NCBI GenBank assembly: GCA_002717835.1
Contig: PBBV01000022.1
Location: 1 to 42,423, forward strand
DNA: 42,423 nucleotides
DNA from: Methanobacteriota archaeon
GTDB lineage: Archaea > Thermoplasmatota > Poseidoniia > Poseidoniales > Thalassarchaeaceae
Direction of reading: 5' to 3'
Below are positions 1 through 42,423 of this stretch, piece after piece. Under the pieces are notes generated by a model that saw only the letters and a list, made by a program, of their open reading frames with translations, was not told the DNA's origin and did no database searches. How positions within the stretch are numbered: position 1 is the first letter of the stretch; each line of letters opens with the position of its first letter. The position numbers and the translations under genes were made by a program.

Positions 1-1497
1 CAACGCAGTCACGCTGAACAAGTAGATGTAGAATAGGCCGATCGCAATCACCGTGCCAAAAATAACCAGAAACGATTGACTCGACAGACGGAAAGAAAGG
101 AAACCTACCATATCGGTAAAAATCGCTATCAAGAGTGCGATTGAAGTGTACTTAGTACCACGGAATACAGCAGCCTTTCGGAGGTCTTGCTGGAGGTCTC
201 CTACAGACGAAACATGCTCTTCAGATTCAGATGCCAGGCGGTACTCTTCTCTTATTCTCTTAACCACATGAAGACCATAATCCACGCCTATCGCCAGAAG
301 CAAGACAGGTATCGAGTTCATCGCACCGTTGAATGTCATACGCACCCCCATCAGCGTCAAAACTCCTGCTGTGCCATAGGTGGCCCCAATTCCGAATACA
401 GTAAGGCCGAGCACATATCCCGTATCTCGCTTACTTCTGAACGAGAACCACAAGATAGTTCCCAAAATCAGCAATGAAGCCGAATTCAGGATCCCAAGCT
501 CCTTACCTAGATTTTCATTTTGTCCTAGCAAAAGTTGAGAATAGGAAAATACTGTAGACGCATCATCGCCCGTATCTTCTATCTTCATCTGGAGGGCACC
601 GGCCCAATTGTCCACATCCTCCTGAATATCTCCAATAGGCGCTCCATCGTGTCTCTCTGATTCTGTTGTTATTACGAAGCTGATGAGCACCGGTCCAGTT
701 GCTTCAATCAACTCTTCATGATCTACAGCTGGGACAGTACCTTTGAGAGCGGCGCTATAGTCCACATATTGCATTCCAGAAAGAATACCCAGTTTAACAA
801 GCGCCAAGTCTCTAGAAACGTTGAACGACTCATCATCCGATTGAATAGCACTTAACGACTGAGAAAATGATACGATCAATTGACTTATGTTTTCCCCACT
901 GGAAAGACGATCCACCCAAAGATCAGGATCCGATGGAACCCAAGATCTAAGAATGGAAGAATCGATTTCAATTGGAGACGGAATTGAGAACATTGCAACC
1001 TCAAGATTATCCAGAGCGATTTCACGTTCCTCATCATCGCTCGCCGCCCCCACCTCAACGAGAGCATTTTCGATTGGCTCAGACCAAACTCGAGCTGTGA
1101 TCGGATCGCTGTATAGTTCCCAACCTATCGCAATACTAGCAGGGCCGCTATTGGCTCTAGTGCCAAATAGAGGATATCCGTATTCTGAGAGATTTTGATC
1201 CTCTAGAAGAATTGCTTCCATTTCCGCAAGATGCATCCAATTTTCCGCATCTGAAAGTCCCCCGGAATCAATCCTTGCAATTATTCTTACAAAGTCCAGA
1301 CTTGCTTGATATTCCCCTTCGACTTCATCAAGTAGCCTTACAGTATCGTTGTCTGGGAAAAAGGCATCTTCAGAATTGTCAAATTCAAGGAACATAGCCA
1401 TAGAGCTTAGAGCAAGTGTGCAAACCAAGCCGATTGCCAATATCGTACGAGGCCTGTCTATGCAGATCGAGGTCATTCTGTCAAATGGGTTTTCCAT
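1..1497 (-). CDS. RND/MMPL-superfamily transporter (partial, C-terminus off the window)
   Basis: An open minus-strand frame runs from ATG at 1497 to the window edge (499 codons, no stop). I translated it by hand. Residues about 18-38 form a transmembrane helix, followed by a large Asp/Glu-rich extracytoplasmic domain (about 45-310). A cluster of hydrophobic helices then begins near residue 325 and includes the motif AIGVDYGLHVV near residue 400, typical of RND/MMPL/HpnN-like exporters, where the Asp lies in a proton- or lipid-relay helix. The second half of the duplicated RND fold is missing because of the window edge. The start lies 1 nt after the stop of the SDR39U1 gene (TGA-A-ATG), so it is the third gene of the photolyase operon. 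RND proteins of this branch often move lipids or hydrophobic compounds. Export of a lipid or pigment is an inference; the substrate cannot be read from sequence. Confidence 0.85.
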   Translation of the reverse strand, partial: MENPFDRMTSICIDRPRTILAIGLVCTLALSSMAMFLEFDNSEDAFFPDNDTVRLLDEVEGEYQASLDFVRIIARIDSGGLSDAENWMHLAEMEAILLEDQNLSEYGYPLFGTRANSGPASIAIGWELYSDPITARVWSEPIENALVEVGAASDDEEREIALDNLEVAMFSIPSPIEIDSSILRSWVPSDPDLWVDRLSSGENISQLIVSFSQSLSAIQSDDESFNVSRDLALVKLGILSGMQYVDYSAALKGTVPAVDHEELIEATGPVLISFVITTESERHDGAPIGDIQEDVDNWAGALQMKIEDTGDDASTVFSYSQLLLGQNENLGKELGILNSASLLILGTILWFSFRSKRDTGYVLGLTVFGIGATYGTAGVLTLMGVRMTFNGAMNSIPVLLLAIGVDYGLHVVKRIREEYRLASESEEHVSSVGDLQQDLRKAAVFRGTKYTSIALLIAIFTDMVGFLSFRLSSQSFLVIFGTVIAIGLFYIYLFSVTAL

Positions 1498-1498
1498 T

Positions 1499-2887
1499 TC
1501 ATGCCCACATCCCAAGGGTATCGCGTAATGCACTTTCGAGATCACTGTGTGTGAACTCGTACCCTTGCTCCTCGAGCCTTGAAGGAATAACATGTTGCCC
1601 TTTTGTTAGGAGATTGTCTCCCATTTCCCCAAAAAGAATCTTCACCACGAATGAAGGAAGAGGAGCGATTGCGAGTCTTCTGAGAACCCTACCAAGCGTT
1701 TTTGAAAACTCTCTCTGACTCACAGGATTCGGCGCTGTCAGGTTGTAAGCTCCGGACGCTGAAGAATCCATCAGTAATTCGTGCATTGAATATATTTGAT
1801 CGTCCATCGATATCCAAGGCATCCATTGTTTTCCTGTCGCAATAGGCCCCCCAGCATTCATTTTGAAAGGAAGAAGCATTTTCCCAAGGGCACCCCCAAT
1901 TCCGGAGAGAACGATTCCAGTTCGTAACCAGATGGTACGTATTCCAGACTCCTCTGCTGGTCGCGCGGATTCTTCCCACGCCGAACATACTTCAGCAAGA
2001 TAGCCAGTGCCTGGCTCTGACTTCTCCGTTAAACCCTGCTTGTCAGAGTGCCCATAGAATCCAACTGCACTGGCAACCATGAAAACTTCAGGCGGTTGCT
2101 TGAGATTCGCCAGAGTTTCTGCAAGAAGCGAGGTACTTTCTGTTCTGGAGGTCATAATTTTATTTTTTCTTTTGGCTGACCACCTACGATCACCAATCCC
2201 CTCGCCACCGAGGTGAATTACAGCATCGAAACCCTCAATCATACTGCTATCAATCACCCCTTTTTCAGGATCCCATTCAATCTCTGTGTTATCCTTCACT
2301 TTTCTTCTAACTAGGCGATAGACGTCATGACCACCAGTATCGAGAAAGGCGACAAGTTGAGTTCCGATAAGTCCGCTAGAGCCTGCGACCAATATCTTCT
2401 TCCTGTCCATTGATCTATATTTCTGGTGTCTTTTCATGTCTCTTTGAAGCCTTATCTCTCTGGCCTTGAACATTCTGTCAATTCTTTGAGTAACGAGGCG
2501 ACCACCCAGAACACGATCAACAATTTCCCCAAGAAATCCGAAAGGAACTTTATAATCCACTTTATCAGTTACCGTGGTGACTCCATTTTCTTCTTCAAAC
2601 AGATGCTCATGATCCCATTTCCAGAATGGGCCCTTGAGCATGGTTTCCCCGAAAGATCGCGGCGGGTCATATTTTGTGTGCTTGGCGTGCCAAGTCATTT
2701 TTGCTGGCCCCATCACGAATTTCATGACACGCTCGGATCCAACCTCAGGTATTTCCGGGTCAGCCCTCTTTTCTAGAACTAATTCCCAGGGAGGTGTCAG
2801 TCGGTGAAATGCTCCACGCCTCTTATGCCAATCAAATACTGTTTCTATGGGGGCTTCGGTTGACGTTTCATGAGTGTATGATGTCAT
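1499..2887 (-). CDS. SRPBCC domain fused to TIGR01777/SDR39U1-family NAD(P)-binding epimerase-like protein
   Basis: The product has 462 aa. Residues 1 to about 145 form an SRPBCC/START-like ligand-binding domain (starting MTSYTHETSTEAPIETVFDW). From about residue 165 an extended SDR Rossmann domain starts with KKILVAGSSGLIGTQL. The C-terminus matches the DUF1731 tail of TIGR01777 proteins (LGRVLRRLAIAPLPSFVVKI, then LLTKGQHVIPSRLEEQGY). I chose ATG 2887 because it overlaps the photolyase stop (TAATG) and starts a clean domain; a longer frame to 2923 only adds residues inside the photolyase gene. This family has no settled reaction. In many marine bacteria it is found beside photolyases and FAD oxidoreductases in light-induced clusters. 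The SRPBCC domain suggests a hydrophobic substrate. Family assignment is firm; function is inference. Confidence 0.9.
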   Translation of the reverse strand: MTSYTHETSTEAPIETVFDWHKRRGAFHRLTPPWELVLEKRADPEIPEVGSERVMKFVMGPAKMTWHAKHTKYDPPRSFGETMLKGPFWKWDHEHLFEEENGVTTVTDKVDYKVPFGFLGEIVDRVLGGRLVTQRIDRMFKAREIRLQRDMKRHQKYRSMDRKKILVAGSSGLIGTQLVAFLDTGGHDVYRLVRRKVKDNTEIEWDPEKGVIDSSMIEGFDAVIHLGGEGIGDRRWSAKRKNKIMTSRTESTSLLAETLANLKQPPEVFMVASAVGFYGHSDKQGLTEKSEPGTGYLAEVCSAWEESARPAEESGIRTIWLRTGIVLSGIGGALGKMLLPFKMNAGGPIATGKQWMPWISMDDQIYSMHELLMDSSASGAYNLTAPNPVSQREFSKTLGRVLRRLAIAPLPSFVVKILFGEMGDNLLTKGQHVIPSRLEEQGYEFTHSDLESALRDTLGMWA

Positions 2888-4437
2888 TATTTTCCACTCC
2901 GTGGAGTAGCACCAACAGACCATTGTTCGAGATATCCATCAAGCTTCAGCTTTCTTTTTGTATTGGAAGATGACATGTATCTCACACTGCCGAATACTGG
3001 CCTCTTCGGGCCCCATGGCCTGTCATGCCTCCCCATGACCCAGAAGATTCCTGTGTAACTGTTCGGATCTCTTCCATCTAGGGCCCACCGATCATTCAGT
3101 TTTATCATCCATTCAGCGGCTATTGCAGGAGAGGGTGCCCACTCGAGTATTCTCTTCCCCCACAGCATTCGAAGATAGTTGTGAATTAAGCCCTCTTCCT
3201 TGAGTTGCCTCTGAGCTGCATTCCATACCTCATCCTCTGTTTCAGCAGCCTCTATCTGGTCGAATGTGTAGGCTTCTGCCCTATCCTCTGCATGATCGTT
3301 GAGCGTAGCCTTGGCCCAATCTGGAATTGATTTGATTGAGTGATGGTCATCCCTGTGGAAGGCGAAGTTATAGCCGAGTTCTCTCCATGTTATTAGTTGA
3401 TCAACGAACGCTTCTGAACTGGCAGATAAGCCCCACCAACCTGCTCTCGATCCTCTTCCGGTGGTGTCCTCATCTAAATCAGCCGGAGTCCAACCCTCTC
3501 GTTCGAGAATAGCATAGAGTATCTCGTAAGAGGAAATGTAGCCAAAGTGAATCCAAGGCGATAGACCGCTTGCTGCACCGTCGTCAGTATCGTTCCTACC
3601 GACGTCGTATCGGTCTAATCGATTGATTAGGAATGAGTCAAGTACTCTCCGTGCCTCTGAGGATCCGCCTATTTTCGTGGGTATCGATTGGACCTCATGA
3701 TCTATGTCGAGTGGAGCCAAAGCTTTCCTCCCAATAGAACGACCTTGTGCAACCCTCCACATCCACTCCAGAGGGGTATGTTCGAAATCTACTTCTTCTA
3801 ATATCTCTGATAACTTTGCTGGGTCTACAGTTAGATCTGTTTCCACGCCCTCTAGCGGCATGGCTTTTGGAGACGATTCAAACGCCCTTAGTAGATTCTT
3901 TTGCATGTATCTTCGGAAGGAATGTGCTGTCGAAAACTCCTTTTCCGACATTTGCATTGGTAAAACACCAGTCGAGTCTACAGCCTCCAACCTCACTGAG
4001 GTTGTTTCTTCAGCCCGTTTCATGACCCAAAGGGGTAGGTAGGTTGGATAATCATCTATTACCATCGCGGCCGAGCGTTTTGAGACCCTGCGCAGCAATC
4101 CATCTCCGGGGTCCTTGTGATTTTCTACCCATGGCATGTAGCTTACAGGTAGATCATCGAAGACCGATATGTTCTCTACTAACCCTTGTACCATGAAAGT
4201 GACGACTCTTTCAGAGGTCCATCGATGACGGACAGATACGCCTTCCACTATCAAGAGAGGCTTGTTGATGCTAAGCGAAATTTCAACAGCGCGCTCCAGC
4301 GCTGCGTTGTACCTATATCTTCTTGTGGCAGTCATCCAGTAGACTACGAAATCACCAGACATGTTGACTGGAAGGTCCTTGAGCACCCTTATTCTGGGCT
4401 CTAGCCTCGAATCCTCGGATTTGAGTAAGCCTGCCAT
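2887..4437 (-). CDS. phr: Class II CPD photolyase (deoxyribodipyrimidine photo-lyase)
   Basis: This FAD enzyme uses near-UV/blue light to split cyclobutane pyrimidine dimers. The product has 516 aa, a normal length for class II. The N-terminal alpha/beta antenna domain contains GDFVVYWMTATRRYRYN, like the class II start 'VVYWM.RDQR'. The C-terminal FAD domain carries RAGWWGLSAS, ITWRELGYNFAF, LRMLWGKRILEW, the class II signature LDGRDPNSYTGIFW and RPVFGSVRYMSS. The open frame continues upstream to 4860, but that part is antisense to ribA and does not look like protein. ATG 4446 and ATG 4437 are both possible. The promoter (4462-4476) puts the expected transcription start at about 4437, so I prefer 4437 as a leaderless start. 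It is the first gene of the operon with the SRPBCC-SDR39U1 and RND genes. Confidence 0.95.
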   Translation of the reverse strand: MAGLLKSEDSRLEPRIRVLKDLPVNMSGDFVVYWMTATRRYRYNAALERAVEISLSINKPLLIVEGVSVRHRWTSERVVTFMVQGLVENISVFDDLPVSYMPWVENHKDPGDGLLRRVSKRSAAMVIDDYPTYLPLWVMKRAEETTSVRLEAVDSTGVLPMQMSEKEFSTAHSFRRYMQKNLLRAFESSPKAMPLEGVETDLTVDPAKLSEILEEVDFEHTPLEWMWRVAQGRSIGRKALAPLDIDHEVQSIPTKIGGSSEARRVLDSFLINRLDRYDVGRNDTDDGAASGLSPWIHFGYISSYEILYAILEREGWTPADLDEDTTGRGSRAGWWGLSASSEAFVDQLITWRELGYNFAFHRDDHHSIKSIPDWAKATLNDHAEDRAEAYTFDQIEAAETEDEVWNAAQRQLKEEGLIHNYLRMLWGKRILEWAPSPAIAAEWMIKLNDRWALDGRDPNSYTGIFWVMGRHDRPWGPKRPVFGSVRYMSSSNTKRKLKLDGYLEQWSVGATPRSGK

Positions 4438-4461
4438 GTGGGTCATTGTAAGAGTTTTCAG

Positions 4462-4476
4462 ATATGAACGACTGTT
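4462..4476 (-). promoter_or_regulatory. Photolyase promoter: AACAGT-CG-TTCATAT composite element
   Basis: On the minus strand AACAGT (4476-4471) is followed after 2 nt by the TATA-like TTCATAT (4468-4462). The last TATA base lies 25 nt before ATG 4437, which fits a leaderless archaeal transcript. The same composite occurs before ribA and crtB. Confidence 0.55.
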
Positions 4477-4490
4477 CTCAGAAAATGAAA

Positions 4491-4539
4491 ATTTCAAACA
4501 GTATTTCATAAGATAACTGCATGCCAGAGAGTTTGAAAT
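4491..4539. repeat. 9-bp inverted repeat flanking the ribA core promoter
   Basis: ATTTCAAAC (4491-4499) and GTTTGAAAT (4531-4539) are exact reverse complements separated by 31 nt. They enclose the TATA element and the expected transcription start of ribA. The right arm overlaps the start codon. It could be an operator pair or chance in an AT-rich stretch. Confidence 0.4.
4497..4511 (+). promoter_or_regulatory. ribA promoter: AACAGT-AT-TTCATAA composite element
   Basis: AACAGT (4497-4502), two bases, then TTCATAA (4505-4511), whose last base is 27 nt before the ribA ATG. It is back to back with the photolyase element in the 100-bp divergent region. Its hexamer and that of the photolyase promoter form an inverted pair 20 nt apart. 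Confidence 0.55.
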
Positions 4540-5164
4540 GACCATCCAAATTGACTCCAAGGAGAACAAAATAGCATCTGATGCGGAACTTCCCACTGAG
4601 TATGGGAATTTCCGAATAAGGGTGTTCGAAAGCCCCGATGGAAAGGAGCACGCCACATTGTACACAGGCGATTTTTCAAAGGACGATAATCCTCCTCTCG
4701 TAAGAATCCATTCAGAGTGCCTCACAGGCGACGCCTTTGGATCCTTGAAGTGTGATTGTGGCCCACAACTCGAAGCCTCCATGCAGCGAATCCAAGAAGA
4801 AGGCAAGGGAGCGATAGTGTATCTCCGCCAAGAAGGCCGGGGCATAGGACTGTATTCCAAAATACAAGCCTATGCACTGCAAGATCAGGGCCATGACACA
4901 CTGGATGCCAACCTCTTGCTGGGACTTCCAGCGGATGGCAGATCGTATGACGTTGCAGCAGAAATGCTCAAGGACATAGGCTTGACCAAGGTGCGACTGA
5001 TGACTAATAATCCCTTGAAAATCAAGGGCCTAGAGGAGCACGGCATCGAGGTGCTGGAGAGACTTCAGCATCAAAGCGGTATTGGGCCTGAAAACATGCA
5101 ATATCTTGCAACCAAGAGACGGCGAATGGGACATCTACTGAATATTGACCTCAAAACAGATTGA
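4538..5164 (+). CDS. ribA: GTP cyclohydrolase II (RibA)
   Basis: GTP cyclohydrolase II opens the imidazole ring of GTP, the first committed step of riboflavin/FAD synthesis. The 208-aa protein is the stand-alone GCH II domain with no DHBP synthase fused. It shows HSECLTGDAFGSLKCDCG with the three zinc cysteines, the active-site stretch YLRQEGRGIGL and the GTP-recognition motif NNPLKI near the C-terminus. Most archaea use GTP cyclohydrolase III (ArfA), so this bacterial-type enzyme suggests transfer. It is divergent from the photolyase and opens a long plus-strand gene series. Supply of flavin for the photolyase and the FAD enzymes nearby is an inference from this position and the shared promoter element. 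Confidence 0.95.
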   Translation: MTIQIDSKENKIASDAELPTEYGNFRIRVFESPDGKEHATLYTGDFSKDDNPPLVRIHSECLTGDAFGSLKCDCGPQLEASMQRIQEEGKGAIVYLRQEGRGIGLYSKIQAYALQDQGHDTLDANLLLGLPADGRSYDVAAEMLKDIGLTKVRLMTNNPLKIKGLEEHGIEVLERLQHQSGIGPENMQYLATKRRRMGHLLNIDLKTD

Positions 5165-5198
5165 ACATTTAATATCCACACTGCAGGGGCTTCAATAT

Positions 5199-5660
5199 AT
5201 GTCGTCTCTGATAGGCACAAATGCCCCCGAGTTTTCGCTGGACTCTAGTGAGGGAGACAAATTCGATTCAACAGAGATGAAGGGCCACTGGTATGTACTA
5301 TTTTTCTATGCAAAAGACGGTAGCCCGACATGCAAGAGAGGCTGCCTGAGCTTCAAAGAACAATACCATCTGTTTCGCTCGCTAGAACCTCCTGTTGAGA
5401 TTGTGGGTGTAAGCCAGGACACAGCAGAGGATCACAAACAATTCAAGGAAGAGCTTGAACTCCCGTTCAAGCTTCTCTCCGATGAGGATAGGGCAGTAGC
5501 AGATGCATTTGGCGTGCCCGTCCACCTTGGGAGATTCCCCGCAAAGTCCTCTTTCGTCATCGACCCCGAGGGGATCATCAGGCATGTTTACGATTGGCAA
5601 TTTAGACCGCGTCACCATGTAGCTAAGATTCTTGATGCGCTATCTTCAATTACGGAGTAA
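5199..5660 (+). CDS. Peroxiredoxin, PrxQ/BCP-like (AhpC/TSA family)
   Basis: This thiol peroxidase has 153 aa and the thioredoxin fold. It begins IGTNAPEFSLDSSEG, the usual N-terminal strand of BCP/PrxQ. The active site is FFYAKDGSPTCKRGC: the peroxidatic Cys is in SPTC, and a second Cys follows four residues later, one closer than the five-residue spacing usual in PrxQ. Downstream are VEIVGVSQDTAEDHKQF and KSSFVIDPEGIIRHVY, both typical. I chose ATG 5199 over an earlier in-frame ATG at 5145, which lies inside ribA. The gene is 34 nt after ribA and 5 nt before the TrmB-like gene, so all three are probably co-transcribed. It removes hydroperoxides, which fits the photooxidative theme. Confidence 0.93.
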   Translation: MSSLIGTNAPEFSLDSSEGDKFDSTEMKGHWYVLFFYAKDGSPTCKRGCLSFKEQYHLFRSLEPPVEIVGVSQDTAEDHKQFKEELELPFKLLSDEDRAVADAFGVPVHLGRFPAKSSFVIDPEGIIRHVYDWQFRPRHHVAKILDALSSITE

Positions 5661-5665
5661 TATAC

Positions 5666-7027
5666 ATGCAGTGGAGTCAGGTTCTATCAGACGCAGGACT
5701 ATCGGACAGGGAAGTAAATGCAGTCATGGTCCTGTCGAGCAAGCCAAGTCTGAAGGCTAGTGAACTCGCAAAGGAACTTGGTACGACCCGGTTGGATGCG
5801 TATAATTCCTTAGAGCGCCTGCAGTCTATCGGCTTGGTCAAAACAATTGCAGATAGACCAATGAGATTCTCTTGTCCACCGATTCATGATGCAGTTTCTC
5901 ATCTGATCAACATACGTAGTGAGCAGTTACAGAAAATACAGACAGGTTATGAGACTCTCAAATCTTCATCACCGACCCAAGATCAACCTCAGGATGATGA
6001 AGCAGATTCCACGAACCCCAAATTTGCGGTTCTCAAAGAGAGAACCCACATTATGAATAGAATAGACAAGATGGCCTCTGAAGCGAGCCAGGCTCTTACA
6101 TTGGTCCTCGGAAAATTCGGGATTCTTCATTTGTGCAGGGGTGCGGCGCTTGGGAGTGTAAACAACGCTGCAGAGAGGGGCATAGACGTTAGAGTGCTCG
6201 CACAACTAGACAGGAGAACCATACGCTTCTTTTCGCAACTGCATGATGATGTGGAAATCAGACACACCAAGGATTTAGAAGCACAAGGCGCAATCATGGA
6301 TTCCAGTGAGACGATTCAATATCTGAACATGGAAGAGAATCCAGTCGGAAGGGGCAAAAATGACGCCGCGTTGATCGTAGAATCAGAGCCATTTGGGATA
6401 TCTCAGAGAAATCTCGTGGACTCCATTTGGGATGATGCGATACCATTCGCTGCAGCTTCAAAGAGATTTACTGAAGACCGTATCGTCGACCCACTCAGGG
6501 TAACACTGGAGGGTGGCTCCTTCCTAGATCGTTTCAGAGAGGTTTTGGAAATAGAAGAAGATCTTCCAGAAGAGGATACGCCCTTCAATCCTGATGCATT
6601 CCTAGCATCAAGCGGTGAAATAAACAAAGCCAGAAGGAAGCTTTCAGCAGGCGGAGTTGAGGAGATGTCTTCATTCGGCATCAATTTAGCTGATATATTG
6701 AGGCAGGTAGGCACGAGAATTGGAGAAGAACTCGCATTTTCTTTGAGAACGATCGACGGCGATATTGAATTCCTCAATGAAATGATGGACTGGTGGGAGC
6801 ACGCTGGTTTGGGCGAATTATCCTACGGAATAGACCCAGAATTCCACATAAAAGCGATGCTCGTAGAAGATTCCGGGCCTCCTGATTCACTCCCACTCCA
6901 TTCGTTAGATGGAGGCATCATCGAAGGAGCTCTAAGCGCAAGATATCGAGGAAAAGATGGAGTGAATGTAAGGAGAGAACAAGATGTTGACGGTTCACTA
7001 ATCTACACCCTAGAGATGCTCGAATGA
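5666..7027 (+). CDS. TrmB-like transcriptional regulator
   Basis: The product has 453 aa. Residues about 1-80 form a winged-helix domain of the TrmB type (SDREVNAVMVLSSKPSLKAS, then ELAKELGTTRLDAYNSLERL, ending in a wing with IADRPMRFSCPP). A short coiled linker (about 85-120) leads into a PLD-like TrmB effector region (about 125-260) and a C-terminal domain I cannot assign. TrmB proteins in other archaea repress or activate sugar and redox genes; the ligand here is unknown. The gene has a GGAG ribosome site and lies between the peroxiredoxin and the ABC1 kinase. As the only regulator gene in this block it is the natural candidate to act on the shared AACAGT promoters. That role is an inference. 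Confidence 0.85.
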   Translation: MQWSQVLSDAGLSDREVNAVMVLSSKPSLKASELAKELGTTRLDAYNSLERLQSIGLVKTIADRPMRFSCPPIHDAVSHLINIRSEQLQKIQTGYETLKSSSPTQDQPQDDEADSTNPKFAVLKERTHIMNRIDKMASEASQALTLVLGKFGILHLCRGAALGSVNNAAERGIDVRVLAQLDRRTIRFFSQLHDDVEIRHTKDLEAQGAIMDSSETIQYLNMEENPVGRGKNDAALIVESEPFGISQRNLVDSIWDDAIPFAAASKRFTEDRIVDPLRVTLEGGSFLDRFREVLEIEEDLPEEDTPFNPDAFLASSGEINKARRKLSAGGVEEMSSFGINLADILRQVGTRIGEELAFSLRTIDGDIEFLNEMMDWWEHAGLGELSYGIDPEFHIKAMLVEDSGPPDSLPLHSLDGGIIEGALSARYRGKDGVNVRREQDVDGSLIYTLEMLE

Positions 7028-7050
7028 ATAGAATTGTGTTCGCGAGTAAG

Positions 7051-7065
7051 AACGGTCAATTATAG
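7051..7065 (+). promoter_or_regulatory. Weak variant of the composite promoter before the ABC1 kinase
   Basis: AACGGT (7051-7056), CA, then the TATA-like ATTATAG (7059-7065) has the spacing of the photolyase/ribA/crtB elements, with one mismatch in the hexamer and a different TATA. The last base is 24 nt before ATG 7089. It could be an internal promoter of the long plus-strand series. Confidence 0.3.
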
Positions 7066-7088
7066 CGTTAGTCACTTTGGGTGGCAAT

Positions 7089-8327
7089 ATGAGAGTACTG
7101 ACCTTTCTGAGGTTCATGCGACAGATTTTCAAATCTGGGCCAGCAGACCTAAATTGGATTCAATCTCAGGGACTTCTCGCAGTGAAATTGGCCCAAATAT
7201 TCGCCCTCAGGAGCGATCTCATCCCTGTCGATAAGTGCCGCCAACTTCAGCAACTGTACCAACACGCGGCAAGCATTCCTGCCGAGGATGTATTCGTCAG
7301 CATCGCCAAACGTGCCGAACCAGGATTCCTCGAAGCGTTCGAGGAAATCGATGAGATTCCTCTTGCAGCAGCATCAGTCGGTCAAGTTCACCGCGCCCGC
7401 CTAAAAGATGGCCGTGATGTTGTCATCAAGGTTATCAAGGCCCAAAATGAGAAGTCATTCAGGCGAGATGTCAAGAGAATGCGACGGTGGCTCAGAATAT
7501 GCCTCATCTTCATGCCAAAACTTAGGAAGGTTGGTAATCCAGTCGCGCTACTAAACCATGTTGCAGATTATACTACTAGGGAATTAGATCTGAGAAATGA
7601 GATTAAAGGTGCAAGGGAACTTGAGGAAATAAAAAATAGAGTAAATGCGGATTTTCCAATGGATCTGTTGAGATTCCCGGAATATCATGCTAATCTTTCA
7701 AACAAAGACATACTCGTTTCTGAGTTTATCAGGGGGGACTCACTTGAAGATGGGATTGAGAGTGGGACACTATCCTGGTCCACACTCCTTCAATTATTCA
7801 GGATACACGGTGCCTACCTTTTCGGCATCGGCACATTCCATGGAGATTTACATCCTGGAAATTGCATTATAGACGAAGAAGGTAGATTTGTTTTTATCGA
7901 TAACGGGGCGATATGCCATGCTCCTGTGCATGTGAATAGGTCCCTGTTCAAATTTTTCCAGCATTTGTCTGATCATAAATTCGATGAGGCGTTTAAGGCC
8001 TTGCTGGAGTTATCGGAGAGACCAACGGATGGACACAACACTAATCGCTACATGGAGAAAATGCATGATATATACCATGACTTTGAGATGAAAACCGTAG
8101 GAGAACAAAGTCTTACTAGAATCATGATGAAGACGGTAAGATGTGCTGTTGAGGAAGCAGGCGCAGAATTCGGCGAGGAAGCATTCCCAATAATTAGGGC
8201 CCTGATGTACCTAGACGGATTGGTAATCAGGACACATCCCAACGTGCGGCTAATCTCAGCGATGGGCCCATATCTAGATGAATTTAGGAATAATCTTCCC
8301 ATGGAGAACGAGGTGAATGCGGCATGA
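7089..8327 (+). CDS. ABC1/UbiB/AarF atypical protein kinase-like ATPase
   Basis: The product has 412 aa. It has the N-terminal family motif QSQGLLAVKLAQIFALRSDL (the KxGQ region), the Ala-rich loop AAASVGQVHRA that replaces the P-loop, the ATP-binding Lys in VVIKVIK, the catalytic stretch FHGDLHPGNCII and the metal site FIDNGA (usually DFG). The family supports quinone and isoprenoid-lipid metabolism; in plastids many ABC1K members act on prenylquinones and carotenoid metabolism under light stress. A TTG at 7077 is in frame, but ATG 7089 has GGTGG just upstream and is preferred. The stop overlaps pdxH (ATGA), so the two are translationally coupled. No C-terminal UbiB-type membrane hairpin is obvious. 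The target is unknown. Confidence 0.9.
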   Translation: MRVLTFLRFMRQIFKSGPADLNWIQSQGLLAVKLAQIFALRSDLIPVDKCRQLQQLYQHAASIPAEDVFVSIAKRAEPGFLEAFEEIDEIPLAAASVGQVHRARLKDGRDVVIKVIKAQNEKSFRRDVKRMRRWLRICLIFMPKLRKVGNPVALLNHVADYTTRELDLRNEIKGARELEEIKNRVNADFPMDLLRFPEYHANLSNKDILVSEFIRGDSLEDGIESGTLSWSTLLQLFRIHGAYLFGIGTFHGDLHPGNCIIDEEGRFVFIDNGAICHAPVHVNRSLFKFFQHLSDHKFDEAFKALLELSERPTDGHNTNRYMEKMHDIYHDFEMKTVGEQSLTRIMMKTVRCAVEEAGAEFGEEAFPIIRALMYLDGLVIRTHPNVRLISAMGPYLDEFRNNLPMENEVNAA

Positions 8328-8926
8328 ACATACCCGATTTCGCAGAAAAGCCGCTTCATCCCCCCGTCGAATGGCTGGGCAAATGGATGAATGAAGCAAA
8401 AGAATCAGGGGAAATAGAACCGACGGCAATGTCACTTTCCACAATAAGTAAGCACGGTGCTCCTCGTTCCAGATTCGTACTTTGCAAAGGGGTATCTGAA
8501 AATGGGATTCTGTTTTTCACAAACTTAAATTCCTCAAAAGGAAATGAAATAGCTTCGGATCCCAGAGCATCAATCGCCTTTCACTGGCCAATCCTGAATC
8601 GACAGGTAAGGATAGAAGGGCTACTAAAAATGACTTCCGACGAAGACGCTGACTCATACTTCCAAACCAGAAGTCGCCTTTCTAAGATAGGTGCATGGGC
8701 CTCCAATCAAAGCCAACCACTCGAATCCAGAGAGAGGCTACTCGAAGCAGTCGACGACTACTCATCGAAATTCATTAACGATGTACCCAAGCCAAATCAC
8801 TGGTCGGGCTTCCATCTTCAACCATCTGCTTGGGAATTCTGGCAAGGTCACGAAGGCCGGCTTCATGATCGCTGGACAATACACAAATTAGATGATGATT
8901 GGTTGTCGTGGAGGCTATATCCATGA
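8324..8926 (+). CDS. pdxH: Pyridoxamine/pyridoxine 5'-phosphate oxidase (PdxH)
   Basis: This FMN enzyme oxidises pyridoxine or pyridoxamine phosphate to pyridoxal phosphate. The 200-aa product has the family's full length. It shows PTAMSLSTISKHGAPRSRFV, the FMN-binding FFTNLNSSKGNEI, ASIAFHWPILNRQVRIEG, ASNQSQPLESR and the C-terminal motif HDRWTIHK followed by WRLYP (the usual ending is RLxP). The start overlaps the ABC1 stop by 4 nt, and the stop overlaps the SDR start the same way. PdxH is patchy in archaea, which mostly make PLP with PdxS/PdxT, so it may be acquired. It is another flavin-dependent enzyme in this block and would depend on FMN made through RibA. Confidence 0.92.
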   Translation: MNIPDFAEKPLHPPVEWLGKWMNEAKESGEIEPTAMSLSTISKHGAPRSRFVLCKGVSENGILFFTNLNSSKGNEIASDPRASIAFHWPILNRQVRIEGLLKMTSDEDADSYFQTRSRLSKIGAWASNQSQPLESRERLLEAVDDYSSKFINDVPKPNHWSGFHLQPSAWEFWQGHEGRLHDRWTIHKLDDDWLSWRLYP

Positions 8927-9675
8927 GTAACGTAGCTTGGATTACAGGCGCATCCGGGGGAATTGGGCGAACCGTGCTCGAGAGGCTATCTGCCCAAGGC
9001 TGGACAATAATAGCCTCGAGTCGTGATCGTGATACTCTAGAACAACTTTCCTCACAATTAGACAATATCTACATTCTACCTGTTGATGTTACTGATGATA
9101 TAGCAATGAAAGATGCAGCGGGCCAAATAAAATCTGAATTTGGTCGACTCGATGCATTGGTACATGCAGTAGGATCAATTCTTCTTCGGCCGCTTCATGC
9201 GACTAGCGTCGAACAATTTCAAGATACAATGTCTCTAAATTTGACTTCTGCCTTCTTGGCGATGAAATACAGCGTGCCAATCATGATGAAATCAGGGGGC
9301 GGAAGGATAGTTCTTTTCTCTACTGTGGCTGCTAAAATTGGTATGCCCAACCATGCTTCCATCAGCTCAGCCAAAGCAGGTATAGAGGGCCTCGCCAGAT
9401 CCGCGGCCGCAGATTATGCAAAGAGGAGCATAAAGGTCAACGTAGTCGCACCGGGCCTAGTAGAGACTCCGTTGTCTCAACATCTGCTTTCCAATGAAAA
9501 CTCAAGATCCATTTCCGAGAATATGCATCCCATGGGAAGAGTGGGTCAGCCGCAAGAAGTGGGATCATTGGTTTCATGGCTGATATCCGATGCACCCGAC
9601 TGGATGACTGGGACAGTAATACCTGTGGACGGTGGACTTGGCAACATCCGATCTCAGGAGAGCCGGAAGCCATGA
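8923..9675 (+). CDS. Short-chain dehydrogenase/reductase lacking the catalytic Tyr
   Basis: The product is a 250-aa classical SDR. The cofactor motif TGASGGIGRT is intact, as are VDVTDD, the NxxxA-type VHAVGS, the Asn-containing MSLNLTSAF and the C-terminal NVVAPGLVETPL. The catalytic YxxxK is altered: the Lys (residue 151) is present, but the Tyr position (147, codon 9361-9363) is ATC, Ile. The catalytic Ser position aligns with Thr134, after Ser133. The enzyme may therefore be inactive as a dehydrogenase, use another residue, or have a binding or chaperone role. ATG 8923 overlaps the pdxH stop, and its own stop overlaps the FAD oxidoreductase start. Pairing of an SDR with this type of FAD oxidoreductase also occurs in bacterial light-response clusters. 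Confidence 0.9.
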   Translation: MSNVAWITGASGGIGRTVLERLSAQGWTIIASSRDRDTLEQLSSQLDNIYILPVDVTDDIAMKDAAGQIKSEFGRLDALVHAVGSILLRPLHATSVEQFQDTMSLNLTSAFLAMKYSVPIMMKSGGGRIVLFSTVAAKIGMPNHASISSAKAGIEGLARSAAADYAKRSIKVNVVAPGLVETPLSQHLLSNENSRSISENMHPMGRVGQPQEVGSLVSWLISDAPDWMTGTVIPVDGGLGNIRSQESRKP

Positions 9676-10919
9676 GCAAACCCACAGTTCACATCATCGG
9701 CTCAGGAATATCCGGGTTGAGATGTGCAGAGATGTTACTGGAATTTGGATTAGAAGTCAAAATATACGAAAAATCAGAAAAAATAGGGGGGAGAATGAGG
9801 ACAGACTTAGTCGACGGCTTTCTTTTAGATAGAGGATTTCACGTTATGCAGACAGGATACCCACATAGTAAATCAAAAATAGATTTCAAGGCCCTTGATG
9901 CTAGGTCGTTTAATCCAGGTGCAAGGATAGTCAACATTGCTGGTGGGAAACCGAGAATATCAACATATGCAGATCCTTTTCGAAGACCACTATCTTCCCT
10001 CAGGCTACTCGGAGCTGAGCGTTGGTCAGATTTGATCGGGATGGCCAAAATGAGGATATCCTTGAGTAGAATGGACATAAAAAATACATTCAACCAAGGG
10101 GACGCCTCCACATATGAATATCTCCGCAGTTTCGGTCTCTCTGATTCATTCATCGACAGATTGCTAAGACCCCTGTTCGCAGGGATATTCCTTGAATCGA
10201 AATTAGACACAAGCGAGCGGCTTTTTCGTTTCATATTCTCTTCGATGTCCAAGGGCGACATGGTCCTACCCAGAGACGGCGTTGCAGCATATCCGAATTA
10301 TCTGGCGAAAAGCATCGGATTTGAACGAATCTCACTTTCTACAAGTGCACATGCGGACGACCCAGTGACGATTAACATAGGCGGACATAGAAAAATAGTC
10401 GACCAAGTCGTCGTGGCCCATACCCCTCCGTCGGAAGAGAAGTTAATGAGAGGAGTTTGGACGGTGTATTTCGATTCTCCGAGATCTCCATTTCCGGGCA
10501 AATTCTTACTATTGAATGGCGATTATGAAATCGGGAAAAATGCAATAGCACACATGGCAGTTCCATCAGATGTCCAACCGTCATATGCTCCAGAGGGCAG
10601 ATCTTTAGTGGTGGCAACAATCGTTGGTGATGCCGCTGATTCTCTGAATCTGAGTAATGGGAAAGAAATCGAATCACGTGCTAGGAAAGAGATAGAACAA
10701 TGGTTTCCGGATTGCGAGAATTGGAATACCCTAGATGTTCAATATATTAGCGCAGCACTCCCTTCTCATGGGGCGGGAACAGATTTGTCCTACTCGAAAT
10801 CCTTCGATGAGAATGGCATCATTTACTGTGGGGACCATATCGCGCATGCAACTATGCAAGGTGCGATTAATTCAGCCGAATCGGCAGCCAAGGAGGCCAT
10901 CAGGAGAATTCTAACCTAA
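9672..10919 (+). CDS. FAD-dependent amine-oxidase/phytoene-desaturase-like oxidoreductase
   Basis: The product has 415 aa. The N-terminus has a dinucleotide-binding fold, VHIIGSGISGLRCAEML, with the acidic end IYEKSEKIGGRMRT, followed by the signature DGFLLDRGFHVMQTGYPHSK, typical of a COG1233-related family often called NAD(P)/FAD-dependent oxidoreductase. The C-terminal FAD contact IIYCGDHIAHATMQGAINSA is present. The family resembles CrtI and protoporphyrinogen oxidase, but its substrate is not established. ATG 9672 overlaps the SDR stop. A longer frame to 9576 lies within the SDR gene and is rejected. Neighbours suggest action on a lipid or isoprenoid in the light-stress response; that is an inference. 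Confidence 0.9.
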   Translation: MSKPTVHIIGSGISGLRCAEMLLEFGLEVKIYEKSEKIGGRMRTDLVDGFLLDRGFHVMQTGYPHSKSKIDFKALDARSFNPGARIVNIAGGKPRISTYADPFRRPLSSLRLLGAERWSDLIGMAKMRISLSRMDIKNTFNQGDASTYEYLRSFGLSDSFIDRLLRPLFAGIFLESKLDTSERLFRFIFSSMSKGDMVLPRDGVAAYPNYLAKSIGFERISLSTSAHADDPVTINIGGHRKIVDQVVVAHTPPSEEKLMRGVWTVYFDSPRSPFPGKFLLLNGDYEIGKNAIAHMAVPSDVQPSYAPEGRSLVVATIVGDAADSLNLSNGKEIESRARKEIEQWFPDCENWNTLDVQYISAALPSHGAGTDLSYSKSFDENGIIYCGDHIAHATMQGAINSAESAAKEAIRRILT

Positions 10920-10953
10920 GTAACTACTAACCATTGAGCCCAGCAGCAAGCGC

Positions 10954-11790
10954 ATGGCAAGTAACCCTCTCATGCTAACAGGAGGTGTAATTTGCTTGCT
11001 TTCAGTATCTTTATTGTTGGTTGCGGGATCATTTAGCAACAAGGGCCTTGAAAGCCTTGAAGACTTAGAAGAGGTCGAGTACAACATCTATGACTACTAC
11101 TACGGCTCATATCACGAAGGGAAAGAGGCCACCGATATTACATTCGAATTCATCGACGAAGATGGCCAAGGAACCATACCTTGGATAGTAATGGTCCATG
11201 GTGACTATTCCGATGACAATGAGGATGGACTAATCGATGTGTGTGAGGATCTGACTCTCGTAATCCATGATGGATCAAATGGCACGAATTTGACAAATGA
11301 GAATGTGGGTAATCTCGATTGTAATTCTGGAAATGAACCCAATGACGCTGAGCCAGGTGATGGATTAGTAGATGTGGGGATCATCTGTGACACATTTTAT
11401 AGAGACCAAAATTGTAAGGCAGGCCAAATATTTACAGTAGCATTGTACGATAGCAATGGCACCAAGATACCATTCACATTGTATGACAGCGATGCTTCGA
11501 TTATTGCATTTATTGGGTTGGCTGGAGATGAGGCAGTGGAGGGAATCACAGCTCTGATTGGCGCCAGTATGATAGGATTATTCTCTTGTTTTGGATTGTT
11601 CGCAGGTCTTATCATTTTCTTGCTCGGTCTGGTAATAGGCGGCAACTCACCCGAAAAGGTCGAATTCACTTACCAATTACCAATTTCTGAAACTTTTGGA
11701 ACCCAACTTGACAAAGCAAATCAGACAAAAGAAGACTCAAGCGAATTTGAAGAAGGAGAATGGTGGGATGGGATCGTTAAAGATGATTGA
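10954..11790 (+). CDS. Hypothetical membrane protein with Asp-rich (Ca-binding-like) loops
   Basis: I do not recognise a named family. The 278-aa product has a signal-anchor-like helix (about 8-27), then an acidic exported domain. That domain contains Asp-rich loops of the type DDNEDGLIDVCEDL and GDGLVDVG, which resemble TSP3/dockerin calcium loops, and four cysteines that could form disulfides. A second hydrophobic hairpin (about 185-230) is followed by an acidic cytoplasmic tail ending DGIVKDD. The same loop style occurs in the M14 peptidase of this window. The gene begins 34 nt after the FAD oxidoreductase, and its 3' end overlaps the MutY start, so it may be co-transcribed. No role is assigned. 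Confidence 0.75.
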   Translation: MASNPLMLTGGVICLLSVSLLLVAGSFSNKGLESLEDLEEVEYNIYDYYYGSYHEGKEATDITFEFIDEDGQGTIPWIVMVHGDYSDDNEDGLIDVCEDLTLVIHDGSNGTNLTNENVGNLDCNSGNEPNDAEPGDGLVDVGIICDTFYRDQNCKAGQIFTVALYDSNGTKIPFTLYDSDASIIAFIGLAGDEAVEGITALIGASMIGLFSCFGLFAGLIIFLLGLVIGGNSPEKVEFTYQLPISETFGTQLDKANQTKEDSSEFEEGEWWDGIVKDD

Positions 11791-12736
11791 ACATCCTCTT
11801 CGCAAAAGTCTGATTGACTGGTATGATAAAGAGAAGCGTGATTTACCTTGGCGTAAAACCAACGATCCTTGGTTGATCCTCCTATCAGAAGTAATACTCC
11901 AACAGACTCAGGTGTCGCGTGGAATTGAGTATTGGAAGAAAATATCGAATCGATTTCCTACTCCCAAGGCACTTTCTGCAGCGGATCAAGAGGAACTCCT
12001 GACCCTCTGGCAGGGTGCAGGATACTATGCTAGAGCAAGAAGATTGCATGCTCTCGCCGTTCAAGTTTCCAAGCCATTCAATGAAGGCGGATTCGATGGC
12101 TCTATTCCTGATTCGATAGAGCAACTACTGCAACTTCCCGGAATAGGAGCATACACCGCTGCAGCTGTTGCTTCAATTGCTTTCAATCGACCAGTGGGGG
12201 TCGTGGATGGTAATGTTCGGAGAGTGGCCGCACGTCAGACTGGAAATCCGAACCCGGCTCAAGACTCCGTACGTACTTGGTCCAATTCTATGCTTATCCC
12301 AGGCCGTCCCGGAGATTCTAACCAGGCCATGATGGATCTTGGTGCAGTCATATGTAAGCCAAAGGCCCCTAAATGTGAATTATGCCCAATTATCAATACA
12401 TGTGAAGGAAAGGCAGACCCATCAGCATATCCTGCTCCAGTAAAAAGAAAGAAATCAATCGAAAATTTCGACGCCGCTGTACTTCTTGATTCAGTTGGAT
12501 GGCCTCGACTAATTAAGAGAGAAAAAACGGAGAGATTTGGAGGGATGTGGGGACCTCCAATGAGTAACATTTCCACCGATGGCTTGATTTCAGTTGGACA
12601 AATTGTTCATCAATTAACGCACAGGGAATTGAGGGTTGAGGTGTGGAAGGGTCAATGTTCGAAAGGTGTTGATCCGTCTTCTGTTCCCATGTCAAATTTA
12701 GATCGAAAGATCCTGGAGATAGCAGGCGCGATGTAA
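11768..12736 (+). CDS. mutY: A/G-specific adenine DNA glycosylase (MutY)
   Basis: MutY removes adenine mispaired with 8-oxoguanine, the base-excision answer to oxidised DNA. The product has about 322 aa. It shows LPWRKTNDPWLILLSEVILQ with the catalytic Glu, the helix-hairpin-helix LPGIGAYTAAAVASIAF, the catalytic Asp in VVDGNVRRVAAR, and the [4Fe-4S] cluster pattern Cx6Cx2Cx5C in CKPKAPKCELCPIINTC. A C-terminal NUDIX-like 8-oxoG-recognition region follows (KTERFGGMWGPP, then VHQLTHRELRVEVW). ATG 11768 has AGGAG upstream; ATG 11783 also fits, and both overlap the previous gene. The context of photolyase and peroxiredoxin supports a shared oxidative-damage theme. Confidence 0.95.
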   Translation: MGSLKMIEHPLRKSLIDWYDKEKRDLPWRKTNDPWLILLSEVILQQTQVSRGIEYWKKISNRFPTPKALSAADQEELLTLWQGAGYYARARRLHALAVQVSKPFNEGGFDGSIPDSIEQLLQLPGIGAYTAAAVASIAFNRPVGVVDGNVRRVAARQTGNPNPAQDSVRTWSNSMLIPGRPGDSNQAMMDLGAVICKPKAPKCELCPIINTCEGKADPSAYPAPVKRKKSIENFDAAVLLDSVGWPRLIKREKTERFGGMWGPPMSNISTDGLISVGQIVHQLTHRELRVEVWKGQCSKGVDPSSVPMSNLDRKILEIAGAM

Positions 12737-12742
12737 GCAGAC

Positions 12743-12757
12743 AACACTAATTCATAC
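12743..12757 (+). promoter_or_regulatory. Rieske gene promoter: AACACT-AA-TTCATAC element
   Basis: AACACT (12743-12748), two bases, TTCATAC (12751-12757). This differs by one base in each half from the photolyase/ribA/crtB composite and has the same spacing. The last base is 23 nt before the GTG start at 12780, again consistent with leaderless transcription. Confidence 0.45.
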
Positions 12758-12779
12758 GTCCAGATACATACCACAACAT

Positions 12780-13160
12780 GTGAAAGAACATACATCCGAC
12801 TCATGGAAAAGGGTCATGAAAAGCAGTAAACTGAGATACGGCCAAAAAAAAATGAGGACGGTTGGGACTACTCCTGTTATGCTTCTGAGGACAGAGGAAA
12901 CTGTACATGCAACAGGCGCCCTGTGTAAGCACATGGCATGGCCACTGGCCTGGGGTGGCAAAGTAGACGAAGGTTGCATAACCTGTCCTCTCCATCAATC
13001 TAGGTATGAGTTAGAAACTGGCGACGTACGTGAGTGGTCTCCCTTCCCCTTATTTCCCGCGTATGGAAAACTCGTGGGTTCTATGCGGAAAAAGAGGCCG
13101 CTACAAGTGCACGAAGTACGTGAGACAGAGGGATGGATCGAAGTCAGATTATCATCTTAG
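12780..13160 (+). CDS. Rieske [2Fe-2S] domain protein
   Basis: This small soluble Rieske ferredoxin-like protein has 126 aa. Cluster ligands are clear: CKH (GALCKHMAWPLAWGG) and CPLH (GCITCPLHQSRYELETGD), which is the CxH...CxxH pattern of the Rieske fold. There is no signal peptide and no oxygenase domain. GTG 12780 is preferred because residues 1-20 complete the first strand (SWKRVMKSSKL) and the promoter lies at the right distance; an ATG at 12816 would cut this off. Rieske ferredoxins pass electrons to oxygenases or desaturases. It converges on the ABA4-like gene with a 6-nt gap, so an electron-donor role for a carotenoid or lipid enzyme is possible but unproven. Confidence 0.88.
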   Translation: MKEHTSDSWKRVMKSSKLRYGQKKMRTVGTTPVMLLRTEETVHATGALCKHMAWPLAWGGKVDEGCITCPLHQSRYELETGDVREWSPFPLFPAYGKLVGSMRKKRPLQVHEVRETEGWIEVRLSS

Positions 13161-13166
13161 GGCGAA

Positions 13167-13607
13167 TCAATCTTTGGAATCAACACGAACCGCTGCGAGA
13201 TGTATTGCTACCCCTACTGGCATCAGCATAACACCAAAGAAGATGGATGACGCTGCTACCCATCGGCTACTGTTCATTTCCAGACACCTCTTCCACATCC
13301 ATCTAGTTACGACAATGTCCCCTGCGACAAAGTGTGCCCAGGCAGCAGAGGCGCCAGCCCTGGTACCAAGTAATTCGGCTAAGCCAGCAAGCACGCTAGC
13401 AGGTTTGGTAGAATCCATTGTAAAATCCACTAAGGCTTGCGGGTTTGAAGCCATAAGAGCCCACCATATTGCTATCGGACCAATGAAGAACAAAGACCCA
13501 CTCATGACTTTCTTGGTCATGTCATGGTCAGGATATAGGAGCATAGCGAACCAAAATGGTCCTACCCACATTGTCGAGAGAAAGAATGAGAAGTCGTATA
13601 TATCCAT
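13167..13607 (-). CDS. ABA4-like (DUF4281) membrane protein in carotenoid operon
   Basis: The product has 146 aa and four predicted transmembrane helices. It matches the ABA4/DUF4281 family by eye: VGPFWFAMLLYPDHDMTKKV, with the family's PF...M...P...TK pattern; LAGLAELLG; then the central SAAWAHFVAGDIVVTRWMW (family pattern AWxHfxxxDlfxxRxxx) and a final helix with LMPVGVAIHL. In plants ABA4 is needed for neoxanthin formation. Here the gene is the last of the crtB-crtI-lipoprotein series, 18 nt after the lipoprotein gene. A role in modifying a carotenoid end group or in holding a carotenoid in the membrane is an inference from family and operon. No known lycopene cyclase is visible in the window. 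Confidence 0.85.
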   Translation of the reverse strand: MDIYDFSFFLSTMWVGPFWFAMLLYPDHDMTKKVMSGSLFFIGPIAIWWALMASNPQALVDFTMDSTKPASVLAGLAELLGTRAGASAAWAHFVAGDIVVTRWMWKRCLEMNSSRWVAASSIFFGVMLMPVGVAIHLAAVRVDSKD

Positions 13608-13625
13608 ATTAGCACCGTGTTAAAT

Positions 13626-14216
13626 TTACCCCAAGGCTCCTTCGAAACTGACCAATTCATCCCAATCGGCCCAGTAGGAGTGATCTAGCGAGTCAACACT
13701 TCCATCGCTGCGATATATTTGGAGAGTTGGTGTAGATGGCTGATTGAATGCCTCGTAAATGCTTTGAGAGGAAGTCTGACCGGTATCCAAATTTTTCACC
13801 CCAGCGTCTTCATTGGGAAGCATAACTGGCCAGGTAGAGGGGTGTTCTGATTCATCTGACACATATGTCGATACTACTTCTTCCTCACTTTCAAACGCAG
13901 CATATCTGTGAATCGTGATGACTCTTCCCTCCTCTATTGTTCCATTTGCTATGCCTGAGTGTATCATGTCGGTCCAATCATGGCATCCCCTGCATGTGGC
14001 TCCTACCCACAAAACAAGTACGTCTTTTCCATTGGAGATATCCTGTAAATCTGCTGTGCTTGATGAGTTATTGCTTCCATAATATGTCGAGGCCTCAAAC
14101 GAGATCCGAGCGGGGGAATCATCCTCTGTGTCAATATCTTCTATGGATAGTTCAGGAGCAACACAACCAGATAATGAAGCAGACAGGAATGCAGCGATAA
14201 TAACGAAACGCATCAT
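13626..14216 (-). CDS. Thioredoxin-like lipoprotein with CxxC
   Basis: The product has 196 aa. It starts with a lipoprotein signal peptide (MMRFVIIAAFLSASLSGCVA, lipobox LSGC). An acidic linker (SIEDIDTEDDSPA) follows, then a thioredoxin-like domain: DVLVLWVGATCRGCHDW gives the strand plus CRGC active site, and PSTPTLQIYRSDGSVDSL carries the cis-Pro-like segment. A redoxin attached to the outer face of the membrane is likely. The start overlaps the crtI stop by 4 nt, so it belongs to the carotenoid operon. A longer frame to 14309 lies inside crtI and is rejected. Its partner is unknown; disulfide control of an envelope enzyme, or delivery of reductant to the neighbouring membrane protein, are possibilities. 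Confidence 0.82.
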   Translation of the reverse strand: MMRFVIIAAFLSASLSGCVAPELSIEDIDTEDDSPARISFEASTYYGSNNSSSTADLQDISNGKDVLVLWVGATCRGCHDWTDMIHSGIANGTIEEGRVITIHRYAAFESEEEVVSTYVSDESEHPSTWPVMLPNEDAGVKNLDTGQTSSQSIYEAFNQPSTPTLQIYRSDGSVDSLDHSYWADWDELVSFEGALG

Positions 14217-15811
14217 GTCACCACGGTTGAGGGCCTCGCAGATATCTGATTCGAAGTCTGCGGTATTGGGTGCTTTGAGTGGGGGAACCATGTATCGACA
14301 CCGTTCCATTCTGGGTGGATACCCATGTCAGCAAGAAGCAGCTTGCTGGTAATTCGTCCGGATTCGAATATTGTTGGTAGTCCGCTTCCGGGATGTGTAC
14401 CTCCCCCAACGAGATAAAGCCCCTGCAATTCTTTGAATTTGTTTCCCGGTCTCAGGAATAGCATCTGATCTAAACTATGTGCTAGATTGAACACTGCGCC
14501 TCGATAAATGTCCGAAGCACCCCAGTCGTCAGGTGTCACAATAGATTCGCTTACGATATGTTCTTCTAGGTTTGTGAATCCTAACTTTTCCATTTGTTTG
14601 ATAATCACGTCGCGATAATCGTGTTTGATGCTCTCCCAGTCGATTGAATCATTGACGTTTGAAACAGGAACCAAGACGTAGAGCGTGGAGCATCCCTCTG
14701 GGGCCAAACTGGGATCGGTTACGCAGGCATTCTGTACGTAGATTGAGGGGTCTTCCCAAGTAATTCGATGCTTTGTTATATCCTCGAGATTGGATTCATA
14801 TTCCTTCGATGCGTAGATTTGGTGATGAGGCTGGTCCCATGTTTTATCTGTGCCGATATACAGCATAAATGTGGAGCAAGAGTACGATTTTTTTGCCAAT
14901 TTCTTATCGCTCCATCTAGGCCTTTTTTCATTGGGAACTAATGAAGTCATACCATTGGCAAAATCTGCGTTCATGATGACCCTGTCACATCGTATCTCGC
15001 CCTTGTCGGTATTTACACCCACGACGCGCTTACCCTCTAGAATCAACTCATTTACTGGCGTCGAAAGACGAATTTCGGCCCCCAGTTCAACAGCAATGTC
15101 CGCCATTCTTTCAGTAATGCTACCTAATCCACCCTTTGCGTGATAAATTCCGTGTTCGTATTCTAAGAAGGCCAAGATTGTGAACAAAGAAGGTGCTTGA
15201 AATGGGCTCATTCCGAGATATTTCGTTTGAAACGACATCGCTAGTCTAATTCGTTCATCCGGGAATAGCCGTTTCAAATCACTTGCAACAGTAGACCATG
15301 GCCTCATAACGGATGCTGCCTCGATCGCCTTTCTGCTGAATAAATCTGAAACACCATTCCAAGGGGACTGCAGACTTGACTTGCTCCTGTCTAGCTTTCG
15401 CCTATTTTCCAAGACATATTTTTTGAAACCGGCTGCATTTTCCTCGCCCGATAAACTCCTCACTCTCTCAGTCATTTCATCCAAATCGCTTGTAGCTTCG
15501 ATAGAACCGCCTTTTCCGAAAACCAATTTGTAGGAGGGATCGAGAGGAATGAGCCCGAGCTCTTTATGGGCATCAAGACCTACTGCCCGGAATATCTCTT
15601 CGATAATTTCGGGGTAGTGAAAGAATGTGGGCCCTCGGTCGAATTTGAAACCGTCTTGCTCTATAATTTTAGTACGGCCTCCCACCTCTGCACATTTTTC
15701 TACAACAACCACATCAAGACCGGAGTGGGCCAGTAGCATAGCGCTAGCTAGACCTCCCGGCCCGGCACCAACAATCAGTACATCCGGATCAGATCTCTGA
15801 GAATCAGACAT
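14213..15811 (-). CDS. crtI: Phytoene desaturase (CrtI-type)
   Basis: CrtI introduces double bases into phytoene toward lycopene using FAD. The 532-aa product has the N-terminal FAD fold DVLIVGAGPGGLASAMLLAH, with VVEKCAEVGGRTKI, the substrate-domain DGFKFDRGPTFFHYP and the CrtI C-terminal signature GLYLVGGGTHPGSGLPTIFE. ATG 15811 lies 5 nt after the crtB stop with GGAGGAG upstream; the longer frame to 15841 is inside crtB. It is the second gene of crtB-crtI-lipoprotein-ABA4-like. The number of desaturation steps cannot be read. Related CrtI-family enzymes (CrtN, CrtD, CrtO) remain possible, but pairing with crtB favours phytoene desaturation. Confidence 0.92.
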   Translation of the reverse strand: MSDSQRSDPDVLIVGAGPGGLASAMLLAHSGLDVVVVEKCAEVGGRTKIIEQDGFKFDRGPTFFHYPEIIEEIFRAVGLDAHKELGLIPLDPSYKLVFGKGGSIEATSDLDEMTERVRSLSGEENAAGFKKYVLENRRKLDRSKSSLQSPWNGVSDLFSRKAIEAASVMRPWSTVASDLKRLFPDERIRLAMSFQTKYLGMSPFQAPSLFTILAFLEYEHGIYHAKGGLGSITERMADIAVELGAEIRLSTPVNELILEGKRVVGVNTDKGEIRCDRVIMNADFANGMTSLVPNEKRPRWSDKKLAKKSYSCSTFMLYIGTDKTWDQPHHQIYASKEYESNLEDITKHRITWEDPSIYVQNACVTDPSLAPEGCSTLYVLVPVSNVNDSIDWESIKHDYRDVIIKQMEKLGFTNLEEHIVSESIVTPDDWGASDIYRGAVFNLAHSLDQMLFLRPGNKFKELQGLYLVGGGTHPGSGLPTIFESGRITSKLLLADMGIHPEWNGVDTWFPHSKHPIPQTSNQISARPSTVVT

Positions 15812-15816
15812 GGACT

Positions 15817-16836
15817 TCACTCTCCTCCTTTGAAAGGCCAAACCATCAGGGTAGAGAATGCAAGGCCCATTTTCTTCATGAATCCAAGGCTAAGACGTCG
15901 AGATAGAACATCGCCGTTTCTACGTTCTGCTTCGTCAAGAATCTCCCCGTAGACCGATGCCATGGTCGAGGGGCTCGACCTGGAGTCTGATTTGATTAAT
16001 GGGAGGAGCCTGAGCGCGTTCTTCTGATGGGTTCTAACTCTGCTGATGTAGTGCCTCATGAATTCTTTCCATTTTCGACTCATTGGGAGATTGGAGTTGT
16101 ACAGATCCTCATTTGATATCCCAAACAACTCGAGATCTTCCTTTGGTAGGTAGACCCTTCCGCGACCGAGGTCTTCCTGGATGTCTCGGAGAATATTGAC
16201 CATTTGAAGAAAAATGCCCATTTCCTCGGCATGTTCTCTCGCATCTGGATTATCATAACCGTATATCTCAATTAGTGCTAAGCCCACTGTGGATGCAACT
16301 TTGTAACAATACCCCCTTAGGTCCTCAAAGGTGCGGTAATTCGTCGGGTAAAGATCATCTTCCATACCATCGATGAGCTGGTGTAGATCACTGATGCGTA
16401 TGGGAAACCGACTAAAGGTATCCTTCAGTGCAATGAAGATCGGATCTTTTACTGGCCGTCCTTCATGTGCGCGAGTTAGCATATCCCTGTAGTGAATCAG
16501 TGCTCTTAATTTCAGGGAATGATCTGGCTCAGGGTTTGATCCCTCCGATTGTTTATCGATTGAAAGAATGAGTGATCTGTCGGCGGTTCTGACGTCCATC
16601 TTGCTAATTGTCTCTTGGTTGATATCGGAAAAATCAGGGAGCCAGTCCCCATCTGCGATGTCATCCACACGACGGCAGAACGCGTAAAGAGCATAAACGG
16701 CGTTTCTTTTCTCGACGGGAAGATGTCTGAAAGATCGCAAGAAAGACGTTGAGGCCGCTTTTGTGATATCTCTGCAAATCGCATAGGATTCAACCAAGTC
16801 TGAACTCTTCGCAGACCTTCGTCCCATGAGAACCAT
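15817..16836 (-). CDS. crtB: Phytoene synthase (CrtB)
   Basis: CrtB condenses two geranylgeranyl diphosphates to phytoene, the first step of carotenoid synthesis. The product has 339 aa. Both Mg-diphosphate motifs are present: YALYAFCRRVDDIADGD and LRDIQEDLGRGRVYLP; SFLRSFRHLPVEKR is the usual N-terminal helix. ATG 16836 is placed 25 nt after the TATA of the shared composite promoter; ATG 16827 (MGRRS) is an alternative. It leads the minus-strand carotenoid operon and is divergent from the DUF971 gene. GGPP synthase and lycopene cyclase genes are not in the window. In planktonic archaea of this kind carotenoid often feeds retinal for a rhodopsin, but no rhodopsin or Blh gene is seen here. Confidence 0.93.
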   Translation of the reverse strand: MVLMGRRSAKSSDLVESYAICRDITKAASTSFLRSFRHLPVEKRNAVYALYAFCRRVDDIADGDWLPDFSDINQETISKMDVRTADRSLILSIDKQSEGSNPEPDHSLKLRALIHYRDMLTRAHEGRPVKDPIFIALKDTFSRFPIRISDLHQLIDGMEDDLYPTNYRTFEDLRGYCYKVASTVGLALIEIYGYDNPDAREHAEEMGIFLQMVNILRDIQEDLGRGRVYLPKEDLELFGISNEDLYNSNLPMSRKWKEFMRHYISRVRTHQKNALRLLPLIKSDSRSSPSTMASVYGEILDEAERRNGDVLSRRLSLGFMKKMGLAFSTLMVWPFKGGE

Positions 16837-16860
16837 GTTGATGCAATATGACCATTCTCA

Positions 16861-16875
16861 TTATGAAGGACTGTT
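16861..16875 (-). promoter_or_regulatory. crtB promoter: AACAGT-CC-TTCATAA composite element
   Basis: On the minus strand AACAGT (16875-16870), CC, TTCATAA (16867-16861), identical in both halves and in spacing to the ribA element. The last base is 25 nt before the crtB ATG. A second AACAGT on the plus strand (16885-16890) makes an inverted pair with 9-nt spacing, but it is not followed by a TATA-like sequence. Confidence 0.55.
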
Positions 16876-16941
16876 TTATCCGGTAACAGTTTGGGAGTGC
16901 CTTGAAGCTCCGTGTAACATGTGAATTGGAGGTTTATCGGT

Positions 16942-17265
16942 ATGCAACTCACAGATCTAGAAAGAGGAGAGGAGTCATGTAAAATGTCATTCTCTGATGG
17001 CGCTGAATACCAGGTCGAATACCTAGATCTCCGTCTAGACTGTCCGTGTGCCAATTGCAAACCAAGAAGAGAGAACCAGCAGAGAATGATTGAGTTTCAA
17101 CAAGAACTAATCAGGCTAAGAATTGAGAAACCTTCCATCGAGATTGTTGGACACTATGGGCTCAAATTCATCTGGCCGTCAGGATGTTCTAGCGGAATAT
17201 ATAGTTTTGACATTTTGAGAGAGATAGCTGAAACAGAACCACACTCTCGGTGGCAACAATCATAG
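16942..17265 (+). CDS. DUF971 / GBBH-like N-terminal domain protein
   Basis: The 107-aa product matches the DUF971 (gamma-butyrobetaine hydroxylase-like N-terminal) family: FSDGAEYQVEYLDLRLDCPC corresponds to the family's 'W.DG....y.w.wLR..CPCA' pattern, and EIVGHYGLKFIWPSGCSSGI to 'vG.Yal.i.W.DGH.tGiY'. Family proteins and fused versions appear with Mrp/HCF101-type Fe-S carriers and may act in Fe-S cluster handling. Paired cysteines (CPCANC) are visible. ATG 16942 has GGAGG at 16928-16932 and is preferred over GTG 16921. It is divergent from crtB; a functional link to carotenoids is not evident. Confidence 0.83.
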   Translation: MQLTDLERGEESCKMSFSDGAEYQVEYLDLRLDCPCANCKPRRENQQRMIEFQQELIRLRIEKPSIEIVGHYGLKFIWPSGCSSGIYSFDILREIAETEPHSRWQQS

Positions 17266-17327
17266 CGCTGACCCTCGACGCAGAATCATCGTGTCAGTGG
17301 TCTTTCCGACCATGACAGGTGATTCAC

Positions 17328-18743
17328 ATGGCCGCAGATCCTGATGAAGATGATGACCAAGTAGAGTGGGTTTCCTACTCAAATGCTGGTTATGGCTCCT
17401 CAGAAGAAGGCCTTTGGGAAGATGTCGTTCCAATCGAATCCCCTTCTGAAGAGATAGATTGGTATGATGAAAATCCCATCGAAGGCGAGTCTATGATCGA
17501 ATGGGATGCACCCCCATGTCCTGCCCCCCTGGGGATAGCATACTTGGCCAGGATAGGATGTTGTGATTTCTGCCTTCACAGATTGGGCGGCAGGAGAACC
17601 GATGCCGTCGGTGCGGAAGGAGGCGCAGCTCTCAGAAAAGAGGCGGAGAGAAGAGATCCAGAAATCGCCCTTCAGGGTAGCACCGTCGAATGCCCAACTT
17701 GTGAAAATTTACTTGAAGACGTAAACAACGTATCGAAGATAATCTCGGCGGCCTGCGACGGACTTCAGTTTTCCACCATGCAGATTGGCGTTCATATTCC
17801 AAAAGATCTGATCGAGGAAGAAGATCGTATACGCTCCAGATACGGTGCACCGGGAAGCAAGCCATTGAAAGCATCATTTGTGGAAGAGGTGCAAGTCAAT
17901 ACATCGGACATGGTAAAAGATATCGAATTTGTCAGGGAACGCCCAGATTTAATGGTCTTGATAGATACTTTGACCTTACGAGTTGACGTTGATGTACGCC
18001 CAGTTTTCCTTTATGGAAGATATAGAAAATTATCCAGAGGTATTCCGCAGACCAGATGGCCATGCAGGGCGTGTCGAGGCCGCGACGGCGGATGTGAATC
18101 ATGTGAATCAACAGGCCTTCAATACCCAGACTCAGTTCAGGACTTGATTGGAAAACCTGTCGCCGAACAAATGCAAGCTCAGGATACAGCATTTCACGGC
18201 ATGGGTAGGGAAGATATTGATGTCCGATGCTTGGGACAGGGACGGCCCTTCGTCCTAGAGGTGAAATCCCCAAAGAAGAGAACTCCTGAATTTGCTTCAT
18301 TGCTCAAATTGATTGAGGAAAATGCCGACGGACGAGTGGAAATCGATTCACTCAGGATATCCGACAGAAAAGAAGTAGCCAGGATCAAACAGACCAGATC
18401 TGAGAAAAGCTACACTATAAGATTCAAACCCGAATCATTAGAAGACCCTGACAAGGCATGCAACGACATACTTGCGCTATCGGGAACTATGATTGAGCAG
18501 CAGACACCAAAACGTGTCAGCCATCGTAGAGCCGATCGAAATCGAGTACGGAAGGTTGTATCGGTAGATCGAGTCGATGTAGTCGGCGATGAAATTGAAA
18601 TGACTTTGAGATGCGAGGCTGGAACTTACATCAAAGAATTGGTGCATTCCGATGAAGGAAGAACCACTCCATCAGTTACAAGCATCATTGGCGTCCCATG
18701 CGAGGTCGTCTGGTTAGATGTCGAAGATGTGCATGCAGACTGA
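17328..18743 (+). CDS. pus10: tRNA pseudouridine synthase Pus10
   Basis: Archaeal Pus10 makes pseudouridine 54/55 in the T-arm of tRNA. The 471-aa product has an acidic N-terminal extension (about 1-60) that is not typical. Next come a zinc-binding part (CCDFC and CPTC pairs, about 85-130) and a THUMP-like middle. The family motif YGRYRKLSRGIPQTRWPCRA is followed by a Cys-rich patch, then the catalytic part HGMGREDIDVRCLGQGRPFV with the catalytic Asp and EVKSPK. The C-terminus has TYIKELVHSDEGRTTPS. ATG 17328 is preceded by AGGTG; GTG 17319 is an alternative. It precedes the eL21-rpoF-ksgA cluster by 78 nt. Confidence 0.93.
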   Translation: MAADPDEDDDQVEWVSYSNAGYGSSEEGLWEDVVPIESPSEEIDWYDENPIEGESMIEWDAPPCPAPLGIAYLARIGCCDFCLHRLGGRRTDAVGAEGGAALRKEAERRDPEIALQGSTVECPTCENLLEDVNNVSKIISAACDGLQFSTMQIGVHIPKDLIEEEDRIRSRYGAPGSKPLKASFVEEVQVNTSDMVKDIEFVRERPDLMVLIDTLTLRVDVDVRPVFLYGRYRKLSRGIPQTRWPCRACRGRDGGCESCESTGLQYPDSVQDLIGKPVAEQMQAQDTAFHGMGREDIDVRCLGQGRPFVLEVKSPKKRTPEFASLLKLIEENADGRVEIDSLRISDRKEVARIKQTRSEKSYTIRFKPESLEDPDKACNDILALSGTMIEQQTPKRVSHRRADRNRVRKVVSVDRVDVVGDEIEMTLRCEAGTYIKELVHSDEGRTTPSVTSIIGVPCEVVWLDVEDVHAD

Positions 18744-18771
18744 ACTTCCCTCGGGAGATGAACTTAAACGC

Positions 18772-18790
18772 AGCCGGTAGGTCGCCGGCT
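18772..18790. repeat. Inverted repeat in the eL21 leader
   Basis: AGCCGG (18772-18777) and CCGGCT (18785-18790) can pair with a 7-nt loop in the gap between pus10 and the eL21 gene. It could be a weak pus10 transcript end or a leader structure; no U-run follows. Confidence 0.3.
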
Positions 18791-18821
18791 CGCTGAGTTT
18801 GTCTCAGGGGGCCCATCAGAC

Positions 18822-19502
18822 ATGAAGAGAAGTCATGGAACACGTCAAGGGACTCGATCAATTCTGTCCCGCTCTAAATCTCAGAGAGGGAGAATAAACA
18901 TCACCAGAGTGATCCATTCCTACTCGGAGGGTGACAAGGTGTCAATCGTGTTGGACGGCGCCCAGCAAAAAGGAATGCCTCATCGTCGTTTTCAAGGTGC
19001 CACCGGCACCGTCAGGGCAAAACAAGGACGAGCATTCATCGTCGATGTACATGACAAGAACATGGCGAAGACACTTATCGTCAGGCCTGAACATCTCCGG
19101 CCCGCTGACGGCGCTCCAAAACCCGAAGTGCCACGCCGCCAAGGGCAGAAAGTCAAGGGTGAAGCCACCGATGCTCCCGCGAAGGGTTCTACGTCAAAAT
19201 CAAAGCAAGACAAGAAGAAGGCGGAACTTGAGCGTGTAAGAGAGCGTGCAAAATCCATCGATTTCAAGGTGCTTGGTACGGCGAAAGCCAGTGACAAAGA
19301 CGACCTCCAAATCATCAAGGGTGTTGGCCCGTTTATTGAAGAAAAATTGAACGCTCTAGGCATTTACACATACTTGCAAATCAGCAAAATGAAGGGGGAC
19401 CTGGAAGACCAAGTCAACGAGGCCATCGAGTTCTTCCCCGGTCGTGTGAAACGCGATCAATGGGTGAACCAGGCCAAAGATCTACTTAACGAAGAGGAGT
19501 GA
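18822..19502 (+). CDS. rpl21e: Ribosomal protein eL21 fused to a C-terminal helix-hairpin-helix domain
   Basis: Residues 1 to about 97 are archaeal eL21: MKRSHGTRQGTRSILSRSKS, YSEGDKVSIVLDGAQQKGMP with HRRFQGATGTV, and KTLIVRPEHLRP. The usual protein ends there. Here a charged linker (about 98-160, Lys/Ala/Glu-rich, probably coiled) leads to a helix-hairpin-helix domain (about 165-226) with LQIIKGVGPFIEEKLNALGI and RDQWVNQAKDLL. Very similar domains are fused to bacterial bL21, which is not homologous to eL21, and to some Complex I subunits. ATG start; the downstream neighbours rpoF, DUF655 and ksgA are the classic archaeal order. The tail may bind rRNA or protein at the ribosome surface. Confidence 0.93.
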   Translation: MKRSHGTRQGTRSILSRSKSQRGRINITRVIHSYSEGDKVSIVLDGAQQKGMPHRRFQGATGTVRAKQGRAFIVDVHDKNMAKTLIVRPEHLRPADGAPKPEVPRRQGQKVKGEATDAPAKGSTSKSKQDKKKAELERVRERAKSIDFKVLGTAKASDKDDLQIIKGVGPFIEEKLNALGIYTYLQISKMKGDLEDQVNEAIEFFPGRVKRDQWVNQAKDLLNEEE

Positions 19503-19507
19503 ATTAG

Positions 19508-19864
19508 ATGTCTGACTCAAATGAATATGTCGATTATGCGAAGGTGAGGGACCTTCTCCTGTCTGCCCAAGAACGTCGCCAAGAGCTTTCATACGAACAA
19601 CAGATGGCTCTGCAGCATTCTGAATGGGCCGCGAGCGCTCAGAGAGGTGGGATAAAGACCGATTCCAAAGTCTTCCTTGATCTATCGGCCGCCTTGTCGG
19701 CAAATGACAAACTTGGCGATCACCCGGACATATGTGCAAAGATAGCCGAGTTAATGCCTCTTAGTGTACATGCACTCCGAGTCATAATAGCCTCGAAGCG
19801 AATTGCAATGGATACTGATGAAGTCGAGTCAATTCTCGACATCGTACGCCAACACGTCCTTTGA
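19508..19864 (+). CDS. rpoF: DNA-directed RNA polymerase subunit Rpo4 (RpoF)
   Basis: Rpo4/F is the archaeal counterpart of eukaryotic Rpb4 and forms the polymerase stalk with Rpo7. The product has 118 aa, the family length. YVDYAKVRDLLLSAQERRQE and the C-terminal HRDC-like repeat SVHALRVIIASKRIAMDTDE (helix with 'LR.i.a......d..e...IL') match. It starts 5 nt after the eL21 gene and is followed at 56 nt by the DUF655 gene. Confidence 0.92.
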   Translation: MSDSNEYVDYAKVRDLLLSAQERRQELSYEQQMALQHSEWAASAQRGGIKTDSKVFLDLSAALSANDKLGDHPDICAKIAELMPLSVHALRVIIASKRIAMDTDEVESILDIVRQHVL

Positions 19865-19920
19865 AGCTGATAGAGCGATTCATCAATGAAATCCTCTTCC
19901 GCACATCAGGGGCGTAACAC

Positions 19921-20484
19921 ATGTCGGACGATCGAGAGGACGAAACTCCCGATGAAATGCAAGCTGAGTCCATGGTCAGAGTCCTCTCTGTCATCGAGCG
20001 CAGACCAAGAGGCATGGAGATTCATGGCCTCACCCACCCTGGGCTTTTCTTAGTACGTGCAAAAATCATGCAAAATGGCACTTTATCGTCCGATGTCGGT
20101 TGGATCCCAATAGAGGATGCCCGCATAGGACCACTTTCCAACATAAGAAAGAAAGACATCTCCCTGGACAATGAGGACGATTTGAATGGGGCTATCGTAG
20201 AATCAATAGCAATGGATGAATCAGTACACCTTTCATTCTTCAACAGAGCACAGCCAATATCTTTGAAGATGCACTCATACCAACTTCTCCCTGGAATCGG
20301 TAAATCAACAGCCCAACAGTGGGTCTCCAAGAGAGGATCTATGGGATGGAACGATCTTCACGGAGTCACTAACGCTATTGGTCAGGACGCTTCTAAATTG
20401 TTAGCCGAGAGATACGCACAAGAAATGGAGGATCCTGCACAATCTCCAAGATTGATTGATCTCGTTGTACGTGCTGGGGCTTAA
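19921..20484 (+). CDS. DUF655 family protein (OB-fold-like plus HhH)
   Basis: The product has 187 aa. The DUF655 family lies almost always between rpoF and ksgA in archaea, and this one does too. The N-terminal acidic leader (1-15) is followed by an OB-like beta domain (MVRVLSVIERRPRG, VGWIPIEDARIGPLSNI). A C-terminal helix-hairpin-helix follows with YQLLPGIGKSTAQQWVSKRG and a segment corresponding to the 'F.S..dl..rv' region (MGWNDLHGVTNAIGQDASKL). It probably binds RNA or DNA; the exact role is not known. ATG 19921 follows an AGGGG stretch, and the gene ends 2 nt before the TTG start of ksgA. Confidence 0.9.
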   Translation: MSDDREDETPDEMQAESMVRVLSVIERRPRGMEIHGLTHPGLFLVRAKIMQNGTLSSDVGWIPIEDARIGPLSNIRKKDISLDNEDDLNGAIVESIAMDESVHLSFFNRAQPISLKMHSYQLLPGIGKSTAQQWVSKRGSMGWNDLHGVTNAIGQDASKLLAERYAQEMEDPAQSPRLIDLVVRAGA

Positions 20485-20486
20485 TT

Positions 20487-21380
20487 TTGTCATTAACTAA
20501 CGGAGTTCGTGAAAATCCTTCCAGAATAGTCGATAGGTATCTCTCAAGATACGATATAGACCCAAATTTAGGTCAGAACTTCTTGACAGACCCGTCCCCT
20601 ATCCACAAATCCATTCGGGCTGCATGTGATCTCGGGCTAGGCAATGATTCTCATGTCCTTGAAATAGGTCCAGGTCCGGGAGTTCTAACCATCGAACTTC
20701 TTCGTCTGGGAACCAAGGTCACCGCAATAGAAATATCTCCAGATGCATGTGACTTTTTAGAGTCAGAATTCAACTATGAACACTTCAATATATTCAATGA
20801 AGACGCTTTGAAATCACAATGGCCAACAGATATAACACATATTGTGGCGAACATACCTTACAGCATCTCCAGCCCTATTCTTGAAAGAATACAGGATTAT
20901 CACCAATTAAATCCTTTAGAGGGTGTCTCATTACTCGTTCAACGAGAATTTGCTCATAGGATGGTCATGAAGAGTATTCCAAAAGACAGAGGCCCACTAG
21001 GAATCGCTCTTTGGCTTGATTTTGAATCTACGATTATCTCGGATGTCCCTTCTTCTTCATTCAGACCGCAACCCGATGTGACCTCCTCTATCGTAACTCT
21101 TCGACCTGTTTCCAGAACCGAACTTCAGGATGTAAGTAGGAAATTAATTCGAAGAATATCTACTTGGTGTTTTGGGAAACGAAGACGGAAGATTCGAACG
21201 TCTCTGAGAGATTTACCTCGGAGGGTGTTGAAGATTGGAAAATGGTCACCTGATGATTGGCTCCAGATATTGGATAATTTGGAAAAACAAGGTGGCGAAC
21301 TTCAGGGCTTCATGGACAAACGCCCAGAGGAACTTACACCTGAACAGTGGACGTCTATTTGTCGCGTAATCTCAAGTTGA
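20487..21380 (+). CDS. ksgA: 16S rRNA dimethyladenosine transferase KsgA/Dim1
   Basis: KsgA dimethylates two adjacent adenines in helix 45 of 16S rRNA. The 297-aa product has DPNLGQNFLTDPSPIHKSI, the SAM motif VLEIGPGPGVLTIELL, VTAIEISPDACDFLESEF and the catalytic-loop NIPYSISSPILERI (NLPY in most members). The C-terminal helical part has FGKRRRKIRTSLRDL. The start appears to be TTG 20487, 2 nt after the DUF655 stop; no in-frame ATG precedes the SAM domain. It closes the eL21-rpoF-DUF655-ksgA group. Confidence 0.93.
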   Translation: MSLTNGVRENPSRIVDRYLSRYDIDPNLGQNFLTDPSPIHKSIRAACDLGLGNDSHVLEIGPGPGVLTIELLRLGTKVTAIEISPDACDFLESEFNYEHFNIFNEDALKSQWPTDITHIVANIPYSISSPILERIQDYHQLNPLEGVSLLVQREFAHRMVMKSIPKDRGPLGIALWLDFESTIISDVPSSSFRPQPDVTSSIVTLRPVSRTELQDVSRKLIRRISTWCFGKRRRKIRTSLRDLPRRVLKIGKWSPDDWLQILDNLEKQGGELQGFMDKRPEELTPEQWTSICRVISS

Positions 21381-21470
21381 CCAAAAATCATGTTTACCGT
21401 GACTTGAAATCCAAACCCCCTCTCCGCCAGACGTCGGAACGGCCTGGCCGGACCATCGTGAGGGGATTAA

Positions 21471-22568
21471 ATGGCAAAGAAGGATACCTATCTCGCGTTA
21501 CTAAGAAGAGGTATTGACGAGACTACTTCCCAACTACTATCTGAGTCCGGTTTGAAAATTGGGGACCTCAAGAAACTCGACGAGGAAAAATTAGTCAACA
21601 ATTACGGTATCAAAAAGGAGATCGCCAAATCTGTCCTTGAATCTGTTAAATCCGGGCCCAGGGCATCAAGTAGACAGAGGTTCATTGCTGATGTAATTAC
21701 GAAAAGCGGTAAGCCCAAGAAAGTTGACAAAATACAAGAACAGCGTTTCAAGAGGGAGCAAAAAGACCTTCTTCAGCAGCTAAATGAGAAGCGAGAAGAG
21801 CAGCGAGTAGCAAGGGTAGAGTCATTCAGGAATAAGAAACTAGTGATGAATAGGTTGGGAAAAACAGTCGAGTTGATTGTCAAATTAGAGACAATTTTTG
21901 ATGAAGAGGCTAAATCTGAGCAACGTTCCAAACTCAAAGATCAGCTAGAGACAAGGGGCCTAGAAGCAGCACGAGATCACGAGATGTTGGAGCTGGATGG
22001 TACTCCACAAGACATTGTAGATTTCAGAAGGAAAATAGCACCAGTACTATGCCTTCATGCATGCCCGTACTGCGGTGATGAAATGGACCCTCGCGGATCT
22101 TCTATAATAGAGGACATACGAGATTACAAATTCGTTTGCTGGGAGTGCGAAGAAGAGTTCCACGTCGACCTCGCTACTACAATAGCTGAACGACTTGAAG
22201 ATCCAGAGGCATGGGTAAAAATTGATCCAAAACGGGGCCCCAGAGACCCCGTCGCTTCACCTCCCACCAAAGCGAGTGCAGATGCCATTGCCGATCTGAT
22301 GATACAGGAGATCGAGGCTACAGGTGCTGCAGCCACCGAAATAATAGCATCCACAGAAGCCAGCAACATTTCAGGAACACTAATGAGCATCGATGATTGG
22401 ATAGATCAGAAACTCTCTGAAAAGGGATACATACAGGCTCAAGAACATCGCGAAGATTTCATCATAGCGACAGGAGCTGGAGCAACCAAGTTCAACAAGT
22501 GGATGAAGAAGGCAGGCCTTTACTTCAACAAACAGTCCGGCAAGTGGACTAGATGGGAAGATCGCTGA
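21471..22568 (+). CDS. Unknown protein with HhH-like N-terminus and a zinc ribbon
   Basis: I recognise no named family. The product has 365 aa. Residues 1-65 look like a helix-hairpin-helix or SAM-like domain (LLSESGLKIGDLKKLDEEKL). Next are a basic, Lys/Arg/Gln-rich coiled region (about 70-175), then a four-Cys zinc ribbon (ACPYCGDEMDP ... FVCWECEEEF, about 198-228), an Ala-rich linker, and a C-terminal helical segment ending in FNKWMKKAGLYFNKQSGKWT. The composition suggests a nucleic-acid-binding protein. It has a strong ribosome site (GAGGGG) and lies after the ksgA cluster with a 90-nt gap, so it may have its own promoter. A nucleic-acid role is inference only. Confidence 0.8.
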   Translation: MAKKDTYLALLRRGIDETTSQLLSESGLKIGDLKKLDEEKLVNNYGIKKEIAKSVLESVKSGPRASSRQRFIADVITKSGKPKKVDKIQEQRFKREQKDLLQQLNEKREEQRVARVESFRNKKLVMNRLGKTVELIVKLETIFDEEAKSEQRSKLKDQLETRGLEAARDHEMLELDGTPQDIVDFRRKIAPVLCLHACPYCGDEMDPRGSSIIEDIRDYKFVCWECEEEFHVDLATTIAERLEDPEAWVKIDPKRGPRDPVASPPTKASADAIADLMIQEIEATGAAATEIIASTEASNISGTLMSIDDWIDQKLSEKGYIQAQEHREDFIIATGAGATKFNKWMKKAGLYFNKQSGKWTRWEDR

Positions 22569-22573
22569 ATGTT

Positions 22574-22771
22574 ATGGTCGATTTACAAGATCCTAAAATT
22601 CTGGCAATCATCATTTTCGATATAATCGGAATCGGTGCGTTTGTGTGGTTTTTATCCAGCAGGCTTTCTTTGAAGTTAAAAGTCATTGAACAAAGAAAAG
22701 AAAACAAAAGAAAACAAATCCTTGGGGAAGGGGGGAAAAGCCAATCCAATGCAGATACGAAAAATCGTTGA
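22574..22771 (+). CDS. Small single-span membrane protein
   Basis: A 65-aa reading frame starts at ATG 22574, 5 nt after the stop of the unknown zinc-ribbon gene. It has one transmembrane helix (about 8-32, ILAIIIFDIIGIGAFVWFLS) followed by a strongly basic, Lys/Glu/Arg/Gln-rich cytoplasmic tail that contains a short repeat at the DNA level (AAAAGAAAAC twice). I recognise no family. The position directly after the previous stop supports a real gene. Confidence 0.55.
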   Translation: MVDLQDPKILAIIIFDIIGIGAFVWFLSSRLSLKLKVIEQRKENKRKQILGEGGKSQSNADTKNR

Positions 22772-22809
22772 CTAAACAACAAGACACCAATGAAATTCCA
22801 TTCATAGTA

Positions 22810-23103
22810 TCAGGACAAAGCAATATTCCACTCCGCAGCACCGGGGATATCTATAATCTCAAATTTTACAGAGGAAACACCGCCCTGATCGCCAATTTCT
22901 TCTCTCAATAAGAATAGATCATGAAGGCAACACGGACAATGTGCCATTTTCGGCTTCAACCACATTTTCACAGCTCCGTTATCACTTATTGTAAGTTTTT
23001 GAACAATCGTCTCATCACTCATTGGATACCCGTGTGGGTCGGTCCTCTTCTTTAGAATCCGAGCAAGACTTCTAGCCGCGCGATCTCTTGTTGTCCCTGG
23101 CAT
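22810..23103 (-). CDS. MIP18/DUF59-like Fe-S assembly-related protein
   Basis: The product has 97 aa and resembles the DUF59/MIP18 fold: a helix with RAARSLARILKKRTDPHGYP (usually 'a..aL..V.DPE'), a central strand VQKLTISDNGAVKMWL, the cysteine-bearing turn KMAHCPCCLHDLFLLRE in place of 'tt.gCP....i', and VSSVKFEIIDIPGAAEWN. The match is weak at the first motif (DPHG rather than DPE) but the order of elements is right. It starts 1 nt after the M24 peptidase stop (TAATATG), in the same operon. Family members act in Fe-S cluster assembly; this one could be a divergent member. Confidence 0.6.
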   Translation of the reverse strand: MPGTTRDRAARSLARILKKRTDPHGYPMSDETIVQKLTISDNGAVKMWLKPKMAHCPCCLHDLFLLREEIGDQGGVSSVKFEIIDIPGAAEWNIALS

Positions 23104-23104
23104 A

Positions 23105-24349
23105 TTACCACTCAGCATGTAGGGGAAAGGACTTGCCAGAAGTTAGACACTCAAGACCATCCTTTCCTGCAACCCACGTGTCTTCGGTCCCCACCGCCCC
23201 ATCATCATAGATCACTTTGGGCTCTATTGCCATAATGCACCCCTCATGCATCGCCCTGTCAAAACCATTGGCTAGAACTGGTGATTCATCCAATTCCAAC
23301 CCAACAGAGTGGCCGAGAAATTTTGCTTGGTGCGGATTCATTCCCATTAGGTGATCAGTATGCCCCATTTCAATAGCAAGATCCCTTCCTGATTCCCAAG
23401 CTCTCGAGCAAGTTTCACCCGAGCCAAGTTTTTTTACTACCGACTCTCTAATTTCAACCATATCATTCAGTCTTTCAATCCAGATTTCAGGTAATCTTCC
23501 GCAACTGAACATCCTCGTGCAGTCCGAAATATATCCTCGGTGTACATGGACGATATCCACTAAAACCGGTACTCCTTCCTCTATGCGTCTGTGACCCGAT
23601 CCAAGTGGCGCCATCGGATTTGCACCAGAACCCCCTACAGCAGAATCGAAAAATGAGGGCACTCCTCCAGAACGCCCAGCAACAACAACTGCCCTGTCAC
23701 AATCCATTGGCCAACGCCTCATTCTAATTCGCCCCCCAAATCCGGCTTTTCGACTTACCTCTTCGGCGACTGATGCAACATCTAATTCAGTCAATCCATT
23801 GCCGCATTTTTCTTCTATTGCAAGAAACATGTTATGATTTACAATTCCGGATTCCCGAATTCTGTCAATCTCCCATGAGCTCTTGGTTTCTCTGAGTTGA
23901 TGGAGCATCTTAGACGCATCTTCTTTATGATCTTCAAATCCTGTGAGACACTTCGAAAGATATCTCTTCCGTGAATAGGGTAGCGTTGAATTGAGCATCG
24001 CTGGAGTCCTAGTGAGTCCTATCGATCTGAGTTCCTTTTCCAAATCTGTCGATCTCGGTTGTTGAACAACAGGGTCAGGTGAATCACTCCCTCCAGATTC
24101 CCAAATGGCCCTCGATAGTGACTTCTTCACCAAATGAGTGGTTTCCACATCTGAATCAGATGCCCCTACCACGAGTATACTCCTCTGCCTTCCTCCAGTT
24201 AGCCAATACAATTCAACGGGATCTTCTATCATTACGGATTCATATCCACTACTAGCCAGAGCATCAGAAACCACCTTTCTCCGATTAGCCAATTCAGATA
24301 CGGGAACACGCCAATCTTCACCTTCCGGTCCGCATAGATCGAAGTTCAT
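23105..24349 (-). CDS. M24 family metallopeptidase (Xaa-Pro aminopeptidase-like)
   Basis: The product has 414 aa. The C-terminal pita-bread domain carries the metal ligands: VDIVHVHRGYISDCTRMF (two Asp), KFLGHSVGLELDE (His), MAIEPKVIYDD (Glu) and VGTEDTW (Glu). The N-terminal creatinase-like domain (about 1-150) includes YWLTGGRQRS. The family removes N-terminal residues next to proline; it could also be a creatinase-like hydrolase of another amide. The start ATG 24349 is followed on the minus strand by a MIP18-like gene. It is divergent from pgk. Confidence 0.9.
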   Translation of the reverse strand: MNFDLCGPEGEDWRVPVSELANRRKVVSDALASSGYESVMIEDPVELYWLTGGRQRSILVVGASDSDVETTHLVKKSLSRAIWESGGSDSPDPVVQQPRSTDLEKELRSIGLTRTPAMLNSTLPYSRKRYLSKCLTGFEDHKEDASKMLHQLRETKSSWEIDRIRESGIVNHNMFLAIEEKCGNGLTELDVASVAEEVSRKAGFGGRIRMRRWPMDCDRAVVVAGRSGGVPSFFDSAVGGSGANPMAPLGSGHRRIEEGVPVLVDIVHVHRGYISDCTRMFSCGRLPEIWIERLNDMVEIRESVVKKLGSGETCSRAWESGRDLAIEMGHTDHLMGMNPHQAKFLGHSVGLELDESPVLANGFDRAMHEGCIMAIEPKVIYDDGAVGTEDTWVAGKDGLECLTSGKSFPLHAEW

Positions 24350-24436
24350 GCACCACCGTCTAAGTCCGGATGCATAGACAGTTCGGATGGTTCAAGTTCA
24401 CCACACAGTCAAATCCAAGTTGTCAGAGGGCCCCCT

Positions 24437-25699
24437 GTGCCGAAAGTCCTCGGACTCGACGATATCAAGCTCGACGGTCTGAAGATTCTGTATCGTGCAG
24501 ACCTAAATTTACCAATTCATCCTTCAACTAAAGAATTCCTCGACGATACGAGAATTCGAGCAATAATGCCTACCCTCCAGAAATTAGAATCCACATCCGT
24601 CGCGATTCTTGCACACCAGTCTAGGCCTGGAAGATTCGATTTTACAAATCTCCAAAGCCATGCGAAAAGACTCTCTCAAATCCTCGGACGGCCTGTGGAT
24701 TTCGTACAAGATCTATGTGGTACCTCAGCAACGGCCGCAATAGATTCGATGCAGCCGGGCGATATTTTGATGCTAGACAACGTCAGGCTGCATCCTGACG
24801 AAAATCTCCTTACTGGCGAGATAGAGGAACAAGAAACATCAGATATAATTCAGAATCTAGCATCTCATTTTGATATTTACGTAAATGACGCATTTGGCGC
24901 CGCACATCGATCATCTCCCAGCCTAACGGGTTTTACCCGTAAATTGCCTTCCGTAGCAGGCGAACTCATGAAGCGGGAGATTGATGCACTTTCCATTGCC
25001 ATAGAAAAACCACCAAGACCCTACGTAGCATTATTGGGAGGGGCTAAAGCTGACGATTCTCTCAGAGTCGCTATTAACTTATTCGAGCGAAACATCGTTG
25101 ACACGGTGGCATTTCTCGGAGTAGTTGGAAATTTTATGCTGATGGCAGACGGTTGTGACATAGGAAAATCCAACGCCGATTTCGCAAGATCACAAGTTGA
25201 ACCATTCGTCGACGATACTTCAAAGATGGCGAAGCTCATACTGTCTAAATACCGAGAAAAAGTAATTCTTCCGGAGGATATAGCCATCGAGGTGAATGGA
25301 TCAAGAGAGCAACTTTCGATTCATCAACTTCCTACAATTCACCCAATTTACGACGTAGGGATAAGGACACTAATGGGATTGAGGCCAATAGTCATGGACG
25401 CATCATGTGTGTTGTGGAATGGACCCGCATCTTATTTCGAGAAGCAAAATTTTGCCTTTGGAACTGTGGAGGTCCTGAACATGTGTATAGAGACTGATGC
25501 AATCACAATAATCGGAGGCGGCCATACCAGCGCCCTAGTTGAAGCAAGAGGCGCATCTAATCTAGTCACGCACAACAGCTCGGGTGGTGGTGCCACACTT
25601 ACGATGCTCTCCGGGGGCATGATGCCTGTAATAGAGGCACTTGAACGGTCATTCGAGACGTCTGAATCCACACTCAGAGAACGTGGTCTACTAGTATGA
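24437..25699 (+). CDS. pgk: Phosphoglycerate kinase
   Basis: Pgk interconverts 1,3-bisphosphoglycerate and 3-phosphoglycerate with ADP/ATP. The 420-aa product is of the archaeal type: ILYRADLNLPIHPSTKEFLD with DDTRIRAIMPTLQKL, the substrate motif LAHQSRPGRFDFTNL, LDNVRLHPDENL, VNDAFGAAHRSSPS, PYVALLGGAKADDS and, near the C-terminus, TIIGGGHTSALVE. The start is GTG 24437, with GAGGG at 24426-24430. The stop is directly beside the 3' CCA end of the convergent tRNA-Thr. Confidence 0.95.
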   Translation: MPKVLGLDDIKLDGLKILYRADLNLPIHPSTKEFLDDTRIRAIMPTLQKLESTSVAILAHQSRPGRFDFTNLQSHAKRLSQILGRPVDFVQDLCGTSATAAIDSMQPGDILMLDNVRLHPDENLLTGEIEEQETSDIIQNLASHFDIYVNDAFGAAHRSSPSLTGFTRKLPSVAGELMKREIDALSIAIEKPPRPYVALLGGAKADDSLRVAINLFERNIVDTVAFLGVVGNFMLMADGCDIGKSNADFARSQVEPFVDDTSKMAKLILSKYREKVILPEDIAIEVNGSREQLSIHQLPTIHPIYDVGIRTLMGLRPIVMDASCVLWNGPASYFEKQNFAFGTVEVLNMCIETDAITIIGGGHTSALVEARGASNLVTHNSSGGGATLTMLSGGMMPVIEALERSFETSESTLRERGLLV

Positions 25700-25776
25700 T
25701 GGAGCCACTGGGGAGATTCGAACTCCCGGCCTTCTGATTACGAATCAGACGCTCAACCAGGCTAAGCTACAGTGGC
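25700..25776 (-). tRNA. tRNA-Thr (anticodon CGT)
   Basis: Read on the minus strand, the acceptor arms GCCACTG and CAGTGGC pair perfectly. A D-arm GCTTAGCCTGGTTGAGC, anticodon stem-loop TCTGA-TTCGTAA-TCAGA with anticodon CGT, and T-arm GGGAG-TTCGAAT-CTCCC follow. The discriminator is U, as usual for archaeal tRNA-Thr, and CCA is encoded (25700-25702). No intron. Its 3' end abuts the pgk stop codon. Confidence 0.96.
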
Positions 25777-25875
25777 AACAAGCAGTCCTTTCGCATTCCC
25801 GGAATAAGCAAATCGGTGGTCTTTGAGGTGCTTTGTCGGCACCAAGGTTAACTATGTAGGGTTGTAGCGTCTAGC

Positions 25876-26394
25876 ATGACATTAGAGGGTGAAGCAACCT
25901 CTGCACCAGCCGGAACAACAATTGTTTATGCAAATCAGAAGAGTGGTGGGCCAAGAGTTTTCGGAGCCCTAGCCATGCTTCTTGGAGGCATAGGAGTGAT
26001 AATGGCGCTGTTAGACATTGCATCTGCTGGCGAGACCATAGAACTCTGGGGTGCCGATGAAACATCGTACTCATGGTGGTTCTATGTTTCCCCGCTTCTA
26101 GCAGCTGCCTCGGGTGGATTGTTCGCTTACGCAGGATTCCTGCTATGGAACTACAAGAAAAAGGGCGTATGGATGGGCTTCGGTGCCGTCGGAATCAACG
26201 TCCTGGATGGCATCCTTGGATCAGTCCTAATTGGGATGATAACGGACGAGGTCGGAGAGGCAGCAGGCGTCGAGGGACTCGGCGGCATAATGGCTGGCGC
26301 AGGACTCGTTTTCACTGCTATCGGCGCAGTATGCTGCGGACTAATCGTAGCATTACCGCTCCTTATGAACGGAAACGACCTCGACGACGAGTGA
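25876..26394 (+). CDS. Hypothetical four-span membrane protein
   Basis: I recognise no family. The 172-aa product has four hydrophobic segments (about 29-50, 68-92, 102-122, 137-162), rich in Gly and Ala, with a short extracytoplasmic loop of the type IELWGADETSYSWWFYVSP and an acidic C-terminus ending NDLDDE. The upstream sequence has TTAACTAT ending about 22 nt before ATG, consistent with a leaderless start and its own promoter. It converges on the phosphomannomutase gene (1-nt gap). No role assigned. Confidence 0.75.
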   Translation: MTLEGEATSAPAGTTIVYANQKSGGPRVFGALAMLLGGIGVIMALLDIASAGETIELWGADETSYSWWFYVSPLLAAASGGLFAYAGFLLWNYKKKGVWMGFGAVGINVLDGILGSVLIGMITDEVGEAAGVEGLGGIMAGAGLVFTAIGAVCCGLIVALPLLMNGNDLDDE

Positions 26395-26395
26395 T

Positions 26396-27790
26396 TTAGC
26401 GCAACTCTCTGAGATCGATGATCCCGCCTATGCGGGCATGGACGTCCGATAGGATGGACTCCAGCGCAGCTGCTGTTCGACCTTCGGCCCTCATGATCAG
26501 GATTGGCTCTGTGTTTGAGGGTCTGCAGAGGAACCATCCATCAGGATATGCGACCCGTACCCCGTCTACCTCTGAGAATTGCAAGTCTGAAAATGATGAG
26601 CGCACTGATTTCATTATGTCGTCCCGTTCACCCTCAAAAATGATTTTTGATTCTCCCGTTGATGGATAATCTGGAATCGAAACAAGAAGGTCGGAGAATC
26701 CAATACCATCATTATTCGGGTCAGATGACCTCGCTACGAGTTCTATTAGCCTCGCACTGTTGTAGAGTGAACAATCAAATCCGTTCCAGCGATCATTGAA
26801 GAAAAGATGACCGGACATTTCACCTGCGAATTTTATGTCAGGACAGGCGGCCAATTCCCTTTTCATGAATGAGTGACCCGTCCTTACCATACGGCCGATC
26901 CCCCCGCTTAATGCTATGGCTTCTTCAACGCCCATGCTACATTTCACATCGTACAGGATAGTACGGCTCTCATCCGAGCCCTCCCCCGACTCCTCATTGA
27001 GCAAGATGTCCTTGGCAAAGAGACCAATCAAACGATCCGGGTGAATGAATCTCCCATCTTCATCAACTACACCAATCCTGTCCCCATCACCGTCCACGCC
27101 GATTCCAAATTCAGCCTCTGAAGATGCTACTGTTTCTGACAACTGCATCATGTTGGCGGGGCGAGTCGGATCGGCTGGATGAGCTGGTAAATCAGCATCC
27201 CACTCGCAGTTAATCGCTATAGTTTCTACACCCAATTTCTCGAAGAGGTCTACGATATACGGCCCAGGGACGGCATTGGCAGCATCAACTGAAACAATTA
27301 TTTTCCGATTAATGGGCCCTACGTCTTCCACTATTTTTTCTATGACAGAATTAACGTAATCAGTCCCATCAATCAATCCGCCATCAAGACTTCTATCCTT
27401 TTCGGACACTGAGTCGAAGACAATTTTCAGATCCTGGAGATCTCCTCCTGCCAAAGGTAGACCGGAATGAACAATCTTGAATCCATTGTACTCGGGAGGG
27501 TTATGACTAGCTGTAATCACCACAGCTACGTCTATTTCCATATCCACAGTTGAACGATAAACAACTCCAGTAGGCACAACTCCGAGATTTACAACTTCAC
27601 AACCAGATGACCTTATCCCATCCATCATTGCTTCATGCAATTCCTCTCCAGACGTTCTAATGTCCCTTCCTACAGCTATGGACTTGGCTCCTGTGAAGTC
27701 CACGATGGACTGTCCTAGTCTTTTCGAAAAAGAGACGTCAATTTCAGCCCCCGCTATGCCGCGTATATCATACGCCTTGAACACGCCCAC
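26396..27790 (-). CDS. Phosphomannomutase/phosphoglucomutase
   Basis: This alpha-D-phosphohexomutase has 464 aa. It shows FKAYDIRGIAG, the phosphoserine loop VVITASHNPPEYNGFKI, the Mg loop GVDGDGDRIGVVDE, the sugar-binding GEMSGHLFFND and the phosphate-binding RPSNTEPILIMRAEG. It supplies mannose-1-P or glucose-1-P for glycan and glycolipid synthesis. The start is GTG 27790 with CAGGGG upstream. It lies 24 nt downstream of the MFS gene, at the end of the uppS-led minus-strand group, so it may be part of an envelope-precursor operon. The sugar specificity cannot be read. Confidence 0.93.
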   Translation of the reverse strand: MGVFKAYDIRGIAGAEIDVSFSKRLGQSIVDFTGAKSIAVGRDIRTSGEELHEAMMDGIRSSGCEVVNLGVVPTGVVYRSTVDMEIDVAVVITASHNPPEYNGFKIVHSGLPLAGGDLQDLKIVFDSVSEKDRSLDGGLIDGTDYVNSVIEKIVEDVGPINRKIIVSVDAANAVPGPYIVDLFEKLGVETIAINCEWDADLPAHPADPTRPANMMQLSETVASSEAEFGIGVDGDGDRIGVVDEDGRFIHPDRLIGLFAKDILLNEESGEGSDESRTILYDVKCSMGVEEAIALSGGIGRMVRTGHSFMKRELAACPDIKFAGEMSGHLFFNDRWNGFDCSLYNSARLIELVARSSDPNNDGIGFSDLLVSIPDYPSTGESKIIFEGERDDIMKSVRSSFSDLQFSEVDGVRVAYPDGWFLCRPSNTEPILIMRAEGRTAAALESILSDVHARIGGIIDLRELR

Positions 27791-27814
27791 ACCCCTGAAC
27801 AGATACGCGTACTC

Positions 27815-29086
27815 CTAAGCATTGCCAATTTTGGGCACAATCGGGACAAGTCTAGATTCCTCTCGTACAGGAAGGTGGATCAATGACGAAAAAACGCCAA
27901 CTGCTATACCTACCCACCAAACAATAGTGTAGCTGCCATATACATCGTACAGAACACCGCCCAGATAGACACCAACAAAACTACCCATTTGATGGGAAAA
28001 GAATACTATTCCGTACAATGTTGCCATGTATCTGATACCATATATGTGAGCTACTAATCCACTGGTTAGAGGAACTGTGGCAAGCCAGAGAAATCCCATT
28101 GCGAAGGAAAATATCAGCACGGTATTGGCGGTTATTGGTGTTAGAATAAACCAGGCCGCTGCTATCGATCGTCCGGCGTATATCCCTGATAGTAGCCATT
28201 TCTTCCCAAACCTCTTGCCTGCCCATCCTGCCATCAGGGTCCCAATTATATTGGCCGCCCCTATCACAGAAATTGCGAATCCGCCCAATGCAGCAGTGGT
28301 TTCTATGCCCAAATCACCACACCAGCCAATCGGCTCCACGGGAGCACTCATTTCTGTGACTAAAGCAGGAAAATGTGCTGTGATAAAGGCAAGTTGGTAA
28401 CCGCAAGAAAAGAAGCCAACGAAAATCATCATGTACGATGGATCCTTAATTGCTATACGAAGTATTTCTCCAAGGCTCTCCTCTATCTCTTCTTTTACCG
28501 CAAGACTTGGAGATTTCATGAACGGCAGGAGTAAGAGAATAGCAAGAATAGAAGCGGCGAAGATGATGAAAATCGATTGCCAGGACATGCTTTCAAGAAG
28601 CAAGACTGCCACAATGGGACCCACTATTTGCCCGGCCGATCCAGCTGCTGTTGCGATTGCGAGGCTCATAGCCCGATGCTCCGGAGCACTCGCCCGCCCC
28701 ACCACTGCTAGAATGACTCCAAAACCAGTGCCTGCAATTCCAAAGCCTACCAGAATTTCATAAAATTGAATTGAAAGAGCTGTATGGGCTCCCGTTGTCA
28801 AGACTAACCCGAGGGCATACAAGATCGATCCTAATACAATCGCTCGTCTATCTCCCATTTTTTCTGCAAATGCTCCGAAAAATGGTGCTCCAAAGCCCCA
28901 TGCTAGATTTTGAATCGCTATCGCCAAGCTAAACTCCGCTCTTGCCCAACCAAATTCTTCTTGAATTGGAATCTGAAAAACACCAAATGACGCACGTATT
29001 GCAAAACCAACCAGTACTATAATGCATCCAACGGCCAAAACAGGAGTGAACAAACGAGCCTTGCCTTGGTCAGCAATCACGATCAT
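27815..29086 (-). CDS. MFS transporter
   Basis: The product has 423 aa and 12 predicted transmembrane helices. It has an MFS motif-A-like segment between helices 2 and 3 (GAFAEKMGDRRAIVLG) and the reduced copy between 8 and 9 (GWAGKRFGKKWLLSG), with a long central cytoplasmic loop (SPSLAVKEEIEESLGEIL). It resembles oxalate/formate or monocarboxylate-type MFS proteins (FGVFQIPIQEEFGWARAEFS). ATG 29086 overlaps the RidA stop (ATGA); the frame extension to 29098 lies within ridA. The substrate is unknown. Confidence 0.9.
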   Translation of the reverse strand: MIVIADQGKARLFTPVLAVGCIIVLVGFAIRASFGVFQIPIQEEFGWARAEFSLAIAIQNLAWGFGAPFFGAFAEKMGDRRAIVLGSILYALGLVLTTGAHTALSIQFYEILVGFGIAGTGFGVILAVVGRASAPEHRAMSLAIATAAGSAGQIVGPIVAVLLLESMSWQSIFIIFAASILAILLLLPFMKSPSLAVKEEIEESLGEILRIAIKDPSYMMIFVGFFSCGYQLAFITAHFPALVTEMSAPVEPIGWCGDLGIETTAALGGFAISVIGAANIIGTLMAGWAGKRFGKKWLLSGIYAGRSIAAAWFILTPITANTVLIFSFAMGFLWLATVPLTSGLVAHIYGIRYMATLYGIVFFSHQMGSFVGVYLGGVLYDVYGSYTIVWWVGIAVGVFSSLIHLPVREESRLVPIVPKIGNA

Positions 29087-29460
29087 TTCTTTCCACATCC
29101 AAGAAAGGCCTCAGCGACAATTTCCACTTTGGCCCCTCCTGGCAATTCCCTTACTGCATATGCCGCTCTTGAGGGAAGTATGGTTTCTGCTAGCCATGAA
29201 CCATAGATTTCGTTAAATTCAGAAAAGTCAGACATATCAAGTAATAAGACTGTGACTTTCACCAAATCGAATTTTGAAGATCCCGCTTCAGATAGTAGAT
29301 TGTCTATCTTTTGAAGTGCAGCAACTGTTTGTTCCTTGAGAGAATCTCCACCATCAGTTCCAATCTGTCCTGCTACCCAAATGTGATTTCCAACAGTTAT
29401 GCATGGGCTGTAGGGAGCCAACCGGAGCCCTCCAAGGTCGACCGCGCTCTTCTCGTACAT
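29083..29460 (-). CDS. RidA family enamine/imine deaminase
   Basis: The product has 125 aa, the family length. APYSPCITVGNHIWVAGQIG is the N-terminal motif, LVKVTVLLLDMSDF the central strand and ILPSRAAYAVRELPGGAKVE the C-terminal motif with the catalytic Arg (usually 'PaRst..v..LP.ga.vEIe'). It hydrolyses reactive 2-aminoacrylate-type intermediates made by PLP enzymes. It is translationally coupled to the MFS gene and follows the Nudix gene by 21 nt. Confidence 0.92.
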   Translation of the reverse strand: MYEKSAVDLGGLRLAPYSPCITVGNHIWVAGQIGTDGGDSLKEQTVAALQKIDNLLSEAGSSKFDLVKVTVLLLDMSDFSEFNEIYGSWLAETILPSRAAYAVRELPGGAKVEIVAEAFLGCGKK

Positions 29461-29481
29461 GCACCTACAGATAATTCCCAG

Positions 29482-29940
29482 TCATTCAGCATTACTAATC
29501 ATATCAATCACTTGTATGTGATCTCCAGCAACATTTTCATCATCCATCATTCCGAGGGGAATCCAGTCTGCATTAACCGCATCATCACCTGCTGAAGGCT
29601 TGGATTCTGCATCCACATCAACTCTGTAGAAAAGGCCCACACAATGCTTCCTTGGATCCCTCCCTGGGGAGCCTAGTACTGTTAGAAGAGTTGGATTTCG
29701 GCCACATACCCCCGTCTCTTCACGCAATTCCCTCAGAACCGCGTCAAGTGGATCTTCACCCACATCAACGAAGCCACCCGGGAAGGCCCACTTATGTTGC
29801 CATTCGATCGGATTCGGCCCTCTTTGAATCATTAGAACCTCAGTCAGTCCATCACGTACTCTAGTCGCAACTGCATCAACCGTCACCGACGGTGATTTGT
29901 AACCATCGCTGCCACATGCATCACAGGTCTCACGAGCCAT
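29482..29940 (-). CDS. Nudix hydrolase with N-terminal CxxC
   Basis: The product has 152 aa. The Nudix box is complete: GGFVDVGEDPLDAVLRELRE followed by ETGV, fitting GX5EX7REUXEEXGU. An N-terminal CDACGSDGYK gives half a zinc ribbon, as in some NADH-pyrophosphatase-like or ADP-ribose hydrolases, but no second Cys pair is visible. ATG 29940 overlaps the uppS stop by 11 nt; the long frame to 30042 is inside uppS. The substrate is unknown. Confidence 0.9.
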   Translation of the reverse strand: MARETCDACGSDGYKSPSVTVDAVATRVRDGLTEVLMIQRGPNPIEWQHKWAFPGGFVDVGEDPLDAVLRELREETGVCGRNPTLLTVLGSPGRDPRKHCVGLFYRVDVDAESKPSAGDDAVNADWIPLGMMDDENVAGDHIQVIDMISNAE

Positions 29941-30820
29941 ATCTGCGTCCTCTAGAAACATAATCTTCGATAGCCCAGTACAAGTCCTGCCTCGAAAAAG
30001 AGGGCCAATGGATATCTGTGAAATACAATTCCGAATATGCAATCTGCCAAAGAAGAAAATTCGATATGCGCTCCTCTCCGCTAGTTCTGATCACTAGATC
30101 GGGATCGGGCAACTCAGAAGTATACAGCCTTGATGATATAGCATTCGCATCTATCGAATCTATCTCCAGATCCCCATCAGCATGGTCCTTTGCTAATGAT
30201 TTGACAGCATCGATTATCTCTTCCCTTCCACCGTATGCCAGACATACTGTGAATGTGAAATTCTTGTAATCACAAGTAACCTCTTCAGCTTTTGATATTG
30301 CGTTTCTAACGCGTTCTGGTAACAAATCGAGACGCCCTACAGCTTTGACGCGAACTCCATTCTCATGGATAAGCGGGTCTACTGAAATCTCATTCAAACC
30401 TTGGACATAAAGGTCGAATAAGATTTCAATTTCTTCATCGGTCCTGTTAGTGAGATTCTCGCTGGACAATGCATAGACAGTAAGGAATGGTATATCTAGA
30501 TCTAAGACCCACTTCATCACTTCCTTCAGTCGTTCTTTACCGGCTGTGTGACCTTGTCCAGATTCCATAGAATGAGCCCAAGCAAACCTTCTATTTCCAT
30601 CCATTATAATTGAGATATGCTGGGGAAGCTCTGCAGTATCAAGTTCAAGGAGCCTAGAACGTGCCCTTACCCCCCTAACACGTTCAATTCTGCTGACAAG
30701 ACTCCACGCGAGCCGAGAATTGACAACCCATTTCCCCAGAGATCTGAAAATTCTGAATCTAAGTAGCCACTTCGCAGATCTGTCTATTGACCGACCGAAC
30801 CACCCCCTAGAACTTGCCAT
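29930..30820 (-). CDS. uppS: Polyprenyl (undecaprenyl-type) diphosphate synthase
   Basis: This cis-prenyltransferase makes long polyprenyl diphosphate carriers for glycan assembly. The product has 296 aa. It has HISIIMDGNRRFAWAHSMES (diphosphate loop), ALSSENLTNRTDEEI, TFTVCLAYGGREEI and DLVIRTSGEERISNFLLWQI with AYSELYFTDIHWP. About 65 residues precede the usual start, an Arg-rich amphipathic extension that could bind the membrane. GAGGGG precedes ATG 30820. It is followed by Nudix and RidA and preceded by a HAD phosphatase, 9 nt away. Confidence 0.94.
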   Translation of the reverse strand: MASSRGWFGRSIDRSAKWLLRFRIFRSLGKWVVNSRLAWSLVSRIERVRGVRARSRLLELDTAELPQHISIIMDGNRRFAWAHSMESGQGHTAGKERLKEVMKWVLDLDIPFLTVYALSSENLTNRTDEEIEILFDLYVQGLNEISVDPLIHENGVRVKAVGRLDLLPERVRNAISKAEEVTCDYKNFTFTVCLAYGGREEIIDAVKSLAKDHADGDLEIDSIDANAISSRLYTSELPDPDLVIRTSGEERISNFLLWQIAYSELYFTDIHWPSFSRQDLYWAIEDYVSRGRRYGS

Positions 30821-30829
30821 GAATGCCCC

Positions 30830-31354
30830 TCACCTGAAGATGATGTCTGCAGAATCGCCAACCAAGTCCATCAGTCCCCTCTCCGGATTTACTACTATTA
30901 CTTCTCCTGCAGCTTCCCAAACTGGGATGTCGATGTGACTGTTCCCAGCATATCCGAATTGACCCTTTCCGAACCTTGCTGTGAGAGCCTCTGCCTTATT
31001 GGCTCCTCTAAGGTTTATTTCGCCGTCCGATGCCATAACGTCACTGAAAATCCCAAGATGCGCAGCAATGGCCTCTGCAATCAATCGATCTGACGCTGTA
31101 ACAAGATACAGCGCTCTTCCCCGCGCGTATTCCCCCGTTACCCATTCCATGAATGAAGGGTGAAATTCCAATTCTGAAGGATCAAACTTCAACAATTTTC
31201 CCAGTTGTTGTTTCCAAACCGCTCTCCGCCCGGTTATTTCAAGCCAGGTGAATCTGAAAATTCTCCATGGCCTGGGCAGCAAAACTCTGCGAATAGACAC
31301 CCAACTCATGTCTGTAAGAATGAGAGTACCATCCAAGTCGACGGCCAAGGGCAT
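30830..31354 (-). CDS. HAD-family phosphatase related to UbiA-fused HAD domains
   Basis: The product has 174 aa. HAD motif I is AVDLDGTLILTD, motif II LYLVTASDR, motif III a Lys in GANKAEAL and motif IV GNSHIDIPVW. The ordering and the phrase 'HLGIFSDVMASDGEINLRGA' match the N-terminal HAD domain that in many bacteria is fused to a UbiA-type prenyltransferase; here it stands alone. ATG 31354 has a TATA-like GTTATAT about 22 nt upstream and an AGGA; GTG 31375 is an alternative. Next to uppS it may act on a phosphorylated polyprenol or sugar lipid, which is an inference. Confidence 0.8.
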   Translation of the reverse strand: MPLAVDLDGTLILTDMSWVSIRRVLLPRPWRIFRFTWLEITGRRAVWKQQLGKLLKFDPSELEFHPSFMEWVTGEYARGRALYLVTASDRLIAEAIAAHLGIFSDVMASDGEINLRGANKAEALTARFGKGQFGYAGNSHIDIPVWEAAGEVIVVNPERGLMDLVGDSADIIFR

Positions 31355-31451
31355 TTCCGAATCCTGACCGGTCACGATATAACTCTGACCGAGCTTCTGG
31401 GTTCAATGTTCTGACCGTTTGTCTGATACGCATGCACCCAATCCAACTGTC

Positions 31452-32672
31452 ATGGAGTCCGGTGATGCCCTTGCAAAGTCCGATTCCACAACGCTCCTTA
31501 CAGAGGTCGAAGTGTTAGGTTCAAGAATACACAAAATACCCTTTGAAGATACTCCTTCTTCTATCGAAGAGTGGGTAAAATACACTCAACTTTTTGAAAT
31601 GTGGGGAGATGTTCCCTTGGAACCGACCTCCTTGGAAAGTCGAAGACAGGAGATATTGATCAAAAGCATCAACGGAGCGTATCGAGTCGAGTTTTCTCAG
31701 TGGCCCGTTTCCGGCATGAGGGCTAGAATGCGGTCGAAAAATAATCGAGTTGATTGGCCAGTCGGAGGATTATCCATTAAGGGACTTGACATTGCCCTTC
31801 TGTGGAGAGATGAAACCAATTCGCCAGATGCAGAGGAGGTTATGTTGCAGCATATCCTATCTCATGATATGGTTCCAGCAGTCCAACTAATGGAAAGATG
31901 CGGTAGAGCATTGGCTTCCGCCCAGGAGGCTCTGTCCGCCCAGTGGACAGGCCCATCTGACTCTCGCGCATGGAATTCGTCAATTACTAAATTGGAAGAG
32001 GCTACAAAGAGTAGAACGCTATGGAGAGCCCCATTCAAACCTGGAATGCCCGCTATGCTTTCTCTGGGAAAGATGACTCTTGATCGTTTTTCAGAGTCAC
32101 ATGAGGGGGTAATACGGCTGCGTCCGCCCATGTGTGGTCCAGCAGATGCCGCATCTAGATCAAGGGGCATTGAATGGCCAGCCTTGAGAGATTTAGCCTC
32201 CCTCCTTTACAACCTTGGCGAAATGGCACATGGCAATGTTGGAGATGAAGAATTCCAAAGTCTAAGACACGCTGCCATAAGGGGGTGGTCTGAACATCCA
32301 GGCCGCCGAAGAACTGGGGGTGTAAAGCCCCAAAGAGCGTTGCAGATCATCGGAGGAGGATTGCCGATATGGGAATATGAACAAGCACTCTCTTCAAAAT
32401 TCGACTTTTCCGAGAACTCAAACCCAACACCTCCAAGAACGGAATATATGCTGATGAATATTCCCTCAATCCAGAGAAAATTGTTCACTATTCGAATATT
32501 CTCTGCCGCTTCCCTCGTGGGCGCCTCAACTGTAATTTTGGGCACTATAGCAACTATACTTGAGCCGACTCAGATTTCCCTCACAGCCTCTGGGATGGGT
32601 GCTCTTCTTTACATTGTGATGAATGGCCTCTATCGGTATATGGCTCCAAATCCTGAGTCGATATTCACGTGA
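31452..32672 (+). CDS. Unknown protein with C-terminal membrane hairpin, possibly a degenerate kinase fold
   Basis: I cannot name a family. The product has 406 aa from ATG 31452; TTG 31419 would add 11 residues. The N-terminal 350 residues appear soluble and the C-terminus has two transmembrane helices (about 345-365 and 372-392). A stretch near residue 245-270 (GIEWPALRDLASLLYNLGEM) looks like the 'P.RDlA.ll..l' part of APH/maltokinase-like folds, but no catalytic HxD is visible before it. This may be a degraded kinase-like protein, or the likeness may be accidental. It is divergent from the HAD gene, and its 3' end overlaps that of gpmA by 8 nt. Confidence 0.7.
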   Translation: MESGDALAKSDSTTLLTEVEVLGSRIHKIPFEDTPSSIEEWVKYTQLFEMWGDVPLEPTSLESRRQEILIKSINGAYRVEFSQWPVSGMRARMRSKNNRVDWPVGGLSIKGLDIALLWRDETNSPDAEEVMLQHILSHDMVPAVQLMERCGRALASAQEALSAQWTGPSDSRAWNSSITKLEEATKSRTLWRAPFKPGMPAMLSLGKMTLDRFSESHEGVIRLRPPMCGPADAASRSRGIEWPALRDLASLLYNLGEMAHGNVGDEEFQSLRHAAIRGWSEHPGRRRTGGVKPQRALQIIGGGLPIWEYEQALSSKFDFSENSNPTPPRTEYMLMNIPSIQRKLFTIRIFSAASLVGASTVILGTIATILEPTQISLTASGMGALLYIVMNGLYRYMAPNPESIFT

Positions 32673-33267
32673 TTTGTACGGTCTCCCACACACCTGATTC
32701 GTATCTGTAGGCCATGGGCACACCAGTCGGAATCTCTCTCTTCACAATCTCTTCAGGGTCAAGGCCCTCTATTTCCATGACAATAGAACGAAGCGAGTTT
32801 CCATGTGCGGCGACGAGAACAGTCTCACCGGATTCAAGATTTGGAACAATCTGTTCAAACAGACAGGGCAATGTTCGCTCCGATGTCATTCGAAGGCTCT
32901 CACCACCAGGAGGTATGCCTTCGTAACTCCTCCTCCACATCCTCACCTGTTCTTCTCCAAATTCTTCCCGGCATTCTTGTTTATTTCTCCCTTGAAGATC
33001 ACCGTAATTGCGTTCGTTTAGCCGCGAGTCATGTATTACTTCACCGCTCCATGAGTGATTGATGTCCAGTATTATCTCCGCAGTTCGCTGCGCCCTGACA
33101 AGCCCACTAGCATAGACGGCATCGAATTCGATTCCAATGAGTTTTTCTCCAGCACTCTTTGCCTCATCCTTCCCTTTTTCAGAAAGCTCGATATCTACCC
33201 ATCCTGTGAATCTGTTCTGAGCGTTCCAGAGGGATTGACCATGACGAATGAGGACCAATAATCCCAT
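32665..33267 (-). CDS. gpmA: 2,3-bisphosphoglycerate-dependent phosphoglycerate mutase (GpmA-type)
   Basis: The product has 200 aa. VLIRHGQSLWNAQNRFTGW carries the phosphohistidine, YASGLVRAQRTAEIIL the second conserved Arg, LNERNYGDLQGRNKQEC the Glu acid/base loop, and VLVAAHGNSLRSIVMEIEGL the second His. This is the cofactor-dependent type; most archaea use the unrelated apgM/iPGM. With pgk also in this window, lower glycolysis or gluconeogenesis genes are close together. ATG 33267 follows GAGGTGA, 9 nt after the MscS stop. Confidence 0.93.
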   Translation of the reverse strand: MGLLVLIRHGQSLWNAQNRFTGWVDIELSEKGKDEAKSAGEKLIGIEFDAVYASGLVRAQRTAEIILDINHSWSGEVIHDSRLNERNYGDLQGRNKQECREEFGEEQVRMWRRSYEGIPPGGESLRMTSERTLPCLFEQIVPNLESGETVLVAAHGNSLRSIVMEIEGLDPEEIVKREIPTGVPMAYRYESGVWETVQIT

Positions 33268-33276
33268 TCTGTCACC

Positions 33277-34368
33277 TCAGGAACGTCTGAGTCTAGGCTC
33301 GTGGAAATCAAGACCTAGAACTGTTGAGAGCTTTTTGGCCTCTACTAGGGCATCTTCACTCATCGCTCTCTGTATGTCAGATGACTGTTGAGTGTAGAAA
33401 TTCGCCTGAACGACGATGCTCGAGGATCCCATAGAGAGTATCTTGACCCATGAAGACTGTTCATTGACCGTCCGCTCGTCAGCATTCAGCATTTCTGACA
33501 TTTTCTCGCAGAAACTCTGCAACGCCCCAGATTCACTGGAAACCTCGAATTCAAATGGCATGACTACTCTTCTGAAACGTCTTTGAGAGAAATTTTCTAT
33601 TGGTGAATTCACAAGATTGGCATTCGGAACAGTGATGATTGTATCCAGACCAGTCCTGAGTACTGTCATACGCATCCCTATATCGACTACCTCGCCTTCT
33701 ATTCCGCCTACTTTTATCCAATCTCCGAGATTGAACGGCCTGTCTATTATGATCGAAAGTGCACCAAACATGTTGGATACCGAATCCTTAGCCGCCAAAG
33801 CCAGTGCAAGACCTGTGATTCCAAGACCTGCAATGATGCCATTCAGGTCAAAACCAGCAACACCAGCCACTACGAAGGCGCCTAGGACAAACACGCCCAT
33901 CCTGCCCAGCGACTCACCTATGCTCGCCAGAGATTTCTGTGATGCACTACTATCGTCATCATGAGATAGCATTTCTCCTATGGAACCAACCAACCCATAG
34001 GCGGCGAATAGGAATACGAGCATGTAAAGAGAAACAGCCGATGAGAGGGCCCCATTCACCAGATCTTCGTCCCACACGGGCACCACTACGCCATCCAGAA
34101 TCTCAATAAGCTCTACAAAGAAAACCAATGCAACCGCCAGGGAAAGTGCTCGCGAACCTCTTGTTCCTAGCATACTTTCTGCCTTTTCTCGATCAAACAT
34201 TTTTTGCATGATCTTTGGGAGTACCAACTTTCTGACAAACCGCCCAACCCAAAGTGACAGAATCCCGATGACTGCTATGCATGCTAGGGTTCCTGCAGAG
34301 AACCCCATGATACTCGCCTCAACCCCAAAGTCGGAGAATGGGCCATCGCCCGGAAGTGCTTCGCTCAT
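33277..34368 (-). CDS. MscS-family mechanosensitive ion channel
   Basis: The product has 363 aa. Transmembrane helices are at about 22-40, 70-90, 105-130 and 160-180. The pore helix is Gly/Ala-rich (GIIAGLGITGLALALAAKDS), followed by the MscS beta-domain motif IIIDRPFNLGDWIKVGGIEG with EVVDIGMRMTVLRT and TVPNANLVNSPIENFS. The C-terminal alpha/beta domain ends the protein. ATG 34368 has GAGGG upstream; the longer frame is not protein-like. It releases osmolytes on hypo-osmotic shock. It is divergent from the M14 peptidase. Confidence 0.93.
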   Translation of the reverse strand: MSEALPGDGPFSDFGVEASIMGFSAGTLACIAVIGILSLWVGRFVRKLVLPKIMQKMFDREKAESMLGTRGSRALSLAVALVFFVELIEILDGVVVPVWDEDLVNGALSSAVSLYMLVFLFAAYGLVGSIGEMLSHDDDSSASQKSLASIGESLGRMGVFVLGAFVVAGVAGFDLNGIIAGLGITGLALALAAKDSVSNMFGALSIIIDRPFNLGDWIKVGGIEGEVVDIGMRMTVLRTGLDTIITVPNANLVNSPIENFSQRRFRRVVMPFEFEVSSESGALQSFCEKMSEMLNADERTVNEQSSWVKILSMGSSSIVVQANFYTQQSSDIQRAMSEDALVEAKKLSTVLGLDFHEPRLRRS

Positions 34369-34382
34369 AGATGACCCTCGAT

Positions 34383-34405
34383 GGGGGGCCTGATAAACGC
34401 CCCCC
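34383..34405. repeat. GC-rich inverted repeat between mscS and the M14 peptidase
   Basis: GGGGGGC (34383-34389) and GCCCCCC (34399-34405) are perfect complements with a 9-nt AT-rich loop that contains GATAAAC (on the minus strand GTTTATC, TATA-like). It lies 15 nt upstream of the mscS ATG and could be a promoter-enclosing structure. Confidence 0.45.
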
Positions 34406-34468
34406 AGCACTCTTTGATGAATCACACTTCTCCGAGGGATTGAAGGATATGTCCCTGTACGTACCCCT

Positions 34469-36649
34469 ATGCAAGCGGTGATTGGGGCGTCCCGCCCAAA
34501 GATTGCAAGGGGCCTCAGAACCCGTGTAACATGCTTGTTGCTTCCATTCATGCTTTCGGTTGTGGCGCCTGCTGCCATAGCACCAGCAGCAATCGCACAG
34601 GAAACACCATCAGGAATCGAACCAACTGACATTTGGTCCGAGGAATATGCCAGTGGAATGTTTCCTTGGGGCGGCAACGCACAAATTCAATTCCAAGAGT
34701 ACCATAGCTATGATACCACAAAAGCCAGAATGCAATATCTGGCCGACACCAACCCCGACATCATATCATTCCACGAGGGACTGTTCGGAGGGTCAAATGC
34801 CCGTGGTCAAGAAACCTCCCTCGACGACTACAAGGGATGGTTCTACAACAACCCAAGCCCATGGGTAAAAATCACTTCAGGCGTGGAAAACGGGGACTAC
34901 AACCCATTCAATGGAGACGCTGGAAACTATCCCGAGCGTCCTGACGTAATGCTGGTTGGCAACCATCATGCAAGGGAATGGATGTCCTATGAGGTCCCAA
35001 TGCTGTTCTTGGAAACCATCGCATACTACTACGGCCAGGCAGGAATAGACAATGACGGAGACGGCCTGATCGATGAAGACTCCTGGAATGGGATTGACGA
35101 TGACGGTGACTGTCTGAGTCTCAATGCCTCATTTCAAGATTCTAACGGGGACGGTGTGTCATGCGGTCCAGGAGACTTAGGTGTGGATGAAGACTTTTCC
35201 GAGCAGTATATCACCGACCTCGTCGATACAAGAGAAATATACCTCATACCCATACTGAATACCGACGGGCTGATCTATGACCAAACAGAATGGCTCGCGA
35301 ACAACTGCAATGGCGCTACGACAGCCAATGCATACCAGGAGTGCCCGAGGAATGGTTGGAGGAAGAACCTCAGGGATAATACGGTGACAGGGGTTACGCC
35401 GATTCCGGATCTCGATGAAGCTGTTGATGAGGGTTGTGATGGGGTTGATTTGAATAGGAACTACCAGTTTGAATGGGGTGCACCTTTGGGTGCTACAGGG
35501 CCACTGATCCCAGGAGCCTGCTATGCGGGTGTGAATAATGATGTGTACAATGGCCCCGTCGATACCGTAGACCAGGATGGAGACCTCCGTCTAAACGAGG
35601 ATCATGTTGATGGTAAAGACGATGATGCTGATGGGCTGGTCGACGAAGATTGGCTCGGAGGTAATAGCGAACCAGAGACCAAGTTTATTCAAGATATGAC
35701 CGAGATGAACGACGACAACAACGACGGGGCATCGGATTTTAAGGCCACATTGACATGGCATTCTTTCTCGGAACTCGTTTTGTATCCATGGGGCCATTGT
35801 ACAGATTGTGAGTCCCCTGATCATGAATACCTAGTCTACCACGGGGATCAAATGGCTCAGATGACGCTGTATGAAAATCTGCAATCTTCGGATCTTTACC
35901 CAACATCTGGAGACTTTTGCGACTGGCACTATGGAGTTCACAATTCATACTGCTACACAATGGAGATCGGAAATAATTTCCATGAAAATCCAGATGACAT
36001 AAGCCATATCGCGGTGCGAAATCTGGGAGTTCCATTCTACATGGTCGAGATGGCGGATGACCCACGCTTCCGAGCGGTACACGGCCTAGAGAATATGAGT
36101 GCTAGACATTGGATACAAACTCCATCCGAGGTGGATGTACCCGAAAAGGGAGATATCCACATCGATCTGTGCCTCGATCCGTATTTCCCATTCTCCATCC
36201 AAGAAGATAGGTCATATCTGTCATGGCGCTTTGTTGAGCCCAATAGACAGCAGAACGATTACGGCCCAACGGAATGGAGACTAGTACCTTGGGAGAAAGC
36301 TCCATTCACAGCTTCCGGTGATGATTGTCAGTTGAAGGACGGCACGAACGGCACGATCCTGACCAGTGCCGTTCCAATACCCGATACATCTGTGGGGAAA
36401 CTCCAGTATCGTGCACAGCTCGGTACTACCAATGGTGCGTTCCCGTTCACATATCCGACAGTAGAGGATGGAGGGAACTACTTCGAACTCACAATGCCTT
36501 ACCGGGCAGGGTTCGGATCTGCGATTCTTTCAGTCCTAATGTTCGTATTCATCGCCGGTGTCGTTTGGGGGGGCTTGGCTTTCCTCCTGAGGACAATGCT
36601 TGACGAGGACGCGCCAGTCCTATCCCTCCCCCCGGAGGATCATGAATGA
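34469..36649 (+). CDS. Secreted, membrane-anchored M14 zinc carboxypeptidase
   Basis: The product has 726 aa. A signal peptide (about 15-43) is followed by an M14 catalytic domain: zinc motif NHHAREWMSYEV (about 165), NRNYQFEWG (substrate Arg, about 330), the third zinc His in TWHSFSELVLYPWG (about 429) and the catalytic Glu in CYTMEIGNNFHENP (about 498). Between HxxE and NRNY lie Asp-rich inserts (DNDGDGLIDEDSWNGIDDDG, and later DQDGDLRLNEDHVDGKDDDA) that look like TSP3/dockerin calcium loops. A jelly-roll-like part follows, and a C-terminal helix (about 684-708) anchors it. It frees C-terminal amino acids outside the cell. ATGA overlap couples it to the NSS transporter. Confidence 0.93.
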   Translation: MQAVIGASRPKIARGLRTRVTCLLLPFMLSVVAPAAIAPAAIAQETPSGIEPTDIWSEEYASGMFPWGGNAQIQFQEYHSYDTTKARMQYLADTNPDIISFHEGLFGGSNARGQETSLDDYKGWFYNNPSPWVKITSGVENGDYNPFNGDAGNYPERPDVMLVGNHHAREWMSYEVPMLFLETIAYYYGQAGIDNDGDGLIDEDSWNGIDDDGDCLSLNASFQDSNGDGVSCGPGDLGVDEDFSEQYITDLVDTREIYLIPILNTDGLIYDQTEWLANNCNGATTANAYQECPRNGWRKNLRDNTVTGVTPIPDLDEAVDEGCDGVDLNRNYQFEWGAPLGATGPLIPGACYAGVNNDVYNGPVDTVDQDGDLRLNEDHVDGKDDDADGLVDEDWLGGNSEPETKFIQDMTEMNDDNNDGASDFKATLTWHSFSELVLYPWGHCTDCESPDHEYLVYHGDQMAQMTLYENLQSSDLYPTSGDFCDWHYGVHNSYCYTMEIGNNFHENPDDISHIAVRNLGVPFYMVEMADDPRFRAVHGLENMSARHWIQTPSEVDVPEKGDIHIDLCLDPYFPFSIQEDRSYLSWRFVEPNRQQNDYGPTEWRLVPWEKAPFTASGDDCQLKDGTNGTILTSAVPIPDTSVGKLQYRAQLGTTNGAFPFTYPTVEDGGNYFELTMPYRAGFGSAILSVLMFVFIAGVVWGGLAFLLRTMLDEDAPVLSLPPEDHE

Positions 36650-38439
36650 GTAATTCATCGGACGAGTTCAGTGGCCGACTAGGACTGATATTTGCCACGA
36701 TAGGCGCTGCAATAGGGACGGGCAACATATGGCGATTTCCGAGAATGGTCGGAGCAAATGGCGGCGGGTCGTTTCTAGTCCCGTGGATAATATTCCTCTT
36801 CCTGTGGTCCATCCCGCTGGTTATCGCTGAATTCGCACTTGGCAAGCGATCAAGGACTGGTACAGTGGGAACATTCAGAATTTTCAACGGGCCAAAATTT
36901 GCTTGGATGGGTCTGTGGACCGCATGGATATCCACAGCGATCGGATTCTACTACGCAGTGGTTACAGGTTGGTGCATCAATTATTTCCAAAGTGCTGTAA
37001 GAGGTGGCTTAGGATCTGATGTAGACACAACTGAGGTATGGAACACCTTTTTGCAGGATCCGTCTCAGGTGATCATGTTCCAAGCTCTTGCAGTGCTTAT
37101 CACGATGGCAGCGATATGGAAGGGCGCAAAGGCCATCGAAAAGGTCAACGTGATCCTAATGGTCTCTTTGTTCATCCTACTGTTTTCAGCGTTATTCCTT
37201 GCTTTTGTCATGGACATGAATGATGGCACGCTCGACGGATTCGTTTACATGTTCAGCATACAACCTGAGTACCTTTTCGAACCTGAGACTTGGATAAATG
37301 GACTATCGCAATCCGCTTGGTCTTGCTCTGCAGGAATGGGGATGGTCATCACCTACTCGGTATACATGAGGAAGGACGAGGACACCACTCTGAATGCAGC
37401 CACCATGTGTCTCGCAAACAACAGCATCTCAATCATAGCAGGTCTAACAGTTATGATGGCTGTCTTTTCGGTTGTCGACGACCCGTTGGCCGCAGTTAGC
37501 GGAGGCAGTAGTGCGATCACATTCCTCGTGCTTCCTGAGGTTTTCGCGCAGGCTCCAGGAGGTCCAGCAGTACAACTCGCGATGGTTGCTATGTTCTTCC
37601 TTGCACTTTCATTCGCTGCCTTGACATCGATGATATCGACTGTTGAACTATGCGTTCGAAATTTCGTAGATCATGGTGTTAATAGGGAAAAAGCCGTCGG
37701 CCTAACCAGCGTTGCCATTTTTCTTTTCGGCATACCTAGCGCTGCTACTTGGATATTAGTGGACGAATCCACAGGCGTTGCTTTTCCGCAGTTCCTTGAG
37801 GTTCAAGATCACATCTGGGGGTACGGCTTGATGTTCAGTGGCCTCTTCATCGCATTTGCTATCTGGAAATATGGGTGGTCTAGGTACAAAGTATGGCAGA
37901 TGGAAAATGACGTCGTGGGCTTTTCAATGCGCGACTACCTTGATCATGGAGTCTCATCATTCAGAGACGATTTCATCAATACGGGTGACAACGACTGGTG
38001 GATAGGGAAATGGTGGGACTACATCATGTACCTCGGATTTCCAATAATGTTTGCTATTCTCATGGGCACGTTCTTTGTAGACATGCTTGTGACAGTAGAA
38101 GACCCTTGGAATCCAACAAACCCGAAAGGTATCACGATAATCCTAATTTTCTGGGGCATAACTGCGTTTTTATTCATCAGCATGAACCGACTCATGCTCG
38201 TTAACAAAGTCGTACCGACCGGGAAATCTGGATTCCCGATGTGCCTCTTGTCCGGCGAATACATACTAGAGCCAAGACCACTTTTCAGAAACGTCCCAGA
38301 GGGGGCAGACGTGCCAATCGATACCTTACCAGGTGGCAAGGACCCTTTCATCCTCAAGGTGGGCGATTCAGTACCTGAGCTCGAGAATCAGCCATTTGCC
38401 GTCTCTGGCGGCCCTGTGATGGACGCTGAAATCGTATGA
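36646..38439 (+). CDS. Sodium-dependent amino-acid transporter (NSS/SNF family)
   Basis: The product has 597 aa and about 12 transmembrane helices. The N-terminal signature IGAAIGTGNIWRFPRMVGAN gives the Na/substrate site of TM1; GGGSFLVPWIIFLFLWSIPL is TM2; SQSAWSCSAGMGMVITYSVY corresponds to TM6 with its unwound centre. The family couples Na+ to uptake of amino acids such as tryptophan, tyrosine or leucine. The C-terminal about 90 residues form a cytoplasmic tail longer than in LeuT. Start and stop both overlap the neighbours by ATGA, so peptidase, transporter and GtrA-like genes are co-translated. The substrate is not known. Confidence 0.94.
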   Translation: MSNSSDEFSGRLGLIFATIGAAIGTGNIWRFPRMVGANGGGSFLVPWIIFLFLWSIPLVIAEFALGKRSRTGTVGTFRIFNGPKFAWMGLWTAWISTAIGFYYAVVTGWCINYFQSAVRGGLGSDVDTTEVWNTFLQDPSQVIMFQALAVLITMAAIWKGAKAIEKVNVILMVSLFILLFSALFLAFVMDMNDGTLDGFVYMFSIQPEYLFEPETWINGLSQSAWSCSAGMGMVITYSVYMRKDEDTTLNAATMCLANNSISIIAGLTVMMAVFSVVDDPLAAVSGGSSAITFLVLPEVFAQAPGGPAVQLAMVAMFFLALSFAALTSMISTVELCVRNFVDHGVNREKAVGLTSVAIFLFGIPSAATWILVDESTGVAFPQFLEVQDHIWGYGLMFSGLFIAFAIWKYGWSRYKVWQMENDVVGFSMRDYLDHGVSSFRDDFINTGDNDWWIGKWWDYIMYLGFPIMFAILMGTFFVDMLVTVEDPWNPTNPKGITIILIFWGITAFLFISMNRLMLVNKVVPTGKSGFPMCLLSGEYILEPRPLFRNVPEGADVPIDTLPGGKDPFILKVGDSVPELENQPFAVSGGPVMDAEIV

Positions 38440-38915
38440 GAGACCGTCAGCGAGAGAACTACAGTTTACGTACACTTTTGGTTGAGTACGTGTATTTTTG
38501 CGCCATTGGAACATTGAATGTCATCATCTTCTTCGGCATGTACTCCGTTTCATACTCCATAGTGGGTGAAATCGAGTACCGTGCTGCGAGTGCATGGTCA
38601 GTTTCCTATCTCATAAGCTCAATAATATCACACTCAATGCATAGGTGGTTCACATTCCGTTCAATTTCCCCGTATGGCCGCAGCTTAGTCCTTACAATGG
38701 CTGTATACACGATTCTACTGATCATCTCTACACTCTCACAGGCTATTTTGGCAGACAGGATGGGTTTCGATCATCTCGCTGTCTGGGCTTTGAATACCGC
38801 TGCATTCGGATTCCTCTCCTTCATTGCATTGAGATTCATCGCATTCCCCATATCCGATGGGACCATTTCAGTCCGAGAACGCATAGAGATTGTCAAGTTG
38901 GGGCGTAGGTCTTGA
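38436..38915 (+). CDS. GtrA-family membrane protein
   Basis: The product has 159 aa and four transmembrane helices. EYVYFCAIGTLNVIIFFGMY is the first (family 'rF..vG..nt.idf..f'), and the HSMHRWFTFRS motif after helix 2 is typical of GtrA ('..n..wtF'). GtrA-like proteins take part in moving or presenting polyprenyl-linked sugars. It overlaps the NSS stop by ATGA, and the hisS start is 1 nt past its own stop. The link to uppS and phosphomannomutase elsewhere in this window is only thematic. Confidence 0.85.
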   Translation: MRDRQRENYSLRTLLVEYVYFCAIGTLNVIIFFGMYSVSYSIVGEIEYRAASAWSVSYLISSIISHSMHRWFTFRSISPYGRSLVLTMAVYTILLIISTLSQAILADRMGFDHLAVWALNTAAFGFLSFIALRFIAFPISDGTISVRERIEIVKLGRRS

Positions 38916-38916
38916 A

Positions 38917-40197
38917 GTGCAGTCGCAAAGAGCAACCATTGTGTCTGCCGCCGTGCGAGGGACTCGTGACTTCTATCCAGAGGAAATGAGAATCAGAAAT
39001 TGGTTGTTCGAACATTTCCATGCTGCAGCCCGATCTCACGGCTTTGAAGAATATGATTCACCAGTCCTCGAGAGCGAGGAACTCTATACAAGGAAGGCAG
39101 GTGAAGAGATAACAGGTCAGCTGTATAACTTCGAAGATAAAGGTGGCAGGCGCGTAGCTCTTAGACCTGAGATGACGCCTTCTTTGGCGCGGATGGTCAT
39201 GGCCAAATCGGGAACTCTACCAACCCCTATCAAATGGTATTCTATTCCGCAGTGTTGGCGTTATGAAAGAACCCAGAGGGGGCGTGGGAGAGAGCATTAC
39301 CAGTGGAATGTAGACATATGGGGAATGCAAGGCGTTGAAGCGGATGCTGAACTGCTCTCGATACTAGTACACTTCTTCCGAGCAGTTGGTCTCAAATCTG
39401 ACGATCTTGTAATCCGGGTAAGCAATAGGAAAGTCCTCGAGGAGGTCCTAGGTGAACTTGGGATCGAGGGGGAGAATTTTTTCAAAACATGCATCGTTAT
39501 TGACAAAATGGACAAACTCCCCCCCGAAGCAATAACACAACAACTTGCAGATTTAGGTCACAGTGATGATTCAATTGCGAGGATAAGGCAAGTACTCGAA
39601 ATAAAAGATCTGGACGCTCTGGGTATTGAGTTGGGTAGCAACAGTCAGGCGGTAAAGGAACTGCAAGACTTATTCTCCCTTTGCGAGTCTTATGAGATTG
39701 CGAACTGGCTGAGTTTTGAGGCCTCTGTCGTCAGGGGCCTCGCATACTACACAGGAGCCGTGTTCGAGGCTTATGACAGGAATAGTGAACTCCGAGCAAT
39801 ATGTGGAGGAGGCAGGTATGATCGGCTGCTGTCCACTTTCGGAGGCAAAAATCTACCAGCTACAGGTTTTGGATTCGGGGATATGGTAATTATGGAACTC
39901 CTTTCAGCAAAGGGCTTGATACCACATCTACCTAGTGGGAATGAGGACATAGTTATCCCTCTCGACAAAACTCTGAGGCCTGCTGCTATGTCGATTGCAT
40001 CCAGACTTAGAACGTCTGGGAGATCCGTAGATCTTGTTCTCGATGATAAGAGGATGAAATGGGCATTCAGGCATGCTTCGCGAACAGGTGCACAGAGGCT
40101 CGTCATGGTAATGCCAGAGGAATGGCAGTCTGGAAAGGTCAGAATCAAGAATCTTGAGACCGGTGAAGAGTCCGATTTTGATGTAGATTCTCTGTGA
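38917..40197 (+). CDS. hisS: Histidyl-tRNA synthetase
   Basis: This class II aminoacyl-tRNA synthetase has 426 aa. Motif 1 lies near FHAAARSHGFEEYDSPVLE; motif 2 is CWRYERTQRGRGREHYQWNV; the histidine-specific segment is GLAYYTGAVFEAYDR; motif 3 is LPATGFGFGDMVIMELL. A C-terminal anticodon-binding domain (about 330-426) follows. GTG 38917, 1 nt after the GtrA-like stop, gives a normal N-terminus (VRGTRDFYPEEM); the longer TTG frame overlaps the upstream gene. It converges with the PGF-CTERM-like gene at a 6-nt gap. Confidence 0.95.
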   Translation: MQSQRATIVSAAVRGTRDFYPEEMRIRNWLFEHFHAAARSHGFEEYDSPVLESEELYTRKAGEEITGQLYNFEDKGGRRVALRPEMTPSLARMVMAKSGTLPTPIKWYSIPQCWRYERTQRGRGREHYQWNVDIWGMQGVEADAELLSILVHFFRAVGLKSDDLVIRVSNRKVLEEVLGELGIEGENFFKTCIVIDKMDKLPPEAITQQLADLGHSDDSIARIRQVLEIKDLDALGIELGSNSQAVKELQDLFSLCESYEIANWLSFEASVVRGLAYYTGAVFEAYDRNSELRAICGGGRYDRLLSTFGGKNLPATGFGFGDMVIMELLSAKGLIPHLPSGNEDIVIPLDKTLRPAAMSIASRLRTSGRSVDLVLDDKRMKWAFRHASRTGAQRLVMVMPEEWQSGKVRIKNLETGEESDFDVDSL

Positions 40198-40203
40198 TAC
40201 AAA

Positions 40204-41010
40204 TCACGCTTCGCGATGTTGCCTACTAGCCGCCACCGCTCCAACAGCCAGTGACCCCACACCAGCTAGAAGTCCGAATCCGGGCAGCAAACCACTATCC
40301 CCTGTGGATGGCGGAGCATCATCGCCACCGACAGCAATTGGATCTGAGGCATTGATGACGGGGAAAAGGATCTCCGTGTTCAATCCGTCTGAGTTCTCTG
40401 AGTAATACAGTCTGAACATACCCGAGCAGTCAAAAACTACACACGTGATATCAGCAGGATTAGGTTTTGAGTACTCGAATTGCAATTGCGGCTCTTCGAA
40501 ACTCTTGTTCCATCGAGTCATGTTATCGGCAACCGGGATTTCCCAGATTATTTGCTCATCACTGTAGGTGTTAGTTGCGAATTCTTGCTGTGCAACGATC
40601 ATGCTGCCCTTCATTAGAGATATACGCAATTCCTGACACTCTGCTGTATCAGTGCAGTCGCCTGATTGAATGTATATCCCAATATCCACCCTTATGGTGC
40701 CATTTGGGTTGAGATACATGTCTGATTTGAATGATTCAGACATCGCGCAGTTAAAGTTTACATCCACCTGCTGGTTGTCGGCAAATTCCTTCTGTCCGTA
40801 GCCATCTACAGCCGAGGTGGTCTCGTTTCTATCAAAATGGGTCCAGCACTGGCCTATGTTGTCAGTTCCCCACACGTGCATGTGAGGATTGTCCACGGAG
40901 GGCTGCTTTGCATCTGTCGCTTGCGCAGCGGCAGGAGCCCCCGTGATTGCGATTAGCATGACGATAAGCAAGGTAAATGCCGAGAACTTCTTGCCAACCA
41001 TAGGGAACAT
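40204..41010 (-). CDS. Secreted surface protein with PGF-CTERM-like sorting signal
   Basis: The product has 268 aa and no known enzymatic family. A Sec signal peptide (about 7-32, ending PAAAQA) is followed by an extracellular beta-rich domain with six cysteines, probably in disulfides, and several Asn-x-Thr/Ser sites. A low-complexity linker (GGDDAPPSTGDSG) precedes LLPGFGLLAGVGSLAVGAVA and a short basic tail (SRQHREA): this is the layout of PGF-CTERM proteins processed by archaeosortase. ATG 41010 has AAGGA upstream. It lies 42 nt after ftsZ on the same strand. Confidence 0.8.
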   Translation of the reverse strand: MFPMVGKKFSAFTLLIVMLIAITGAPAAAQATDAKQPSVDNPHMHVWGTDNIGQCWTHFDRNETTSAVDGYGQKEFADNQQVDVNFNCAMSESFKSDMYLNPNGTIRVDIGIYIQSGDCTDTAECQELRISLMKGSMIVAQQEFATNTYSDEQIIWEIPVADNMTRWNKSFEEPQLQFEYSKPNPADITCVVFDCSGMFRLYYSENSDGLNTEILFPVINASDPIAVGGDDAPPSTGDSGLLPGFGLLAGVGSLAVGAVAASRQHREA

Positions 41011-41052
41011 GTTAACATCCTTGTGTTTCAATCTATGGGGGATACGTGTCCT

Positions 41053-42168
41053 CTAAGCGTCAAATCTATGCAGTCCATCTTCATCCCGAACACTCTTTCT
41101 AGCTATGTTTAGGGCATCCCCGAGGAGATCCGCGGCCATTGACCCCCCAGTGAGCCTGTCGCCTGCCACTCCAGTAATTATTGACATCACTTTGATGGTG
41201 TCTCCGAAGGCAGGGTCCTGACGGGCGCCGAATATCACCTGGGCATCAGGAGCGAGCTTCGCAGTCATCAGCTCAACAACCTGATTAGCCTGTTCCAGCG
41301 TCATGTAAGAGCCACCAGTCACGTGAATAAGCGCACCAGTTGCACCTTCGATGTCAACATCTAGAAGAGGGTGATTCATGGCCTCATGGACTACTTCCTC
41401 GGGCCCTTTGTCGCTTTCCCCATAGAGCATCATTGTTACACCGCCCCCCTTCATTATTGACCGGACATCAGCGAAATCCAGATTTATCAAACTTGGAACG
41501 GTAATCGTCTCGACTATACCTTTGATTATCTCAGCGATCAGCTGATCCATGATGCTGAAGGCCTCTTCGAGGGGGAGATTTGGAACGAACTGGAGGAGTC
41601 GGTTGTTATCCAGCACGAGTACCGCATCGGCAGCTCCTCGGAGAAGGTCAAGACCCTCCAAAGCACGTTGCATCCGCATCTTCCTCTCAACTGCGAATGG
41701 CGTGGTGACAATCGCAACGACAAGAGCACCTCCCCTTTTGGCTTCTGCTGCTACCACGGGTGCTATACCGGTCCCAGTCCCCCCTCCGAGGCCAGCAGTC
41801 ACGAACACAAGATCCGCTCCATTCACGATCTGAGTTATGACGCCTCTTCCAGCCTCAGCAGCCTTTCGACCCATGCGAGGGTCTCCTCCTGCTCCGAGCC
41901 CTCTAGTGATATGCCTCCCAACGAGCAGCTTTTGCTGGGCACGAGTATTGTCCAGATGTTGCTTGTCAGTGTTTATTGCCACGGTAATGGCCCCCTCTAC
42001 ACCTATGTGCGTAATACGATTCATCGTGTTGTTACCAGATCCGCCGCATCCGCAAACAAGGATGCGAGGGTCGGGCGGTCCGAAGCCCTCGAGCTGTTCA
42101 TCAGTGAGAGTAGTGGATGAGCCTGGTTGACTCATCGTCCCCCAAGCTGGCGCATTACCTATCGTCAT
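41053..42168 (-). CDS. ftsZ: Cell-division GTPase FtsZ
   Basis: The product has 371 aa. The Rossmann GTP-binding domain shows [20 protein letters not shown] (T1), AINTDKQHL, and the tubulin signature [16 protein letters not shown] (T4). [10 protein letters not shown] and the T7 loop [13 protein letters not shown], containing the catalytic Asp, follow. The C-terminal FtsZ domain includes [23 protein letters not shown] 42168 follows GGTGGAGG; a downstream ATG (42135) is possible. An N-terminal acidic tail of about 40 residues precedes the GTPase core. There is no obvious C-terminal conserved peptide. It is divergent from tRNA-Tyr. Confidence 0.95.
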
Positions 42169-42334
42169 CTTTTGGCCTCCACCCCAAATGGATGCAAGCA
42201 ATCGATTTCTTGGCCTTCTTAATGATTGAGGGAAGCATGGAGCCCACAGGGTCGATTATCGACCTTCTCGATGCAAGCCGAAGTGATTACTTTCCGGAAA
42301 CGGAGATAAGTCCCTTGCTCGCCGCGAGGGTTAG
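42169..42334. other. 166-nt spacer between ftsZ and tRNA-Tyr with a short palindrome
   Basis: No gene is convincing here. A 13-nt palindrome GTCGATTATCGAC (42251-42263) lies about 85 nt upstream of the ftsZ start and about 72 nt upstream of the tRNA. It could be an operator for either. A plus-strand frame crossing this spacer is discussed under rejected items. Confidence 0.35.
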
Positions 42335-42423
42335 CCGCGCTTAGCTCAGTTGGCTAGAGCACCTGACTGTAGACTGGAAACACATGGTTGTGGGCAGCCA
42401 TCAGGGGGTCCCCGGTTCAAGTC
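42335..42423 (+). tRNA. tRNA-Tyr (anticodon GTA) with intron, truncated by window edge
   Basis: The acceptor strand CCGCGCT (42335-42341) starts with C1, as in archaeal tRNA-Tyr. The D-arm is GCTCAGTTGGCTAGAGC. The anticodon arm CCTGA-CTGTAG has anticodon GTA (42369-42371), after which a 27-nt insertion (about 42373-42399) at the canonical 37/38 site precedes ATCAGG. The variable region and T-arm (CCCGGTTCAAGTC) follow until the edge, so the 3' acceptor strand is outside the window. Confidence 0.92.
42373..42399 (+). other. tRNA-Tyr intron (archaeal, position 37/38)
   Basis: 27 nt lie between G37 and A38 of the tRNA. The ends cannot be fixed to the base because A occurs at both sides. Removal by the archaeal splicing endonuclease at a bulge-helix-bulge is expected. 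Confidence 0.8.

Follow-up and report, generated by a model that had tools for sequence, protein, structure and literature searches.

An archaeal ribosomal protein eL21 with a promiscuous HhH-type C-terminal module of apparently archaeal descent

Background

Ribosomal proteins normally admit few fusions, and helix-hairpin-helix (HhH) domains usually bind nucleic acids. In a 42,423-nt stretch of archaeal DNA (the window; contig C22 of a 1.21 Mb metagenome-assembled genome (MAG) that is 79% complete), the ribosomal protein eL21 ends in an HhH-type tail, which raises the question of where this tail came from and what it does on a ribosome. An initial annotation compared it to the extension of alphaproteobacterial bL21, and proposed that two unrelated ribosomal proteins had gained the same domain either by chance or owing to a general ribosome-associated role. 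In the papers searched we came upon no description of the eL21 fusion and nothing useful that joins L21 or bL21, HhH and Alphaproteobacteria. Here we describe the fusion, its relatives on other proteins and its distribution in the order Poseidoniales, and weigh the functions that it might have.

Methods

The last 69 residues of the window eL21 were used alone as query against NCBIfam models of alphaproteobacterial proteins. dN/dS ratios were calculated by NG86, and the genus carrying the fusion was divided by means of a rooted Pus10-DUF655-KsgA tree. For the order Poseidoniales, the uncultured marine archaea of Marine Group II, the two-family scheme was followed (PMC6461757); by this scheme the genus most probably belongs to Candidatus Thalassarchaeaceae (MGIIb), the sister family of Candidatus Poseidoniaceae.

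Results

The fused gene and its surroundings

The fusion is encoded by a single unbroken open reading frame of 226 aa at 18822-19502 on the forward strand (Table 1). Its core is a genuine eL21, scoring 109.4 bits over the whole core against PF01157 (cut-off 27) and 112.9 bits against the NCBIfam eL21 equivalog NF003303 (cut-off 97), and the top Foldseek matches of the core are archaeal eL21 chains. The gene lies in the order pus10 - eL21 - rpoF - DUF655 - ksgA, which contains the archaeal arrangement eL21-rpoF-DUF655-ksgA; carotenoid genes of the phytoene desaturase and phytoene synthase families adjoin pus10 (window 14213-16836). In the AF2 model the protein is helical from residue 127 onward, with a helix at residues 128-143, and the HhH-type module is predicted to be folded (mean pLDDT 81). 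An assembly chimaera is ruled out by the presence of the fusion in six separately assembled MAGs and by a tail dN/dS of 0.02-0.07.

Table 1. Features of the eL21 locus, in window coordinates
Feature	Position	Strand	Evidence
pus10, upstream neighbour	17319..18743	+	TIGR01213 1.5e-115
eL21 ribosomal core, residues 1-96	18822..19109	+	PF01157 at residues 1-95, E 8.7e-32
Low-complexity linker, residues 97-126	19110..19199	+	pLDDT <50 at residues 98-126; predicted disordered
Module N-terminal helix and strap ELERVRERAKSIDFKVLGTAKAS, residues 127-157	19200..19292	+	Alignment; common to NuoI and surface-protein tails
HhH-type C-terminal module, residues 158-226	19293..19499	+	NCBIfam matches; hhalign 99.7%; AF2
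rpoF/Rpb4, downstream neighbour	19508..19864	+	PF03874 4e-6
DUF655 neighbour	19921..20484	+	PF04919 4.3e-15
ksgA/RsmA neighbour	20487..21380	+	TIGR00755 8.5e-52

The tail belongs to a module family shared with Alphaproteobacteria

The best bacterial match of the tail was the C-terminal extension of NuoE, a complex I subunit (NF009040; 9.4e-19, model positions 322-387 of 400), followed by the C-termini of S2 (2.4e-14), of bL21 (NF008916/NF008915; 6e-12 at positions 160-221 of 223, and 2.5e-11) and of the phasin PhaH (4.7e-7). Matches among PDB chains included 9wqv_a, a complex I subunit of 41 kDa (1.2e-11), and 8yy9_O (9.8e-11), which is protein-O in the RC-LH1 complex of Dinoroseobacter shibae. 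Both carry the homologous domain; protein-O differs from eL21 in being a bacterial membrane protein of a photosynthetic complex. The protein-O domain, which is flexible and invisible in the map, also occurs on NuoE, ATP synthase subunit E and an endonuclease, and its function has been called obscure (PMC12079452). When the profile of archaeal tails was aligned to alphaproteobacterial tails, hhalign returned a probability of 99.7% (E 6e-27, 66 columns, approximately 47% identity). The homology thus extends over the full C-terminal module of the NuoE/bL21/S2/PhaH/protein-O type. The window tail displays the pattern D-L..I.G.GP...L...GI....I....GR..RD.W..QA, of which the columns G, G, G, GR, R, W and QA are invariant in two module alignments (A2 and A3). 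By this profile evidence, one module family spans Poseidoniia archaea and Alphaproteobacteria.

Generic HhH proteins matched far more weakly than these relatives. The window tail did not reach the gathering score of Pfam HHH_5, Cdd1 or DUF4332, Cdd1 alone appearing, at 0.07; the tandem tails of some relatives do reach the HHH_5 and Cdd1 cut-offs. A Foldseek search started from the modelled tail returned nothing significant among PDB or viral structures; chain BS in an assembly intermediate of the Trypanosoma brucei mitoribosomal large subunit showed a weak, non-significant likeness (E 4-5.8, TMq 0.46-0.52). Neither the phages searched for the tail nor the viral contigs searched with the archaeal tail contained a match, and the alphaproteobacterial-type tail gave one distant match in the viral contigs. 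On an IMG/VR contig, a protein of Ig-like appearance (L170:4008-5183) terminates in a remote variant of the module. On Sinorhizobium pSymB, a module-ended ORF lies between nuoF and nuoG and is annotated just as NADH:ubiquinone oxidoreductase (L172:2560-3204).

These searches uphold the claim that eL21 is fused to a tail of the bL21-extension family, and the hhalign homology excludes a chance resemblance. The two hosts are indeed unrelated in their core folds, although both are large-subunit proteins, so the captures by eL21 and bL21 were independent; the whole window protein scores 54.1 bits against the bL21 model PRK12278 (cut-off 193), the match being confined to the tail. The choice of bL21 as the particular counterpart does not hold: since NuoE matches better than bL21, and the S2, PhaH and protein-O tails match too, the profile matches indicate that the module is a promiscuous C-terminal add-on, specific neither to bL21 nor to the ribosome.

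The closest relatives of the tail are archaeal and mostly non-ribosomal

A direct link between eL21 and bL21 likewise finds no support: the eL21 tail is most closely related to the C-termini of Poseidoniales NuoI and surface proteins. Over 92 columns, the window tail is 87% identical to a Poseidonia surface-protein tail and 78-85% identical, N-terminal helix included, to NuoI tails (L154, L157, L179); all top non-eL21 relatives (78-87% identity) belong to Poseidoniaceae or unplaced Poseidoniales. NuoI, the ferredoxin subunit of complex I, ends in the module in several Poseidoniaceae (L154, L155, L157, L163, L167 and L179:6307-7665) where its gene is part of a nuo cluster that also encodes NuoB, C, D, H, J, L and M, whereas the alphaproteobacterial complex I host is NuoE; NuoI of the window's own genus is without the module. 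In both Poseidoniales families, giant surface proteins combine RCC1, He_PIG and Ca-binding-like repeats with a TM segment, a coiled coil and one to three modules (L117, L121, L122, L020 and L057; open frame up to 4259 aa). Unlike eL21, these proteins are membrane-anchored and bear tandem copies, and some have an extra domain inserted between strap and module. Other Poseidoniales hosts are an alpha/beta hydrolase and coiled-coil proteins. Outside the order, two MGIII proteins that read as HEAT-repeat-like end in the module (L198:3152-4108, L199:2952-3908), and in other Thermoplasmatota, proteins of 250-293 aa combine a distant module version with a conserved domain in the middle (YFFSKH..; L200, L201 and L202).

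In a tree of 101 modules, built on few columns and without bL21 and S2 tails, which were compared as NCBIfam profiles instead, the eL21 tails cluster together (99/94) and are nested in starred forks (98/93, 99/93) with archaeal surface-protein tails, their nearest neighbours, and NuoI tails, and all ten alphaproteobacterial-type tips stand apart (100/100). A longer alignment left the neighbours unchanged with weaker support. The eL21 tail thus appears to have been copied from the archaeal pool of its own lineage, a surface protein or NuoI being the candidate donors, and we consider its archaeal origin and modular nature very probable.

The fusion is confined to one genus and has been lost and exchanged

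Mapping the phyletic range placed full-length fusions in 6/319 genomes of the order (G000, G003, G005, G006, G009 and G010), all within the 11 genomes of a single genus, and no full-length match elsewhere in the order, counts of absence that rest on incomplete MAGs whose contigs often end at repetitive tail genes. Among tail-less eL21 matches with long open frames, 13 loci were fetched and the eL21 motif was located in 10; all of these ten, which lie outside the genus, stop near residue 96.

The rooted tree splits the genus into clade A, comprising five tailed genomes (G000, G003, G005, G006, G009) and the tail-less G001, and clade B, comprising G004, the tailed G010 and the tail-less G002, G007 and G008. 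G001 pairs with G009 inside the tailed clade (87/88; 69 in another tree), and its eL21, ending in RRQDQKDMANEEE, keeps the final tail residues KDM-NEEE. Because of this position and these retained residues, G001 is read as having lost the tail once, secondarily, by in-frame deletion. This loss shows the tail to be dispensable, and we take it to be an accessory that the ribosome can do without rather than one of its structural elements.

In G010, a tract from about +290 to +820 nt, which includes the 5' end of rpoF, is 85-94% identical to G009, compared to 55-70% outside the tract, and the DNA up- and downstream is closest to clade B. The tail of G010 has a dS of 0.405; core dS is saturated in the computable comparisons. 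This identity pattern indicates that the tail reached G010 through a recombination tract of roughly 0.5 kb. Alternatively, as a short extension ending in EEE is common to all genus members and absent from the eL21 of other genera inspected, the tail may be older and genus-wide, with several subsequent losses.

Discussion

As best explanation of the whole, we favour, at a probability of roughly 0.55, an eL21 that carries a promiscuous, archaeal-derived HhH-type docking module on a flexible linker. The docking role itself is put forward tentatively, at somewhat less than even odds, because the domain is conserved, acidic and folded, follows a flexible linker, and occurs on hosts that evidently share only one thing, being part of large or membrane-linked assemblies that face the cytoplasm. 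The disordered linker would display a compact acidic module off the large subunit; this module would act as a protein-docking domain, bringing ribosomes to a cytoplasmic partner, probably of the kind bound also by the NuoI and surface-protein tails. We regard a common partner, or a link that it would make between translation and the membrane, as speculative.

The strongest competitor, although unlikely, is that the tail binds rRNA or mRNA as an extension which anchors or stabilises the large subunit, its HhH hairpin lying on the phosphate backbone. For an HhH domain, a role on RNA or DNA is conceivable. The host binds rRNA, the GVGP hairpin is kept (G39, G41 and P42 invariant in module alignment A2), and a remote profile similarity connects the tail to the HhH of DNA polymerase beta (E 0.011). 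The chemistry and context point elsewhere: the tail has a net charge of -6 and a pI of 4.5, unlike typical rRNA-binding extensions, which argues against rRNA binding, the linker is long and disordered, and the module's other hosts include NuoI, surface proteins and a hydrolase, none of which binds rRNA. A general ribosome-associated role, as initially proposed, likewise finds no support in the mostly non-ribosomal archaeal hosts and in the acidic tail beside a basic core (pI 11.7).

A neutral or selfish hitch-hiker, functionless on the ribosome and spread by recombination among repeated genes, would fit the sporadic distribution, the loss in G001 and the lateral move into G010. We think this explanation has little chance given the selection on the gene: dN/dS is 0.017-0.068 in the tail and 0.025-0.065 in the core (from computable comparisons, several of them saturated), so that purifying selection on the tail is as strong as on the core, next to a linker under relaxed selection (mostly 0.2-0.45, range 0.09-0.45).

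With an equally small chance, the module might self-associate or pair with other copies, so that tail-tail contacts tether ribosomes directly to complex I or to surface proteins. Such pairing would agree with the tandem copies in surface proteins and with the fact that, within the order, eL21, NuoI and membrane proteins all bear this module. Within the limits of MAGs that are 79-85% complete and whose surface genes often lie at contig ends, four fusion genomes (G000, G003, G005 and G006) yielded no module copy other than the eL21 tail, which counts against simple tail-to-tail pairing.

The broadest version of docking, in which the module would be a cross-domain tag recruiting the large subunit, complex I and membrane proteins to one and the same partner in the cytoplasm, Archaea and Alphaproteobacteria having each independently tagged one subunit of complex I and one large-subunit ribosomal protein and so coupled translation to the respiratory membrane, is a long shot. 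Least probable is that the archaeon recently acquired the tail horizontally from a bL21 (or NuoE) gene of Alphaproteobacteria: the tails are clearly homologous, and Poseidoniales and Alphaproteobacteria are both abundant in surface seawater, but archaeal NuoI and surface-protein tails are 78-87% identical to the eL21 tail versus approximately 47% for alphaproteobacterial ones, which form their own starred group in the tree, whose tips include no bL21 tails.

Conclusions

The eL21 of this Poseidoniales genus is a ribosomal protein that gained a module, kept it under strong selection, lost it and exchanged it laterally, the module having relatives on complex I and on ribosomal proteins in Bacteria, another domain of life. 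Comparisons of G001 with G009, and of G010 with G002, G007 and G008, offer a natural series with and without the tail. Through what its disparate hosts have in common, the obscure function of a widespread alphaproteobacterial domain becomes testable.
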